A stretch of DNA of 64,000 nt from Fuerstiella sp. (lineage in GTDB: Bacteria; Planctomycetota; Planctomycetia; Planctomycetales; Planctomycetaceae). Within the stretch, counting starts at the first letter, position 1, and every line of letters begins with the position of its first letter. The position numbers were made by a program, and so were the translations under genes. This document shows, piece by piece, positions 1 through 64,000 of the stretch. The stretch covers positions 1 to 64,000 of the forward strand of contig JAKVAZ010000006.1 of NCBI GenBank assembly GCA_022447225.1, written 5' to 3'. The notes beneath the pieces are model-generated. The model saw only the letters and a list, made by a program, of their open reading frames with translations. It did not search any database and had not been told where the DNA came from.

Positions 1-2502
1 TGATCCGTTGCCAAAGGTAATCGTGTGACTGAACCCGGGGTTGGTGTTGGTCAGTTCCACGGCTTCACGCAGACTCAGGTTGCCCAACGAATAGTCACCG
101 TCCACCACGTCGCTGTCCGTGTCGACCACCAGGTGTTGAAGATCACTGGTACCCGTAACAGTCACCGTAACGGTCCCCGGTTCACTGGTGGCGTTGGCCG
201 CACCGCTGCTATCGGTGGCCGTGTAATCGAAGGTGACATTCCGTGTTTGTCCCGCTCCCAAATCCTGAAAAGCTGTTCCAGGATCGAAGGTAAACGTGCC
301 GTTGCCGTTGTCGGTGACCGTGCCTTCGGTCGGTGTGGTCGTAATGGCGAAAGTATGCGTGTCGCTGGTGTCCACGTCGGTGACGGAGAAGTTGCCATCC
401 ACCGCTGGTCCGTCTTCGATGGCGGAAATGGCAACGTCATTGGCCAGCGGTCGATCATTGACCGCATTCACGGTGATGTTGACGTTGCCGACATCCTCGA
501 GTGAGCCGTCAGAAACAGTGAATGTAAAACTGTCTGCCCCGTTGAAGTTGGCGTTCGGAGTGTAGGTGAACGTGCCGTTGCTGTTGACGACGACCGAGCC
601 GTTTGTGGGCGACGTCGCGCCAACAAAGGTGACTGGATTTAATTCCGCATCGCTGGCGGTCAGCTGACCGCTGATGTCGGTGTCTTCATCGCCACTGACA
701 GAAAGGTCATCCGCCTCAGGCGCTGTATTTTCGCTTTCGAAGGCTCCGATATCGACGCGGTCACCGACAATTCGGGCGAACGGTGCGCCACGTTGGTCAT
801 TCACCAGCGGCGTACCGGATACGGTTCCATCGTCTGTGGCAAGATCATTGCTGCCCTCGTTGATGGCCGGGCTGCCGGCCAGCAGGGCAATGGTCTGCGT
901 GGGGCCGCCGTTGTCGGCAAGTGTGGGGTTCGTACCGTCATTTTCCAACACGGTCTTCCAGTTGACGCCCACGATGTTGCCGTCGGTACCGTCAATAAGC
1001 CCAAAAATCCCCCCCGTTCCGAACAGGTTAAAACTACCAGTGGTGGTGGGTCCATCGCCCCTGAAGTCATAGGCACCGCCACTCCGTGTGTTGCCGGCCA
1101 CAATGCTGTTGTTGATCACTAAGGTGCCGAACGTGTTGTAGATCCCACCAGCGCGGAAATCGGCCTTGTTTCCGCTGATCGTGGTGTTGCTGATCGTTAT
1201 GTTGCCGTAGGTGAGCTTGAGGCCGCCGCCGACAAAACCAGCATTGTTTCCACTGATGGTGCTGTTGCTGACGGTTACTTCAGCGGAGCTGGAACTGTAG
1301 ATCCCGCCGCCGTAACGGGCCGAGTTTCCGCTGACCGTGCTGTTGCTGACGGTTATGTTGCCGTTGTTGTCGATCCCGCCGCCGTCCCTAACGGCCGAGT
1401 TTTCGCTGATCGTGCTGTTGCTGACGGTTATGTTGCCGTTGTTCTCGATCCCGCCGCCGCGGCTGGCCGTATTACCACTGATGGTGCTGTTGCTGACGGT
1501 TACTTCAGCGGAGCTGGAACTGTAGATCCCGCCGCCGCTGCCGTCGGTCGTATTTCCGCTGATCGTGCTGTTAGTGACCGACACGTTTTTACGTGTGAAA
1601 ATTGCTCCGCCGCCAGCGTTGTCGTAGTAGCCGGCCGCCGTATTTCCGCTGATCGTGCTGTTGCTGATCGATAAGGTGCCGTTGTTGTCGATCCCGCCGC
1701 CAGAGCTGTAGTAGCCGCCGGCCGCCGTATTTCCGCTGATCGTGCTGTTGCTGACCGATAAGGTGCCGTTGTTGTCGATCCCGCCGCCGCGGTAAGCCGA
1801 GTTCCCGCTGATCGTGCTGTTAGTGACCGACAGGTTTTCACGTGTGAAAATTGCTCCTCCTTCGTCACTCACATCGCCGCCGGTGAGCTTGAGGCCGGAG
1901 ATCGAGACGTCGCTTTGAGAGGAATTATCGCCGTCATTGATGTTGAAGATGCGTGATTCATTGTCGGCATCAATCGTCAGCAGGTCCGCACCGGGACCGG
2001 TGATCGTCACGTCACCAGTGATCGCCAGTTCTCCGTCGGTCAGCGTGATCGTGGCCGGACCAGCGGATGTCAGCGACGCGTGAAAGGTGATCGTGTCGAC
2101 TTCGCCTGGCGGATTCGTGTTTGTCTGGGCGAGTGCTTCCCGCAGTGAGGTCAGCCCGTCCCCCGCATCAACGACATCCAGAGCGGTATCAACGGTGACC
2201 GCACTGAGCAGCAGACGCTGTTCTACGGCCTCAATACTCGTCAGGCTGCCGGTCGGGCGACGTCCAGGCTGCGCCATCAGTTCCTTGACCCGCGCAGCAC
2301 AACGCCAGTGTCGGTTGTGAATTTCCGTCTGCAGACGAGCGAAATAGTTACGCACGGATTGACCGACAGAGCCATGCCGAATTTTTTTCCGCCTGGAGTT
2401 CTGTGCCGTACCGGCAAACGTCACCGGCTGACCGGTTCCGCGAAATCGCCGACCGTAACTGTTCAAAACGGCTAACAAAGACTCTCGAAAATCGCTGAAC
2501 AT
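1..2502 (-). CDS. giant surface protein: beta-helix plus cadherin-like modules (3' end outside window)
   Basis: This is the first 834 codons of a very large secreted protein that continues past the left edge. The ATG at 2502 follows a GAGGTGAAG ribosome site. Residues about 95-104 read VEQRLLLSA, matching the LEPR-XLL type N-terminal motif of planctomycete giant surface proteins; no ordinary signal peptide is visible. Next comes a SLREA segment typical of polymorphic-outer-membrane-type proteins, then about ten beta-helix turns built on NSTISGN, then a closing segment (INEGS...RGAPFARIVGDRVDIGAFE) and Ig/cadherin-like repeats with SDGSLED and NGTFTY motifs. Near the window edge a second SLREA segment (LSLREAVELTNTNPG) begins, so the whole module set appears to repeat. 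Likely role is cell-surface adhesion or cell-cell contact (inference from architecture). The frame is open without interruption. Confidence 0.88.
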   Translation of the reverse strand, partial: MFSDFRESLLAVLNSYGRRFRGTGQPVTFAGTAQNSRRKKIRHGSVGQSVRNYFARLQTEIHNRHWRCAARVKELMAQPGRRPTGSLTSIEAVEQRLLLSAVTVDTALDVVDAGDGLTSLREALAQTNTNPPGEVDTITFHASLTSAGPATITLTDGELAITGDVTITGPGADLLTIDADNESRIFNINDGDNSSQSDVSISGLKLTGGDVSDEGGAIFTRENLSVTNSTISGNSAYRGGGIDNNGTLSVSNSTISGNTAAGGYYSSGGGIDNNGTLSISNSTISGNTAAGYYDNAGGGAIFTRKNVSVTNSTISGNTTDGSGGGIYSSSSAEVTVSNSTISGNTASRGGGIENNGNITVSNSTISENSAVRDGGGIDNNGNITVSNSTVSGNSARYGGGIYSSSSAEVTVSNSTISGNNAGFVGGGLKLTYGNITISNTTISGNKADFRAGGIYNTFGTLVINNSIVAGNTRSGGAYDFRGDGPTTTGSFNLFGTGGIFGLIDGTDGNIVGVNWKTVLENDGTNPTLADNGGPTQTIALLAGSPAINEGSNDLATDDGTVSGTPLVNDQRGAPFARIVGDRVDIGAFESENTAPEADDLSVSGDEDTDISGQLTASDAELNPVTFVGATSPTNGSVVVNSNGTFTYTPNANFNGADSFTFTVSDGSLEDVGNVNITVNAVNDRPLANDVAISAIEDGPAVDGNFSVTDVDTSDTHTFAITTTPTEGTVTDNGNGTFTFDPGTAFQDLGAGQTRNVTFDYTATDSSGAANATSEPGTVTVTVTGTSDLQHLVVDTDSDVVDGDYSLGNLSLREAVELTNTNPGFSHTITFGNGS
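1100..1860 (-). repeat. tandem beta-helix coding repeats (NSTISGN units)
   Basis: About nine clear copies and one degenerate copy of a 75-90 bp unit encode a SNSTISGNTA-like turn. On the plus strand each shows as a variant of ccgctgatcgtgctgttg. The units keep the reading frame, so they are protein repeats inside the giant surface gene and not an independent element. Confidence 0.85.
1633..1788 (-). repeat. 69-bp near-identical direct repeat within the beta-helix gene
   Basis: The segments 1633-1701 and 1720-1788 differ by only one base that I can see, at an offset of 87 bp (29 codons). They are much more alike than the other beta-helix units, which suggests a recent in-frame duplication. 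Confidence 0.8.
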
Positions 2503-3341
2503 TCTGCTTCACCTCGATGACTCGTGTGAGCCATAACTAGGATGACGATGAACATCTGCTTCCGGTCTTTCAGGTACCCACGCGTTGATGCCGTCTGTAT
2601 CTGGTCCCGAATGGCACTCGAAAATCGTCACTCAATCACAAACAACCCTGAACCCCGTTATGCCGCAAGCCTCACTCACGACTCACGCGTCTCAATCGCC
2701 AATAAGGACGCTAAAGACCCATCCATGCCTCCCCTTCGCAAACTTCCGATCTTTCCCTTTAATAAACAACCACCCAAATCGCCATGAAGTTAAGGCCAAA
2801 AAAAGCGGACTTTACAAATAGAAATCACAATTACGAAACGCCTGTGTGGCTCTGGACAATGTACGGAAGTACAGGATTATTGTTGGTGGGGAGCCCCTGT
2901 TTACGTTAATTGCGGAATCGCAGCCCGGCGGATTGTGAAGTCCGAAACGCTTCAACGACTACAAAAACGAAACGGCAAAGTGCTGGTGCGACCCTGATTT
3001 GCCTGATCTGACCGAACCGCAGACCATCACCCATCTGCATTTTGCCAGCAATGGCCCCACGGAAATTGCTCGACGTCTGATCCGCATGACCAACGAGATC
3101 CGTCGCGAACTGCGTCTCAAAACAGTTGAAGACACCCATCAACGTGGACTGCGGAATACCAATGGGTGGCGTGGTCGTGCAATGAGTCCGCCACCGTGAG
3201 ATCTCTCTCATCCACCACTGCGTGGAGCTTCGCAGGTACCGTCGTCATGACATGATGACCGTCTCCGAATTGAGACGCATCGACCCGTTGACGATCTGAC
3301 TGGTCGTTCCGCGTCAGGATGCCCGATCATTAGCAGCCGGA
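2503..3341. other. intergenic region, no convincing gene
   Basis: About 840 bases between the divergent-looking surface protein start and the 3' end of the PQQ gene. It must hold the promoter of the surface protein. A 66-codon plus-strand frame at 2999-3199 contains a protein-like helical stretch (residues around TEIARRLIRMTNEIRREL), and the same frame reads back to about 2890 without an evident start; it could be the decayed end of a lost gene. I recognise no family. Confidence 0.5.
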
Positions 3342-4607
3342 TCAACTCTTCACGCGAACGTCGATGCACACCACCTCTTTGTCGTCGCGAAGATACAAAC
3401 GACCATTGGCTATGACCGGTGCCTGCCGCGTCATTCGTAACACTTCGGTACGCGCCATCTCGCGAAAGCCTTCCATCGTGGCGTTGACGATGACCAGTTC
3501 TCCGTCGATCGTCGCCATGAACAGTTTGCCGTCAGCCAGTGTCAGATTTGACTTGCCGAATCGCCTCTTCGACCACACAGATTCGCCGGTGGCAGCGTTG
3601 ACACAAACAAGATTGGTGATGGGCCCGGCAGCTCCGACATTGTCCAGACCGAACAGATGTCCATCCAGCAGAACCGGAGTCTGCCACTCAGCCCGCAACA
3701 CGCTGCGTTTTCCGAGTGAAGACCACCTTTCTTCTGCCGTCCAGCCGTCATCGGATTCCGTCACATCAAGCAGAACAGAACCATGATTCTCTCCGGCAGA
3801 AATCAAGACTGAGGACTCGTCAACCAGAACGGGATTCGCCGTATTGCAATTGAAGTCGGTAACGAACGGGTGTTCCCAAAGTAACTCACCGCTTTGCGGA
3901 ACGATCCCCGCAACGGATGCGCCGGTCACGGCCACAATCTGACGAACTCCACACAGAGAAAGCAGTGCCGGCGAGGCGTAACCGCATTCCGGGCTTCCGG
4001 CCACCCATTTCCTGACTCCGGACTCAGCACTGAAACCGGCGATGCTGCCGTCTTCTGAAACCGTTTGAACAACAACCACGTCGTTGTACACCAGCGGGGA
4101 CGAAGACATTCCAAATTGTGCAGGTTCCACCCCGGGATCAGAGACCGTATTCACGCTCCATCTGATCTTTCCCGAATCAGACTCCAGTGACACGAGGATA
4201 CCTTCACCTGTCATCACATAAACAGCATCATCAGCAACAGTCGGAGTACTCCGGGGCCCGTTTGCCTGCGGATTCAGATAAGCGTCTGCAATCCCGGACT
4301 TCCACTTGAGGTCCCCCGAGGATTCGTCCAAAGCAACCACATACTGCCGAGCATCATCCTGGAACAGAGTGTAGACCGTTCCTTCACTCACAACGACACC
4401 CGACGACCCGATCCCGAGATCCACTCGCCACAGCACGTCAGGCCCGGCGGCCGGAATCGAACTGACGAGATTCGTTTCGTCGGAAACTCCTTTGTACTGT
4501 GGTCCCAGAAACCGGGGCCAGTCGTCCGCCTGGACCGAAAACAAACCGGCAAAACACAAAATAAAACACAAAATAAAACACAGAAGTCCATGGGACAGAC
4601 GCATCAT
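3342..4607 (-). CDS. exported PQQ-like beta-propeller protein
   Basis: A 421-residue secreted beta-propeller of the PQQ/WD-like family common in planctomycetes. After a hydrophobic signal peptide (about residues 3-26, ending near VQA) the mature protein starts DDWPRFLGPQ, the hallmark opening of this group. Repeated blades follow, each with patterns such as ALDESSGDLKWKS, SLESDSGKIRWS and CVNAATGESVW. The frame can be extended to a TTG at 4616, but GGAGAGA directly before the ATG-ATG pair at 4607/4604 argues for one of those. The blades probably mediate protein or ligand binding at the envelope; no catalytic residues can be assigned. It is alone on its strand here, but a paralogue sits at 12960-14198. 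Confidence 0.82.
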   Translation of the reverse strand: MMRLSHGLLCFILCFILCFAGLFSVQADDWPRFLGPQYKGVSDETNLVSSIPAAGPDVLWRVDLGIGSSGVVVSEGTVYTLFQDDARQYVVALDESSGDLKWKSGIADAYLNPQANGPRSTPTVADDAVYVMTGEGILVSLESDSGKIRWSVNTVSDPGVEPAQFGMSSSPLVYNDVVVVQTVSEDGSIAGFSAESGVRKWVAGSPECGYASPALLSLCGVRQIVAVTGASVAGIVPQSGELLWEHPFVTDFNCNTANPVLVDESSVLISAGENHGSVLLDVTESDDGWTAEERWSSLGKRSVLRAEWQTPVLLDGHLFGLDNVGAAGPITNLVCVNAATGESVWSKRRFGKSNLTLADGKLFMATIDGELVIVNATMEGFREMARTEVLRMTRQAPVIANGRLYLRDDKEVVCIDVRVKS

Positions 4608-5252
4608 TCTCTCCAAAGCAGACTGCAGGGTCGGGCCGATATCGTAAGGTCGAACTCAAAGCCGGTCTACGGCAGCCTGCGACCGGTTGTGCTGAATGGA
4701 TTCGACCAGATTCACAGAAACCAGCACCAGTTCCCCGGAAAGCCAGCGATTCCGGAGACACCGAACCTCCACAGGATGCTCAAACACACACACAACCAAT
4801 AAACTTTCACGGATCACAACCTGCAGGAACCTTATAACAGCCAAGCCCTCAGAGCCGTTGCCGGGACATTCACGAGCGATTCAGTCGCTTTGGAAGAGCT
4901 TCATGCGGGTGCCCCCGTTCCTGCGATTTCCAGACGGATAACACTCAGCGTGACTGTATCGGTGTGCCCATTTTTGCTGGTAAGGCTGCCAGAATGGGAA
5001 TCGCCCGGATGGTTCCTGAGGCTTTCAGGTTCAGTCGTGTTTCCGGGATGAAATCCTGTTAATGAATCGTTATACAAAAACCTGTAATCCTGTGTTGTCG
5101 TCTGAGATCTGCTCAGGGTACGACGTCAGCAATCAGCCCGCGACAATTACAAAACAGTCGCAACGTCATTGATGGACAGCTGTCGTCGTCGATGATCTGA
5201 CATATCATGGCTGAACAGGCTCCGGCTGTCTGAAGAGGGGAAACCTGACATT
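4608..5252. other. intergenic region upstream of oad operon and PQQ gene
   Basis: A divergent spacer of about 645 bases that must contain promoters for the minus-strand PQQ gene and the plus-strand oad operon. All open frames here are short, with no family resemblance. I see no strong hairpin or repeat. Confidence 0.5.
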
Positions 5253-5552
5253 ATGCTTCCGGCATTCATGATTAGTCTGGCGCAAACCGTCATCAATGAT
5301 GGTTTCCCGATCGCTGCGACGGGCATGGGCATCGTTTTTGTGGCAATTATTTTGATCACCGTGTTTATTTCAGCGCTACCTGGAATTTTAAAACTGCTTG
5401 CTCAGGTTCTGCCGGAAGCCAGTGCCCGTCACACACCGGTCGATACATCGGAGAGTATGTTGCCGGATGAAGGGATTCTTGCGGCGATTGGATTCGTGCT
5501 GCACACCGAAATACAGCGACAGGTCACTACAGATGAAAGGACCGGCAGGTAA
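5253..5552 (+). CDS. oadG: sodium pump decarboxylase gamma subunit (OadG-like)
   Basis: A 99-residue small membrane protein with one transmembrane helix at about residues 20-44 (from FPIAATGMGIVFV to ISALPGIL) and a short acidic cytoplasmic tail. Size, topology and position directly before oadB match the gamma subunit of Na+-translocating oxaloacetate/methylmalonyl-CoA decarboxylases. That subunit anchors the alpha subunit to the membrane beta subunit. The ATG at 5253 is preceded by a GAGGGGAAA ribosome site. The gene starts a three-gene operon and ends 63 bases before the next start. Sequence identity in this family is low, so the call rests largely on context. Confidence 0.8.
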   Translation: MLPAFMISLAQTVINDGFPIAATGMGIVFVAIILITVFISALPGILKLLAQVLPEASARHTPVDTSESMLPDEGILAAIGFVLHTEIQRQVTTDERTGR

Positions 5553-5615
5553 CCGACCTCTGTTTCTCCAGGGACTGTACACACCGGCGAGTACCGCGAT
5601 ACGAAAAGAACCGCA

Positions 5616-6803
5616 ATGAATTACCTGTTCGATTTTCTGGCCACAACCGGATTCGCATCTTTAACAGCGGGAAATGTGATCATGATCCTGATCGGGATCG
5701 TATTCATTTTCCTTGCCATCAAGAAGGACTACGAACCCCTGCTGCTGGTCCCCATCGGTATGGGAGCGATTGTGGGAAACATTCCTGTCGGTGAAGGGAT
5801 GTCGCTGAGTGTGTATGACGACCATCAGTGGCATGAAGTAGCGGTCGACAGCGACACGGGAGAAACAGAAATTGAGTATTTGCCCGGCAGTGTGCTGAGC
5901 TATCTGTATTTTGGGGTCAGTTGGGGCATCTATCCGCCGCTGATCTTTCTTGGCATCGGGGCAATGACCGATTTTTCAACAATGTTGTCCAGTCCGCGAC
6001 TCGTGCTGCTGGGCGCTGCAGCCCAGATTGGTGTGTTTTTAACATTTCTGGGCGCTATTGCCCTGGGGTTCAGTCTTCAGGAAGCCGGTGCCATTGGGAT
6101 TATCGGAGGGGCTGATGGCCCCACATCGATCTTTCTTTCGTCTCAACTGGCTCCCAAGCTGCTGGGGCCCATTGCGATTGCTGCCTATTCGTATATGGCA
6201 CTGGTGCCTGTGATTCAGCCGCCGATCATGAAACTGCTGACCACCCGCGAAGAACGCCTGATTCGCATGAAGCCTCCTCGCAAAGTTTCCACCCGCGAGA
6301 AGATGATCTTTCCGATTGCCGCCTTTTTAATCTGTACCATGATTGCCCCGGGGGCAATCGTCCTGCTGGGAATGCTGTTCTTTGGTAACCTGATGAAAGA
6401 AAGTCTGGTTACCGAACGGCTGGCGAATACAGCCCGCACGGCAATGATTGATATCGTTACCGTTTTGCTGGGATTCTGTGTGGGTGCCAGTACTGAGGCA
6501 GAAACATTTATCACCAAAGAGTCACTGCAGATTTTTGGTCTGGGAGCACTGGCATTTTCAATCGCAACTGCCGGCGGCGTTCTGTTTGCTAAACTTATGA
6601 ATCTGTTCCTCACAGAAAAAATCAATCCACTGGTTGGCGCCGCAGGAGTTTCGGCTGTGCCGGATTCAGCGCGAGTGGTTCAGATGGTCGGGCAGCAGGA
6701 AGATCCTCATAATTTCTTACTGATGCATGCCATGGCCCCCAATGTCGCAGGTGTGATCGGTTCAGCGGTTGCCGCCGGCGTTTTGTGGGGTGTACTTTCT
6801 TAG
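5616..6803 (+). CDS. oadB: Na+-translocating decarboxylase beta subunit (OadB)
   Basis: A 395-residue polytopic membrane protein that couples biotin decarboxylation to Na+ export. It carries the family signature GGADGPTSIF at about residues 164-173; Asp167 matches the essential intramembrane Asp of OadB. It also has the C-terminal segment NPLVGAAGVSAVPDSARVVQ with the conserved Asn, Gly and Ser. Residues 60-90 form a longer hydrophilic loop than in the enterobacterial protein. The gene lies between the gamma and alpha subunit genes, so a complete decarboxylase pump is encoded. It would act in the cytoplasmic membrane and build a sodium gradient from oxaloacetate or a similar beta-keto acid. 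Confidence 0.95.
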   Translation: MNYLFDFLATTGFASLTAGNVIMILIGIVFIFLAIKKDYEPLLLVPIGMGAIVGNIPVGEGMSLSVYDDHQWHEVAVDSDTGETEIEYLPGSVLSYLYFGVSWGIYPPLIFLGIGAMTDFSTMLSSPRLVLLGAAAQIGVFLTFLGAIALGFSLQEAGAIGIIGGADGPTSIFLSSQLAPKLLGPIAIAAYSYMALVPVIQPPIMKLLTTREERLIRMKPPRKVSTREKMIFPIAAFLICTMIAPGAIVLLGMLFFGNLMKESLVTERLANTARTAMIDIVTVLLGFCVGASTEAETFITKESLQIFGLGALAFSIATAGGVLFAKLMNLFLTEKINPLVGAAGVSAVPDSARVVQMVGQQEDPHNFLLMHAMAPNVAGVIGSAVAAGVLWGVLS

Positions 6804-6908
6804 ATGCATGACCGTTGAAAAAACGCTTCGGTTCCGGTTGTGCATCACACCGTCCGAACTCAAATGTAATGACAGAACAGTCACTGACCACAGACGAAAG
6901 AAAACACC

Positions 6909-8729
6909 GTGGCTAAGAAGGTCAAGTTCATGTGCACCGCGTTCCGCGACGGCTTCCAGTCCGTCTACGGAGCCAGAGTATTCACCCAGGATTTTCTGCC
7001 GGCCGTGGAAGCAACTCGTGATGCAGGAATCTCCTGGTTCGAAGCCGGCGGTGGTGCACGTTTCCAGTCGTTGTACTTCTACTGCAATGAAGATGCGTTC
7101 GCCATGATGGACGCCTTCCGGGAAACCGCGGGACCTGACGCTGACCTGCAGACACTTGCACGCGGTGTCAACGTGGTCGGACTGGAATCACAGTCCAGTG
7201 ACATCGTGCGACTGCATGCGGAGCTGTTCAAAAAGCACGGAATCAGCACCATTCGTAATTTCGATGCTTTGAATGACGTCAATAATCTGATCCACAGCGG
7301 CAAATGTATTGTCGAAGCCGGACTGAAGCACCAGGTGTGCGTCACTTTGATGGAACTTCCTCCGGGCTGCAGCGGAGCCCACGATGCCGATTTTTATGAA
7401 GCCACGCTGAAGCAGATTCTGGATGCCGATATCCCGTTCGACGCCGTCTGTTTCAAAGATGCATCGGGCACGGCAATTCCATCCAAAGTCTATGACACTA
7501 TTGCTCGCGCCCGAAAACTGCTTCCGGCGGACGCATTCATTCATTTCCACACCCACGAAACAGCCGGTGTGAGTGTTCTGGCCAACAAAGCGGCATTGGA
7601 CGCCGGCGCTGACGCCATCGATCTGTCGATGGCCCCCTGTTCCGGAGGAACGTGTCAGCCGGATATCCTGGTGATGTGGCACGCTCTGCGCGGCACGGAA
7701 TACGACCTGGACATCGACATCGAAAAAGTTCGCGAAGCAGAAGAGGTGTTTAAGGACTGCATGAAAGACTACTTTCTCCCGCCGGAATCAACCGCCGTGG
7801 AGCCGTTGATTCCGTGGAGTCCGATGCCGGGCGGCGCTCTGACTGCTAATACGCAGATGCTCCGCGACAACAACATCATGGAGAAATACCCGGAAATCAT
7901 CCGGGCAATGAGTGATGTGGTTCGTAAAGGCGGATACGGCACGTCAGTTACACCGGTTTCACAGTTTTATTTCCAGCAGGCCTTCAACAACGTGATGTTT
8001 GGGCCCTGGAAAAAGATCGCCGAACCCTACGGCCAGATGGTGCTCGGCTATTTCGGAAAGACACCCGTCGCCCCGGATCCTGAAATCGTCGAACTGGCGG
8101 CCAAACAGCTCGGCAAACAGCCCACAACCCAGCCCCCTCTGGAAAGGAACGACGCAGATCCATCCAAAGGGATCGAGGCTGCCACCAGGGTCCTCACCCA
8201 AGAAGGCCTGGAAATCACGGATGAAAACATCTTCATTGCCGCCGCCTGCAAAGAAAAAGGAATTCGTTTTCTGAAAGGGGAAGCGGAGGTCGGTGTGCGC
8301 AAGATTGATCCGGCGGCTCAGGCGGCCGCAGCAACTCCCGCTCCGACTGCTGCCCGCAAACCGGCGGAATACACCGTCACTGTTGATGGAAAAGAATATT
8401 TCATGGCCTTCGAAGGCAACATGGCGACCGTTAACGGTAAGGCGTTCCGTGTTGATATCAAAAATGTGGAATCCGAAACGTCGGCACCGGAAGAGGGCAG
8501 TGCCGCCACTCAGGTCACATCTGTGACTTCACAGATGCCGGGCGTGGTCTTCAAGATTCTGGTCAGTAGCGGAGATCGTGTCACAGAAGGACAGCCGGTG
8601 CTGATTCTGGAGGCCATGAAGATGGAAATGGAAATTCCGGCAACCGTCACGGGGACAATCGCGGCTGTGAATGTAGCAGTCGGCGAACAGGTCACCACGG
8701 GACAGGTCCTTGCGGCAATCAATACCTGA
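6909..8729 (+). CDS. oadA: biotin-dependent carboxyltransferase/decarboxylase alpha subunit (OadA-like)
   Basis: A 606-residue three-part enzyme. Residues 5-265 form an HMGL-like TIM barrel, with the metal-binding HTH in FHTHETAG and the expected carbamylated Lys in CFKDASG. A conserved carboxylase domain follows (about 290-460). After an Ala/Pro linker comes a biotinyl domain with EAMKM, the biotinylated Lys being residue 571, 35 residues from the C-terminus. The start is GTG with a weak AAGAAAAC ribosome site. The usual barrel opening RDAHQSL reads RDGFQSVYG here, replacing a normally conserved His; I believe this belongs to a separate branch of OadA-type proteins. Together with oadG and oadB it forms the pump. 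The substrate is most likely oxaloacetate, but another beta-keto acid cannot be excluded. Confidence 0.9.
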   Translation: MAKKVKFMCTAFRDGFQSVYGARVFTQDFLPAVEATRDAGISWFEAGGGARFQSLYFYCNEDAFAMMDAFRETAGPDADLQTLARGVNVVGLESQSSDIVRLHAELFKKHGISTIRNFDALNDVNNLIHSGKCIVEAGLKHQVCVTLMELPPGCSGAHDADFYEATLKQILDADIPFDAVCFKDASGTAIPSKVYDTIARARKLLPADAFIHFHTHETAGVSVLANKAALDAGADAIDLSMAPCSGGTCQPDILVMWHALRGTEYDLDIDIEKVREAEEVFKDCMKDYFLPPESTAVEPLIPWSPMPGGALTANTQMLRDNNIMEKYPEIIRAMSDVVRKGGYGTSVTPVSQFYFQQAFNNVMFGPWKKIAEPYGQMVLGYFGKTPVAPDPEIVELAAKQLGKQPTTQPPLERNDADPSKGIEAATRVLTQEGLEITDENIFIAAACKEKGIRFLKGEAEVGVRKIDPAAQAAAATPAPTAARKPAEYTVTVDGKEYFMAFEGNMATVNGKAFRVDIKNVESETSAPEEGSAATQVTSVTSQMPGVVFKILVSSGDRVTEGQPVLILEAMKMEMEIPATVTGTIAAVNVAVGEQVTTGQVLAAINT

Positions 8730-8913
8730 GTTGAGACCACAGGTGATCACAACGCCGGCCTGCGCTTCAGCCAGAAATCCGTCCTTTCAGCAGTTTCCAT
8801 CCGGGACTTCCCTCCGAGGGACCGTTGCTGCAGGCCTGGTGGCAGCTATGATAGCCCTACGCAACTTACTTCAGACACACTCCAATAAAACGTTCAGCAT
8901 ACTGGAAACATCA

Positions 8914-9681
8914 ATGTTCATCCGACCATTCACCACCTATTCCGTCCTTCTTTTAACAATGGCCGTGTTTCTGATGCCAACAACTGTTTCTGCTGAAATC
9001 TATGAGTTGCGGACGTACACAACCAACGAGGGGAAACTGGATAACCTCAATGCCCGATTCCGTGACCACACCATCCGTTTGTTCAACCGACATGGTATGG
9101 AGTCTGTGGGATACTGGGTCCCGACCGATGAACCACTGTCACAAAACACCCTGATCTATGTTCTGAAACATGAAAGCCGTGAGGCGGCGGCCGCATCATG
9201 GAAAGCATTCGGCAGCGATCCGGAATGGAAGAAAGTCGCCAAAGAGTCACAGGTGGACGGAGCGATTCTGTCCAAATCCCCTGACTCCGTGTTCATGAAT
9301 TCCGCAGACTACTCGCCGGACTTCCTGACCGGAAAAGCAGACGACCATGCGGTGTTTGAACTGCGGGTGTATCGCACCCACAAAAACAAACTCCGCAACC
9401 TGGACGCGAGATTCCGCAACCACACCATCGAATTGTTCAGCAAACACGGGATGAAGTCAGTGGCCTACTGGCATCCGGTTGACGAACCGGATTCAAAGGA
9501 CACCCTGATTTATATCCTTCGACACAACAGTCGTGATGCAGCGAAAGCATCATGGGATGCATTCGGCAACGATCCGGAATGGCAAAAGGTTAAAAAAGAG
9601 TCACGGCTGGACGGCCGCATTGTGCGGGAAAGTCCCGAATCCACCTACGCAAAGCCTACGGACTATTCGGCAATCAAGTGA
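8914..9681 (+). CDS. exported protein with two NIPSNAP domains
   Basis: A 255-residue protein with an N-terminal signal peptide (about residues 1-24, ending VSA) followed by two tandem NIPSNAP/dimeric alpha-beta barrel domains, roughly residues 25-135 and 140-250. Each begins with the pattern YELRTYTT or FELRVYRT and contains DARFRNHTIELFSKHGM-type and DPEWKKV-type segments. The two copies are clearly homologous, so this is an internal duplication. The frame extends upstream to 8710, but the ATG at 8914 gives the signal peptide and has GGAAA ahead. NIPSNAP proteins have no firmly assigned bacterial activity; planctomycetes carry many. It lies after the oad operon but 180 bases away, so it may be a separate unit. 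Confidence 0.82.
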   Translation: MFIRPFTTYSVLLLTMAVFLMPTTVSAEIYELRTYTTNEGKLDNLNARFRDHTIRLFNRHGMESVGYWVPTDEPLSQNTLIYVLKHESREAAAASWKAFGSDPEWKKVAKESQVDGAILSKSPDSVFMNSADYSPDFLTGKADDHAVFELRVYRTHKNKLRNLDARFRNHTIELFSKHGMKSVAYWHPVDEPDSKDTLIYILRHNSRDAAKASWDAFGNDPEWQKVKKESRLDGRIVRESPESTYAKPTDYSAIK

Positions 9682-10181
9682 TGGCCGAATGTTCCTGCTC
9701 AAAACGAATCCGACAGGCAGTCACCAGCTGCAGTCGTCTCACCCCTCTTCTGACCTGACGTCCGGATGCACAGAGGAACGGCAGGAAAGCAGCGTCAGAA
9801 TTTCGACTTCCGGTCCCCGAACGACAGCCTCCGGGAGCCGGACGACGTTTATCCGGAACCTGTGGACTCTGTACTGACCAGACACTCATCCGGTCGGCAT
9901 CGATGGATGGCAGTAAACTGCCTGTGTTAATCATGATCCCTGGTGCCTCTGTTCAACCGCGGGACAACACCGGCAGAACAGCAGATGCGCCGCAGCGTCG
10001 CTGAAAACCGGAAGTAAACTCCGCCTGTTTCAGAAAAACTGAGGACACCTCATGGCGATACTACCAAAGAAAAGATAACGGGTTCAAAACATGGCCACCT
10101 CAGGACGGCTCTGTCCATCAAGTCGGACCTGGGTCCCGTTTGATTGCGTACCGATCTGTTGAAACAAAGGCGGACTCTTTT
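9682..10181. other. intergenic region, no gene seen
   Basis: Five hundred bases between the NIPSNAP gene and the Tat-exported protein. No coding frame resembles a protein family and no clear terminator hairpin was found. An AAAGGCGG ribosome site for the next gene lies at about 10167-10174. Confidence 0.45.
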
Positions 10182-11813
10182 ATGAAACGACGACAGTTTA
10201 TCATCGGATGCGTTACCGGCCTTTTGAGTGTCCCGCTGACAGGAGCAGCATCGGCCCCGGCGGCTGCCAGGAAACGCCGACTGATCTCCAATCACGACGG
10301 CGGCATTCTGTCGGTAGAACCACCAATAACCGCCGACCATTTTCGCGAATCTGTGCGGTCCTACGCCGGAACCCCGGTTGACGCAATCTCGTGGTGTGTC
10401 GGAGATCGTGAAGTCTACAACTACGATACAAAAGTCGGAGAGGTCTTCGGTCGCGGACGAGCCACCTTTGAAAACGAAGGAGACTGGCGTGTTTACAAAA
10501 ACACCCGGCGACTCATCGCGTCCGGCAGGTGTGCTCTGGCAACAATGGTGGATGTCTGTCGACAGGAAAGCATGGACATCTTCGCATCCGTGCGGATGAA
10601 CAGTCATTACGTCACAGATCCCGATTCGCCTCACCACAGCGAGTTCCGCCGGAAACACCCGGAATTTCTGATCGGAGCCCCCGGCGGGTACTCAAAGGGA
10701 AGCAGGGAATACGGCATCCGCATGGGACTTAACTATGCCGTGCCGGAAGTCCGGCAACGTATGGCGGCAACCATCACCGAACTCTTCACGAGCTTCGAAA
10801 CGGATGGTGTGGAAATGGATTTCATGCGCCATCCTTCTTTCTTCAAGCTTCATGAGGCTGTCGAGAACAGCTACCACATGACCAACATGCTGCGTGAAAT
10901 CAAAAGCAAACGCGACGAGGTTCGTCGAGTAACAGGAAGGAGCATCGAACTGGTGGCACGTGTTCCGCCGACCTTTGCCGATGCAATGCATGTGGGGCTG
11001 GACGTTCGAACATGGATCAAAGAAGGACTGGTCGACATCCTCATCGCCGGGGGTGGGTTTATTCCGTTTGACATGCCTTTTGAGGACTTTGTGGCCACTG
11101 CCCGGGGAACCAACTGTCAGATCTACGGAGGGATGGAGTTTCTTCGATTCAGAAATGCTCCTACGTCTGATGTGGAAATCGAACGAGGGATCGCCTCGCG
11201 TTTCTGGAACGCGGGAGCAGACGGCCTGCAGCTCTTCAACTATTTTGCCCAGCCGACTGCCTGGAAGAAGAATCTGCTCAACGAAATCGGTCATCCCGAT
11301 CAACTGGCAACTCTTGATAAACGCTTCCAGATGGATACGAGGCGTTTTAATCCCCCCTGGAACGGACACGGTGCAGCATTTTCAACCGCCATTCCGGCCG
11401 TTCAGCTCCCCGTGACTCTGCTGCAGACATCGACCGACAAAGGCCCGGCGCTGCATCTGCATGTTGCCGACGATCTGCAGTCAGCCCGGGAAAACGGAAC
11501 GCTTGTCGGCACAGAACTGGGACTTTACTTTGACAACCTCACGTCGGGCGACGAGATTGAAGTTCATCTGAACGGCCAAAGGCTGAAGGATGGACAGCGC
11601 AATCAGGTCGACCTCATTTCATTCTGGAACAAGGGGCAGCGTAAGGACGGAGGACGTTTTCTGAACGGCACCGTCGTCTTCGATTCTGCTCCCCTTGTAC
11701 AAGGAACCAACCTGCTGGAAGTTCGTCTGCTCAAACACCCCGAAAATCTGGCGGTGCCTCTGAAGCTCGCACTGGTGGAAGCGGCTGTCAGGTATGGCAC
11801 AGGCCGGGGATGA
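10182..11813 (+). CDS. Tat-exported glycosyl-hydrolase-like protein (GHL10-like)
   Basis: A 543-residue exported protein. The N-terminus KRRQFIIG followed by a hydrophobic stretch ending in an Ala-rich site is a twin-arginine signal; starting at the ATG at 10182 puts the motif at residues 2-7 and gives a fair AAAGGCGG ribosome site, so the longer frame from 10140 was not used. The central region has TIM-barrel character, with the motif DGVEMDFMRHP (about residue 205) resembling the DGxxxDxxRxP signature of GHL10/DUF187 glycosyl-hydrolase-like proteins. A C-terminal domain of about 130 residues looks beta-rich. A hydrolase acting on a polysaccharide in the periplasm is likely, but substrate and catalytic residues are not established. 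The gene converges on the aldolase gene with only 12 bases between. Confidence 0.65.
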   Translation: MKRRQFIIGCVTGLLSVPLTGAASAPAAARKRRLISNHDGGILSVEPPITADHFRESVRSYAGTPVDAISWCVGDREVYNYDTKVGEVFGRGRATFENEGDWRVYKNTRRLIASGRCALATMVDVCRQESMDIFASVRMNSHYVTDPDSPHHSEFRRKHPEFLIGAPGGYSKGSREYGIRMGLNYAVPEVRQRMAATITELFTSFETDGVEMDFMRHPSFFKLHEAVENSYHMTNMLREIKSKRDEVRRVTGRSIELVARVPPTFADAMHVGLDVRTWIKEGLVDILIAGGGFIPFDMPFEDFVATARGTNCQIYGGMEFLRFRNAPTSDVEIERGIASRFWNAGADGLQLFNYFAQPTAWKKNLLNEIGHPDQLATLDKRFQMDTRRFNPPWNGHGAAFSTAIPAVQLPVTLLQTSTDKGPALHLHVADDLQSARENGTLVGTELGLYFDNLTSGDEIEVHLNGQRLKDGQRNQVDLISFWNKGQRKDGGRFLNGTVVFDSAPLVQGTNLLEVRLLKHPENLAVPLKLALVEAAVRYGTGRG

Positions 11814-11825
11814 ACCGGACAGACA

Positions 11826-12575
11826 TCAGTGGATTTCGGCTGCCTTCCTGTAGGCAGCGGCCCCGGCGTCGATCCAGCTGCCGGCACTGACCATCAGAAA
11901 CCGAACACCCAGATTCACAAAACGCGTGACGTTACCGTTGTTGGTCAGTGTGCCTGCCACTCGGCCGCTCCGGCTGATCTTCTGCAACGCTCCATCCCAG
12001 GCCGATACAACATCAGGGTGATCGAGCTGTCCAATCAGGCCCATCGAGGAGGCCAGGTCGGAAGGGGCCACGAAAAACACGTCGATGTGATCGACGGTAA
12101 GAATCTCATCGAGATTGTTAACTGCCACGATGTCCTCGATCAGTACGATCAACACTGTGTGATCATTTGCAGTGTCGAAATAGTTCTCGACACCGAATCC
12201 CTGGCGGCTGGTGAACAGGCCACGCTTTCCGACAGGTGAAAACTTTCCTCCATCGACAACGTTTTGAGCCTCGGCCCTGGTATTCACGTGCGGCACTACA
12301 ATTCCCTGGACACCGCGGTCCATAGCCCGGTAGATGATTGCCTGTTCGTTCCGGTTGACCCGCATGACCGACGTCATTCCCCACAGATCGCAGGCCCGGG
12401 TCAAATCACCGATAGCGCCAAAATCCACCGGTCCGTGTTCGCCTTCCAGCCACACCGCGTCGAAACCGGCCGGGCCGAAGCGGTCGATATCCTCGGGATC
12501 GGTCAGTCCGGACACACAGCAAACCGTGTCACCGCGGGCCAGCTTCTTCTTAACTCGATTCGGTCGAAGAGTCAC
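11826..12575 (-). CDS. HpcH/HpaI-type class II pyruvate aldolase
   Basis: A 249-residue aldolase of the HpcH/HpaI (2-keto-3-deoxy acid) family. Landmarks are WLEGEHGPVDF, the metal-site acid in LIEDIVAV, and FFVAPSDLASSMG near residue 170. Such enzymes cleave 2-keto-3-deoxy or 4-hydroxy-2-oxo acids to pyruvate and an aldehyde. The frame can start at GTG 12584, but GAGG at 12584-12587 sits eight bases before the GTG at 12575, which is preferred. It lies downstream on the same strand of an isomerase-kinase pair and a PQQ propeller, so a role in sugar or sugar-acid breakdown is likely; the substrate is unknown. Confidence 0.82.
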   Translation of the reverse strand: MTLRPNRVKKKLARGDTVCCVSGLTDPEDIDRFGPAGFDAVWLEGEHGPVDFGAIGDLTRACDLWGMTSVMRVNRNEQAIIYRAMDRGVQGIVVPHVNTRAEAQNVVDGGKFSPVGKRGLFTSRQGFGVENYFDTANDHTVLIVLIEDIVAVNNLDEILTVDHIDVFFVAPSDLASSMGLIGQLDHPDVVSAWDGALQKISRSGRVAGTLTNNGNVTRFVNLGVRFLMVSAGSWIDAGAAAYRKAAEIH

Positions 12576-12959
12576 AGGACACACCTCGAAAAACTTTAAG
12601 GATAAAAACGGCAGCAGTGTTACTGATAACAGCCGGGAATAACCTGAAACGACCGATCACCTGGAATAATGACACCCCTGTTTTGCACAAAGCAGGCCAG
12701 GAGTCCTAACCATGATTGTCCCGCGAATGATCGTGTTGTTCGAGGAACATCGTTTGCCGAATCCGGAGCTGTGGAAAATCAAAAAGGGAGCAATAACATC
12801 CGGCAGGATATCGAAACCTTGTCGATTCGCATGTGTTTGGTCGCATCCCCAACTCAGTTCGTCGGCCACGACACGTATCACAGGAACGACCTGCTGCCAG
12901 CTGACAGACGAATGCCGGCATCACCACAGGTGGGTTCAGCATTTATTCAATGCGGTCAT
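12576..12959. other. intergenic region, no gene seen
   Basis: About 385 bases between the aldolase start and the PQQ gene end, both on the minus strand. It contains short overlapping open frames on both strands, none protein-like. The length suggests that the aldolase has its own promoter. Confidence 0.4.
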
Positions 12960-14198
12960 TTATTCGATGCGGTACAGGTGCGTACTGCTTCGCAGAACGA
13001 TTGCGTTACCCGAAACAGCCGGCGAAGCCAGCAATTCCGCATCCAGTTCATTTGTCGCCAGAACCTGATAGTCCGTGGCTGCGGCCAGTACGGTGGTCTT
13101 TCCCTGCTCGCTGCTGAAGTAAATTCGTCCCTGAACTTCAACCGGTGACGCCCGAAAATTACCACCCAGTCTTTCCCGCCAGTGCTCTTCACCGGTCAGT
13201 GCATCCACACACGTCGCGATTCCGTCATCGTTCACAAAGTACAGTTCACTACCGACAAGCAGTGGTGACGGCACATGCCCTACGCCCTGCGACCGTTGCC
13301 AGACCACACGATCGGACCCGGTCCTGCCCTGGCCAGGACGAATCGCATAGATGCAGTGTTCGTCCAGCTGGAGTGTCCCCACCACATAAAACAAACCATG
13401 CCCAAAAGACGGCCGGGCAACCTGGGAGCATCCAATGTACGGCATCCACCAGATTTCTTTTCCGGTCTTTACGTCATAGGCAGCAACATGGTCTGCCGCC
13501 GTACTGACAAGCTGATCAACTCCGTTGACTCTGCCGATCAGCGGCGTTGAATAGGCCATCTTAAAAAAATCTTTTGTCTTTCCCATACCTTCGTAATGTG
13601 TCCGGTATTCCTTCCACTGAACTTCCCCCGTGTTCCTGTCGAGGGCTGCCAGGAACTGAGTATCGTTTCCGTCACAGGTAAGAATCAGCAGGCCGTCATG
13701 CAGAACCGGTGAACTGGCCGATCCCTGAACCGCGGAAAACGGCAGTTCCGTGTTCTTCCAGACGATCTGTCCGTCACGGTCCAGACACACTGTTCCATGA
13801 CCGCCAAAGTGAGTGAACACATACTGATCATCCACAACGGGAGTCGGAGAGGCGTAGCCGTTGAGCCCGTGTTTGGAACCGGCACTGGCGGGAGTCAATA
13901 CTTCCGTGTTGTGAATGACTTCGCCCGAGACCAGATCAACGCACACGGCGTGCAGCGATTTGCCGTCTTCTGTGGCCGCTGTCATCCAGATCTGATTGCC
14001 TTTGATCACAGGAGACGAATACCCCTCTCCCGGGACCAAAGTTTTCCATTGAACATTTTCAGTCTCACTCCAGCGCAGAGGCACATTTGATTCTGTGGCG
14101 TGTCCCTGACCGTCGGGGCCGCGAAACTGCGGCCAATCAGCTAGCGCTATGTCTTCTCCTGCCAACAGGAGGAACCCAGTCAGAAGGCCGATTCGCAT
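12960..14198 (-). CDS. exported PQQ-like beta-propeller protein
   Basis: A 412-residue secreted propeller. Residues 1-20 form a signal peptide ending ALA, and the mature part opens DWPQFRGPDGQGHA, the planctomycete hallmark. Blade motifs such as CLDRDGQIVWKN, ALDRNTGEVQWKE, AYDVKTGKEIWW and CVDALTGEEHWRE recur about every 45-55 residues. The ATG at 14198 is preceded by GGAG at a good distance. It shares its plan with the product of 3342-4607 and is probably a paralogue. The position between the isomerase-kinase pair and the aldolase hints at co-transcription, though gaps of 227 and 384 bases leave this open. No enzymatic residues are seen. Confidence 0.85.
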   Translation of the reverse strand: MRIGLLTGFLLLAGEDIALADWPQFRGPDGQGHATESNVPLRWSETENVQWKTLVPGEGYSSPVIKGNQIWMTAATEDGKSLHAVCVDLVSGEVIHNTEVLTPASAGSKHGLNGYASPTPVVDDQYVFTHFGGHGTVCLDRDGQIVWKNTELPFSAVQGSASSPVLHDGLLILTCDGNDTQFLAALDRNTGEVQWKEYRTHYEGMGKTKDFFKMAYSTPLIGRVNGVDQLVSTAADHVAAYDVKTGKEIWWMPYIGCSQVARPSFGHGLFYVVGTLQLDEHCIYAIRPGQGRTGSDRVVWQRSQGVGHVPSPLLVGSELYFVNDDGIATCVDALTGEEHWRERLGGNFRASPVEVQGRIYFSSEQGKTTVLAAATDYQVLATNELDAELLASPAVSGNAIVLRSSTHLYRIE

Positions 14199-14425
14199 TC
14201 GTTATTCTCCTCAGTTCAACATGAGTCGACCGCTGAAGCACCGTATTCGGCTTCGGCACGATACGCGTTCTGTGGCGATGACGCAATGACCTCTGTGGGA
14301 GGCTGCCGTACAACGCACCGGCTGGCTGAAATCCAGCATTCAACAGGTTAAACGTCAGTGGAGTCCGGCTGGACATGAATTGCCGCCCCGATTCCCGGCC
14401 AGCTGCTGCAGACTCACCCGACCTG

Positions 14426-15970
14426 TCAGTCAGCACCGGCGATTGCAGTAGCCACACTGATCCCGGACTGTGCTTCCAGTAGTTTCCGGTAACGTGAATA
14501 CAAAGTGTCATAGATATCTGCGACGCCGGAATTCGGTGTGAAGCGGAGTCTGCTATCAGATGTCAGACCTGCCAGATACGACGGCCAGTCCGTACTGTTT
14601 CCCTCCAGCGACTGATGTCGGAAAGCGGCCAGTACCGCTGCTCCCCAGGCCGTTCCTTCTTCGGCACTTTCCAGAAGTGTGACGGAGGTGCGAAAAACAT
14701 CAGCCAGAATCTGAGCCGTTTCGGGAGTTTTGGCCAGCCCGCCGGCCAGTACAAGTTCTGTACGAGGGTACCCCTGCCGATCAAGTTCTTCGCTGCCCAG
14801 TCGCAGATTGAACATGGCAGACAGCAATGCCGCACGAGCAACGTTGCCGGGACTCGCGTTCTCTGCGTTGAGTCCAATGATCGCCCCGGTGCCGCCCTGC
14901 TGAATGCCGATGCCTGGTTCGTCATCAATAAACGGAAGTGCCAGGATTCCTCCACAGTCGGGATCGGCCTGTAACAGCTGCTGCATCACGTTCGCAAAAC
15001 CAGACTGACCGTCTGTATCCGAACAGTACATCTCCACGGCACAGTTCATGAATGTCGTTCCGTTCTGCAGCCACACCATATTGATCGGCTTGCCATCCGC
15101 GGCGCAGAAATGATCCACCCCGGGATTAACGCCCTGAAACGCCCGATCACCGACGGAGTTTGCACAAAGCGACGTCCCGAAACTCACCGACACCATGCCG
15201 GCTTCGCCAATCAGCGAACCGGCCATTGATGCGGGCTGATCTCCTTCTGCCGGAGCAACCGGGATTCCTTCCGGAATCCCGAGCAGTTGCGCACCGGCTG
15301 CGTTCAGTTCACCTCCGGATTCCCCCGCCAGTCGTACAGTCGGAAGCAGTGCTTTCAGTTCCGCAACGTCAGCATCATCAATGAGTTCTTCCCACGATGC
15401 GATCAGGCCCTCGTCGTAAGTCAACGTCGACTGATCGATGGGAAACATACCGGACGCTTCGCCGACGCCCAGAATCCAGTCTCCTGTTAATCGATGGGCA
15501 ATCCAGCCTGCCGGTGTGGTCATATGCTGCGTCAACTTGGCCCGATCCAGCTGATTTCGAATCGTCCATAACCAGCGGGTCGTCGTCATTCGTCTTGGCA
15601 TTTTGACGCCAAACCGTTCGGTGAGCTCATGCCCCTCAGCGTCATTGCGGCCATCACACCAAAGTCGCGCCGGCCCCAAAGGAGACGAATCGCCGTCAAC
15701 CAGAACTTCTCCATGCATCTGTCCTGAGATCCCGATGCACAGAACATCAATCTGCTGATGTTGCTCCGGCAGAGCCTGTCGGAGCCGCTGCATTGCCTGC
15801 TGCAGAGCATCGACCCAGTCGTCGGGAGTCTGTTCATAACAGCCATCCGGCAGTCCGGAAACCATTTGATAGTCGGCTTCACCCACCGCGAGGACCGCAA
15901 GCTGTCGATCTGCGAAGATGACGGACAGTCCCTGTGTTCCAACATCAATACCAAGAAATCCCTGGGTCAT
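14426..15970 (-). CDS. xylB: FGGY-family sugar kinase, xylulokinase-like
   Basis: A 514-residue carbohydrate kinase of the FGGY family. The N-terminal ATP-site motif is FLGIDVGTQGLSV; ISGQMHG (about residue 80) and WCDGRN are typical of xylulokinases; the catalytic Asp lies in PAEGDQPASMAG (about residue 240); and the second ATPase motif LVLAGGLAKTP is near residue 425. Length is normal for XylB. The preceding gene, 33 bases upstream on the same strand, is a fucose-isomerase-like enzyme, so the pair probably isomerises and phosphorylates one sugar. The kinase substrate may thus be a ketose other than xylulose, such as fuculose or ribulose; the gene name is by similarity only. Confidence 0.82.
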   Translation of the reverse strand: MTQGFLGIDVGTQGLSVIFADRQLAVLAVGEADYQMVSGLPDGCYEQTPDDWVDALQQAMQRLRQALPEQHQQIDVLCIGISGQMHGEVLVDGDSSPLGPARLWCDGRNDAEGHELTERFGVKMPRRMTTTRWLWTIRNQLDRAKLTQHMTTPAGWIAHRLTGDWILGVGEASGMFPIDQSTLTYDEGLIASWEELIDDADVAELKALLPTVRLAGESGGELNAAGAQLLGIPEGIPVAPAEGDQPASMAGSLIGEAGMVSVSFGTSLCANSVGDRAFQGVNPGVDHFCAADGKPINMVWLQNGTTFMNCAVEMYCSDTDGQSGFANVMQQLLQADPDCGGILALPFIDDEPGIGIQQGGTGAIIGLNAENASPGNVARAALLSAMFNLRLGSEELDRQGYPRTELVLAGGLAKTPETAQILADVFRTSVTLLESAEEGTAWGAAVLAAFRHQSLEGNSTDWPSYLAGLTSDSRLRFTPNSGVADIYDTLYSRYRKLLEAQSGISVATAIAGAD

Positions 15971-16003
15971 GTTTCCGGCTTTCTCACGTCAAAAGAACTG
16001 ATG

Positions 16004-17653
16004 TCAGGACAGCACTGATTTCGCGCCGCAGATCTGAACATCCAGACCAAGTTCTGCCGCCATTCCGCTCTTCACTCTGACAACAGCATCGGCATCGGCT
16101 GCAGATTTGGCATAGGCCACCTGAATGTGATTACTCTTGTGCTTTGCCATCAGCTGGTTCTGATCAACATCGTGCAGCACGGCATGCATAATTGGCCACT
16201 GATACGTTGTGGCCTGCCAGCGCCGCTGAGTCTCCTCATCCGGAAGTTCGACCACGTGCCCGCGACCAATATCCATTTTTAGCCGACCATCCTCCACAAA
16301 GATCCGTGACCAGACAATTTCACCGGGCTTCGAAACACCGCACAGACTGCTGCCGCCGTTCGGAAAATACATGGCGGGCTGTCGATAGCCTTTGGCTCCG
16401 GCCCAGCCGTCAACAAAGTGCTCAGGGGGAGCGGCTCCGCTGATCAAAAACACCCAGACATAGTCCGACACCGTTCCGGACAAATCGGGGCCGCCCCAGC
16501 GAATATCGTGCAGCGTTGTTTCCACGGGCTGCCCCAGAGCCGCATGCACTCGATTGGTGATCAATGCGTCCAGTCCCGCGCCTTCGTCCACTTCATTAAA
16601 GTGAATGACCGGCTGACCCTCGTAAAGCACTCTGGATCCACAGCGGGACTTCACCTCCGGACGAATGGTATTATTCAATGTTCCTTCTGCCAGATCACTG
16701 GCCGGCATCAGATCCTTGAGTCCCTGCTGATACTGAATACCGATCAGATCACACCCAAAATCGTCTGCAATGCGGACGGCCGCAATATACATTCGGCATT
16801 GCCGCAAAATCTGAGCCCGTGTCAGTTCCGTGTCGTGATCGTCTCCCATTTCGAACGTCATGCCCTGTTCGATGAACCAGTTGTAAACAGCTTCCGCTTC
16901 CGCATCCGACACCTGAGTCGACTCGTGATACAGCGCCGACTGACTCAGTCGTTCCTTGAACACACCCGTTAGATTCAGCAGATGATCAGGCAGGATGGCA
17001 TTGAACATCCCCATACACCCTTCGTCGAACACGCCCATAATGGCCTTGCCGCATTTCAACTCACCGGCCAACTCAGACGCGATCGTGGTTTCACTGTCGT
17101 TCAGTTTGTCTGTATCAAACGGCACCACATGATTCTGTTCGTGATCACACTTACCGGTCTTCAGCCATGTCTCCAGCCGGCTTAAAAAATACTCATCTTC
17201 GAAATCACTGCTCCACAATGTTGAATAACTCACGCCGGCTTTCGTGAGCGAGCCATTGAGATTCAGCATTCCCACGAGTCCCGGCCATGTCCCCGACCAG
17301 TTTGCAACGGTCAGAATGGGACCTCGATGTGTCGTCAGGCCGGCCAGCACATGGTGAGAATACTGCCAGACCGCTTCGGCCACGATCAGCGGTGCTTCCG
17401 GATCAATCGTACGAAAGACCTCCAGTCCCTGTCGTTGCGAAGCAATAAATCCGTGCTGCTGCGACTCGTCGAACTCATGGGCGCGGACGGTCCGGAAACC
17501 AAGTTTTTCAATGGCTCGAGTCAGCTGTGATTCCATTTCTGACTGCACCTGCCAGCACACCTGATTGGCGGAAAGTCTCAGATCGCCACTGGCAATGAGC
17601 TGCACCTGACCTGCCGCCGGTTTTGGTGTTTCGATGGTTGTCTGACTCGACAT
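16004..17653 (-). CDS. L-fucose/L-arabinose isomerase-family protein
   Basis: A 549-residue protein with the fold and length of the L-fucose isomerase family. Acidic and His segments in expected places include [14 protein letters not shown] (about residue 210), [14 protein letters not shown] and [11 protein letters not shown], and the C-terminal half has the WGGPDLSG and [12 protein letters not shown] stretches. The frame runs to 17698, but ATG 17653 has an AGGA ribosome site eight bases upstream and is preferred. It heads a likely two-gene operon with the FGGY kinase (33-base gap). It would interconvert an aldose and a ketose using a divalent metal; substrate unproven. The 5' leader contains the 11-bp palindrome GCCCTAAGGGC at 17686-17696. 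Confidence 0.75.
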
Positions 17654-18737
17654 CTGATCGGTCCTGAGTTGTGATTGTAGTGAGAGCCCTAAGGGCAATC
17701 TGAAAGAAGTGACGACGATGTTGCTTCTGTGTGCTGCGAAGTGAGTCGGTCCGGTGACCGCCTCCGTTATCCTGGTTGGAACTCATGACAAAGATCCAGG
17801 GCGATCGAGTTTCCCACTCGCCCTGACGGCTGGCGAGTGTACCGATCGTCTATTCGGCCACGCCACCTGACCTGATCACATCATCAGCCCGTTCCAGCCT
17901 CAGCAATCGCGCCGTCAGACTCAGATGGCGGCAACTGCAGCACCGGACTCTATCGCTCTGCTGCTGACCGTTCAATCGTCGGATGCCGGTCATTCCAAAA
18001 GACCAGCGGTGACCGAAACCACATTTTTGCATGTGCCGCAGATATTCTCGTTTCCGCAAAGTTAAGAACAACATGCCAGCCGGAACTGCACCCCGCAGAT
18101 CAGCGCAGACGGCCCTGCGAAGCATCAGGTGATTGATCGTTCCGGATTCAAACTGATCAACGACAATCGGAATCATCCGGTTCGACAACAATTTCTGCGG
18201 CAGTCTCCGGCAGCGTTGCGCCGGCATTGTCACACAGGAATTGACAGGTTCGCGTCACAACGATTAACCGGCGACCATCAATGCCCGATGAATATCCTCA
18301 ATGATGTCGTCGGAGTACTCGATGCCACGGATAATCGAATCATTTCCGGTCGGATCCCGCAGGCCATCTGCTGTTGTTCATTTAGCTGAGAAGGTTTGGT
18401 GCTCGCCGGATGCATGGCCGAATTTTTGGCCTCACCAATATTGGCCAGGGAAGAAAACAACTTGATAGTTTCAATGAATTTTGATCCGGCACCAGGAACT
18501 CCATTAATTCCGTATACGACCATCGAGCCGTCCATTCCATTCAGACACTGTGTTTCAATTTTCAAACAGGCTCCTGGATAACTCATTTGATATCGACCGG
18601 TTCGTGGTCCGCGTGACGCACACGTGTCCGGCAGCACAACCAGCCCAATCGCCGCGAAACCGATTGTTTACCTCTCCGATGCAGCTAACGACGAACCTGC
18701 CGCGCGGATTTCAAGCGGCAGTTGTCAGAATCCAGTG
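17654..18737. other. long divergent intergenic region
   Basis: About 1.08 kb between the isomerase (minus) and the APC permease (plus). Apart from the palindrome at 17686 I find no recognisable gene. Minus-strand frames at 17850-18233 and 18278-18637 are open for 120-127 codons, but composition and lack of ribosome sites argue against them. The region may contain promoters for both flanking units or a decayed gene. Confidence 0.45.
17686..17696. promoter_or_regulatory. 11-bp palindrome upstream of isomerase-kinase operon
   Basis: GCCCTAAGGGC is a perfect palindrome around a central A, 33-43 bases before the isomerase start codon. It could be a regulator half-site pair or a short leader hairpin; nothing else supports either. 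Confidence 0.25.
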
Positions 18738-20909
18738 ATGTCGATACGGTTCCCTGCTTCAACTCAGACTCGAAAACAGCAGGTAGCGCACGTGCCGGAA
18801 TCCCCTTCCAAACCACATTCCATGAAGGAACATGATGGTCAGCTGGGCGAACTGGCTTCCACAGCGATTTGCGGCAACGACATTACATCCTCCTGCCTGT
18901 ACGTCTCAGCTCTGGCGATCGTTTACGCCGGTAAATTGGCCCCCATATCACTGCTGATGGTGGCGGCCGTGCTTTTTCTGTTCCGTAGAATCTATACCGA
19001 AGTGGTGGGCGCCCTGCCGCTGAACGGAGGAGCTTACAACGCGCTGCTGAACACGACCAGCAAACGAGCGGCTTCTGTAGCTGCATGTCTGACGGTGCTG
19101 TCTTATATGGCCACAGCAGTTATTTCGGCACTCGAGGGGATGCACTACGTGCAACACCTCTGGAGTGGTCTCAACGTGTCGTACGCAACCGTCGCGCTAC
19201 TGGGATTTTTTATGGTTCTGACCATAGTCGGAATCACGGAATCCGCCGTTGTCGCAATCGCAATCTTTATAACACATATGATCACGTTAACATTGCTGGT
19301 ACTGGTTGGAGTGATCTTTGTATTTGTCAGTGTCGGTGACCATGAGGCGCGCGGACTGACAATGGCCAAACAGAATTTCACAGAACCCCTGCCGCCGGCA
19401 CCGGGCACGAATAACGAATTCGCTGATTTACGAAGTGACCAAGACTCCGAAGGATCCAGCTCCATCTGGCTGGCTCTGTTCTTCGGATTTTCTGTGTCGA
19501 TGCTGGGGATTTCGGGATTCGAAAGTTCTTCCAATTTCGTGGAAGAACAGCAAACAGGTGTGTTTCCAAAAACTCTGCGAAACATGTGGTATGCCGTCAG
19601 TGTCTTTAATCCGCTGATGGCCCTGCTGGCTCTCTCTGTACTCAGTATGGTGGAGGTTGATCGTCACCAAACAGCACTGCTGGCGCACATGGGACAGGAA
19701 GTAGGCAGCGTCATTGGGGGTAACGGAAAATGGTTAAGCACCCTTGTGTCGATTGACGCCGCGTTGGTTCTTAGCGGAGCCGTACTGACAAGCTTCGTTG
19801 GAGTTACCGGCTTGGTCCATCGAATGACACTGGACCGCTGCCTGCCTCAATTTCTGCTAAAAACGAACTCGCGAGGGACGACGCATCGTATCATCATCGC
19901 ATTCTTCCTGCTTTGTGCATCCGTACTGGTGATCACTCACCAGACCGTTCCGGACGGCACCGCAAAGGCGATTTCCTCAGCGGTTGAAAATCTGGATGTT
20001 CCGGAGGATGCATCAATCGAAGTCGTTCGTCGCCAGGTCAATCGGGAAGTCCTGTCACTGAAACCGGTGCAGCTTCCTGATTCCGCAAAAGACATTTTCA
20101 AAAGTCTTTCAAAGGAGGATCGGGCTCATCTTCCGCAAATGTCGGATGACGAAATAACCGAGAAACTGCACGTTGCAGGAGAGAACAGTCAAATCAAAAA
20201 ATTGGCGGGTATCTACACTATCTCGTTTCTGTCAGTGATGGCGTTATTTGGACTGGGCAATGTTCTTCTGAAGCTACGCCGTGCCAATCTGCCTCGTCCT
20301 GCTCAGGCCGGCTGGATTTCAGTGCTGTTTGCTATCTCAGCGGTTGTCGCCGGACTAATCGGAAATGCTTTGATTGACAGCGCGTATGTCTGGACATTCC
20401 TGCAGTATTTTATTCCAACGATGCTGGTGATCGCCGTGATGCTCGGTCGAATCGCATTATTAAAAATGTCCCTGTCAGTAGTGAAGACCCTTACCGCCAG
20501 TATCGTCGGTCCGATGACTCGACTCACCAAAGCTGTTCGTGAAAAGATCGATGAAATTAACGCTCAGCAGATCGTGTTTTTCACGCGAGGAGACAACATC
20601 GCAAATCTGAACAACGCCATGCTGTATGTTCGTCAGAATGAACACACCAACCGACTGAAAATCGTAACCGTGAACGACGAAAACGTGCAGACACCGGCCG
20701 GTCTGGCGAAGGAACTGGAATTTCTCGATCAGGCTTATCCGGAAATCGATATCGATTTTGTGCAGATCGAAGGTCAGTTCGGTCCGGAGCTGATTCAGGA
20801 ACTCTCTCACAGATGGAATATTCCGAAGAATCTCATGTTCATCGGCTCTCCTGGCGGTCGACTGCCCTATGACCTCGGCGAACTGGGTGGAGTACGTCTG
20901 ATAATCTGA
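18738..20909 (+). CDS. APC-superfamily permease with C-terminal soluble domain
   Basis: A large membrane transporter of about 723 residues. The amino-acid/polyamine/organocation core begins with ASTAICGNDITSSCLYV, where unwound first-helix residues of APC proteins lie, and has roughly 12 membrane helices. Two features are unusual: a charged insert of about 100 residues between hydrophobic segments (around residues 410-515 of this start), and a C-terminal soluble region of about 140 residues (from IVFFTRGDNIANLNNAM) resembling a universal-stress or nucleotide-binding alpha/beta fold. The frame opens at GTG 18624; ATGs at 18738 and 18822 are likelier, none with a strong ribosome site, so the start is uncertain. 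The substrate cannot be predicted. The tail could sense a nucleotide and gate transport (inference). Confidence 0.78.
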   Translation: MSIRFPASTQTRKQQVAHVPESPSKPHSMKEHDGQLGELASTAICGNDITSSCLYVSALAIVYAGKLAPISLLMVAAVLFLFRRIYTEVVGALPLNGGAYNALLNTTSKRAASVAACLTVLSYMATAVISALEGMHYVQHLWSGLNVSYATVALLGFFMVLTIVGITESAVVAIAIFITHMITLTLLVLVGVIFVFVSVGDHEARGLTMAKQNFTEPLPPAPGTNNEFADLRSDQDSEGSSSIWLALFFGFSVSMLGISGFESSSNFVEEQQTGVFPKTLRNMWYAVSVFNPLMALLALSVLSMVEVDRHQTALLAHMGQEVGSVIGGNGKWLSTLVSIDAALVLSGAVLTSFVGVTGLVHRMTLDRCLPQFLLKTNSRGTTHRIIIAFFLLCASVLVITHQTVPDGTAKAISSAVENLDVPEDASIEVVRRQVNREVLSLKPVQLPDSAKDIFKSLSKEDRAHLPQMSDDEITEKLHVAGENSQIKKLAGIYTISFLSVMALFGLGNVLLKLRRANLPRPAQAGWISVLFAISAVVAGLIGNALIDSAYVWTFLQYFIPTMLVIAVMLGRIALLKMSLSVVKTLTASIVGPMTRLTKAVREKIDEINAQQIVFFTRGDNIANLNNAMLYVRQNEHTNRLKIVTVNDENVQTPAGLAKELEFLDQAYPEIDIDFVQIEGQFGPELIQELSHRWNIPKNLMFIGSPGGRLPYDLGELGGVRLII

Positions 20910-21158
20910 CCCGAAACCCGTTCGGAAGGTACTTTCCAGCCACAAATGCCTTCATGTTCCTGCCCCCGAGTGTCAGTAAAGTTCAGCAGTGAAACGTCGC
21001 AGCTTTGAAAGATCTGCAGAATACGGTGGCGTATCGTTCCTCGGCAACCATGACTCCTCCGCAAACCCACCAGCATCGGTATTGAAATTTTACTGAAGTC
21101 CGGGACAATTCGCCGGGGATGCCGGTTCAGACCAAATAAACGTGATGGAGCCACGTGC

Positions 21159-22532
21159 ATGATCCGAATCGAAGCCGGACGGACGTCGCAGTATTGTGAC
21201 GGGAACTCACGTCGGAGTTTTCTTCAGGTCGGCATGGCCGGAATGAGTAGTCTTAGTCTCCCGTCATTGCTCCGCGCTCAGGAATCCTCAGGCGGTCCAA
21301 AGAAAGACACGTCTGTCATCCTGTTGTGGCTGGACGGTGGTCCGAGTCATCATGACACGTACGATCCCAAACCGGATGCGCCGCGGGAGTACGCAGGATT
21401 CTGGAACCCGATTTGCACGAATGTCCCGGACATCAACTTCTGCGAATTGCTGCCGCTGCACTCAAGGATCGCAGACAAATTTTCGATTGTGCGGTCTGTC
21501 CATCACGATAACGGTGACCACTTTTCGGGAGGCCACTGGATGCTGACCGGCCGTGGTGCCGGTGTGAGCGGATCGAAGACTCCGGGTAAGTATCCGTTTT
21601 TTGGCAGCGTAGCCACAAAAGTCACCGGATCACGCCGGCCCGGAATGCCGGCGAATGTGGCTGTCCCGCTGGCGATGAGTATTGGCAAGCGTCCGGGTTA
21701 TTTTGGCGGCAACTATCTGGGAATTGAACACGATCCGTTTCAAACCGGCGGAGATCCCAATGCAGCGGGTTTCACGGTCCAGAATCTTAATCTCACCGAC
21801 GGTCTCACTGTCAAACGACTGGAAGATCGTCGTTTTCTACAAACACACTTTGACCAGTTATTGCGCAGCTCGGAAAACAGCGGCACTCTGGCAGCCATGG
21901 ATCGGTTTGACTCGCAGGCATTCGGACTGGTGGCCGGTTCAAAAGCACGTGCTGCCTTCGACATCAGTCAGGAACAGGATGCCGTGCGTGAGAGATACGG
22001 TCGTAACAACTGGGGCCAAAGCACCTTGCTGGCGCGACGACTCGTTGAAGCCGGATCCACATTCGTGACATGTCATTTCGGAGGCTGGGACAGCCACTGG
22101 AATCATCAGGGAACGATGGAGAGTTACCTGCCTAAAGTCGACATGGCGGTTCACGCCTTGTTTACAGACCTGGACGACAGAGGCCTGCTGGACCAGGTCC
22201 TTGTGGTGGTGATGGGCGAGTTCAGCCGTACACCACGCATAAACGACGGTGGAAACGGGGGACCACCACTGAGCAAGGGCACGCCCGGACGCGATCACTG
22301 GGGCAACGCAATTTCCGTACTGATGGGCGGTGGAGGAATCCGTGGTGGCCAGGTTGTCGGCTCGACTAATCGACTGGGCGAAGTTCCACAGGATAACCCG
22401 CTGCGTCCTGGCGACATCCACCACACCATCTTCAATGTCCTCGGTGTCGACCCCAACATTGCCTTCAATGATTCCTCAGGCCGACCCATCGCCGCAATCG
22501 ACCACGGCAGTGTGATTCAGGAGTTGATCTGA
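21159..22532 (+). CDS. DUF1501 protein, Tat-exported
   Basis: A 457-residue member of DUF1501, a planctomycete-enriched family related to the alkaline phosphatase/sulfatase fold. The N-terminus SRRSFLQVGMAGMSSLSLP is a twin-arginine signal. Characteristic segments are VILLWLDGGPSHHDTYDPKP, VRSVHHDNGDHFSGGHWMLTG, VVVMGEFSRTPRIN and GRDHWGNAISVLMGGGGIRGG. ATG 21159 has GGAG eight bases upstream. DUF1501 genes usually pair with DUF1549/DUF1553 genes, but this one stands alone; a second copy at 28708 is paired. Probable role is processing of sulfated or complex polysaccharides in the periplasm (family-based inference; no activity is proven). Confidence 0.9.
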   Translation: MIRIEAGRTSQYCDGNSRRSFLQVGMAGMSSLSLPSLLRAQESSGGPKKDTSVILLWLDGGPSHHDTYDPKPDAPREYAGFWNPICTNVPDINFCELLPLHSRIADKFSIVRSVHHDNGDHFSGGHWMLTGRGAGVSGSKTPGKYPFFGSVATKVTGSRRPGMPANVAVPLAMSIGKRPGYFGGNYLGIEHDPFQTGGDPNAAGFTVQNLNLTDGLTVKRLEDRRFLQTHFDQLLRSSENSGTLAAMDRFDSQAFGLVAGSKARAAFDISQEQDAVRERYGRNNWGQSTLLARRLVEAGSTFVTCHFGGWDSHWNHQGTMESYLPKVDMAVHALFTDLDDRGLLDQVLVVVMGEFSRTPRINDGGNGGPPLSKGTPGRDHWGNAISVLMGGGGIRGGQVVGSTNRLGEVPQDNPLRPGDIHHTIFNVLGVDPNIAFNDSSGRPIAAIDHGSVIQELI

Positions 22533-22858
22533 ACACAAAATCGGTGACGGTGTGAATTCGGTCTGCCTTCAAAAGAATCAGTCAGAACCATCGTGCGTCG
22601 CGGGATGCATGACAGACCATTAACGCTGTCCCCGCACACGTGGATAAATTGTTTGTTGAAGCTACGGCAGGGTTTGTCGGCTAACCGAAACACCACCGTC
22701 CAGAATTCTTCGAAGAAGGGCCGGCGCTCGTGGTGCGGTAATGGATTTCATCTCCGTCAGCTTTCTGTCAGAGTGTTCCTGGTCCGAACATTGGCCAATC
22801 GTTTGAGCGAATTCACACAGAAGATCCACCGTACAATGATCTACAGTGATCAACCTGA
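22533..22858. other. intergenic region, no gene seen
   Basis: About 325 bases between convergent genes (DUF1501 plus, DUF4432 minus). Short open frames only; no distinct terminator hairpin with a T-tract was recognised. Confidence 0.4.
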
Positions 22859-23935
22859 TTAGCCTCGTATGCGTGCTTCGGCAGCGGCAATCTCCGCTTC
22901 ACCGTCCAGCACGCTGATCTGCATGTGAAAATCCCGCACCTGGCCGGGATCTATTTTTTCGAGGTAGCCATTTTCGCGAGTCCATGCTCGTCCAAGGGGA
23001 CTGCAGTTTCCCGGTTCGATTCCGGTCACAAACGTGCCTCTGGTAAAGTGCTGCCACTGTGTCAGGAGTGGCAACTCTTTGGCGGGAAAACGAAAGTCAA
23101 TGCCAACACCGAGCGTGTCATTGACCAGAGCCGCCTCGACCATGCCCGAGTCATCAGGAACGGGACGGTGAACGTAGACCTCATCATGCGGCTGATCCTG
23201 CAGTTTCCCCACCTTTTCATAAGCCTGCGGTCCGACTTCCCGATCGTCGTTCCAGGCCGTCGACTTTTTGCTGCTGATCAGAAACCGACTGCCTGTATCC
23301 AGAACAGGGAAACCTGGATTCATGTGATACAGAATCATTAGTGGAGACGGGCCGGCCCCCAGGTTCTCCACCCGGTCACGGATCTGAATCGACCGCTGCC
23401 CGAGTACCGTTCGGATCCGGCGAGACATCAACAGATCGGTGCCAAAGACCACAGCTTCACGCATGGTGCCGCTGACCTCGATAACGTAGTCACCTTCGTC
23501 CCAGACACTCCGGGCACGCACCTGCTTTGCAGGAATATAGGACAGTCGACCGTGCAGCCCCAGCTCTTCATTCTCTACCTCTTTGTCGACTTCAGGATGC
23601 CCGACAAAAGTCATCCCGCAGGTGGTCAGCAATCCACCAAAGAACCCGCGCAGCCACCCAAAGCTCTGAGGCTCGTAAAAGGCCGGCCCGACATCGCCAG
23701 TATTGCTTCGGAACCCCAGCGACATCCCCTTGTAGCTGGCAGAGGCAATATCCAGAGCACGACCCGGTAAAACAGAAAAACAAAGCCCTGACGCGTTGAA
23801 CACGTCAATCAGGCCGGCACCCCGCTCATTTCCCTCAACGAGTTCCGATCGACGTGCATACGCCAGCTGGCTCATATCGCCGGTCAGATCCTGCAACTGC
23901 TGACGTGTGTAGCTGCGATCGAAAAGACGAGGCAT
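22859..23935 (-). CDS. DUF4432 family aldose 1-epimerase-like protein
   Basis: A 358-residue cytosolic protein of the galactose-mutarotase superfamily, DUF4432 branch. Landmarks are SVLPGRALDIASASYKG, FYEPQSFGWLRGFFGGLLTTCG, LHGRLSYIPA with the expected His, YHMNPGFP and GIEPGNCSPLGR. Family members bind or epimerise sugars at the anomeric carbon. ATG 23935 follows an AGGAGTC ribosome site. It is the last ordinary-composition gene before the AT-rich island. A role in hexose or fucose utilisation is plausible, though no catabolic gene is directly adjacent. Confidence 0.88.
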   Translation of the reverse strand: MPRLFDRSYTRQQLQDLTGDMSQLAYARRSELVEGNERGAGLIDVFNASGLCFSVLPGRALDIASASYKGMSLGFRSNTGDVGPAFYEPQSFGWLRGFFGGLLTTCGMTFVGHPEVDKEVENEELGLHGRLSYIPAKQVRARSVWDEGDYVIEVSGTMREAVVFGTDLLMSRRIRTVLGQRSIQIRDRVENLGAGPSPLMILYHMNPGFPVLDTGSRFLISSKKSTAWNDDREVGPQAYEKVGKLQDQPHDEVYVHRPVPDDSGMVEAALVNDTLGVGIDFRFPAKELPLLTQWQHFTRGTFVTGIEPGNCSPLGRAWTRENGYLEKIDPGQVRDFHMQISVLDGEAEIAAAEARIRG

Positions 23936-24466
23936 GATTGACTCCTGATGTCAAAGTGTCTTTGTTGAAGTAACGTTCTGACATTACCGAGGCGATAACA
24001 GAATTCTCTTTTCCGTACGACCCGGCACTCAGGTACTAATGAATGCCCCTGGATTTTTATTGATTCTACCCGGACTACGAAACTCCGTTGGTTGTCTAAC
24101 CCGTTATCGCTCGACGAGAACTTTTATTTTGTCGTTTCTTGTTAAACAACCAGCACGTTTTACCCCTTCGTTCATCGACACATTAGCATTTTCGTATTTA
24201 TGTAAAAACATTTTCAAATCCAACCCAACCGGACCCAAAAACAACAATCCCGCCAAACATTACACCTCAACAAAACGACGACAATTAACACGACCGACGT
24301 TTTATATAATGCCATTTGTTTCACTTCAGTTTCCATAATTAATCTTGGCGCGCCTTTACACACATCTGGCGAAATATTTCCATTTATTATTGCAGATATT
24401 GTGTTTATTCAATAACATCTGCCCCTGGATCCTCACCGTTTATTGGGTACTACTGAAAAAGATACC
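23936..24466. other. AT-rich spacer at left border of the island
   Basis: About 530 bases with visibly lower G+C than the rest of the window and many A/T runs, marking the left border of a probable acquired region. The 11-mer tgcccctggat occurs at 24044-24054 and 24420-24430 in the same orientation, bracketing the most AT-rich part. No gene is supported. Confidence 0.5.
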
Positions 24467-24955
24467 ATGACCAATAAAGCTTCAGACATTGATAAGGCGG
24501 TCAAATTACTGGCGAACTTTTCTCAGGAAGATCTTAATCAGATCGCCAGTAAGGCTTCAGCCGAATTGAATCGAGAAACGAGCAACAACATCAAGAAGAA
24601 ATTGGATGATGCGGTTTCTGCTATAGGTCAATTGGATTTTGATTCTTTGGTTGATGATGTACGTGTTGATATCACAGGAAACGTCCGAGCCATTTCAAGC
24701 TGGGCATCAATTAAAACAGCTAAAACGGCAACAGTATCTGTCAAACCAAATTTGACATCAGCAGAAATCAACAAACTGAATAAATTTATTAACAAGAACT
24801 GCATTGGCAAATCCAAGGCCATGACAAAAGATGCTTTGTTAAAGGCCAATGGGATCGATGGCTTGAGATCTAAAGACAGCTGGGATGGTGTTTTGGCTGG
24901 GTGTGATACAGATGGAAAAAAGGGGCGTGGTGCTGGATATTTCAGGAAAAAATGA
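24467..24955 (+). CDS. orphan basic protein, unknown family, in AT-rich island
   Basis: A 162-residue protein that I cannot assign to a family. ATG 24467 is the first likely start; the frame opens at TTG 24443. The N-terminal half (residues 1-60) is a helical amphipathic stretch (KLLANFSQEDLNQIASKAS). A middle segment follows, then a C-terminal domain (from LTSAEINKLNKFI) ending KGRGAGYFRKK. That pattern of helices, then a lysine-rich turn and an aromatic strand, resembles a small winged-helix DNA-binding domain (inference only). Codon usage is A/T-rich, unlike neighbouring genes, pointing to horizontal origin. It is isolated, with no operon partner, next to an integrase remnant and tRNA-Arg. 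Confidence 0.6.
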   Translation: MTNKASDIDKAVKLLANFSQEDLNQIASKASAELNRETSNNIKKKLDDAVSAIGQLDFDSLVDDVRVDITGNVRAISSWASIKTAKTATVSVKPNLTSAEINKLNKFINKNCIGKSKAMTKDALLKANGIDGLRSKDSWDGVLAGCDTDGKKGRGAGYFRKK

Positions 24956-25272
24956 TGCGGTTTCGACTGTGGATAATTGAGACAGTCAAAGTGACGTTGT
25001 GTATAACTCATATACAAATGGTAAACATGGATCAAAACATAGATGTAGATATGTATATTTAATATACCAGCCGATAAATACTGCGGCTTAAACCCATAAC
25101 AGCTGATCATCTTCCTTTGATTTGTGGCTGAGAACCTGGTGGCAACGCAACAGATGACATCCACTTGTAAGTGAACAGGTTCTGATGTTGGTTTCGTTCG
25201 ATCAGCTCTGCAAGATCTACGCTAACAACGCCGTTTAAAGGTGTCGTTGAACTGAACCGCTTCGCGTCGCCT
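24956..25272. other. island spacer, no gene seen
   Basis: About 315 AT-rich bases after the orphan gene, including an A/T run around 25003-25065. A 178-codon minus frame overlapping the orphan gene looks like an antisense shadow. No RNA gene was recognised. Confidence 0.4.
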
Positions 25273-25632
25273 TCACTTCTTGAACACTCGGCTTACTGGT
25301 TTCCACGGACCATCAGGTAACTTTGCTATTTGGTCACTCTGTAGAATTTTGCCAGCCTTGATCGCCTTCAGCGCACGACCTTTGACCTTCCCGTATCGAT
25401 AGAGCCAGTACTGGACAGTCTGCCTTGGCAGAGGTGGCGGAGTGTTAACAACAGGCGTGGTCACAGGGACAGGTATTGCGGGGGTTTCGCTTGGGAGTGG
25501 TGGATTCACGGGAGCAGTCTGTGAACCCAATAACTCATTCCTGTAGTAACGATGGTCTTCCGGCAGTCGTTTCGCGGTTCGATATACAGTTTCATGTACA
25601 TCGTGGACACCACCCAAGTGAATGGAAACCAA
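25273..25632 (-). pseudogene. GYF-like domain protein remnant
   Basis: A minus-strand frame of 119 codons with only a TTG start at 25632. Its last 50 residues (VQYWLYRYGKVKGRALKAI, then KLPDGPWKPVSRVFKK) resemble the GYF-type or DUF4339-like domain found at the ends of planctomycete membrane proteins. They are preceded by a Pro-rich linker (about residues 45-72) of the usual kind. Upstream, a different frame (25506-25724) encodes hydrophobic residues that could be the original membrane part, which suggests a frameshifted gene. Alternatively a short real gene; confidence is low. Confidence 0.35.
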
Positions 25633-25783
25633 GGGCCAATCATAAATAGAAAAGACACTGGCCTACCCGCTTCTCTGACGGCTCGCAGAAAATGGTCAAT
25701 GCTGCGTTGCAGAGAAAGCAACAAAAAGCGGCGGTCACGGAGGAGGCGTAGTCGATGGCAACACTACTACCAGAAAATCTGGA

Positions 25784-27123
25784 ATGGTAAACCGTACTAT
25801 ACGGCTGTCGTATAAGCTGGCGGAACAACCAGACAGAGTCTCGCTTGGAGCAATTGGTAAGAAACGCGCGGACAAGGTTTTTGCTGTCGTAGAGGAATAT
25901 GAAACTCTTCACGCATTACTCGAAAATCCCAACAAAGATCTGCGGACTAAGACACTCAAACTCAAACAGGCTGAACCCAAAATCTACGGGTGACATGGTG
26001 GAGAAGGGTGTAATCGCAGAGGACGAGACAAAGCTAACGGTCACTCAGTTTTTCGACGAGTATATGAAGGACAAACTTGCCGAAGTCAAAGCACGCACCG
26101 TCGGAAATTACCGCAGCACTCAACAGAAATTCGAGGAGCACATCGGCGGTGACACAGAATTATGCGATGTAGCTGAAGATGATGTTCGTCAATTCATGAA
26201 ATCTGTACGACATCACAAATCAAGTACGATCAAAAACTAATTCAAACGGTGCGGTCAGGCATTTGATTAGGCGAAACGGCAGAAGTATTTCACTGGCGAA
26301 AACCCCTTCCATATTCCAGAGGCAAATAAGTATTCCGTTAAGGAGGATCACATACACTCGAAAGGAAATCACGAGATTGTGAGTGAGGAATATCTTGACA
26401 ATTTACTTTCCTGTCGAAAATCACTTCGTTCAGAGTTCGAAAATCTGGAGTGGAATATAGTTGTTAACCTGATCCGATTCACTGGATGTCACATTTCTGC
26501 GGTCACAATTCTCCGATGGTCAGACATAGACTTGGCGAACGAAGATCTGACAAAGCGTGGCAAAACAGTTGGCGTGATGTGCGGTACAGGCGACGAGCGG
26601 TGTGAAACAGTAATGCCGTTATGGCACGAGCTACGGCCTGTGCTTCTCCGACTTAAACAGTACCACGAGCAAACCGGATACGAGTCTGACGACGTCCCCA
26701 AAAACATTGGTAATCTGGAGAAGAAACCAGAATTCGATATCTGTCGAGCAGAGGACGGTGTGAAACTAAAACAGGGTCGGTTTGAGACAAACCTTCAAAA
26801 GACATACAAGGAAATTCTCAAGCGGAACGGTCTGAAAATTCCCGCAGGAGCACCATACAAGGCAATTCGCAAGTTCAGATGGAAGTGAGTTACGGAAGCT
26901 TCCTGAAGTAACCAATGACCTCCTCTGTGCGTGGATGGGACACAGCGAAGACACTGGCGACAAGTATTACTTTCAGACTGACCGCGAAGACCGCCCGAGG
27001 GCACTTCAGAATAGCCGTTCTGGGTCTCACAAAAATGGAGCAGGAGTGGAGCCAGAGATCCAATGGAGCACGTTTCCGCTCGAATCGCATCAGATCAAAT
27101 TTCTGCTCGTCCCAAAATCCTGA
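25784..27123 (+). pseudogene. decayed planctomycete-type tyrosine integrase
   Basis: Four consecutive pieces in two reading frames reconstruct one tyrosine recombinase. Piece 1 (25784-25993) is the arm-binding start (NRTIRLSYKLAEQPDRVSLG, a form of the usual IRLG pattern). After a frameshift near 25990, piece 2 (25995-26240) has the SAM-like core domain (TVTQFFDEYMKDKLAEVKARTV as TLGxFxxxY). Then come in-frame stops at 26238-26240 and 26268-26270, followed by KRQKYFTGENPFHIPEA, the usual 'enPFa' region. Piece 3 (to 26888) has box I, TGCHISAVTILRWSDID, where the catalytic Arg is His. A second frameshift precedes piece 4, with CAWMGHSEDTGDKYYFQTD, the GH/N box and Tyr region. It is thus non-functional. 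It ends about 60 bases from the 3' end of tRNA-Arg, as expected for an integrase beside its att site. Confidence 0.8.
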
Positions 27124-27182
27124 AAAAATCAGGGGCTGATGGGATGTGGCAGGATTCGAGGTCATCCGTACCAGACAAAAAA

Positions 27183-27256
<74 letters not shown>

Positions 27257-27637
27257 ATGAGCATTCAACAGATCTTCTCTGATCACAACGTTCGGATCAC
27301 CCGATCCTGATTCCACGTATTAATGGAATCAATAAACACCTGTTCGAACAAACCACCAGACCCGGAAGTATGCCAAGGACAGTCATTTCAGACAAGCCAG
27401 GGACCGATTTTCCTCCCCACGCAAAACAGCCTAGCTATCGCCGATAGCAACAGAGCGACTTGAGTCGACATTTTAAACTTCCCGAATCTGATGCCGTCCC
27501 GAAATTCTGCAGAAAACGGCGCCACGATATTCCTGCCGGCAAAGATCCGGCAGATCAGGAATGAGAATAGCATATGCCGGCTGCAATCGACTTCCTCTGT
27601 CCGCAACCATATCAGTGCAACATTCGAATTGATCCAT

Positions 27638-27733
27638 CCTGCGTCAGTACATCGGCCCAACTGTTCGATCCTGCGTCAGCCTAACGGACCAACTGTTCGA
27701 TCCTGCGTCAGACCGATGTGAAATTTTTAAATC
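27638..27733. repeat. 32-bp tandem repeat (CCTGCGTCAG units)
   Basis: Units start at 27638, 27670 and 27702 with CCTGCGTCAG, and a decayed fourth start follows at about 27733 (CCTGCAT). The first two units also share an ending, CAACTGTTCGAT, separated by a more variable middle. The period of 32 leaves no room for spacers, so it is not a CRISPR array. Confidence 0.75.
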
Positions 27734-27755
27734 CTGCATGGGAGACTGGCGTTGC

Positions 27756-27783
27756 AACGGACGCTCCGTGTCCGTTTTTTTTT
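27756..27783 (+). terminator. rho-independent terminator-like hairpin
   Basis: AACGGAC (27756-27762) pairs with GTCCGTT (27770-27776) around a 7-base loop, followed by a run of T through 27783. Its polarity would end plus-strand transcripts coming through the tandem repeat; no intact plus-strand gene lies upstream within 600 bases. Confidence 0.7.
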
Positions 27784-28001
27784 ATGAATCAAATCACCAT
27801 GTTCCCTGAGACACTTCAAACATTTCTTGAACGCGTTTAACCAAAGACTATAGTGCTGGTTAAAGACTGTTGGAGCTTAATGGCTTTTGAATGTATCGCT
27901 CGAATGTGCGAACGATATAACTGGCTGCACTGGTCGTGATCGCCTTGCGGGTCACTGGGTTATCGTCTGCGACCAAATGTCCATCAAGACAAGGAATCCC
28001 A

Positions 28002-28373
28002 ATGGCAAAGAAGTCGCGTTTTAATATGTCGGCTGAAGTGCGAACGCTGCTGAAAGCGGACAACAACATTACTGGCCCCCAGGTTTACGCAGCACTGTGT
28101 CGAAAGGCCCCTAATCAGACGATCAACAAAAACAGCTGTGGAGTTGCTTTTGCCAACGCCCGGAAAAAGATGGGTCTGACACGCAGGAGCAAAAAGAAGA
28201 TCGGCACTGAAAGCAGATACGAACGGGGCGCAAAGTCAAGCATACTGTCAACTCAGACCATATCTCTGGCGGCCCTTCGCTGCGCACGTGAACTGCTCGC
28301 AAAAACCGACGGTGATGTTACAGTCGCTGCTGCGGTTCTCCACGAAGTTAAGGCACTGCAGAAGTGTTGTTAA
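28002..28373 (+). CDS. small basic planctomycete-type hypothetical protein
   Basis: A 123-residue Lys/Arg-rich protein. The start at ATG 28002 (MAKKSRFNMSAEVR) has AAGGA six bases upstream; the longer frame from 27936 lacks this. Residues 8-60 (EVRTLLKADNNITGPQVYAAL then NSCGVAFANARKKMGL) resemble a repeated small family in planctomycetes. Those members have an N-terminal helix-turn-helix-like module, where 'asp-x-ITGPQVYAAL' corresponds to a 'GPKDVIEAL'-type phrase followed by an 'N...KKM' helix. A DNA- or RNA-binding role is likely but unproven. The C-terminal helix holds 'AALRCARELLAKTDGDVTVAAAVLHEV'-type residues (split here). It sits at the right end of the island and has better G+C than the orphan gene. 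Confidence 0.65.
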   Translation: MAKKSRFNMSAEVRTLLKADNNITGPQVYAALCRKAPNQTINKNSCGVAFANARKKMGLTRRSKKKIGTESRYERGAKSSILSTQTISLAALRCARELLAKTDGDVTVAAAVLHEVKALQKCC

Positions 28374-28707
28374 ACCAGATCTGAATCAACGCCACACTCT
28401 GCTCACCTGTGGATATTTTGGCCGGTTGTTCCCAGGGTGTGAATCGTCTGCAGACACTCCAAAGGTCCAGTCTGCTGCGACGTCAGGTGCCTGGTTGTTC
28501 AGGAGATCATTGTCCGTGAATCTCTGGTTCCAGTCCGGACCGGTCACAGCCATCGCAGATTTTGCCGATGCCCCGAATGCCGAATGAGTGGGCGCCCAGA
28601 CGGATCAGATACGCTGACAAAATGAGGTGCGAGGGAATTTCGTACCTGTCCCGAAGTCGGGCTGGTTCGGGTGTCCGTGGATTCGCGGCAAGCCGCTGAT
28701 CATTCCC
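28374..28707. other. intergenic region, convergent genes
   Basis: About 334 bases between the small basic protein and the end of the DUF1501 gene on the other strand. The plus frame at 28288-28587 overlaps the preceding gene in another frame and has no protein character. No hairpin terminator recognised. Confidence 0.4.
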
Positions 28708-30021
28708 TCACGTCAGGATGTCGTGAATCACATGCCCTTCGTCAACAAGCCTGATCGGACGTTTGAAATCGTCCACATATTCTTTGGTGTGATCAATACC
28801 GATCGCGTGGCACAGAGTTGCCAGAAAATCGGGCACACTCACCGGATCGGAATCGAGTTCCTGTCCGGTGTCATTCATGCTTCCCCAGGAACATCCGCCG
28901 CGGAACCCTCCACCGGCAACAGCAATACTGAATCCTTTGGTCCAGTGATCACGTCCCTGATTTGAGTTGATGGTGGGTGTTCGACCAAACTCACCTGCTG
29001 CAATCACGACCGTGCTGTCCAGCATCCCCCGGAGCTTGAGGTCACGGATCAGGCTGGACATGCCACGATCCAGAACCCGGATCAGCGGATCATGGATTTT
29101 GTAGTGATTTTCGTGAGTGTCATAGCCGATCGGATCGTCACCGGTCTGACGTACCTGGACAAAACGCACGCCTGCTTCGACCAGACGCCGGGCGAGCAGA
29201 CATCCGTTTCCGAACGTCGTGCGACCGTAACCGTCACGTATTCCTGGAGGTTCACGCGTCAGATCGAAGGCACTGCGATGTCTGGACCTCATGAACCGCA
29301 CGGCCTCCTCACGTCCGATACGAAAACGATCGGAAAAGGTACGAGACGCGTCTCCATTCTCCAATGCCTTGAGATATCGCAATCGTCGGGAAAATGTTTC
29401 CGGCGTGACTCCCGAAGGCAACCCCAGATTCTCCGGTGGTTGTTCCGGATCCCAGACAACGGTGGGCTGGTATGTCGGTCCGAAGTAGCCGGCGGGAAAA
29501 CCGCCGGTGCCGATTGACACAAATGCCGGCAGATCGGCACCTGGTTGCGCCCCCAGTTCATGAGACACAATTGATCCAATGGAGGGAGCCTGAATCGCGC
29601 CCGTACCGCGCCAACCGGTCTGCATGTAGTACTGCGCCGGACTATGATCAAACTCGAGGCTGACCATAGACCGGATCACGGTTAACTCTGCCCCCTGAGA
29701 TGCCAAAAGAGGCAGACTCCCGGCGATCTCCAGATCCGGTGATGACGTCGAGATCGGCCGGTATCGGTAACCCAGTTTTTGGTCCGATGATTTTTTGGGA
29801 TCAAAAGTATCCGTCTGAAACGGCCCTCCTTCCAGCCAGAGAAGAATGACCGATTTACCGGAATCATGTCCACCGATCGTATCCCCGGCAAAAGCGCGGG
29901 ACAGCGTCGGCCCGATGATTGTCCCCACGGCAGTGGACAGCGAGACATTTAACATCCCTCGACGTGTCCTCATCGTCAAGGGGGCACGGCCCAGTCTATG
30001 GGAGTCGTTCTGACACATCAT
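28708..30021 (-). CDS. DUF1501 protein
   Basis: A 437-residue DUF1501 protein, second member in the window. Typical segments are VILLWLEGGPFQTDTFDPKK, VIRSMVSLEFDHSPAQYYMQTG, VVIAAGEFGRTPTIN and QGRDHWTKGFSIAVAGGGFRGG. The N-terminus after MTMRTRRGMLNVSLSTAVG looks like a Tat-type signal (about residues 16-45). The ATG pair at 30021/30018 follows AGGAC, and the frame extends upstream only into the stop region of the preceding gene. It is separated by 14 bases from the DUF1549/1553 gene and surely co-transcribed; the pair is a standard planctomycete exported module whose biochemical activity is unproven. Confidence 0.9.
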   Translation of the reverse strand: MMCQNDSHRLGRAPLTMRTRRGMLNVSLSTAVGTIIGPTLSRAFAGDTIGGHDSGKSVILLWLEGGPFQTDTFDPKKSSDQKLGYRYRPISTSSPDLEIAGSLPLLASQGAELTVIRSMVSLEFDHSPAQYYMQTGWRGTGAIQAPSIGSIVSHELGAQPGADLPAFVSIGTGGFPAGYFGPTYQPTVVWDPEQPPENLGLPSGVTPETFSRRLRYLKALENGDASRTFSDRFRIGREEAVRFMRSRHRSAFDLTREPPGIRDGYGRTTFGNGCLLARRLVEAGVRFVQVRQTGDDPIGYDTHENHYKIHDPLIRVLDRGMSSLIRDLKLRGMLDSTVVIAAGEFGRTPTINSNQGRDHWTKGFSIAVAGGGFRGGCSWGSMNDTGQELDSDPVSVPDFLATLCHAIGIDHTKEYVDDFKRPIRLVDEGHVIHDILT

Positions 30022-30035
30022 GACTGAAAGTCCTC

Positions 30036-31862
30036 TTAATAGGTCCGGAATTCTGTGGTCTGCAGCAGAGTCCACAGCAAATCAGTCGCTGTTGTGACGG
30101 AGTCTGCCGCAACCGAATCAGACAACAGGTGCAGTTCATCCTGTCTCGGACGGCGCCCCAGAACCCCAAAATAGATAGCCTCAATCTGCTCTGACGGTGT
30201 GGACAGGGCAGCAATTCGATCGACTGTTGTCCCTCGCTCAATCGACGCCGCCACAACTTCACCGTTCATCGACATCAGAGCCTCAGACGTAGGACTCATT
30301 GGAATCCTAGCCCGGGCACGAAGCGTGGCCACACGTTTGCCAAATTCTGCATACTCCCGGCGCAGACCCTGCAAACGCATTTGTTCTACGCTCTTCACAG
30401 CTGACGGCTTCGACGGACGTGGCACCTTTGACTTGTCCGTCTGTTCTGATCGTGGATCCCAGGGAACGATTCCGTCTACGCGGTCGTGGTGTTCCTGTTC
30501 GAGCAGCGGAGTGATCTCGCTTGCAAGTAGGTAGACTCTTTCTTCTTCGCCAGTGGCTCTCACGACCGAATCGAGCCACTGGTCTCCATTCAGCAAACGT
30601 GGCGGCATGGCATGCCAGGTTTCGCCGACCTCTGTCGCCGAACCATGCTCCAGCTGAAAAAGACGGCTCAGTACAATGGTTCGCATCAGCCACTTCAGAT
30701 CGTGACCATGGTCCGCAAACTCCCGTGCGAGTTCGTCAAGTAGTTCCTCGTGACGCGTACGGACGCGCGGCGAAAACCCGTCATATGAATCGACAAATCC
30801 GAGTCCGGTGAGCGACAGCCACATCCGGTTCACCGCCGCTCGAGCGAACAGACGATTATCCGCATTCACAGTCCAGCTGACAAACTGAACGCGTCGTGTT
30901 TCCTCCCGGGAATCAACGTCATTCATGGTTTCGCCGTTGAGCGGCTTGGGCATGATAACGTCTTCTGGCGACGAACCAGGGATTCGAACTTCTCCCTCGT
31001 CGGATTCCACATAGGCTCTAACGTCGCCCCATGCTCCGTCCACAGACGCATCACCACCCGGAAGTGTGCTGACACTTGACGGCGGTCGCGATTGCAGGGC
31101 AAAACGATCGTAGTACTCGTCTTTGGTGCTCGACGGCATCCGAATTTTTGCTCGGGCGAAGAACGCCGCCATTCCCCAGTACGTTTCATGAGTCCATTCG
31201 TCAACATACGGGTCATCGTGACACTGTGCACATGCAAGGTTGGTCCCAAGGAACATACGTGAAGCAGCCTCGGCAACCTCGTTTGGTTCCGTGTCAAAAT
31301 ACAAAGGAAAGTTCGCCCATCCATGCTGACTGACATCACCATCAGTGGCCAGCAGATCACGGGCAATGTGTGCCCAGCTGCGATTTTCCGCCATTGCCTG
31401 GCGACCATAGTAATACAGAGTCACCAGATTTGTGCTCTGACCTTTTACATCCCGAATCTGAGTAATCCAGTCACGAAACAGGAACGCCCAGTAATCCGCG
31501 TAACGACTGCGAGTCAGCAGTTGCTCAACTTTGACCTCCCGCTTATCAGCTGAATCATCTGCAAGAAAACAGGACACTTCGTCTGCGGCGGGCGCAATGC
31601 CGTTCAACACGAGGCTGGCACGACGAAGAAATGTCGCATCGTCGATCAGCTGCGATGGAGCCACACCGGTGCGTTCCCAGAATTCATCCAGATAAGCATC
31701 GACTCGTTCGGCCGCGTGATCTGTGCGTCCGGTCGGAAGTCCTTCATAAGGCTGCCGGGCCGGAGGAACCTCAGCCCGACCTCGCGGTCCGGCCGATGCA
31801 CAGGGAGTCATCAACAAAAACGACAGTCCCAGAATCCAGGCTGTTTCAGGGAACGGATTCAT
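30036..31862 (-). CDS. DUF1549/DUF1553 exported protein
   Basis: A 608-residue exported protein beginning with a signal peptide (about residues 1-24, ending ASA). The DUF1549 part (about 45-260) contains the cytochrome-like motif CAQCHDDPY (about residue 215), which in this family may bind haem or metal. The DUF1553 part (about 340-600) has RAAVNRMWLSLTGLGFVD and HDLKWLMRTIVLSRLFQLE. ATG 31862 follows AGGACGTGAC. It is the first gene of an operon with the DUF1501 gene. The family is expanded in planctomycetes and often near sulfatases, which suggests polysaccharide metabolism (inference). Compared with many family members of 800-1000 residues it is short, lacking an N-terminal PSD1 cytochrome domain. 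Confidence 0.9.
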   Translation of the reverse strand: MNPFPETAWILGLSFLLMTPCASAGPRGRAEVPPARQPYEGLPTGRTDHAAERVDAYLDEFWERTGVAPSQLIDDATFLRRASLVLNGIAPAADEVSCFLADDSADKREVKVEQLLTRSRYADYWAFLFRDWITQIRDVKGQSTNLVTLYYYGRQAMAENRSWAHIARDLLATDGDVSQHGWANFPLYFDTEPNEVAEAASRMFLGTNLACAQCHDDPYVDEWTHETYWGMAAFFARAKIRMPSSTKDEYYDRFALQSRPPSSVSTLPGGDASVDGAWGDVRAYVESDEGEVRIPGSSPEDVIMPKPLNGETMNDVDSREETRRVQFVSWTVNADNRLFARAAVNRMWLSLTGLGFVDSYDGFSPRVRTRHEELLDELAREFADHGHDLKWLMRTIVLSRLFQLEHGSATEVGETWHAMPPRLLNGDQWLDSVVRATGEEERVYLLASEITPLLEQEHHDRVDGIVPWDPRSEQTDKSKVPRPSKPSAVKSVEQMRLQGLRREYAEFGKRVATLRARARIPMSPTSEALMSMNGEVVAASIERGTTVDRIAALSTPSEQIEAIYFGVLGRRPRQDELHLLSDSVAADSVTTATDLLWTLLQTTEFRTY

Positions 31863-32079
31863 GTCACGTCCTGTGGCTCTGTTCGGATGGCCATCGAAAG
31901 TTCGCTCGTTAACGCCATCCTAGGCAGGGAGAACTCGGCGAATCAACCGGAACATGAACTGAGGTCGGAAGCGGTGAATGAAATCAGAACTTTTACTACC
32001 CGGACAAACCTATTCTACCGTTTCCCTCCGGCAATCCGGACATTCGTCACACCCCGGGTCCGCATTCCGAACCAGTACG

Positions 32080-33363
32080 TCAGTCGGCGGAATCAAGAAG
32101 TTCGGTAGAACAGCCTGGTGTCCGGGGTACCTGATAGACTCCGTCCTCAACGACCGCCGGATATCGAAAATATTCCTGCAGATGCGGTATATATTCCAAG
32201 AACAGCCGCTGGTGGCCGAGTGCAATATGGTTGAAGAGCACCAGGTGCTGATGAATCTGCCCCATGTCACCAACATGGGGAATGACTTTGACAGGATATT
32301 GCGTCGCCATGATGGATACGGCCAGATATTCGCTGATTCCGGCCAGACGCGTACAGTCCGCCTGCACCACGCCCACCGCTTCCGCCTCCAGGAAATTCTT
32401 CCAAATCACACGGTTGGAAATCGTTTCCCCGACAGCAACGTGCATCGGAGCAATGGCCCTGGCAATTTTGCGGTGGGCAAGAACATCATCCGCCTGAGTG
32501 GGTTCCTCCACCCAGTACAAGTCATTCGCTGCCAATTCAGCACAAACATTCAGCGCGGCCGGCAGTGACCAGGCCTGATTGGCATCCACCATCAGCCGCA
32601 CGTCATCACCGACAGTTCGCCGAACCAGATTCACGCGTCGAATGTCATCTGCAGGATTCTGAGAACCAACCTTCAGTTTCATGGCCGTAAACCCACAGTC
32701 CGCTGCGCGGCGAGCATTATCCCTGATTTGCTCGTCGCTGTAAGCGAACCAGCCAACCGATGTGTCGTAGCCTGGATAGCCGATCTGCAGAACACTTTCG
32801 CGATCGGGTCGAGTTGACTGACGATCACGCAGGATATTCGTCGCCTGTTCCGCCGTGAGCACCTCGTCCAGATAACTAAAATCGATCAGCCGAGTGATCT
32901 CCTCGGGAGACAGATCCAGAAGCAGTTGCCAGAGCGGTACATCACGGGATCGGGCCCACAGATCAAAGCAGGCATTGGTGATCGAGGCCAATGCCAGATG
33001 AATGACACCTTTGTGAGGGCCTAGCCAGCGAATCAGCTGATGTTCTGCGATGCTTCGCTGGACCACCCCGAATTCCGACATCAACTCTTCGATGTCGCGT
33101 CCCAGCAGCGGAGCTGCCAGCAATTCAATGGCATCACAAACAAGATTTGTTCCTCCCCCGAGAGTATACGCAAGACCTGTTCCGGTGAGCCCCGGTCGGT
33201 CACTGTTCAAACAGGTCACCGCGTAACCGTACTGCGGATTGGTATGCACCGCGTCGCTGCCGGCTCCGTCTTTGAGGTCGAAACGACGATCATCAGTCAG
33301 GATTTCGGTGATGCTGCTCACGAGAATCTTTCGCGTTCTGTCCGGCTGGTCATTGTTGGCCAC
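32080..33363 (-). CDS. fucD: L-fuconate dehydratase, enolase superfamily
   Basis: A 427-residue mandelate racemase-type dehydratase matching L-fuconate dehydratase (human ENOSF1 relative). Diagnostic parts are GSDAVHTNPQYGYAV near residue 38, the YPGYDTSVGWFAYSD segment, the catalytic KxK in AMKLKVGS (about residue 222), metal ligands in MVDANQAW, WVEEPT and AVGETISN, and the His in IPHVGDMGQ. It dehydrates L-fuconate to 2-keto-3-deoxy-L-fuconate in oxidative fucose breakdown. The start is GTG at 33363 with no clear ribosome site; an overlapping ATG is out of frame. The other fucose genes are not adjacent, but an isomerase, kinase and pyruvate aldolase occur 15-20 kb away. Confidence 0.9.
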   Translation of the reverse strand: MANNDQPDRTRKILVSSITEILTDDRRFDLKDGAGSDAVHTNPQYGYAVTCLNSDRPGLTGTGLAYTLGGGTNLVCDAIELLAAPLLGRDIEELMSEFGVVQRSIAEHQLIRWLGPHKGVIHLALASITNACFDLWARSRDVPLWQLLLDLSPEEITRLIDFSYLDEVLTAEQATNILRDRQSTRPDRESVLQIGYPGYDTSVGWFAYSDEQIRDNARRAADCGFTAMKLKVGSQNPADDIRRVNLVRRTVGDDVRLMVDANQAWSLPAALNVCAELAANDLYWVEEPTQADDVLAHRKIARAIAPMHVAVGETISNRVIWKNFLEAEAVGVVQADCTRLAGISEYLAVSIMATQYPVKVIPHVGDMGQIHQHLVLFNHIALGHQRLFLEYIPHLQEYFRYPAVVEDGVYQVPRTPGCSTELLDSAD

Positions 33364-33446
33364 ATAACTGATGTCAGCACATCACAACCGAATAATATAT
33401 ATGTGTCATACCCGCGGTGTCCGGCACCTGTGACGGCATGCATTGA

Positions 33447-35828
33447 TCAGTCAACGGCACAGGCCGGCTCTTTGCCTGAACCAACCTGGTTTTCAGAAAG
33501 CCGAATGAGCCTTTGTGCCTCATGTAGTACAAACTCCGGGTCCATGAAGGGTTCGAAGCTGATGTCCTGCCACCGAATCAATCCGTCGGCATCAATCACA
33601 AACGTTCCGTGAAGCGGCTGCTGTTCGAAATCGTCATAACAGCGGTATTGGCGGAACACGTCCATCTCGGGATCGGCGAACAGTGAAAAGGCGAAGTCAT
33701 CATCATATCTCTCGCGGGCGGTACTTAAGGATTCCTGCGGATCGGTGCTGATGGCCAACAGATCGAACCCGGCGTCACGAAACTCATCAGCATGGGGATG
33801 AAACTTCTGAAGCTGTTCCGCACAATGCAGACATCCTGATCCCAGATAAAAAATCATAATCTTTGGAGACTGCCCCAGTTCGACAGATGAAACCGATTTG
33901 CCGTCGACATCCTGCAGTGTCCATTCCGGAGCGGCGGTCGGCTGCCAGCGGAAAGGACCGAGCGAATCCAGACTTGGTCGAACTCCCAAATCGGCCGGCA
34001 ACTCGCGAGCAACTCTCCAGTCTCCGGGATATCCGAACTCAGCAGCCACTGAAGCCAGCTCAGCAAACAGCGGAACGTCGAGATCGATCACCGAAGAAAT
34101 CTCACGAAGCGACTCAAATGTCTGACGGACTTCGTCTTTGTTACCGGCTGCCCGGTGAGTCTTCAACAGAGCTGCGAGGGGGCGAACCTCACCGGAACTC
34201 TTTTCCACATGCTCAATGATCTTCGTGAGTGCTTGTTCGGTTCTGCCTGCCGCCAGCAACACATCGACCACATCTTCCGGTAAAACATTTTCTGCATTTT
34301 CCAGCAGGCGCACGGCCGCGTCGTAGTCGCCCCGCTGAGCCGCCAGACGCCCGTCGATCTCGTCAATCGCAGACCGAAGTGCTGTCACACGGGTTTCATA
34401 TTCTGTTTCCAGGTCCTGTGCGGCCTCAGAGACTGCCACATCGTCTTCCTCCTCACCGCAGACCTCAGTTTCCACGTCCGACACTGACTGTTCCTGGTCG
34501 ATTTTGACCTGTGTCAGATCTGAATTCAGCTGCTGCCGGATTGTTTCGGCGTCGGACACCCGACCACACACAGCGTAAGCACAGGCCAGAGCGCGACGGA
34601 CGGACACGTCCGCAGCTTCATCATCGGTTTTCTGAAGCCACACTGAATCGGCAACTTCGATGAGTTGATCATACAGCTGAAAAGTTTGCAGGACATCAAG
34701 CAGACGTTCACGACCGTATTTGTAGCTTCCCGATTTATCAATCTGATTGTATTCCGGATGTCGAGGCAGCTCGATCATGTTCATCGCCAGTTTTACGGCA
34801 TCGTGGACCCGCCCAATGTGAATCAGGTTACGAATACACCATTCATTATTATGAGCGAAATTATGAATCTGATCAGGAAGGACCCGGTCTTTGATCATGT
34901 GGGCATGATCCACCCGGGCAGATGCTTCCTGGTGATAGACCGCATCGTGGTATCGATTCAGTTTCGAATAAATATGTCCCGGCATATGCCACATATGGGC
35001 AATTGACGGTGCAGCGGGTCCGCAAAGCGCGGCAGATGCCAGTGCTTTGTCAGCCTTCTTTTTGTCCCACAAATGAATGCGATAATGGTGCGCCTGATGG
35101 AGAGGCTCCAAATCATGTATTTGCTGGATAAGGGCGTCGACGGCCAGATAGCTGTTCAGCATCACTCCGGAATTGCGTGACGACCACTGAAACTCACACA
35201 GGAAAGCTTTTGCCTCGATGTCATCAGGAAATTCAAACAGCAGCGATTCAAGATCCTCGATGTATTTTACGGATCGTGCTTCCTTCTCTGATTCGTCGGT
35301 ATCTGGCGCATGGAAATATCGGTCAAGTGCTTCAATGTATAGCTGTTCCCGTGGCGACGCATTGTCGCGGCGTTCCATGGCCTCTTTGATAAAACCTCTG
35401 GCTCGATCAGGATTTTCCCGATTTGACATGGCCATGCCCCAGTAGGTAATAGCGCACCGGGGATCAATCATAGCCGCCTGTCGAAACGATCGTTCCGATT
35501 CGAAAAACCAAAACCCGTGAAGCTGACCAATGCCCTGATGGACAAACGCGACCGCTTCCGGGATATCCGACGTGACGTCAAATCTGATTCTGCCGACACC
35601 GTCCATCAGATAAGCCGCCTGACGTGGTCCTTCGTTGAAGACTTCCCCGTGACCTGAATGTCCTTCGGGCAATGGGGCTCCGTCATTTTCGGCAACGGTG
35701 ACTTCCGACGGACTGTCTTCGGCTGCGACTCGAGACGTCTGGTACGGATCTCCTGACCAGACGAACAGGACCGGCAGCAGTACAAATCGAAATGAACAGA
35801 AGGCGAAGCGAGACATCAGATCGAACAT
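33447..35828 (-). CDS. exported TPR protein with C-terminal redoxin domain
   Basis: About 793 residues. After a signal-type hydrophobic segment (about residues 10-28) come irregular TPR-like helices over roughly 600 residues. Within them is a His-rich run (SIAHMWHMPGHIYSKL, then DQIHNFAHNNEW, about residues 280-345) resembling a planctomycete TPR subfamily with possible metal ligands. The last 150 residues form an AhpC/TSA-type thioredoxin fold with the CxxC pair at Cys666 and Cys669 (GSGCLHCAEQL). A redox-active periplasmic partner is likely. An acidic linker (EEEDDVAVSEAAQD) divides the TPR part. ATGs at 35843, 35828 and 35816 and a longer frame to 35900 compete; 35828 is preferred for a GGAAGA ahead, with uncertainty. 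Function in the cell is unknown. Confidence 0.75.
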   Translation of the reverse strand: MFDLMSRFAFCSFRFVLLPVLFVWSGDPYQTSRVAAEDSPSEVTVAENDGAPLPEGHSGHGEVFNEGPRQAAYLMDGVGRIRFDVTSDIPEAVAFVHQGIGQLHGFWFFESERSFRQAAMIDPRCAITYWGMAMSNRENPDRARGFIKEAMERRDNASPREQLYIEALDRYFHAPDTDESEKEARSVKYIEDLESLLFEFPDDIEAKAFLCEFQWSSRNSGVMLNSYLAVDALIQQIHDLEPLHQAHHYRIHLWDKKKADKALASAALCGPAAPSIAHMWHMPGHIYSKLNRYHDAVYHQEASARVDHAHMIKDRVLPDQIHNFAHNNEWCIRNLIHIGRVHDAVKLAMNMIELPRHPEYNQIDKSGSYKYGRERLLDVLQTFQLYDQLIEVADSVWLQKTDDEAADVSVRRALACAYAVCGRVSDAETIRQQLNSDLTQVKIDQEQSVSDVETEVCGEEEDDVAVSEAAQDLETEYETRVTALRSAIDEIDGRLAAQRGDYDAAVRLLENAENVLPEDVVDVLLAAGRTEQALTKIIEHVEKSSGEVRPLAALLKTHRAAGNKDEVRQTFESLREISSVIDLDVPLFAELASVAAEFGYPGDWRVARELPADLGVRPSLDSLGPFRWQPTAAPEWTLQDVDGKSVSSVELGQSPKIMIFYLGSGCLHCAEQLQKFHPHADEFRDAGFDLLAISTDPQESLSTARERYDDDFAFSLFADPEMDVFRQYRCYDDFEQQPLHGTFVIDADGLIRWQDISFEPFMDPEFVLHEAQRLIRLSENQVGSGKEPACAVD

Positions 35829-36153
35829 TCTTCCATAGGTCATAGAACAGTTTGTGATACAGCCCAAGGTAAAACATGGCGTTGTTTTACACAGAGCCAA
35901 ACCCGATGACGTATTGTCGCTCGCCGGTCATCAATGATCAAACCCACAAATTTCCCGCCTGAAACCGAATCACATCCGGTAATCATCCTGATCGCGGCAG
36001 CGGTTTTGTCGACCATAACCACATAAAGACAGTTGATCCCCATTCAGCGAGCACGACCGTTAACAGTGGTTGGTTCGTACGGTGGCAACAGATACAGCAG
36101 TCAGAACTGAAACAGTCCGCGGCATATTCCTGCGGCTGCCCGATAAAACGCAC

Positions 36154-37182
36154 CTAGAATTCCAGTGCATCGAATTCGTTCATTAGATCGTCGAATTCAT
36201 CGTGCTCGCGGTTTTTCAAACCCACGGACGTTCCAACCGCCTGACGACCGTCCAGAATCAGTTCTGCATCGCGTTCGCGGACTGCCTGATCGACCGCAGA
36301 CAGACCGGTTTCTCCACCGAACAGTCTGGATAGATCGATTTTCACGCCGGCAACATCTCCGTCGGCACCGGCAATTGCCGGTGTTTTGTGCTGAGGAAAC
36401 ACAATGGCGTGCTCCGGACAAACGCGACTGCAGGCCGGACATCCCTTTTTACAGTTGTCCTGTTCCTCAACAAGTATTCGATCAAGCGCATCGATGCCGT
36501 AAACGCCGAACAAACAGAAGTCAATGCATTCCATGCAGTTCGTACAACGACTGTAGTCAATAACAGGATACCAGCGACGCCGCGTGTCTTCCGGCAGGAG
36601 ATCCCGATTAACAGTGGTGTCACCGGCATCCTGGGACTGCACGGCGGCCAGCATTTCAACGGGCTGCAGATATCGCTGCAACTGATCAGGCTTGGGCGTT
36701 CCTTCAATCCACCGCATCAAATCGAACGGCTGCCGATCGCACTCGGATTTAATCCGACGGATTTCCTCAACAAAATCCTGACAGTCTTCAGATGCCCGCA
36801 GATCAATGCAGAACAACTGACGATCAGGAACATCCACGCTGCCGATACCGCTGAACTCCGGTGATTCAGACGATTCGTCTTCCTGATCCTCATCTGCCTT
36901 CAGCAGAGTTTCACCAACGACGCCTCTGATTCCCGCTCTGTCCAGTGTCCAGCGTGATGCACGTTCATACAGCCAGCCAAGAACGATCAGTGTTCCAGGT
37001 ACGGAACGTAGAAACTCCAGTCCTGAGTGATTTTGTGCCATATCATACAGGTGCGGCACCATGGTCACATGGACACCCGGTTCACGAATCAGCGTCTCTG
37101 TGATCTCGTGTTCAAGCGCCCGGCGAACCGGATGACGTCCCTGAGCCTGACAAATGACAACGCTGAGCTGAGAATCGGACAT
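36154..37182 (-). CDS. 2[4Fe-4S] ferredoxin-type protein
   Basis: A 342-residue protein with two iron-sulfur motifs: CTNCMECIDFC (residues 213-223) and a second cluster CKKGCPACSRVCP (about residue 243), together the CxxCxxCxxxC plus CxxxCxxCxxxCP pattern of bacterial dicluster ferredoxins. The N-terminal 190 residues have an alpha/beta look (SVVICQAQGRHPVRRALEHEI), reminiscent of a nucleotide-binding or chelatase-like fold, which I cannot assign. The C-terminus is acidic. The gene is monocistronic with about 250-base flanks. Electron transfer in the cytoplasm is likely; the partner is not evident. Confidence 0.75.
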   Translation of the reverse strand: MSDSQLSVVICQAQGRHPVRRALEHEITETLIREPGVHVTMVPHLYDMAQNHSGLEFLRSVPGTLIVLGWLYERASRWTLDRAGIRGVVGETLLKADEDQEDESSESPEFSGIGSVDVPDRQLFCIDLRASEDCQDFVEEIRRIKSECDRQPFDLMRWIEGTPKPDQLQRYLQPVEMLAAVQSQDAGDTTVNRDLLPEDTRRRWYPVIDYSRCTNCMECIDFCLFGVYGIDALDRILVEEQDNCKKGCPACSRVCPEHAIVFPQHKTPAIAGADGDVAGVKIDLSRLFGGETGLSAVDQAVRERDAELILDGRQAVGTSVGLKNREHDEFDDLMNEFDALEF

Positions 37183-37559
37183 TGATACATTGTAAGAGGA
37201 GTTAAGCGGGTCGTGAAAGCCTATTCACCGGCTTCAGTCAACCGGCCGGGCTGATTCTTCATTCCATACCGGTTGACTCTCCTAATCGGAGTATTCATCC
37301 GGCCGCCGTTGAAAACAAGGCCGTAATGACATAGTGTCCGGCTGGTGTCTGAACTGAAAATACAGACTCTGATGACGCAGTCCCTGGCATCATACCAGCT
37401 GACGCTTCCCGATTTTCCGGGACTCCGTCGGTCTCTGCGACAGCCTGAGTCAACGTCAGTAATCTGGCCCTAAATAAAAGAAAACAAATTCGCCCCGGTA
37501 AGCGGTGCTCACAATATTTCGGTCGCCGCATCGGCACCGGATAAATTGGAAAATAATGA
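37183..37559. other. divergent promoter region
   Basis: About 377 bases between the ferredoxin-type gene (minus) and transketolase (plus), with no coding frame of note. It must carry both promoters; no clear -35/-10 pair or operator was identified by eye. Confidence 0.4.
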
Positions 37560-39488
37560 ATGTCTGTCGCCCCCCAGTTTCCTGTTCCTTTGCGCGAATA
37601 CAAGCCTGTTGCCCTGGATCCTGCGAACCCGACGCTGACAGCTGAGCAAAACAAGACGCTGCGAACCAATATTCAGCTTTGTCGGGACGCGATCGTTTTC
37701 TTCACAGCTGTTGCCGGAGCCAGGGGGCTTGGCGGGCACACCGGCGGGGCATACGATACTGTCCCCGAAACACTGATTATGCACGGCTTCATGAAGCACG
37801 CTGAAGCCGGCGGAACTTACGATGTCCTGCCGATCTTCTTTGATGAGGCCGGTCATCGCGTGGCAACTCAATATCTTATGGCCGCGCTGGAAGGGGATCT
37901 GGAAATTGAACGCCTGCTGCACTATCGCGAATATCTGTCCCAACTGCCAGGTCACCCCGAGCGTGGATTCACCCCCGGCGTAAAATTTTCTTCGGGCCGA
38001 CTCGGGCACATGTGGCCGTTTGTGAACGGGGTCGCACTGGCCAACCCTCAAAAAACGGTATTCATGCTGGGCTCAGACGGTTCACAGATGGAAGGCAATG
38101 ACGCAGAGGCCGCTCGTCTGGCAGTCGCTCAGAATTTGAACATTAAATTGCTCATCGACGACAACGATGTCACAATCGCAGGACATCCGTCCGAGTATCT
38201 GCCGGGCTTCGATGTTTCGCAGACACTTGAGGGTCATGGCCTGAACGTGAGTGTTGGCGATGGTGAGGACCTGGACGACCTGTATTCGAGAATGTGTGCG
38301 GCGGTGACAACGCCGGGACCTATTGCACTGATGAACCGTCGCAGGATGTGTGTCGGAATAGAGGGACTGGAAGGGAGCGCCCACGGGCACGATGTCATCA
38401 AGGCTGATGTCGCCAAAACCTATCTTGTTTCCCGTGGTCGGAAAGATGCCGCTGACTATCTGGATTCCGTTGAGAAAGGTCCGGGAGGACCGAGCCATGC
38501 AGGCTCAGATGGTGCCAGCACAGGGAAAAACAGGGATTTGTTTGGGCGCATCCTCAATGAGATTCTGGATGAGATTCCGGAAAAACGTCGCGTCGCCTCC
38601 GTTCGCGTGTTCGACTGTGATCTCGAAGGCAGCTGTGGGCTGAATCATGTGCGGGCCACTCACCCGGAAGTCTTTGTTCGGGGCGGAATCATGGAACGCG
38701 GTAATTTTTCGGCAGCGGCCGGCTTCGGCTATCAGGAGGGCTGTCAGGGAATCTACGGAACATTCAGTGCTTTTTTGGAAATGGTGGTTTCAGAGATCAC
38801 CATGGCAAGATTAAACCAAGCCAGTGTGCTGGCCCACTTCAGCCACGCCGGCTGTGACGACATGGCGGACAACACCTGTCACTTTGGACTCAACAACATG
38901 TTTGCGGCCAACGGATTACCGGATGGCGGCAAAGACAATACCCGATTGTATTTTCCCGCCGATCAGCATCAGTTTCGCGCCTGTCTGAAGACGATTTTTC
39001 CTCATCCCGGACTTCGCTTTATCTTTTCCACACGTTCGGGTGTTCCCGATCTGTTGAACGAAGACGGCACCCGCTTCTTTGGTGACGATTACGAATTCGT
39101 ACCGGGGCAGGATGAAATCATCCGTGAAGGTACCGCCGGTTATATCGTTACATTCGGTGAAACGACTTACCGTGCACTGGATGCGGTAACACGGCTCAAA
39201 AACGAGGGGGTGGATGTGGGACTTGTCTGCAAAGCGACACTGAATGTGTATGACGAGTCTGTGATGGAACGTCTGGTGAATTCACCGGCAGTCCTTGTGG
39301 CTGAGTCGTTTAACGTAAACACAGGATTGGGTTCCAGATTTGGGACAGAACTGCTGCGTCGGGGCTTCAAAGGGAGCTACAACAACATCGGGACCAACAA
39401 AGAGGGCTCGGGGGGACTGTGGCAGCAAATGGGCTATCAGGGCATTGATGCAGACGGCATTCTGGAAGCCGCGCGCAATTTGAAGTAG
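37560..39488 (+). CDS. transketolase-like TPP enzyme
   Basis: A 642-residue full-length transketolase. The ThDP-binding motif is MLGSDGSQMEGNDAEAARLA (about residues 168-187), with ARGLGGHTGGAYD and a C-terminal transketolase domain (NVNTGLGSRFGTELLRRG). The central domain carries the LEGSCGLNHVRATHPEVF and GIMERGNFSAAAGFGYQ segments of the pyrimidine-binding domain. The N-terminal loop differs from classical TktA, so it may belong to a less-studied branch (substrate unproven). ATG 37560 has GGAAA eight bases ahead; a nearby ATG is out of frame. It would connect pentose and hexose pools, in keeping with the sugar catabolic genes in the window. Confidence 0.85.
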   Translation: MSVAPQFPVPLREYKPVALDPANPTLTAEQNKTLRTNIQLCRDAIVFFTAVAGARGLGGHTGGAYDTVPETLIMHGFMKHAEAGGTYDVLPIFFDEAGHRVATQYLMAALEGDLEIERLLHYREYLSQLPGHPERGFTPGVKFSSGRLGHMWPFVNGVALANPQKTVFMLGSDGSQMEGNDAEAARLAVAQNLNIKLLIDDNDVTIAGHPSEYLPGFDVSQTLEGHGLNVSVGDGEDLDDLYSRMCAAVTTPGPIALMNRRRMCVGIEGLEGSAHGHDVIKADVAKTYLVSRGRKDAADYLDSVEKGPGGPSHAGSDGASTGKNRDLFGRILNEILDEIPEKRRVASVRVFDCDLEGSCGLNHVRATHPEVFVRGGIMERGNFSAAAGFGYQEGCQGIYGTFSAFLEMVVSEITMARLNQASVLAHFSHAGCDDMADNTCHFGLNNMFAANGLPDGGKDNTRLYFPADQHQFRACLKTIFPHPGLRFIFSTRSGVPDLLNEDGTRFFGDDYEFVPGQDEIIREGTAGYIVTFGETTYRALDAVTRLKNEGVDVGLVCKATLNVYDESVMERLVNSPAVLVAESFNVNTGLGSRFGTELLRRGFKGSYNNIGTNKEGSGGLWQQMGYQGIDADGILEAARNLK

Positions 39489-39580
39489 TGGATTGTCGAT
39501 GGGTGCCGTGATGGACGTGATCATGGAGCGGAGAGAACTGGAGTTTTGAGTCTGCAGTTGTCGTCACAACTGGTCGCAAT

Positions 39581-40909
39581 TCAGTTGGCTGGTCCACGAC
39601 CGCCGTCAAACAGGATCGCAACCGATCGGGCAACGAAGACGTGCGTCGTGAACATCAGGGGCATAACGAATCGTCCTTCGACGGACCAGGTCACGGCGAT
39701 CACAAGACAGCTGATCAAGTGCAGCCCAATAAAGACGCACGTGTCCGGTCTGCGCACAGTCAAAAGAAACCCGACGACCGCCATCACACAGATGAGCCAT
39801 TCTCCTGGCAGGCGAGGCCGATATTCCTGCCAGATTTTCATCCCGGCCAACCGCACAGAATCCGTTGGGTGGGACCAAATCCAGTCGATCGCTTCCTGAC
39901 GTCCCAGCCGCGCCCGTGCGACGTCGCGTTCCTGACGAGTGGGAAAGTGTGCCACCTCGCGTTTCAGACGATGTGTGGGTTCGGCGCTCCAGAGTCCCCT
40001 CCGTTCCAGTGCAAGATCGCTGAAGCCAGCCGGCAACTGGGACATTCCCTGTGTTCCGAATGGCATCGGAGCCTTCAACTGCAGAATGTTGCGGACGCCC
40101 CACGGCAGCACTACCAGTCCGGAAATCGCCAGAAAAAAGGAAGCTGACGCCAGAGCTCGTTTCCAGGAAGGTGGCAGATGTACATCCGTATTTTTCGTCG
40201 GTGTGTGGTAGCTTAGTCGACCCACAATTAACGCCAGGCCGGGTAGCCACAATGCAAAAATTGTGCGGTCCAGAACAAGCAGACCCGCCGTAATTCCGAG
40301 CTGGATCAGTGTCCGAGGTCGCCAGTGTCGCAGCAGCAGCAACAGCAGTATCGTCACAATTGTCAGCAGAAAGGTGGCCGTAGCCTCAGTCAGGACAGCG
40401 CGCCCGTAAACCCGTGTACGGGTATCGACGATCAGAAAACACACAAATCCGGTTAATGCTGATGCGAAATTGCCCGTCCTCAGCAGATACCAGACCAGCA
40501 CCCCGGCGGTGCCGGAAGTTGCCAGGACGTTGATGATACGGACGCTCCAGAACTGACGGCCAAATTGTCGATTGAACAGCGACAGCAGGTACGGAAACAA
40601 AGGAGGCCTCTCATGTGTCACCAGCACTGGCTTGAGCTGTTCCCGGCGTGCCTGTGCTGGAGTTATCTTGCCCTCAACAACATATGGCTCCCAGAATACC
40701 GGTTCGTTGACCTGTTCAGAGAAGCCGTTTCCTTTAGCCAAATTCCAGCTGACCATGTCATACGACAGTTCGTCGCCACGTAGCGAAGGTGGATCGTTAA
40801 GGCCGTATTTAATCGCATAATGGCTTAGCAGGATGACAATGGTGGCCAGGAAGACAATCCCACCGGCCGTGCTGGGACGCAGATTCAAATTTCGGAGCCG
40901 GCTGTTCAT
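39581..40909 (-). CDS. GT39/ArnT-like membrane glycosyltransferase
   Basis: A 442-residue integral membrane protein with about ten hydrophobic segments and an early periplasmic loop SLRGDELSYDMVSWNLAKGNGF, the acidic-motif loop of GT-C (ArnT/PMT-like, DUF2029-like) glycosyltransferases. Other parts include VLTEATATFLLTIVTILLLL and a C-terminal tail on the cytoplasmic side. The frame runs to a GTG at 40948; the ATG at 40909 with an AGG upstream is preferred. Such enzymes transfer a sugar from a polyprenyl-phosphate donor in the periplasmic leaflet. Donor and acceptor are unknown. It converges with transketolase at 92-base distance. Confidence 0.7.
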   Translation of the reverse strand: MNSRLRNLNLRPSTAGGIVFLATIVILLSHYAIKYGLNDPPSLRGDELSYDMVSWNLAKGNGFSEQVNEPVFWEPYVVEGKITPAQARREQLKPVLVTHERPPLFPYLLSLFNRQFGRQFWSVRIINVLATSGTAGVLVWYLLRTGNFASALTGFVCFLIVDTRTRVYGRAVLTEATATFLLTIVTILLLLLLRHWRPRTLIQLGITAGLLVLDRTIFALWLPGLALIVGRLSYHTPTKNTDVHLPPSWKRALASASFFLAISGLVVLPWGVRNILQLKAPMPFGTQGMSQLPAGFSDLALERRGLWSAEPTHRLKREVAHFPTRQERDVARARLGRQEAIDWIWSHPTDSVRLAGMKIWQEYRPRLPGEWLICVMAVVGFLLTVRRPDTCVFIGLHLISCLVIAVTWSVEGRFVMPLMFTTHVFVARSVAILFDGGRGPAN

Positions 40910-41548
40910 TGGGACGATGACCTGTCGAAGTACGATCTGTGCGGCCACTGGGATGCGGACTTACAGATCATGCGTTGAATTCTTCTGTTTTCCAACGCGA
41001 CAACCGACTCGTGCTGGATCAATCCACAGCAGGGGCACGGACAATCGTAATTCTACGCGACACGAATAGTCCTGTCATGTGTCCCTGCGGGCGACTTAGG
41101 CCGCAACCCTGATCCAATCGTTACAGCGACAACGGACAGCTGAATGACCTGCGTCTGGTGACAGCAACTGCGCCAGTGACCAGCATCGAAGTCATTCACG
41201 GATGGTTTCGGGCGGCCCTCATACTGTAGTCTGACGTTGTCGCCTCGAGGACATCATATCATCCACCATCACCCCCACCATGGACGATGGGCGCCATTCA
41301 TCAACTGCCGCTGGCCCGGACGTCGCAACAGGCTCCAGACGGTCGAATTTTATTTCTTCCGTCAGTCTGCTGACATCGCGGGGGGGGCAATGAAGCGGTT
41401 TCATTGAGCAGAGCCGGGCGGCACTTGCCCCCACAACGGATTCTCGTGCGAATTAGGCTGGTATCCGGTCTGCAGATTCAGCAGAATTACGGATGAACTT
41501 TGTGGGGACGGATACCATCAAATACCTCAAGGTGAGGTACATTAGATC
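40910..41548. other. divergent intergenic region
   Basis: About 640 bases between the glycosyltransferase start and the receiver gene. A run of eight G with a short hairpin AATGAAGCGGTTTCATT at 41389-41405 is the only structure seen. It contains no plausible gene and should hold two promoters. Confidence 0.4.
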
Positions 41549-41968
41549 ATGATGACCGAGTTTTTCGCAGAATTTCGACTTCTCATCGCAGATGACAACT
41601 CCTCCTTCCGCAAAATCATGCGCGAAGTACTGGAGCGACGTTTCCGCTTTGAGATCTGTGAAGTCAGCTGTGGTGAAGAAGCAGTGGACTGCGTGCAGGA
41701 GTACCAGATCGACATCGTACTGCTTGACATGCACATGCAGCACATGACGGGACTCGACACAATTCGCGTTCTTAAAGATATGAATGAACTGCGACCCTGT
41801 ATTCTGATCACGTCTGACGACAGCGACGAATTGCGGCGTGATGCCTCAGAAGTGAATGCTCACACGGTGCTGCAGAAGCCGGTGCGACGTCAGGAACTGG
41901 TCACCACAGTGTCCCAGGCGCTGCACGACGCGTATGATGCTCCACTCGCAGACGATTTTCTTGCGTAG
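41549..41968 (+). CDS. orphan single-domain response regulator (CheY-like)
   Basis: A 139-residue protein that is only a receiver domain. Landmarks are the acidic pair Asp15/Asp16 (LLIADDN), phosphoacceptor Asp60 (DIVLLDMHM), a Thr/Ser in ILITSDDS and Lys110 in LQKPV. No output domain or histidine kinase gene is nearby. The start is ATG-ATG at 41549/41552 after AGGTGAGG. The gene overlaps nothing, but the cytochrome lipoprotein starts only 28 bases after its stop, so they are likely co-transcribed. A role as a phosphorelay or protein-contact switch is likely. Confidence 0.9.
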   Translation: MMTEFFAEFRLLIADDNSSFRKIMREVLERRFRFEICEVSCGEEAVDCVQEYQIDIVLLDMHMQHMTGLDTIRVLKDMNELRPCILITSDDSDELRRDASEVNAHTVLQKPVRRQELVTTVSQALHDAYDAPLADDFLA

Positions 41969-41981
41969 GCCTTGCCACGTC

Positions 41982-41995
41982 AGGAAAGGAGGAGG
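41982..41995 (+). promoter_or_regulatory. strong ribosome binding site fixing a GTG start
   Basis: The purine-rich stretch AGGAAAGGAGGAGG lies immediately before the GTG at 41997 and selects that start over the longer frame reaching back into the receiver gene. Confidence 0.75.
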
Positions 41996-41996
41996 C

Positions 41997-43124
41997 GTGG
42001 ATCTGAATTGCCGAAAGCGACTTCTTTACGTGTGGGGCTGGATTGTTCTGATCAACCTTACGGGTTGTGGAACAAGAGATTCAGGTAATCCCGACCAAAC
42101 CAAAGCAGCGAACTCAGCCACCCCGCCAACCGTAACTCCGCTGGTGAATTCAAAAGTCACTGAATCGCAGATCTCTCAGCCTGCCGCTCAAACGACAGTT
42201 GCGGCAACGCGGCGACCGGACGAAGTCTGGGAGGATGCAGACGGGCGTCGGTATCTTGGCAAGATTCCCTACGATGTCTTTTTCGATCACCCTCTGGAGG
42301 TGGCCTCCGATCCTCGGCCGACTGAACCGGCGGACACTCCGTTGTCTGATGGGAATCCGGCTGACGACTCAGCAACGACCGCTGCAGTTGATGCAACCGT
42401 CGGGAGATCACCTTCCGAATCACCGCTGACAAAGGACTGGGCGTCGGTATTGCCCGCCGAAAACCTTCAGTCCGAGGTCAAATCGATTCGCAATTTTCTG
42501 AATCAGAAACTTCAGTCAGTGGGAAACTATAATTCAGCCGTCACGATGATTCCCGCCCAGGCAGCCACACTGGCCGTACTGGCCGGGATGGCGATCGAAC
42601 ATTCCGGAAACCTGTCATGGAAGCAGGACGCCGGCTACATCCGTGACCTTGCTGCAGCTATGAACAACAGTCCTTTGAAGCGTGGTTCCGGGGACCAGCG
42701 CAGACTGCGACGACACTTCGAGAATCTGGCCGACACGCTGGATCGGTCCCGACCGTCCGGGCTGTCCGAACCGGATCCGGAACGGCCACTGTCAGATGTC
42801 GCTGAGATGCGACTGGTCATGCAGAGAATGGAGCAGGCCGAACAACGTCTGCGGACAGAAGTCAGTGAATCGTCGTTTGCCGGGCATCAGGACCTTGTCA
42901 GACACGAAGCCGCCATTCTGTCCGGACTCGTTCGGGCCGTGACCACCGAATCATACGGCTTCGCTGATGATTCGGAATTTATTGAATACGCTGCTCAGAT
43001 CGCCGATTCAGGACAGGCGATGCGGGAGGCGGTGGAAACAGAAGATTTCAGCAGTTTTCAGCTCAGTGTGTCACGTCTGGCAGGCGTCTGCCAGGCCTGT
43101 CACCGCGACTACAAAAACAACTGA
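41997..43124 (+). CDS. lipoprotein with C-terminal c-type cytochrome motif
   Basis: A 375-residue exported lipoprotein. The GTG at 41997 is chosen for a very strong AGGAGG site; residues 8-24 form a lipobox signal ending LTGC with Cys24. A long Ser/Thr/Pro-rich linker follows to about residue 150. Then comes a four-helix-type region and, almost at the end, CQACH at residues 365-369, the haem c attachment motif; this order resembles class II cytochrome c'/c-type proteins, whose haem site is C-terminal. A membrane-anchored periplasmic monohaem cytochrome is likely. The longer frame to 41856 overlaps the receiver and is rejected. Function (electron shuttle or gas sensor) is unproven. Confidence 0.75.
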   Translation: MDLNCRKRLLYVWGWIVLINLTGCGTRDSGNPDQTKAANSATPPTVTPLVNSKVTESQISQPAAQTTVAATRRPDEVWEDADGRRYLGKIPYDVFFDHPLEVASDPRPTEPADTPLSDGNPADDSATTAAVDATVGRSPSESPLTKDWASVLPAENLQSEVKSIRNFLNQKLQSVGNYNSAVTMIPAQAATLAVLAGMAIEHSGNLSWKQDAGYIRDLAAAMNNSPLKRGSGDQRRLRRHFENLADTLDRSRPSGLSEPDPERPLSDVAEMRLVMQRMEQAEQRLRTEVSESSFAGHQDLVRHEAAILSGLVRAVTTESYGFADDSEFIEYAAQIADSGQAMREAVETEDFSSFQLSVSRLAGVCQACHRDYKNN

Positions 43125-43452
43125 AAGCAACGATTCGGTTTTATGTACCCGACACGGGCGGCACAACAACACTGAACACTGGTGCGCAACAGACTGCCTG
43201 ATGTCTCGATAAGGCGTGATATCAATCCCTCAGCGTTGTTTGAATTCGTCTTTGTCCGGAGGTCGGAGAGAGTAAAGAACATCCCTCCTGGCATCGATGC
43301 CAGTGATTCCAATATTGTATTTGGTTATTATCAATTGCTGAGGTAATGAGTTCCGGGTTCGTCGACTGAATCCCAAACCGCAACGATAATGATGAACAAA
43401 GAGATTCACTTCGCCTGTTCGATAAACGCAAGACAAAACCAGTTTCAATCCA
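43125..43452. other. intergenic region, no gene seen
   Basis: About 328 bases between two plus-strand genes. Two antisense frames are open here but look like noise. A promoter for the PIG-L gene is expected in the later part. Confidence 0.4.
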
Positions 43453-44271
43453 ATGTCCGAACCTCCACGTATCCTTCTCCTCGGGGCTCATCCCGATGAC
43501 GCCGAATACCATGCAGGCGGATTGCTCACGTGCTACCGCAAGGAACTCGACGCCACAGTCAAACTGATTTCTCTGACCGATGGAGCAGCTGGACACCACG
43601 AACGATCATCCGAAGAATTAAAAGCATTGCGACAAAAAGAATCAGCCGATGCAGGCGCGGTGATTGGCGCCGAATACCTGAACTGGGGCTTGCCCGACGC
43701 TCATTTGGAACCGACCATCGAGAACCGCAACCGCGTGATCAGGGAAATTCGCTCTTTTCGTCCCGACGTCGTACTGACCCACAGAACCTGTGATTACCAC
43801 CCGGATCACCGGGCCGTCGGTCAACTCACCCAAGACGCATCCTATCTGGTCACGGTGCCCAAGGTGGTGCCAGACGTGCCTCCGCTTTTCAAGAATCCCG
43901 TCATCCTCTACATGACGGATCTTTTCACTCGACCGGCTCCCCTGCGTCCGGATTTAGTCCTGGACGTCGAACCTCAGCTCGACTCTGTCATAGATATGCT
44001 GGCTTGTCATCGTACGCAGGTCTTCGAGTGGCTGGCCTATGAACAAGGCATCCTCGACCAAGTGCCCCAGGAGCCGGAACAAAGACTGGCCTGGCTTCGG
44101 ACATGGTTTGAGGATGAAATCGCCGAGCGAGCCAACCGCTTTCGGGAAGCTCTGATAGCCACCTATGGCGAAGAAAAAGGCAGAGCCGTCACCTGTTGCG
44201 AAGCCTTTGAGGTCAGCGAATACGCTACTCAGTTGGATGACGATAAACGAACCAAGCTCTGGCCATTCTAG
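43453..44271 (+). CDS. PIG-L (LmbE) family deacetylase
   Basis: A 272-residue zinc hydrolase of the PIG-L/LmbE family. The metal motif AHPDDAE lies at residues 12-18, THRTCDYHPDHRAVG (about 112-126) supplies the second His site, and the SLTDGAAGHH segment is typical. Family members remove the N-acetyl group from GlcNAc-type substrates (bacillithiol, mycothiol, lipid-linked sugars, or glycoconjugates). The ATG at 43453 has only a weak upstream site. It is monocistronic; the substrate is not evident from context. Confidence 0.9.
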   Translation: MSEPPRILLLGAHPDDAEYHAGGLLTCYRKELDATVKLISLTDGAAGHHERSSEELKALRQKESADAGAVIGAEYLNWGLPDAHLEPTIENRNRVIREIRSFRPDVVLTHRTCDYHPDHRAVGQLTQDASYLVTVPKVVPDVPPLFKNPVILYMTDLFTRPAPLRPDLVLDVEPQLDSVIDMLACHRTQVFEWLAYEQGILDQVPQEPEQRLAWLRTWFEDEIAERANRFREALIATYGEEKGRAVTCCEAFEVSEYATQLDDDKRTKLWPF

Positions 44272-44462
44272 ATAAATCTGCTCAGTCCCGGCATGGCGAT
44301 GCGTACAGTAGAAGCCGAACGCCTTTTCTCTTTTAAACACAAATCGGCGATCCTGGTCTACTGCCTGGCGAGGCCGTCAACAGAAAGCAACGAACAGGGA
44401 AGTCGGAGACGAACCGGACTTATCGATGGAGTTGTCGAAAGGGTCTTCCACTGTGCCGCTCA

Positions 44463-45425
44463 CTATCGTCTCTCGCCGGTGTCCAACAGTACGCCAAGGG
44501 CTACAGCCAGACGACGGTCCAACACATGACCCTGGTCCTGGCTCATGTCGAGGACGTACCGATCCAGCAGGGTGAATTTGCGATTAAATTCACCAATTAC
44601 CTTACGATCGTAGTCCGCAGCGTCGGTCGGATCGTACAGCGCTGATTCTTGATCGGGTCTCAGAAATATGTAATTGCGGCGCAGAATTCCGAACAGGTTG
44701 CCGAGAAAACGCCTCAGCAACGCAAGAATCAGCGAGTCCTCTTTGGCGACAACAAGCAGCGAACCGTCTGCGTCGTAGCCATACCAGCGTTTTCGAATGA
44801 TGTTGTACAGATAATTCTTGCGAAAGGTCCCCAGTAACTGATTTTCCGCATCCGTCACTGTGTACGTGGCATTGAATAGAGCCAATTTCTGGTCCTGAAA
44901 TGTCTTTAACACCAATTCCGACATATTCGAATCCGCATAAAAATCTATGTGCCGTTTTGGTCGGATCGCGATGAAAGCAGCAATCGACGCAACGACCGCG
45001 ACAAGACCGCCGATGCCTGTGCCGATTTCCTGTGCTACGCCCTCCGGCAGTAAAGCAACCGCACCGCCACCCAGCAGAATCAGACCGCCTATTAGGATAA
45101 AGATCCCGACAAAAAATGACAGAAGATTGCGCATCAGGTGTGCAGGACGTTTAACAAACAGAAGTTCATTGCCCGCTTCATCCCACACGAAGTACTTTTC
45201 GGAGATTGACAGGTGCTTCTGCCGCAACAGGAATTTGTCACGGTGAAATGCCGGATGTCCGGCAGATGGAGCGTCTCGTCGAGTCGCCGCTTCATCGTCT
45301 TTGGCCTTGGCTGGGGGGACATCAATGATCCCTTGGCACTTTGGACACTTGACGTCCTTTCCACCAAGTTCGTCCTTCAGATCGTACTCCGCGCTGCATG
45401 AATCACAAATTACGTGAATGGGCAT
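44463..45425 (-). CDS. zinc-ribbon membrane protein with scramblase/LURP-one-like domain
   Basis: A 320-residue protein. Residues 6-40 contain a CDSC...CPKC zinc-ribbon of the MJ0042 type. Two membrane helices (about residues 108-128 and 138-160) follow a short basic stretch. The region of residues 165-300 has the tubby/LURP-one-like features LRKNYLYN-type (FRKNYLYNIIRKRWYGYDADGSL), VAKEDSLILALLRRFLG and GEFNRKFTLLDRYVLD. I recall this plan in conserved planctomycete proteins of unknown role; a phospholipid-binding or scramblase-like function is only inferred. The ATG at 45425 is the best start. The flanks are short, with 190 bases to the PIG-L gene (convergent). Confidence 0.6.
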   Translation of the reverse strand: MPIHVICDSCSAEYDLKDELGGKDVKCPKCQGIIDVPPAKAKDDEAATRRDAPSAGHPAFHRDKFLLRQKHLSISEKYFVWDEAGNELLFVKRPAHLMRNLLSFFVGIFILIGGLILLGGGAVALLPEGVAQEIGTGIGGLVAVVASIAAFIAIRPKRHIDFYADSNMSELVLKTFQDQKLALFNATYTVTDAENQLLGTFRKNYLYNIIRKRWYGYDADGSLLVVAKEDSLILALLRRFLGNLFGILRRNYIFLRPDQESALYDPTDAADYDRKVIGEFNRKFTLLDRYVLDMSQDQGHVLDRRLAVALGVLLDTGERR

Positions 45426-45603
45426 CCAATTCTCAGGCCAGAAGTCTCAAAAAACCGTGATCGTCCCCGTGGTTCATCGTAACACTCGAATCAGCAGCAT
45501 ACCACTTCCGTGGAACCGGTGATGGATCCCGGGAAGAAGAGTTCGTAGCTGATGAGGTCATCAGGGTCGAGCATTAGTCGTCGTCTGCAAACGAGCGTTG
45601 CTT

Positions 45604-46113
45604 GTGAATGATGACGCCAATCGTCAATTGGCCGAGTTTGCGCGACAGACGGCCCGGCAACAATCCGAGCTGACCCGCTCCATCACCGACCAGTCCGCCG
45701 AGCTCACACAGGCCTCCAAAGAACTGGTGGCGGCTGATGCCCTGGCCCGTCAGCAAATGATCGCCACGCATGGCGAACTGCAGCAGCAAGTCGGCGAGGA
45801 GAGAAGTGCGATTGATGATATGCGCGCCGAGGTTGTTCAGGACCAGCGAGTCATTGCCGCGCAAAGACATCGAGACCCCATCATTGCCACTGCCATCGAA
45901 AACGTGGGGTTCGGCGCGATTTGCGCGCTCCCGCTTGTCGTTTGCTGGCTGGTGATTCGCGTTGCACATAACTCGCCGATCACCAATGAAACCTGCGAGG
46001 TCCTTCTGCTGGAACTTGCCGGGGAGACCGATCGCTTTGGTCCACCGCAGCGGCGTTTCACACCACTGAGCTTTCGTCGGCCAAGTGCGCGAACTCTCGA
46101 AGATCAGAAGTGA
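45604..46113 (+). CDS. hypothetical coiled-coil protein with one membrane helix
   Basis: About 169 residues from GTG 45604 (TTG 45598 is an alternative; the frame opens at 45577 after a stop). The first 90 residues are a heptad-like Gln/Glu/Ala-rich coiled coil (RQTARQQSELTRSITDQS). A single membrane helix at about residues 102-122 (ICALPLVVCWLVIRV) follows, then a short basic tail. There is no strong ribosome site and no recognised family; it may be a fragment of a longer gene. It lies 211 bases upstream of murC on the same strand but appears unrelated. Confidence 0.5.
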   Translation: MNDDANRQLAEFARQTARQQSELTRSITDQSAELTQASKELVAADALARQQMIATHGELQQQVGEERSAIDDMRAEVVQDQRVIAAQRHRDPIIATAIENVGFGAICALPLVVCWLVIRVAHNSPITNETCEVLLLELAGETDRFGPPQRRFTPLSFRRPSARTLEDQK

Positions 46114-46324
46114 GGGTAAGGGAACCGGAAGTGTGAACTCCCGAAATGGCAGTTAACGCAGGACAGAAAGCTTGCGTTCCCGTTCACGAGGTAAATTCTC
46201 AGCTGCCGTATGCTAAGAGCGAGACCGTGCTTGTCAGATACCGGAGGCTGACTTAACCTTCCGGCTAAGTTCCGACTTCAGATCTCTTGTTATTCCTGCC
46301 CTGATCACCGAACCGGAAGCGGGT

Positions 46325-47782
46325 ATGTCAGTGCTAAAACATCGACAAATCGATTGGTCGGTTCCACAGCGCTGTCTTTTACTGGGCGTGGCCGGATCCG
46401 GCATGCGGGCCCTTGCCGAAATTCTGTATCAGGCCGGACATACCGTCTTCGGGGCAGATATCACTTACAACGATGGCCCGAAAGTAGCCGGTCCAGACTC
46501 GACGGGAACGGCACCGCTGACAAATAACGTTCACCTCCTCCCGTGGATGGATCCGAATCCGGCCGTAACAATCGATTCCTGTGTCTGTTCCCCGGCAATT
46601 CCCGAATCGGCTGTGCTGCGAACGTGGATTCAGCAGCGGTCGATCCCCGAAATCTCACTGCATGCGGCTGTGAGTGCTGCGTTCGCCGAACGCTCTCAGA
46701 TCTGCATCGCCGGAACACACGGCAAGAGTACAACATCCAGTCTGCTCGCCTGGATGCTTCACTGCAGTGGCGCAGATCCCGGTGTTTTTGTGGGTGCTCA
46801 GCTGAACAGTTCTGCCCCGGCCGGATTCGCCCAACACGGCGGACATTACGGACGCGGTCCGGTAGCCGTCATTGAAGCCTGTGAATTTGATTGTTCGTTC
46901 CTTCAGCTTCAACCGGGTCACATTATTCTTAACGGGATTGATTGCGATCATTTCGATTCAGTGGATGCCGAAGACAGTGCTTACCTTCAATTCCTCCGGA
47001 AAGTACCAGGCGATGGATGTGCGTTTGTGAATGCCGCGTGTCCTCGAAGTATGTCCCTGTCGGCTGCAGCTGGTGTGAACACCGTCAGCTGGACACTGGA
47101 CGACGTTCCTGGTGACTGGTCCGGACGTATCACACACACCGGACCGGGTCACATGACGGTCAGGATCCGCCACGGACAACAGTGCTTCGGAAGCCTGAAA
47201 ATCCCTCTGTCCGGCCGACACAATGCCCGCAATCTGCTGGGGGCAACCGTGGCCGCCGTTCACATGGGAATGACGGCCGTTCAGTGCCAAACAGCACTGA
47301 ACGGATTCCCCGGAGTGAAGCGACGTCTGCATAACCGCGGGTCCTGCCGGGGAATGAGCATGCTGGACGACTATGCACATCACCCCACTGCTGTTAAAAC
47401 GACACTCAGTACGGTTCGTCAGCAGTTTCCGGAACGGCGAATTCGAGTTGTATTTGAGCCTCACCAGATGGTTCGTCTGCAGCGCAGCCGGAAACAGTTT
47501 ACTCAGGCGTTATCGCTGGCAGATCAAGTGGTGGTGCTTCCCGTGTTTCCGGCACGGGAAACGATTTCTGTGGCCAACTGCCATCGAACCAGCCGGGACC
47601 TTGCTGCTACAATTTGTGACTTAGGAACTCCTGCTGTGTTCGCAGATGGAGTGAATTCAGTCGTTTCAATCATAGAACAGACCGGCCGGTCAGAGGACGT
47701 TTTCCTCACAATGGGGGCCGGAACAGTGCATCAGATTCATGACGAAGTCCATCGACGATTTCGGCGAGATTCTGCAGCGTGA
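46325..47782 (+). CDS. murC: UDP-N-acetylmuramate--L-alanine ligase
   Basis: A 485-residue Mur ligase adding L-alanine to UDP-MurNAc, the first peptide step in peptidoglycan. The N-terminal UDP-binding part has GVAGSGMRALAEIL, the P-loop is GTHGKSTTSSLL (about residue 128), and the C-terminal domain has DDYAHHPTAVKTTL and EPHQMVRLQR, which are MurC markers. The ATG at 46325 has a GGAAGCGGG site. The gene overlaps the next, murB, by 44 bases, so they form an operon. It acts in the cytoplasm. Presence of these ligases is evidence that this planctomycete can make peptidoglycan precursors. Confidence 0.95.
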   Translation: MSVLKHRQIDWSVPQRCLLLGVAGSGMRALAEILYQAGHTVFGADITYNDGPKVAGPDSTGTAPLTNNVHLLPWMDPNPAVTIDSCVCSPAIPESAVLRTWIQQRSIPEISLHAAVSAAFAERSQICIAGTHGKSTTSSLLAWMLHCSGADPGVFVGAQLNSSAPAGFAQHGGHYGRGPVAVIEACEFDCSFLQLQPGHIILNGIDCDHFDSVDAEDSAYLQFLRKVPGDGCAFVNAACPRSMSLSAAAGVNTVSWTLDDVPGDWSGRITHTGPGHMTVRIRHGQQCFGSLKIPLSGRHNARNLLGATVAAVHMGMTAVQCQTALNGFPGVKRRLHNRGSCRGMSMLDDYAHHPTAVKTTLSTVRQQFPERRIRVVFEPHQMVRLQRSRKQFTQALSLADQVVVLPVFPARETISVANCHRTSRDLAATICDLGTPAVFADGVNSVVSIIEQTGRSEDVFLTMGAGTVHQIHDEVHRRFRRDSAA

Positions 47783-48623
47783 CGAATCGCTGGCGCCCTA
47801 CACCTGGTTGCGACTGGGTGGTCGGGCTGAGTATCTCCTGACACCTGAAACTGAAGACCAGTTACTGCAGGTAGCTCGCTGCTGCCTCGAAAATGAGATT
47901 CCCGTCAGGATTCTTGGCGGTGGGTCCAATGTCCTGGTATCGGATGACGGAGTACGGGGAGCTGTGATTCGCATTGCGGAACCGCTGTTGAGTGACGTGT
48001 CGGTCACTGGTGAGAGTGTTACAGCCGGCGGCGGAGCATTGCTTTCCAACGCGGTCTCAGAAGCCGTTCGCGCACAACTGACCGGACTGGAAACACTGGT
48101 AGGAATACCAGGAACCATTGGTGGCGCATTACTGGGTAACTCCGGAAGCCGACACGGCGATATTGGAAAACTCATCCGGTCAGTGTCGGTACTGAACCGC
48201 CAGGGAGATGTCGTTGAACGAACGGGAGATGAGCTGGTATTTTCTTATCGGCAATGCAGTCTGGATGACGTTCTGGTCCTGTCGGCCACACTTCAGCTAA
48301 AGTCCGACCCGTCAGATGACCTGACACTCCGGATGAGAAAAAACTGGATCATGAAGCGAGCGACCCAGCCGCTGGCTGATCAGTCCGCAGGGTGCATCTT
48401 CCGTAATCCTCGCGGTCTGAGTGCCGGAGCATTGATTGAACAGTGCGGACTGAAGGGAATGACGTCCGGCCAGGCTCGCATCAGCGATCGGCATGCCAAC
48501 TTCATTGTTACGGAGAAAGGAGCAACCTGTCATGATGTCGATCAGTTAATCTCACGAATCCGTTCCGCCGTGTCAGAGAAATTCGGCGTCGAACTGGAAC
48601 TGGAGATTTGTCGCTGGTCGTAA
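47739..48623 (+). CDS. murB: UDP-N-acetylmuramate dehydrogenase (UDP-N-acetylenolpyruvoylglucosamine reductase)
   Basis: A 294-residue flavoenzyme completing UDP-MurNAc synthesis. The FAD motif VRILGGGSNVLVSD is at residues 50-63, the substrate region includes GIPGTIGGALLGNSG, and the catalytic Ser region is FRNPRGLSAGALIEQCG, the shorter type II MurB form. The terminal Glu is in VELELEICRW. Its start lies inside the 3' end of murC (44-base overlap), indicating translational coupling. Normal length for the type II family. Confidence 0.94.
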   Translation: MTKSIDDFGEILQRDESLAPYTWLRLGGRAEYLLTPETEDQLLQVARCCLENEIPVRILGGGSNVLVSDDGVRGAVIRIAEPLLSDVSVTGESVTAGGGALLSNAVSEAVRAQLTGLETLVGIPGTIGGALLGNSGSRHGDIGKLIRSVSVLNRQGDVVERTGDELVFSYRQCSLDDVLVLSATLQLKSDPSDDLTLRMRKNWIMKRATQPLADQSAGCIFRNPRGLSAGALIEQCGLKGMTSGQARISDRHANFIVTEKGATCHDVDQLISRIRSAVSEKFGVELELEICRWS

Positions 48624-48639
48624 GGAGGCGCGACTGCAC

Positions 48640-49575
48640 ATGACACCAACAACGCTGCATCAGCCTAAATGTCGTGTACTGGTCATCTCCGGAGGTCGTT
48701 CGGCTGAACGAGAGGTCAGTCTGAACAGCGGTCGGACAGTCGTGGACGCACTGCGAACCGCCGGGTATACGGTTGGAGAATGGGATCCTGCACAGACATC
48801 CGTCCTGGAACCCACACCGGGCCAGTGGGATATTGCCTTTCCGATGCTGCACGGTACGGGTGGGGAAGACGGCGTTTTGCATCGTCAGCTGCGTGCAGTG
48901 GGGTTGTCCTGGGTCGGGTGTTCGATCGACGGCAGCTCGCTGACGTTCGATAAATCGCGGACGCGAACCAGGCTCAAAAAATACCGCGTTCCAATGGCCC
49001 GCGGAACCACGCTCAACTCACCGGACACTTTGCCACCTTTTGAATTTCCACTGGTAGTGAAACCGGCAAGGCAGGGATCGAGCATCGGAATCTCGATCGT
49101 GAAAGATCCCGGAGACTGGAACGAAGCACTCAATACAGCATTTTCGTTTTGTTCCGAGGTTGTCGTGGAGTCGTACATACCGGGACGGGAAATCAGCATC
49201 CCGGTGATTGACGGCGATGTCTTTCCGGCGGTGGAAATCAATGTTCAGAACGGTTGGTACGATTACTACAACAAATACGAAAGCAGCGCCACCGACTTCC
49301 AGGTTTCGCCGGCCGATCTGCCGCCGAATTTGTCTTCACTCGCCCTTGAGGTCTGCGAAGCATGTAACGTCAAAGGAATCCTGCGGGTTGATTTCCGGAT
49401 TGATCACAGCAATCGTCCTTACGTTCTTGAGATCAATACGATTCCCGGCATGACATCTCACAGCCTCGTTCCCTTATCAGCCGCTGCGGCAGGCTTATCG
49501 CTCGCAGACTTATGCGACAGGTGCGTGCAGTCTCAGTTGCAGCGGGTGTCAGTGAATGGATTCTGCCGGCAGTAA
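48640..49575 (+). CDS. ddl: D-alanine--D-alanine ligase
   Basis: A 311-residue ATP-grasp ligase making D-Ala-D-Ala for the peptidoglycan stem. Markers are SGGRSAEREVSLNSG, MLHGTGGEDGVL, the ATP-grasp VVKPARQGSSIGISIV, PGREISIPVIDG and the C-terminal LEINTIPGMTSHSLVPLSA. ATG 48640 follows TAAGGAGG, 16 bases after the murB stop. It ends the murC-murB-ddl set; no other division or cell-wall gene continues after it. Confidence 0.95.
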   Translation: MTPTTLHQPKCRVLVISGGRSAEREVSLNSGRTVVDALRTAGYTVGEWDPAQTSVLEPTPGQWDIAFPMLHGTGGEDGVLHRQLRAVGLSWVGCSIDGSSLTFDKSRTRTRLKKYRVPMARGTTLNSPDTLPPFEFPLVVKPARQGSSIGISIVKDPGDWNEALNTAFSFCSEVVVESYIPGREISIPVIDGDVFPAVEINVQNGWYDYYNKYESSATDFQVSPADLPPNLSSLALEVCEACNVKGILRVDFRIDHSNRPYVLEINTIPGMTSHSLVPLSAAAAGLSLADLCDRCVQSQLQRVSVNGFCRQ

Positions 49576-49685
49576 GCGAAAGAACGGTGGTTATTTATTT
49601 TTACTCCTGTGAGCCGGTGTGACTGCACGAGTGCCGCTGAACGGGCGTCGCTGCTGTCAGCCTGATGAACAAGCTCTGATTCCGT

Positions 49686-49716
<31 letters not shown>

Positions 49717-50035
49717 CGACTGAATCCAGCCCGATGAACCATCGTTACAATTTTATTTCACTGATCATGGATAGATCGAATCCGGTTGTCTGATTCATCT
49801 GAGGAGGAACATTCGCTCGTACAGGACCGTCCCCTCAGTCAATTTCCTGATCACGGCTGACAGATTCATTTTGATTTAGCCTCGTAACTCATCGCGGCAA
49901 CCGATACGGTATTACTCTTTGGGCTGCACTCTCCGGCCACTTGGCATTGAGAGTCTATTTGACTGCATGTAGTCGATGCCGACGGGAACGTGGCAGCGTT
50001 TCGCCGAGGTTGCCGGGATTGCCGGCCGCGGGAAC

Positions 50036-50043
50036 AGGAAGGA
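50036..50043 (+). promoter_or_regulatory. ribosome binding site deciding the HNH gene start
   Basis: AGGAAGGA lies five bases before the GTG at 50049 and favours it over the longer frame from 49941, whose extra residues are Arg-rich and not protein-like. Confidence 0.7.
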
Positions 50044-50048
50044 CGTGC

Positions 50049-50645
50049 GTGTCCACTTCGTCACTCAATCGCCCCACTCTGGTTCTCAACCGGAGCTGGC
50101 AGCCGGTGGGTGTTTCCACGGTTGCCCGAACTCTGGTCAAGGTGTGGAACGAATCAGCCCGCATTGTGGATCCCGAAAATTTCATGCAGCATAGCTGGGA
50201 CGAATGGGCCCGGTTAAAGCCCGAAAACGACGAACGCGTGATCCAGGCTCAGTGGCTACGACTAAGAGTTCCGGAAGTGGTCACATTAACCCATTACAAC
50301 AAAATGCCGCATAATGTTGTTGCGTTCAGTCGTCGCAATGTTTTCAAACGCGATGCCTATATGTGTCAGTACTGCGGCTGCCGTCCAGGCAGTGAAGAAC
50401 TCACGATTGACCACGTCCTGCCTCGTGCCCAGGGTGGAACGTCCTCCTGGTCCAACTGTGTTCTGGCCTGTGTGAACTGCAATCATCGCAAAGGAAACCG
50501 AACTCCGGAAAAGGCCTCAATGCCGCTGCAGCGTCATCCCCGCCGACCGATCTGGAGTCCGGCTTATGCCCGCCACACGATTCGTCTGGAGAGCTGGTCA
50601 AAATTCATCAGCGACGCGTACTGGAATCTGGAACTGGAAAACTAA
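50049..50645 (+). CDS. HNH endonuclease family protein
   Basis: A 198-residue protein with a C-terminal HNH nuclease domain: CQYCGC (about residue 104), then LTIDHVLPRAQGGTSSWSN and CVNCNHRKGNR, giving the zinc-binding Cys pairs and catalytic His. The N-terminal half (LVLNRSWQPVGV, then EWARLKP) matches a widely conserved bacterial HNH group of unknown specificity. The start at GTG 50049 is fixed by AGGAAGGA. It is monocistronic; no partner gene suggests restriction or mobile-element origin. Role in DNA repair is a guess. Confidence 0.85.
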   Translation: MSTSSLNRPTLVLNRSWQPVGVSTVARTLVKVWNESARIVDPENFMQHSWDEWARLKPENDERVIQAQWLRLRVPEVVTLTHYNKMPHNVVAFSRRNVFKRDAYMCQYCGCRPGSEELTIDHVLPRAQGGTSSWSNCVLACVNCNHRKGNRTPEKASMPLQRHPRRPIWSPAYARHTIRLESWSKFISDAYWNLELEN

Positions 50646-50928
50646 AACGTCACAATCCCGACTCCGTAAATACCGATCCGGGTTTCTATGACAGTTCATC
50701 GAACGCGAACACGCACACATTGTCCGCCGGCGGTACTCAACAAATCACAGCACTGAACGAAGGGGACTCGAACACCCTGGTCAGTTTTCCATACAGGTTT
50801 TCCGATAATGTGTAACTGACTCTCGAAGCCGGCTTTGACAACCGGAAATCTCTGGCCGGGCATCTCGAATGGAGATTTAGATCTCTCCACTATTTTGTGA
50901 GGATGGAATGGGCGCCCGGCGTGTCCTC

Positions 50929-52068
50929 TCAGACTAGATGATTGGGGAAATCGGTGACGCGCTCGCATGCCAGCTGCTCCATGACCTGCTGCAGCTGACG
51001 CTTGAGCATGGAGATAGTGTGATCGCCACCTTCGCGACCGAGAGCGCCGACACCATACATGAAGGAGCGTCCAAGAAAAGTGAAGCGGGCTCCGCTGGCC
51101 AGCGCGCATGCGATATCCGGCCCTCCTCGCAACCCACTGTCAATCATGACAGTGAGTTTATCTCCGTAGGATTCGGCCAGCGAAGGGATTGGTCTGATCG
51201 TCGATTGTCCTGCGTCGAGTTGTCGTCCGCCGTGATTCGAGGCAATGATTCCGTCTACCCCGAGGCGGAGGACTTTTTCACAGTCCTCTTCGTTCACGAT
51301 TCCCTTAACGACGAGTTTGGCCTTCCAGCGATCCCGAATGGCCTTGATGCGGTCCTCGTTCAATCTTCCCGAGAAAGTCTTGTTCATAAAGAGGCCGAGA
51401 TGCTTCATGCTGAGGCCCTTTGGAATGTAGGGGGTCATTGTTTTGAACTGAGGCACTCCTGCTGCAAGCTGTGAGAAAGACCAGGTGGGGTGCGTAATCA
51501 TCTGGATAATATTCCGGGGAGTCATCCGAGGAGGAATAGAAAGCCCGTTGAGGATTTCTTTGGGCCGATAACCGAAGGTCGGAGTGTCAGCGAGAATAAC
51601 CAGAACGGGACAGGCCGCGGCACTGGCCCTGGCAAGGATTTTATCCCTCAGCTCGTCTTCGGCCGGGTGATAAAGCTGAAACCACGCTTTACCCCCGGTG
51701 ATTTCAGAGACTTCCTCGATACTGGCAGTTCCAACGGTACTCAGGATAAATGGAATGTTATGTTCCGTCGCGGCCTTGGCCAGGATTTCGGTGGAGCGAG
51801 GCCACATCAGGCCCTGGAGGCCGATAGGAGCGATGCCGAATGGTGCATCGTAGGTCTGACCAAAGAGCTCGGTACGAAGATCAGACCCTGCATAATCCCG
51901 GATATAGTAGGGCTGCAGACGAATATCGCGGATCTCATCCGTGTTGCGTTGCAGGTTGATATTGGAATTACAGCCACCCTCAAGATAGTCGAAGGCGAAA
52001 CCCGGCATACGACGCCGGGCCTTGTCCCGAAGATGTTCGATGGAGGGGAGTCTTGAGTTAATGGGCAT
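50929..52068 (-). CDS. FMN-dependent alpha-hydroxy-acid oxidase/dehydrogenase
   Basis: A 379-residue member of the LldD/glycolate-oxidase family. FMN- and substrate-binding signatures are FGIAPIGLQGLMWP, LSTVGTASIEEVSEI, the Lys in LVVKGIVNEEDC, the catalytic His in ASNHGGRQLDAGQ, and DSGLRGGPDIACAL. It oxidises an L-2-hydroxy acid such as lactate or a sugar-acid derivative. The N-terminus YLEGGCNSNINLQRN differs somewhat from the usual DGGxxDE. It lies downstream, on the same strand, of an enolase-superfamily enzyme (147-base gap) and may belong to the same acid-catabolic unit. ATG 52068 lacks a strong ribosome site. Confidence 0.9.
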   Translation of the reverse strand: MPINSRLPSIEHLRDKARRRMPGFAFDYLEGGCNSNINLQRNTDEIRDIRLQPYYIRDYAGSDLRTELFGQTYDAPFGIAPIGLQGLMWPRSTEILAKAATEHNIPFILSTVGTASIEEVSEITGGKAWFQLYHPAEDELRDKILARASAAACPVLVILADTPTFGYRPKEILNGLSIPPRMTPRNIIQMITHPTWSFSQLAAGVPQFKTMTPYIPKGLSMKHLGLFMNKTFSGRLNEDRIKAIRDRWKAKLVVKGIVNEEDCEKVLRLGVDGIIASNHGGRQLDAGQSTIRPIPSLAESYGDKLTVMIDSGLRGGPDIACALASGARFTFLGRSFMYGVGALGREGGDHTISMLKRQLQQVMEQLACERVTDFPNHLV

Positions 52069-52214
52069 AGGACGCAGCTTTGAGCGTTTAAAGAAGGGTC
52101 TCGGATCGAGGGAGGTTATCCTCCCAGGGAATTGAATCCCACGGAGAGAAAATTTTCATGGGATACTGATATTTCGTGTTTAATAAATATGCGTGAGTGT
52201 TATGCAGCTTGACG

Positions 52215-53414
52215 TCAATCCGTCTGACTGCAAATCAACTCCATCTTACGTTCTGCGATCAATCGAATCCGTTCTTCGTTAACGTTGATTCCCAATCCAG
52301 AGCCAAGAAGCCGAGGAGCACGACCTCTGCGGGAAAATGTCAGATTCTCGCGAGTCAAAGCCTCTCGAACCAGGAACCTGTCGTAGCTACCTTCCAGATA
52401 TCGAATCCCGCTCACATTGCACGCGAAGTGTCGACCGGCTGCCGACAGAATTCCGGTTTCACCGACCTGGCAACCCAGCTGGTATCCCAGACCGTTCGAA
52501 ACCGCCATAGCAACCAGACGAATCGAGCTGCGAATTCCACCGCACTTGGAAAGTCGAATGTTGAATAAATCGCAGCTTTGCTGTTCAATCGCACGCCGGC
52601 CGTCTTCCTCACAACACAACGACTCATCAAGCATAACAGGGACCGGGATCCGGGCCCGGACCTTTGCAAGGTCTGCAACCAGTGCGTGAGGGACTGGCTG
52701 TTCCACACTTGTCGGGTGAAACGGCAACAGTCGTTCCACACGGGAAACCGTGTCCTCAATCGTCCAGGCCTCATTGGCGTCAAGGCGAATGTCGACCTCG
52801 GTCCCAAGAATGCTGCGGATCCGACGAAGGCAGTCGTAATCCGCATTCGGGTCTGGTCCCACTTTCACCTTAACGCTGCCGAATCCAAATAGTTTCATCT
52901 TCCACGCGGACAGCCACTGGCTGCGAGCTGTCATGGAGGTAACAACACCGCTATAAAAAACTTCGTCCTGCTGCCCGGTCACCTCGCCAGCTTCCGGTAG
53001 CGAGGCAATAAAGTCTCCCAGACTCTGACCATCAGCCCTGCAGGCAGCGTCCAGCAACGCCATTTCCAGCGCACATCGGACAGAATTTCCGAAGCACTCA
53101 CGAGGAATGACACCGTCGGGAGCCGGGACACTCGCCAGAGTGAATCGATCGAAGAGATCCGAAGCTTCACGAACATCCTGAAAGTTGGCCCGCAGAGATT
53201 CAAATGACGAGTGTTGAAGGTGCCGCCAGACAGATTCGATCGATTCTCCCGTGACATACGTGCGCGGCAGGCCTTCGCCCCAGCCCACATGTCCGCAGGA
53301 GAGTTCACAGCGGACGATGAGCGTGTCGTTGTGAAACCGCTCGTGAGACGCATGACGCACAGGCCTGCGCAGCGCAATCGGCACCTGAAATGCTGTCAAA
53401 GAACGGATTTTCAC
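52215..53414 (-). CDS. enolase-superfamily enzyme, OSBS/dipeptide epimerase-like
   Basis: A 399-residue muconate-lactonising-enzyme subgroup protein. The catalytic KxK is in VKVKVGPDP (about residue 180), metal ligands lie in IRLDANEAW, SVEQPV and MLDESLC, and the second base Lys is in RLSKCGG, as in o-succinylbenzoate synthases, muconate cycloisomerases and dipeptide epimerases. The exact reaction is not evident. The start is GTG at 53414, overlapping the TGA of the MFS transporter by four bases (GTGA), with AGGAAAGG just upstream: strong translational coupling. Its substrate is probably imported by that transporter. Confidence 0.85.
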   Translation of the reverse strand: MKIRSLTAFQVPIALRRPVRHASHERFHNDTLIVRCELSCGHVGWGEGLPRTYVTGESIESVWRHLQHSSFESLRANFQDVREASDLFDRFTLASVPAPDGVIPRECFGNSVRCALEMALLDAACRADGQSLGDFIASLPEAGEVTGQQDEVFYSGVVTSMTARSQWLSAWKMKLFGFGSVKVKVGPDPNADYDCLRRIRSILGTEVDIRLDANEAWTIEDTVSRVERLLPFHPTSVEQPVPHALVADLAKVRARIPVPVMLDESLCCEEDGRRAIEQQSCDLFNIRLSKCGGIRSSIRLVAMAVSNGLGYQLGCQVGETGILSAAGRHFACNVSGIRYLEGSYDRFLVREALTRENLTFSRRGRAPRLLGSGLGINVNEERIRLIAERKMELICSQTD

Positions 53415-54724
53415 ATCGGCCTTTCCTGTTCCCGGACGGCAATTCGTGATGACAGGAGGGTCAGAGGAATCGTACCGGCGATCACAGCAATAGCTGCCAA
53501 CGCCTGATAGCTCTCCGTGTAACCCAGCGGTGCGTCGGCGTATGCCGCCACGAAGATCGGTCCGATCGCTCCAATTCCAAATCCCATCAGATTGCTAAAT
53601 CCGTACGCGAAACTTCGGCGTCCGACAGACATAAACTCTGCCAGCAACGCATTGTACAGCGGTTGACTCATGAAATGAAAAAACGCCCACACTCCGGCGG
53701 CAGCAAGTCGAGAGCCTCCTTCCGCCCGGGCCATCCAGATCAGTGCCGGAGCGTTGGAGAAAAACACGACTGCCAGCTGTAAGGGAAGCATGCGGGCAAC
53801 AGCCAGACGGCCAGCCGTCCATTGTCCAACCGCTCCAAACACCAAAGCAACAGCGGCCGCAAAATTGCCGGCTGACGCCGCCGAACTTTCCGAAAGCATC
53901 TGCAGCGCACCTGATTCTGAAAGATAACGTGGAAGGAAATGCAGTACCCCTCCATAGATCAACCCGCCAACGGCTCCGGAAAACACCAGCAGTAAATAGG
54001 GAATTATCTGAAATCGATGAGGATGATCGACAGGATCAGACGGTGTCGATTTGACGACCGGTCGCTGGGTCGGTTTGAGGCGGTACAGCAATACCACTCC
54101 GAGCACGGCGCTCGCGGCCCCCAGCAGTAAATAATAATCCCGCCATCCACCGTCTCCGATTCGCAGAACCAGACCCGCAAGGAAAGGTGAGAATGCAATG
54201 CCAAGCGACCCAAAGATGCCGTGTATTCCCAGAGCCCGGGGTCGTGTGGCAGGGGTTGTGGCGTTGGCCAGCATCGACAAACCAGCGGGATGATACATGC
54301 TGGCGCTCGTTCCCAGACCAACAAGCAGGATGTAGACCATTCCGACATGGGTTGCCGCGGAAAACCCAAAACAAGCCGCGGCTGCCCCCAAAAGATAAAT
54401 CACAAGGATTCTTTTCTCTCCAAACCGATCCGCCAGCAGGCCGGCCAGAATCGCACCGATGCCATACGGCAATCGTAACGCAAACCCCAGCCATCCTGAC
54501 TGTGCCACAGTCAGGTCGAAGTCTGCTGAAACAGCCAGTTCTGCACTTGCGATCGACTGTTCGAGCAGATGAACAGTGGCGTGCGCGACCGAAACAAGCA
54601 GGATAATGCCGGTGAGGCTGGATGATCGAATCACAAATCGAAGCAATACATACTGCAGGAGAGGGGGGACGAAAGGCACAAGTTTATCGTGATCACGCAG
54701 ATGATCCCACTCCTGGCTTTCCAC
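53411..54724 (-). CDS. MFS transporter
   Basis: A 437-residue major facilitator protein with about 12 membrane helices. The cytoplasmic loop LLADRFGEKRILVI (about residue 97) is the typical MFS A-motif, and a second half follows after a hydrophilic loop (PTQRPVVKSTPSDPVD). The start is uncertain: GTG 54724 opens the frame, but later starts before the first helix are possible (none with a strong site). It ends by overlapping the enolase-superfamily gene by four bases. It probably imports a small carboxylate or dipeptide for that enzyme (inference from coupling). Confidence 0.8.
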   Translation of the reverse strand: MESQEWDHLRDHDKLVPFVPPLLQYVLLRFVIRSSSLTGIILLVSVAHATVHLLEQSIASAELAVSADFDLTVAQSGWLGFALRLPYGIGAILAGLLADRFGEKRILVIYLLGAAAACFGFSAATHVGMVYILLVGLGTSASMYHPAGLSMLANATTPATRPRALGIHGIFGSLGIAFSPFLAGLVLRIGDGGWRDYYLLLGAASAVLGVVLLYRLKPTQRPVVKSTPSDPVDHPHRFQIIPYLLLVFSGAVGGLIYGGVLHFLPRYLSESGALQMLSESSAASAGNFAAAVALVFGAVGQWTAGRLAVARMLPLQLAVVFFSNAPALIWMARAEGGSRLAAAGVWAFFHFMSQPLYNALLAEFMSVGRRSFAYGFSNLMGFGIGAIGPIFVAAYADAPLGYTESYQALAAIAVIAGTIPLTLLSSRIAVREQERPM

Positions 54725-54870
54725 CCGGAATTATTCAGGTTTCACAGAGAACAGACAAATTTTTTATCAGTCGTTCGTGCCGGATGCCTGACTGGTAACA
54801 TCGGTACCCTCAGTCACGGTCCCTTTTTCCGGAGCACTGTCCGGACCAGCCAGGATACTGCCCCGGTGGA

Positions 54871-56145
54871 TCACTTCTCACGAAGCGAGATCACCCGATC
54901 CACCGCTTCTTGCCACGTTGAGATCAGTTCGTCCAGTTGCTCATTGCGAATGGTCCGAAGAACGGCACTGAATTCCGGGCCATCTTTCATTCCCAGCAGT
55001 TTCAGATCAGCTCCTGAGATCAGCGGTGGCGGGTCCAGGCTTTCCGATGTGGTCTGACTCAGATACCTGTTTAGAAAATCTGCATCAGATTGCGGCCGCA
55101 AACCAGCCCGAACCTGGGCCTCAATCAGATCCAGCAACAGCGGGTGCCGATGGTCAGCCAGAATTGGCTTAAGTCGGTGCAGCGGCAGGTCTGTCGGGCT
55201 TTGACAGCGATCGCAGGCGTCACACAGCCAGCAGATCGTAGACACTTCCTCGTTAGAAAATCTGAGTTGACGCAACACTGACGCAATACGTTTTATCCTC
55301 TCCCGATGCCGGTCGAAGTCCGTATCAAGTCGTTCCTGCAGCAGCATTGCCAAAGTCGGTTCGAATACCGGCAGACGCAGAAAGGGCACAAGCCGAAGAA
55401 CGGTATTTTCGGCTTCATCTGAAACTTCAGGAAAAACAACGGAAAACAAATTCAGATTCCGCAGAAGTTCCAGCGCCAAATGTCTGGAAGAATGCGCCAG
55501 CATTTGCCTCAGTTCCTGACTGATTCGTTCCTCGCTGACCTGAGTAAGGTCTGCGGCTCGCCGCCTAACGGCTTCCGCTGTGCGATCGTCCAGTGCAAAT
55601 TCAAAACGAGCGGCAAAGCGGACCGCACGCAGCATTCTGAGTTTGTCTTCTTCAAATCGTTCTACCGGATTACCAATGGCACGGATGATTGATCGTTCAA
55701 GGTCCTGCCTCCCGCCAACATAGTCGACCATTTTTTCAGCAAGCGGATCATAAAACATACCGTTGATGGTAAAATCACGTCGCTGTGCGTCTTTTTCGGC
55801 AGAACAAAATTCAACGTGGTTCGGACGACGTCCGTCAGTGTATTTTCCGTCAGAACGAAATGTCGCAACTTCAACCTGACCGTCCGATTTACACTTTCCC
55901 AAAACAACTATCACACCGAAACTGGCACCGACACCGACTGTCTTTTCCCGGCCAAACAGCTGAATCACCTCCTCCGGTCGGGCTGAAGTGGCAACGTCGT
56001 AATCTTTGGGAACAAACCCGCGTAAGGCATCGCGCACACACCCACCGGCCCACACAGCTTCAAATCCGGCAGCATCCAGTTTGCGCACAACGCGAAACGC
56101 GAATGTTTTCAGCTCAGAATCAGGAAAATTTAGACTGTCTACCAT
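54871..56145 (-). CDS. CCA tRNA nucleotidyltransferase / poly(A) polymerase family
   Basis: A 424-residue class II nucleotidyltransferase. The head domain has GGCVRDALRGFVPKDYDVATSA (about residues 34-55, with the DxD metal site), then RRDFTINGMFYDPL and the ERFEEDKLRMLRAVRFAARF neck motif. The C-terminal body is helical. It adds or repairs the CCA end of tRNAs, essential here since the tRNA-Arg in this window does not encode CCA. ATG 56145 is the first Met. It lies 152 bases after the RNase HII-like gene on the same strand, likely part of a longer transcript with it. Confidence 0.9.
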   Translation of the reverse strand: MVDSLNFPDSELKTFAFRVVRKLDAAGFEAVWAGGCVRDALRGFVPKDYDVATSARPEEVIQLFGREKTVGVGASFGVIVVLGKCKSDGQVEVATFRSDGKYTDGRRPNHVEFCSAEKDAQRRDFTINGMFYDPLAEKMVDYVGGRQDLERSIIRAIGNPVERFEEDKLRMLRAVRFAARFEFALDDRTAEAVRRRAADLTQVSEERISQELRQMLAHSSRHLALELLRNLNLFSVVFPEVSDEAENTVLRLVPFLRLPVFEPTLAMLLQERLDTDFDRHRERIKRIASVLRQLRFSNEEVSTICWLCDACDRCQSPTDLPLHRLKPILADHRHPLLLDLIEAQVRAGLRPQSDADFLNRYLSQTTSESLDPPPLISGADLKLLGMKDGPEFSAVLRTIRNEQLDELISTWQEAVDRVISLREK

Positions 56146-56297
56146 AGCATCAATCGTTGCGGAACAGTTTAAGCCTGTCCATACATGACCTTCAGGTCCC
56201 CCCGGATCAACACGGACATTGCCTGAAATGATGAAGTTCCGTTTTGTTTGAAATCACCGTCCCTGCGAAGCCGAAACTGCCGACTCATCCACTACTG

Positions 56298-57248
56298 CTA
56301 CCGGAAACGCCAGACCGTATTCCTGGGTATGTTCTGTCGATCCAGCTCCTGTTCAATTTCTTTAACAAATCGCGCCGCGTCCACCGGATACCCCTGCGTG
56401 GGCTTCAACTCAGGAATCATCTGCCTCCAAAACGCGTTGAATTCGAGCATTGCAACTTCACGCACGTATTTTGATATCATAGAGGCTACCGCAACCGGAA
56501 GGTGTTCTTCGGCTTTCGTTTGAAAACGAAACTCTAAGTTATTCAGGCGATACCGCGACAGCTCTCGTCCTTCTTCCAGGCCAAACACGAACTCATCATC
56601 AAACGCTGCCGAAATCAGCTCGGCGTAGCGATTTCTTCCCCCGTGTTTGTCACAGATAATCTGAGCGGTGTTTGGTCGTTCCTCGCGGACAATTTCTGAC
56701 ACCAGTTGCAGCGTCTCCACTGACAGAACACGGCCTTTGGATCCCGCCGCTGCGACAAGATCGTTGAATTCATCAGGGAAAATGATGCGAGATCGCACGG
56801 TTACCATTTCCGCATCTGCCTCACGGAGCGTCTGACGCAGTTGCAGTGACGACCGTTCGATCAACCCGGCATCTGTCTGCACCGGTACACCCTCACGAAC
56901 CGAAGGCCGACATCTTTGACGATCCAAAGCACGCTGAAATTCAGCACCGGCTACCGCGGTCCCCAGCGAATCAAAATCATGCGGCATCTGATTCAACAGA
57001 TTCAGAAACGCCAATACCGATTTCTCCAGCGGAACCATGGAACCACCAGACGAGTATATTTTTTTCGAATCAGCAACCTGCAGCTGTTCCGGCTGCTCCG
57101 GCGCAGCGGTACCCACGGCGCGACTCAGCAGCTGCCAGCACAGAGGACTGGTTGTCCCCTGCGGAAATCGCCAGGCCGTCGCTGTAATCAGTAATGGCCC
57201 CAGGTTCGGACCGTAGCCGGCTTCGTCGGTTCCGATGAAGAATGTCAT
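56298..57248 (-). CDS. RNase HII-like protein (divergent)
   Basis: A 316-residue protein related to RNase HII. The first active-site pair is at GTDEAGYGPNLGPL (Asp8, Glu9), followed by VADSKKIYS, ICDKHGGRNRY (third acid), and KAEEHLPVAVASMISKYVRE, where RNase HII has KGD...AASILAKVxRD, so a Glu appears in place of the fourth Asp. The C-terminal TQGYPVDAARF matches KGYPTAxH. It is about 100 residues longer than normal RNase HII, with extra segments between residues 90 and 200. Activity on RNA-DNA hybrids is plausible but not certain; it may be a separate planctomycete branch. It starts 10 bases after the stop of the upstream gene. Confidence 0.75.
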   Translation of the reverse strand: MTFFIGTDEAGYGPNLGPLLITATAWRFPQGTTSPLCWQLLSRAVGTAAPEQPEQLQVADSKKIYSSGGSMVPLEKSVLAFLNLLNQMPHDFDSLGTAVAGAEFQRALDRQRCRPSVREGVPVQTDAGLIERSSLQLRQTLREADAEMVTVRSRIIFPDEFNDLVAAAGSKGRVLSVETLQLVSEIVREERPNTAQIICDKHGGRNRYAELISAAFDDEFVFGLEEGRELSRYRLNNLEFRFQTKAEEHLPVAVASMISKYVREVAMLEFNAFWRQMIPELKPTQGYPVDAARFVKEIEQELDRQNIPRNTVWRFR

Positions 57249-57258
57249 ATATTGATGA

Positions 57259-60200
57259 TCATGACTTCGGACGTCTGTTTCGTATAAAACGGATCAGACT
57301 GTATCGAGTCTTCAGCTGCTTCGCCTCGTCAGAAACTTCGACGCGCTGATCGGCATAGCCGGGGACAACACGACGAACGCTTACGGCCCATCCGGCACCG
57401 GCTTCCAGTGGATGAGACTGCAGTTCCTGAACCGGAATGGCAACCTCGAAGCGCCAGCCGGTCCGGTCACGCTGAGTTGCCACGTACCACCGGGGATTCC
57501 AGTTATCAAACTGCCAGCAGCGATCGGACGTCCGGCCCGCACTGTCAACCACGAAATGCCAGGCCGTCGAATAGTCACGGTCGATGTCCAGTCGCAGTTC
57601 AATATGGTCAGCTGTCATATCAGCTTCATCATGCGTTCGATCGAATTTCTCTGTCTCAGGCTGGATGTCGTCCACCGTCGGCAAATGACCGGCGAAATAC
57701 AGGAACTTAGGATCCCAGCTCAACATCACCAGGCTGTTCGTCGTTCCGTCCGCCGATCCTCCGCCGGTTAGCTGAATTTCCGGAGCCTGCTGCCAGCACT
57801 GATCGCTGAGTACCCCGTCCAGTCGGGGACGCCGATGAGTCTCAGGCAGATTAAACGCCTCAATCACAGGTTCCACAGCAGAGAATCCGGCCTGCATTTC
57901 ATTAACCGCCAGCAGGCGCCGCCAGTCCGGAGCACCGGACGCGGCGGCCAGTGCAGTCCGTTCTTTCCCAGGCTGATGCAATCGACGGTAACGGGCAGCA
58001 ACGATGAGTTTCTGCTGAGCCGATAAAGCCGAATCCGGAGCGAGCTGATTCAGATGCCCCCACGAAATAACGGCCTGCTGATTCCAGTGTTCATCGAGAG
58101 CCCTGTCTTCCCGACCATTGCTCCGGTAAAAACGATCAAGCGACGTTCCGGCGGCGGGAAGAACCCATGGCTTAACAGATAACGGCCGCTGATCCGCGGG
58201 AATATGTGAAGCAGCATGGCGTTGTCCCCTGTCATGGAACGGTCGCCCGCTTTTTCGCAGGGTCAGAATCTCTGCAGAGGAATACAGCAGGTGCAGATCT
58301 TCTGCAGCGTAAGCAGCCTGCGGTGAGTCGGGAAATCGACGTATGAATTCCCTGCGGACTGCAATCCTGCCTTCCAGATTCTCACGCTGACAAAACAGTT
58401 CCAGTGCGTGCTGCAGCTGAGCAGATGACAGTGCAGCCGGCATGTTACTGCCAATGGTCCGCATATGTGCGATGAGCTCTCCCCCTGCGGGTCGACGCTC
58501 TATTTGCGTGGTCAGAGCCAGCTTTTGAGTATGATGTTTTTTGACAGTTTCTTCCAGATCGCCAATGTCGTGATCCGGCTGTAACAGCCGGCGTCTTCCA
58601 CCGCTGCCAGGTGTCACCGGGATGTTTCGAAACATCGCATCGGGTGTGGCGGCCGCGGATCTGCGGTGGACTGCATAAGCCACATCGTCGTTCCCCGAAC
58701 GGACATTGGGATTTGTAGCCGAGTACCAGTTGTGAGCCACCAGACCGGCTGTCGTCCTCAGCGTCGGCAACACGAAGTCGGCACGATATTCCAGCGGAGT
58801 ACTGTTCTTATGAGTGCGAATGATCACGCGCTGCACGGTCCAGGGCAGCAGTCCTGCCTTGAGCAGCGGGGAGGATCGAGGGTCTGATCCTGCCGCAATT
58901 TCACCGGCTGATTTGATCACTGACCGCCAAATCGCTGCGACACCGTCATTTTCTCCGGACGATTCGATACATATCACGTTTGGACGCCATGTTCGAATTT
59001 CAGCTGCCAGACGTAGCGGAAGTAGTTTCCGCAACCGACCGTCCGACAACATATCCCATGTCTGAAGCAGCGACGACTGCGACACAGCCTGCTGATGTTT
59101 CGTTCGGGCGAACCGCCAGTCTGCTGTCATCGTGTTTACACCCAAACCGGCGATTTGCGACCGCCACCGCTCCGGATTTTGTTCATCAACTAATCGCCGC
59201 GAAGGTTGCAGCACGCTCACCCGGTAACCGTCTTCCCCGGCAACTTTGGCGAGCATCAACGGGGCCACGTCCTGAGGATCCGTCACGATGTACATCAACG
59301 CCGATCGCCGGTCGCCATTACGCACACTTTTCCAACTGCGTCCAAAATCATCTGATTGCAGGATCATTCCCCACGCCCCGACGGCCAAGAGCGAATCCGC
59401 TCCCAAACGAGTCAGTCGATTGATCGAACCACCTCTGGCACAGGGAATCCTGCTCCACGTGGTTCCTGCGTCATCACTGACTAAAACACTTGAAGCCGGT
59501 GTCCCGGCAACACAGACACGTTCACCGTCATGCACCACACTGCGAAGACAATAGATGTCCCGAATCTCGTCAGGGAATCGTGCAGGAATTTTCCAGCTTA
59601 CCCCGCGGTTCACGCTCCGACGAACGTAGCCACCATCCCCCACAATCCATGCTCGACCATCGTCGGAAAAGGACACCGCATGGACAGTCTGCAAAGAATT
59701 CCCGGGGTCTCCAAGAATTGACAGTTTGTTGCTGTTAACCACGCCATACGCCCGGCCTCCCCCAACCAGGATCCCCTCGTCCGGACTCACAAATGCGGCA
59801 CTGCCCCAGTCAGCCGAAGCATTGTCTGATTCAATTTCCTTCCAGGACCGGCCGGCATCTGTTGTAATCAGAACGGATCCTCCCTCGCCGTGACCGGGCG
59901 TGGTGACCACGATGCCCTTGTCCAGCCCAAAGAACCGAACCATCCGCAGACCAGGCAACTGAACGTCTGGTGATACGTTTTTCCATGTCTGCCCGCCGTC
60001 GTCCGTCGTCAATAAAACGCCACGATCTAACTTAGAATGCAGATCAGCACGAATGCCGGCGATAAAACCGATACGATTCGTGAGAAAACAGACACTGTTC
60101 AGGCTGCAGTCAAAGGGCAGAACGCCCGAAACCCACGTCTTGCCGGCATCACCAGAATGAACAACTACCCCACGTTCCCCAACTGCCCAACATTGCCGGC

Positions 60201-60381
60201 CAACCACAGCCACATCGTACAGGGACGCATCATCAATAATGGCTGCGGAACGGTACACCGGCGTACTTAAGAACGCCGGTGGAATCGGATCATGAGCAAT
60301 CAACCGATATTCGGCGGCTGCCGTCGGTGCCAGCAGCGTCCAGGCGAACCATGTCTGAAAAAATGCTATTTGCATCCTCAT
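57259..60381 (-). CDS. exported Asp-box/YCF48-like protein with CBM9-like C-terminus
   Basis: About 1040 residues. The ATG at 60381 gives a signal peptide (about residues 1-23, ending AAA); the frame extends to 60516. Residues 50-400 form a beta-propeller with six Asp-box motifs (GDAGKTW, DDGGQTW, TDAGRSW, NRGVSW, DDAGTTW, DDFGRSW), as in YCF48/sialidase-type folds. A long middle of low similarity (400-820) follows, perhaps PIG-L-like or helical. The last 200 residues (RRPRLDGVLSDQCWQQAPEIQL, LSWDPKFLYFAGHL, DHIELRLDIDRDYSTAWHF) resemble a family 9 carbohydrate-binding module. It probably binds cell-surface glycan in the periplasm. The RNase HII-like gene follows after 10 bases. Confidence 0.72.
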   Translation of the reverse strand: MRMQIAFFQTWFAWTLLAPTAAAEYRLIAHDPIPPAFLSTPVYRSAAIIDDASLYDVAVVGRQCWAVGERGVVVHSGDAGKTWVSGVLPFDCSLNSVCFLTNRIGFIAGIRADLHSKLDRGVLLTTDDGGQTWKNVSPDVQLPGLRMVRFFGLDKGIVVTTPGHGEGGSVLITTDAGRSWKEIESDNASADWGSAAFVSPDEGILVGGGRAYGVVNSNKLSILGDPGNSLQTVHAVSFSDDGRAWIVGDGGYVRRSVNRGVSWKIPARFPDEIRDIYCLRSVVHDGERVCVAGTPASSVLVSDDAGTTWSRIPCARGGSINRLTRLGADSLLAVGAWGMILQSDDFGRSWKSVRNGDRRSALMYIVTDPQDVAPLMLAKVAGEDGYRVSVLQPSRRLVDEQNPERWRSQIAGLGVNTMTADWRFARTKHQQAVSQSSLLQTWDMLSDGRLRKLLPLRLAAEIRTWRPNVICIESSGENDGVAAIWRSVIKSAGEIAAGSDPRSSPLLKAGLLPWTVQRVIIRTHKNSTPLEYRADFVLPTLRTTAGLVAHNWYSATNPNVRSGNDDVAYAVHRRSAAATPDAMFRNIPVTPGSGGRRRLLQPDHDIGDLEETVKKHHTQKLALTTQIERRPAGGELIAHMRTIGSNMPAALSSAQLQHALELFCQRENLEGRIAVRREFIRRFPDSPQAAYAAEDLHLLYSSAEILTLRKSGRPFHDRGQRHAASHIPADQRPLSVKPWVLPAAGTSLDRFYRSNGREDRALDEHWNQQAVISWGHLNQLAPDSALSAQQKLIVAARYRRLHQPGKERTALAAASGAPDWRRLLAVNEMQAGFSAVEPVIEAFNLPETHRRPRLDGVLSDQCWQQAPEIQLTGGGSADGTTNSLVMLSWDPKFLYFAGHLPTVDDIQPETEKFDRTHDEADMTADHIELRLDIDRDYSTAWHFVVDSAGRTSDRCWQFDNWNPRWYVATQRDRTGWRFEVAIPVQELQSHPLEAGAGWAVSVRRVVPGYADQRVEVSDEAKQLKTRYSLIRFIRNRRPKS

Positions 60382-60628
60382 ACGCCGGTCATACCAAATC
60401 CCTTCAGTTACAGGGAGCCGAACTGGATTGCAGGCAGGAACTGCCGATTTGTCTGCCGTGGAAAAACTTGGGAACCGAACTGGTGACTTTTTGGGGGCAG
60501 GCCGCACATCTCTCATATTGACCGGAAATCCGGGGTCTGAGAGATTTCCGCTTATCTCAATCTTTCCTTCCCACGATGATATGCTGTCCTGACGATCGGG
60601 TCAGAAACCGGCAAAGGAGTGTCCTACC

Positions 60629-61297
60629 GTGAAACGCCTCACACTCATCCTTTCTCTCCTCACATTTGCCGTTGTGGCAACAGATAATCGGGCAGATGCT
60701 CAGGAACGCAAAACCTCGCAAAAGAAGCGTGATGCAACCCGGGTAGGTCTGATTGACATGGCCCATGTGTTCCAGAACTACGAAAAATTCAAAGAGCTTC
60801 GAGAAGGACTCCAGGCTGCGGTACAGCAAAGCGATGCCGAAGCCAAGGACATGGCAGGCGAATTTAAGGCATTGCAGGAACAACTCAGCCAACAGTCCAA
60901 AGATTTCGACCCCGGCAGTCCTGAATACGAAAATATTGAACGCCGACTTCTGGACGAAAAGGCCAAGTTTGAATCATGGCGGGCCGCCACCCAGCGTAAA
61001 CTCGCCCGACGCGAAACCGAAATGCTGAAAACGATCTACGCTGATGTCAGCAGAATGGTGAAAGCTTACTCTGAATACGCCGAATACTCTCTGGTCCTTC
61101 GTTTTAACCGTAAAGGTGTCGACGACGAAATGCAGCCTCAGCAGGCCATTCAGGCAATGAACAAGAATGTGATTTACCACCAGAGTGGTAACGACATCAC
61201 TGAAATCGTTCTCAAACAGCTTAACAATCAATACAACAGGAAATCCGGCCGTACTCCGACTCAGTCGGCAGGTAACCGGAAACCTGTTAAACGCTAA
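60629..61297 (+). CDS. ompH: OmpH/Skp family periplasmic chaperone
   Basis: A 222-residue exported protein. It has a signal peptide (about residues 1-24, ending ADA) followed by the OmpH/Skp start VGLIDMAHVFQNYEKF and long coiled-coil arms (about residues 55-150) rich in Glu/Lys/Gln. Skp proteins escort outer-membrane proteins across the periplasm. The start is GTG at 60629 after AAAGGAG. The TAA stop overlaps the longest lpxC frame by one base. The order ompH-lpxC-lpxA is a variant of the classic bamA-skp-lpxD-fabZ-lpxA region, so an outer membrane with lipid A is supported. Confidence 0.88.
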   Translation: MKRLTLILSLLTFAVVATDNRADAQERKTSQKKRDATRVGLIDMAHVFQNYEKFKELREGLQAAVQQSDAEAKDMAGEFKALQEQLSQQSKDFDPGSPEYENIERRLLDEKAKFESWRAATQRKLARRETEMLKTIYADVSRMVKAYSEYAEYSLVLRFNRKGVDDEMQPQQAIQAMNKNVIYHQSGNDITEIVLKQLNNQYNRKSGRTPTQSAGNRKPVKR

Positions 61298-61412
61298 TGA
61301 AACGTCGACGATCCATCGGGTCGTCGCATGAAGGCAACCAAACCCGACAGCTGTCTGTACTGACACCCGGCTGTCGGTTTTCCTGCCCGGATCAGCTGTT
61401 GTCCTGGCTGTT

Positions 61413-61417
61413 GGGAG
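61413..61417 (+). promoter_or_regulatory. ribosome binding site favouring GTG start of lpxC
   Basis: GGGAG lies five bases before the GTG at 61423. This start gives a protein of normal LpxC length, whereas the ATG at 61297 adds 42 residues that do not resemble the family. Confidence 0.65.
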
Positions 61418-61422
61418 AAATT

Positions 61423-62316
61423 GTGATTGAAGCCGCGCACAAACGTCTGCAGCAGACACTGGCAGGTCCGGTTGAACTGGAAGGGCCAGGCCTGTTTCAC
61501 GGCATACCGGCCCGCATTCGCCTACTTCCCGCAGAAGCCGGTACCGGTATCGTGTTCCGCCGCTGCGACCTTCCCGATATCCCAACAGTTCCGGCGCGAC
61601 ACGACTATGTCCTGGCGGCCGCACGTCGAACAATACTGGGACGTGCCGGTCAACCGCTTGTGGAAACTGTCGAACATCTAATGGCCGCCATTGCCGGAAT
61701 TGGTGTCGACAACTGTGTTATTGAAATCAATGGGCCGGAGGTTCCATCATTTGACGCATCCAGTCGTGTCTTTTGCAACGCAATGCTGGATAAGGGTCTG
61801 CAGGAACTGTCGGAATGCGTGGAAGCATTTGCCATAACCGACCAAATGATGTTGAAGTCCGATGGCGGACAGTCGGTCGTGCTGCGACCCTACGTACGGT
61901 CACTGCTGGCCGTCACCTGGCAACTGGACTATGGTAGGCGGGCTCCGATACCTCCCCAGATTTATTCAATCGAATTGACGCCCGATATCTTTGTCCGCGA
62001 AATAGCGTCTGCAAGAACGTTTGTACTGGAATCAGAAATCACCATGCTCCGGGGACTGGGATATGGTCGGCATCTCACTGACCGGGATCTACTGGTTTGC
62101 GGAACTGACGGGACATGGAACAACAGACTGCGATGGCCGGATGAGTGCGTTCGACATAAACTGCTGGACTGCGTGGGTGATTTAGCACTCAGCGGACGAT
62201 CGGTGTATGGTCACCTGACCGCTGTTCGCAGTGGACACAAACTCAATCATCGACTCGCTGAGGAAGTATCCCGAATGGCCGACAGTCATTCTCAATCTAT
62301 TTCATCGGCCGCATGA
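61423..62316 (+). CDS. lpxC: UDP-3-O-acyl-N-acetylglucosamine deacetylase
   Basis: A zinc deacetylase of 297 residues (from GTG 61423) performing the committed step of lipid A synthesis. All key residues are visible: the zinc ligand His85 in VEHLMAAI, His245 and Asp249 in RHKLLDCVGDL, and the general acid/base His272 in SGHKLNHRL. The N-terminal part has GPVELEGPGLFHGIPARI and GTGIVFRR. The longer ATG frame at 61297 overlaps the ompH stop as TAATG and remains possible. The gene lies between ompH and lpxA in one operon. Confidence 0.93.
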   Translation: MIEAAHKRLQQTLAGPVELEGPGLFHGIPARIRLLPAEAGTGIVFRRCDLPDIPTVPARHDYVLAAARRTILGRAGQPLVETVEHLMAAIAGIGVDNCVIEINGPEVPSFDASSRVFCNAMLDKGLQELSECVEAFAITDQMMLKSDGGQSVVLRPYVRSLLAVTWQLDYGRRAPIPPQIYSIELTPDIFVREIASARTFVLESEITMLRGLGYGRHLTDRDLLVCGTDGTWNNRLRWPDECVRHKLLDCVGDLALSGRSVYGHLTAVRSGHKLNHRLAEEVSRMADSHSQSISSAA

Positions 62317-62367
62317 AACCCGCAACGGTTATCGCCAGGACGGCACATATCAATCAGGATGACCAGC

Positions 62368-63225
62368 ATGGAACCACAAGTCTCGCCGCTGTCCGAGGTG
62401 CATTCCTCAGCCAGACTCGGTCCAGGAGTCAAAATCGGACCATTCTGTGTGGTCGGTCCGCAGGTAACCATTGGCGACGAAACCGTGCTGCAGAGTCACG
62501 TCGTCCTTACCGGCCGGACAACACTCGGGCAAAGAAATCGTGTGTATCCGGGCTGCGTCATCGGTGGCGAACCTCAGGACATCAGTTACCAGGACACAGA
62601 CACCCAGGTGGTGATCGGCAATGACAATATTTTTCGGGAAGGTGTGACAGTCAGCAGGGGTGCCGAGAAAGAAGACGGGTGCACACGCATCGGCAACGGC
62701 AACATGTTCATGGCCAACAGTCACGTCGCTCACAATTGTCACATCTTTGACAAGGTCATCCTTGTCAACGGTGTACTGCTGGGCGGACACGTTCATGTGC
62801 ACAATGGAGCAATTGTCTCGGGCAATACGGTGGTCCATCATTTCTCAACACTCGGGCGTCTGAGCTTCGTCAGCGGAGGCTGCCGTGTTCCGCACGATAT
62901 CCCCCCCTTTATGCTGGCTGCCGGCAATGATAATCCTGCCGTGAAAACACTGAACATCGTCGGAATGCGAAGAGCCGGAATTTCTGAAGATTCAATTCAG
63001 CACCTGCGAGTTGCATTTCGACTGCTGTTTCGTAAACGACAACCGCTGGAAGAGGTTCGCAGCAGTCTTGAAAACACAATTGACGACGCACTACCGGCGG
63101 AACTTAGGGAACTGTTTCAATTCATTGAAAATCAGCGAGCCGGTAAACTTGGCCGTGCCCGGGAAGCCATTCGCAATCAAACGGCAACACAACAGCAGTC
63201 CGTGCAGAAATCGAAAGCAGCATGA
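62368..63225 (+). CDS. lpxA: UDP-N-acetylglucosamine acyltransferase
   Basis: A 285-residue left-handed beta-helix acyltransferase placing the first acyl chain of lipid A. Hexapeptide repeats run from ARLGPGVKIGPFCVVGP through about residue 190; the catalytic His122 lies in NSHVAHNCH; PGCVIGGEPQDISYQ and TVSRGAEKEDGCTRIG match the family. ATG 62368 is preferred over 62359 because AGGATG precedes it. The C-terminal helical tail ends in a basic low-complexity stretch. The stop overlaps the start of the next gene (ATGA), so an oxidoreductase is made with it, which may bear on whether the acceptor is GlcNAc or a 3-amino analogue. Confidence 0.93.
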   Translation: MEPQVSPLSEVHSSARLGPGVKIGPFCVVGPQVTIGDETVLQSHVVLTGRTTLGQRNRVYPGCVIGGEPQDISYQDTDTQVVIGNDNIFREGVTVSRGAEKEDGCTRIGNGNMFMANSHVAHNCHIFDKVILVNGVLLGGHVHVHNGAIVSGNTVVHHFSTLGRLSFVSGGCRVPHDIPPFMLAAGNDNPAVKTLNIVGMRRAGISEDSIQHLRVAFRLLFRKRQPLEEVRSSLENTIDDALPAELRELFQFIENQRAGKLGRAREAIRNQTATQQQSVQKSKAA

Positions 63226-64000
63226 ACGATCTTCAAATGGCAGTCGTGGGTGTCGGGTCACTTGGACAGCACCACGCTCGTATCCTGGCAGGTATGAATG
63301 GTGTGCAACTCGCTGGTGTCGTGGATCCCCGACCGGAACATGGTCGGCAGATCGCGCAACGATATCGAACGCAGTGGTATGCAGACGTGCAAGGTCTTCC
63401 GCATCATCTGGACGGTGTGGTGATTGCAACTCCAACCATGTATCACCTGGAACCTGCGGAGTATTTCCTCAAAGCCGGGGTTCCCACACTGGTGGAAAAA
63501 CCACTGGCAACCAGTCTGAAAGATGCAAATCATCTTCGCAAACTGGCTGACACACATAACACCGTCCTGCAGGTCGGTCATATCGAACGATTCAACCCGG
63601 CCTTCGAAGAAGCTCTGAGTCTTTGCGACGACGTCAAATACCTGCGGTGCCAGCGGGTCAGCCCCTACTCGTTTCGCTCTACTGACATCGGTGTTGTTCA
63701 CGATTTAATGATCCATGACATTGATTTGGCACTGGCACTCATCGGTGAACTGCCTGAATCCGTGGAAGCCTTTGGTGCTGTGACGATCGGCCCGCATGAA
63801 GACTGCGCCGTGGCCCGCCTTCGAATGCCGAACAGTACGATTGTCGATATCACCTCCAGCCGGATGGCTCCTGTGTCCGAACGGTCTATGCAGATCTGGA
63901 GTTCCCGGGGATGTCTGAACGTTGATCTTCAGGCTCGCATACTCACAAGCTGGGAACCATCCGCCGCAGTGGCCGCCAACCCCGGCATGATCCGGACCAT
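63222..64000 (+). CDS. Gfo/Idh/MocA-family NAD(P) oxidoreductase (3' end outside window)
   Basis: The first 259 codons of a Gfo/Idh/MocA oxidoreductase that runs off the right edge. The Rossmann motif VVGVGSLGQHHARIL is at residues 8-22, the consensus EKPLAT at about 91-96, and GHIERFNPAFEEAL and HDIDLALALIG follow. The ATGA overlap with the lpxA stop ties it to lipid A synthesis. In Acidithiobacillus ferrooxidans a related oxidoreductase gene, gnnA, directly follows lpxA and starts UDP-2,3-diamino sugar synthesis; a similar role is possible here, pending a gnnB aminotransferase further on (inference). Confidence 0.85.
   Translation, partial: MNDLQMAVVGVGSLGQHHARILAGMNGVQLAGVVDPRPEHGRQIAQRYRTQWYADVQGLPHHLDGVVIATPTMYHLEPAEYFLKAGVPTLVEKPLATSLKDANHLRKLADTHNTVLQVGHIERFNPAFEEALSLCDDVKYLRCQRVSPYSFRSTDIGVVHDLMIHDIDLALALIGELPESVEAFGAVTIGPHEDCAVARLRMPNSTIVDITSSRMAPVSERSMQIWSSRGCLNVDLQARILTSWEPSAAVAANPGMIRT

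Follow-up and report, generated by a model that had tools for sequence, protein, structure and literature searches.

A divergent, enlarged type-2 RNase H as a candidate for the RNase HII role in the Planctomycetota

The gene and its surroundings

The window (the whole stretch of DNA analysed, 64,000 nucleotides from Fuerstiella sp.) carries on the minus strand, at 57248..56298, a single long open reading frame (ORF) of 316 aa (P0001; the stop codon is included in the coordinates). The longest ORF listed on the plus strand over 56298-57248 was one of 113 aa. The features of the gene are as follows; residue numbers are those of the window protein, and row counts refer to the phylum-wide family alignment described below.

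56298..57248, minus strand: coding sequence of the enlarged type-2 RNase H (ATG at 57248, stop codon at 56298-56300; homologues found)
57207..57227, minus strand: DEAGYGP, residues 8-14; putative catalytic acids 1 and 2 (D8, E9) and the GxG loop, GYG here versus GRG in most RNases HII
57060..57071, minus strand: DSKK, residues 60-63; DSK is present in 72/72 family rows
56871..57056, minus strand: the main insert (residues 65-126, approximately), modelled with three short helices and unmatched in the aligned E. coli RNase HII
56763..56765, minus strand: N162 in P-x-x-F-N; HIII-like (P-x-x-Y-N), the position being acidic in RNase HII
56625..56651, minus strand: D200-KHGGRNR-Y208; putative third catalytic acid D200 and the signature D-x-x-G-x-R-x-x-Y
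56520..56585, minus strand: strands 222-226, 230-235 and 238-243 of the model secondary structure, between the third and fourth acids
56508..56516, minus strand: KAE, residues 245-247; putative fourth catalytic acid E247
56457..56486, minus strand: ASMISKYVRE, residues 255-264; it belongs to the N-terminal half of a long helix (250-277)
56385..56399, minus strand: TQGYP, residues 284-288; Y287 is aligned with the junction-sensing tyrosine of RNase HII

An earlier note on this DNA had described the landmarks DEAGYGP, DSKK, CDKHGG and ASMISKYVRE as following the RNase HII order, with KAE replacing KGD and about 100 extra residues. All four landmarks were found in the 316-aa ORF (CDKHGG at residues 199-204), KAE is present at residues 245-247, and the excess was determined as 118 residues, E. 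coli RNase HII (taken from NC_000913) being 198 aa long. Most of the excess separates DSK from the third acid; less of it precedes DSK or separates the third acid from the fourth. Between the fourth acid and the tyrosine, the spacing hardly differs (40 in the window protein versus 39 in the E. coli enzyme). Within the modelled secondary structure, the main insert is placed between DSK and the helix preceding the next core strand. By inference, the strands at 222-243 would consist of an added hairpin (about 222-235) and a core strand. The insert and the hairpin were called additions by comparing the model with the alignment of RNase HII, RNase HIII and family sequences.

The closest named relative among the matches listed was a Fuerstiella metagenome-assembled genome, with 75% identity. 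Comparison of the window gene with this closest homologue gave a dN of 0.147 and a dS of 0.889 (dN/dS about 0.17), which indicates purifying selection on the window gene. A chance ORF or an artefact was rejected in view of the homology, the selection and the predicted fold.

Upstream of the gene is a YCF48/BNR-repeat gene (57259-60516, minus strand), and the RNase H ORF starts 10 bases past its stop codon; downstream is a poly(A)-polymerase-family gene (54871-56145). In the neighborhoods compared (76 of the 80 loci and the window; the other four loci were left out, as the gene had been missed in ORF picking), YCF48-like homologues occurred in 18/77, and in 16 of these, counting the window, the homologue was the immediate upstream neighbor and shared the strand of the RNase H gene. 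Since other neighbors occurred in fewer, a conserved operon was rejected. Searches of plasmids, phages and PHROGs yielded no relatives, and among viral contigs 14 stretches fitted a pattern, none of which was confirmed; a mobile or viral origin was therefore also rejected.

The genome of the window is 5.43 Mb in size and 97% complete. PF01351 at E<=10 matched in it two pieces of this ORF only, and TIGR00716 (E<=1e-3) and TIGR00729 (E<=10) matched only this ORF; as a control of the PF01351 search, 14/14 control genomes were positive. Thus, the second canonical rnhB or rnhC for which the earlier note had proposed to search was not found in the 97% complete genome, and an ordinary rnhB elsewhere in it was rejected as an explanation on the basis of these profile searches. 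RNase HI is present in the genome, on another contig.

Sequence classification, predicted fold and active site

The only Pfam match of the window protein at E<=10 was PF01351 (RNase_HII; 32.1 bits, gathering threshold 25.8; E 1.3e-7). PF00075 (RNase HI) did not match it, the RNase HI of the genome being a separate gene. The scores against the NCBIfam models were far under the cut-offs (TIGR00716, rnhC, 29.4 bits versus 161.2; TIGR00729, 22.4 versus 123.3; NF000595, 21.1 versus 167), and the best single model was thus rnhC. PF01351 at E<=1 matched 80/80 members of the second family alignment (A2, see below). A profile (A1) built from 34 relatives matched 24 distinct PDB sequences at E<=10, all of which were type-2 RNases H, in the order RNase H3 4py5 (5e-11) and then eukaryotic RNASEH2A and archaeal RNase HII. 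Family rows scored 161-445 bits with A1, which was itself built from part of those rows, and the reported RNase HII/HIII rows scored at most 47. In profile-profile comparisons, the family matched RNase HIII with E 3.1e-11 over 113 columns and RNase HII with 2.8e-6 over 46 columns; the E value between RNase HIII and RNase HII was 2.1e-16.

Tree reconstruction was performed as a quick analysis with no bootstrap (152 core columns, 87 rows; the root was set for drawing only). The rows comprised 56 of the 71 family rows, 22 of the 32 RNase HIII rows (mostly from Planctomycetota) and nine RNase HII rows; four of the 10 bacterial RNase HII references (L216, L218, L221 and L222, which are in alignment A5), not recognized by the motif pattern, and the odd rows L209-L213 (see the last section) were left out. 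RNase HII, RNase HIII and the planctomycete family formed three clades with SH-aLRT values of 86, 97 and 98, respectively, and the window protein was placed outside both the RNase HII clade and the RNase HIII clade. From this quick tree, the family appears to stand apart within the RNase HII/HIII superfamily, as a branch of its own.

The structure was predicted with AlphaFold2 (80 sequences; pLDDT 96.4, pTM 0.94). On searching with Foldseek and VIA, type-2 RNases H alone were on top; the 25 listed entries with a Z above 10 (10.7-18.2) were all of type 2, and the best VIA match other than a type-2 RNase H had a Z of 6.2. The VIA matches included RNase H3 4py5 (Z 18.2, 2.4 A over 189 residues), archaeal RNase HII 1eke (Z 18.0, 3.0 A over 203 residues), Bst RNase HIII 3asm (Z 16.9), subunit A of eukaryotic RNase H2 (3kio, Z 16.6; 3puf, Z 16.4), E. 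coli RNase HII (Z 13.5) and T. maritima RNase HII (Z 13.1). The ranges of the model matched by VIA extended from residue 1-3 to residue 316, so that the C-terminal helical part was covered. The N-terminal TBP-like domain (about 80 residues) is absent, the first core strand being residues 2-10, and D8 having just 7 residues ahead of it. According to this confident model, the window protein is predicted to have the type-2 RNase H fold.

Residue conservation was counted in 72 phylum-wide family rows and in the second alignment, A2, of 80 rows (79 of the 80 loci were used; L085 was omitted). Two loci, L182 and L198, were dropped before the counts, as the motif search gave no frame, and L208, which has a masked stretch, was treated as a gap in the 72-row counts and excluded from the 71-row counts. 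D8 and E9 were retained in 72/72 rows (80/80 in A2), and D200 in 70/72 (one Gly, one gap; 80/80 in A2). The Gly belongs to L178 (G068), which has IGKQGG and is the lone such row of the 72; it is either a sequencing error or an inactive copy. The fourth acid was E in 50 rows, D in 21 and a gap in the remaining row (E in 79 and D in one in A2), so that the four acids D-E-D-(D/E) occurred in order in 80/80 rows of A2. On the tree, of which 42 of the 84 inner branches are weak, the D/E exchange at this site required at least 12 changes. Y287 was retained in 71/72 rows, the other being the gap (80/80 in A2), and K260, R263 and E264 also in 71/72, with a gap in the remaining row. Both glycines of the GxG loop were retained, and its middle residue was Y in 57, L in 13 and F in two of the 72 rows.

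According to the accessible parts of PMC9719913, PMC3025331 and PMC4132731, the acids are DEDD in RNase HII and DEDE in RNase HIII; in RNase HIII, the glycines are the sole strictly retained part of the GxG loop, and the tyrosine underlying junction recognition is lacking. The accessible part of PMC3025331 further describes this tyrosine as the key to junction recognition in RNase HII, and the DSK motif as lying at the scissile phosphate in the structures of both RNase HII and RNase HIII. The earlier note had singled out the replacement of an active-site Asp by Glu. That this marks the protein as an oddity was not borne out; RNase HIII has Glu at this site, and within the family both Glu and Asp occur there in alternation. 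An inactivating or unique change was rejected on the same grounds. Under the profile alignment, PDB 4py5 has 'DK' at D200 and KAED at KAE247.

The column of N162 was N in 71/71 family rows and in 19/19 RNase HIII rows, versus D or E in the nine RNase HII rows; the alignment of RNase HII, RNase HIII and the family included 19 of the later 32 RNase HIII rows. Of the 19 RNase HIII rows, 17 bear a letter at the junction site, and in none of these is it Tyr; in 31/32 RNase HIII rows the site was located by pattern, and GY followed it in none. The junction Tyr was present in 10/10 bacterial RNase HII references. The family thus mixes the HIII-like Glu and Asn (N162) with the HII-type junction tyrosine. 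The signature D-x-x-G-x-R-x-x-Y, found in 66/71 family rows and 0/41 RNase HII/HIII rows, and K171 are further marks of the family.

The Arg of GRG is absent in two of the 10 RNase HII references, the plasmid-borne rnhB genes of Bradyrhizobium barranii and Alkaliphilus sp. (L216 and L222; GMS or GVS for GRG, annotated as ribonuclease HII), and the HII-type gene of one planctomycete genome (G214, see below) has GLG; therefore, the G-[YLF]-G loop is not exclusive to the family. In T. maritima, the R22A mutation is described, in the accessible part of the source, as leaving the activity on most substrates largely unchanged and slightly lowering that on a single ribonucleotide; the loss of the Arg in GYG is thus compatible with activity.

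In comparison with RNase HII (rnhB, PF01351; E. coli, T. maritima and archaeal enzymes), the window protein has in common the predicted fold, DEAG, DSK, acids 1-3, the GY tyrosine, the lack of an extra N-terminal domain and, as for most bacterial RNases HII, an RNase HI in the same genome, and it differs in the fourth acid (Glu or Asp in the family versus Asp), in the loop (G-[YLF]-G in the family versus GRG in most RNases HII), in the 118 additional residues, in scores far under the NCBIfam RNase HII cut-offs and in its separate clade in the quick tree. With RNase HIII (rnhC, TIGR00716; 4py5, 2d0a and 3vn5), it shares the Glu as fourth acid and the P-x-x-[FY]-N segment, and RNase HIII was the top match both by sequence profile and by fold; however, the window protein is without the TBP-like N-domain, has the junction Tyr that RNase HIII lacks, reaches only 29.4 bits of the 161.2 required, falls in a separate clade, and belongs to a family that coexists with true RNase HIII in 65 genomes (see below). 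Subunit A of eukaryotic RNase H2 (3kio, 3puf) has the fold, DEAG and DSK in common, with GYP aligned to GYP, but has Asp as the fourth acid and differs in the inserts.

Distribution across the Planctomycetota

The phylum sample consisted of 294 genomes chosen at >=90% completeness. A homologue of the family was found in 287/294: 288 were matched by A1 at E<=1e-3, and one (G062) was subtracted because its match was weak and corresponded to the RNase HII of that genome. Most genomes had one A1 match and some had two, which we take to be pieces of one gene. In the sample of the genus, family and class, 55/59 genomes had a homologue. In a wider genome scan, the best 80 of 539 confirmed matches had nearly all planctomycete titles; we take contig titles like Kuenenia and Anammoximicrobium to denote planctomycetes. 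One homologue, 41% identical to the window protein, was on a contig titled Candidatus Nealsonbacteria bin.20 (L113), which is probably a misbinned planctomycete contig. Five of the genomes lacking the family (G072, G160, G252, G324 and G328; 90-94% complete) had neither the enlarged gene nor another type-2 RNase H that could be found, and the absence in these five probably reflects gaps.

HII-type genes were found in 3/294 genomes (G062, G084 and G214). Those of G062 and G084, both among the seven genomes without the family, were over the TIGR00729 cut-off; the contamination of G084 is 8%. We presume that they are of the 'archaeal type'; TIGR00729 was their best match, and their branch with the A. 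fulgidus row was weakly supported. The third, of the bacterial type, is in G214 together with RNase HIII and the enlarged gene, and its best NCBIfam model gave 156.1 bits versus a cut-off of 167. These numbers are small (three HII-bearing genomes), and in one of the three, G214, a one-for-one replacement does not hold. Its HII-type gene (G214:C21, L231:226-849; 207 aa) matches phrog_19422 (4.7e-30) and is possibly part of a prophage. For other Planctomycetota, a reading of the full-length PF01351 genes as RNase HII was considered and rejected, since an alignment of eight of them and TIGR00716 showed rnhC; all places matched by PF01351 at E<=1e-20 were also matched by rnhC, except for the three of G062, G084 and G214:C21. 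In the class of the window, PF01351 at E<=1e-8 matched in 1/297 genomes (G372); this match, cut by the contig end, is RNase HIII by sequence, and G372 also carries the family gene.

RNase HIII (rnhC, E<=1e-30) was found in 65/294 genomes, in 56 of them over the cut-off, and the family gene was present in 65/65. RNase HI was found in 228/294 genomes, namely in 17/65 HIII-positive and 211/229 HIII-negative genomes (Fisher 8e-26, over related genomes and uncorrected for shared descent); both enzymes were present in 17 genomes, RNase HIII only in 48, RNase HI only in 211 and neither in 18. RNase HI and RNase HIII thus tend to exclude each other in the phylum, and the enlarged gene stays. This pattern resembles the exclusion of RNase HI and RNase HIII reported by Kochiwa et al. 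(2007; PMC1950709, accessible part). The enlarged gene behaves as a constant third partner, in the place held by RNase HII elsewhere.

In Table 2 of the same survey, as far as the source was accessible, the HII-bearing groups make up 220/235 bacterial species, from which RNase HII appears near-universal. Its sole planctomycete is in Group E, and the definitions of the other groups, in the part accessible, leave E as RNase HI only. A later paper (PMC11929135, 2025) states, in its accessible part, that Planctomycetota 'largely lack' rnhB, and the accessible part of PMC2837039 lists rnhB among persistent genes. The accessible main text of the paper on the essential genes of Planctopirus limnophila (PMC10632474) does not mention RNase H, nor does PMC12283558. 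In the literature searched on RNase HII and Planctomycetes or Planctomycetota, no account of the family was found; subscription journals were thinly covered, and an earlier description is possible. The fold and the chemistry are known already, and Pfam tags the window protein as RNase HII-like; the branch, the mixture of features and the presence across nearly the whole phylum sample seem to be new. These data suggest that the RNase HII of the Planctomycetota is disguised and not missing, in the form of a divergent gene in 287/294 genomes whose window copy scores far below the naming thresholds.

Putative role and related genes

We consider, with a probability of roughly three in four, that the gene encodes a type-2 RNase H which acts as the RNase HII of the Planctomycetota and belongs to a branch separate from RNase HII and RNase HIII. 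The homology, the predicted fold, the conservation of the acids and the tyrosine, the distribution in the phylum and the lack of any other RNase HII/HIII found in the window genome were computed directly. The suggestion of the earlier note that this might be 'the main RNase HII of this lineage' is upheld by the type-2 fold, by the acids and HII-type tyrosine retained phylum-wide and by the finding of no other RNase HII/HIII. Its other suggestion, another nucleic-acid substrate, is neither favored nor contradicted by these data.

As to catalysis, metal use, substrate and the role in repair, we infer the following scheme. D8, E9, D200 and E247 would perform two-metal cleavage, and an embedded ribonucleotide would be sensed by the backbone of GxG and by Tyr287. 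The DNA would be nicked at embedded ribonucleotides, whereby ribonucleotide excision repair would begin, and DNA polymerase I and ligase would complete it. Long RNA-DNA hybrids would be taken by the RNase HI of the same genome. Since the family is closer to RNase HIII by profile and the nearest solved relative is RNase H3, an HIII-like preference for hybrids is possible.

A bolder proposal, which we hold only tentatively, is that the family is a third class of type-2 RNase H that dates from the split of RNase HII and RNase HIII or branches near it, that combines the HII tyrosine, the HIII glutamate and a new DxxGxRxxY loop at the third acid, and that could act on single ribonucleotides as well as on long hybrids, or on a substrate that neither class handles.

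The enzyme might instead be functionally an RNase HIII. Its Glu site, together with a middle segment resembling that of RNase HIII, would then give it a preference for long RNA-DNA hybrids, such as R-loops and primers, and it would be weak on single ribonucleotides. The first rank of RNase H3 4py5 among PDB matches by profile and by fold, rnhC as the best NCBIfam model (29.4 bits) and the N162 common with RNase HIII point this way. However, the HII-type tyrosine is present in 71/71 rows with letters and absent from the RNase HIII rows, the N-terminal substrate-binding domain is lacking (first core strand 2-10), and the quick tree places the family outside RNase HIII; moreover, as the enlarged gene is retained in 65/65 genomes with true RNase HIII, the two seem not to be interchangeable. 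We therefore regard this as unlikely.

It is still less likely that the gene encodes an active nuclease with another main substrate, the putative cause of the change being the inserts and the DKHGGRNRY loop. The 118 residues beyond E. coli RNase HII, the loop signature found in 0/41 RNase HII/HIII rows and the persistence of the gene alongside RNase HIII in 65 genomes are in keeping with such a change, but the ribonucleotide-sensing residues (both GxG glycines, DSK and Tyr) are retained, and no further type-2 RNase H was found in the window genome. A degenerate, non-catalytic descendant retained for another reason, to which the Gly of L178 at the D200 column and the variation of the fourth acid between D and E might point, is very improbable in view of D8 and E9 in 72/72 rows, D200 in 80/80 (A2), an acid at 247 in all rows with letters and the dN/dS of about 0.17 against the 75%-identical homologue.

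If the gene does fill the RNase HII role, an annotation gap would be filled by a new branch of enzyme and not by a new kind of system, and ribonucleotide repair in the Planctomycetota becomes testable. The natural mixture of RNase HII and RNase HIII features also lets one ask which residues set the specificity for the junction versus the hybrid.

Two further kinds of type-2 RNase H relatives were observed in the phylum. In three genomes of one family (L209, L210 and L211; G107:C9, G091:C36 and G132:C14), there is an odd relative (open frames of 490-530 aa, approximately) that has DETGTGE, KADD as the motif of the fourth acid, GTGN for the GY of RNase HII and a long extension at the C terminus; A1 gives strong matches in these genomes too, so that the odd relative stands beside the enlarged family. 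Short HIII-like genes with SDESGKGER (L212 and L213; G201:C28 and G304:C84) end soon after AAASIVAR, with the C-terminal part missing, and are possibly degenerate.
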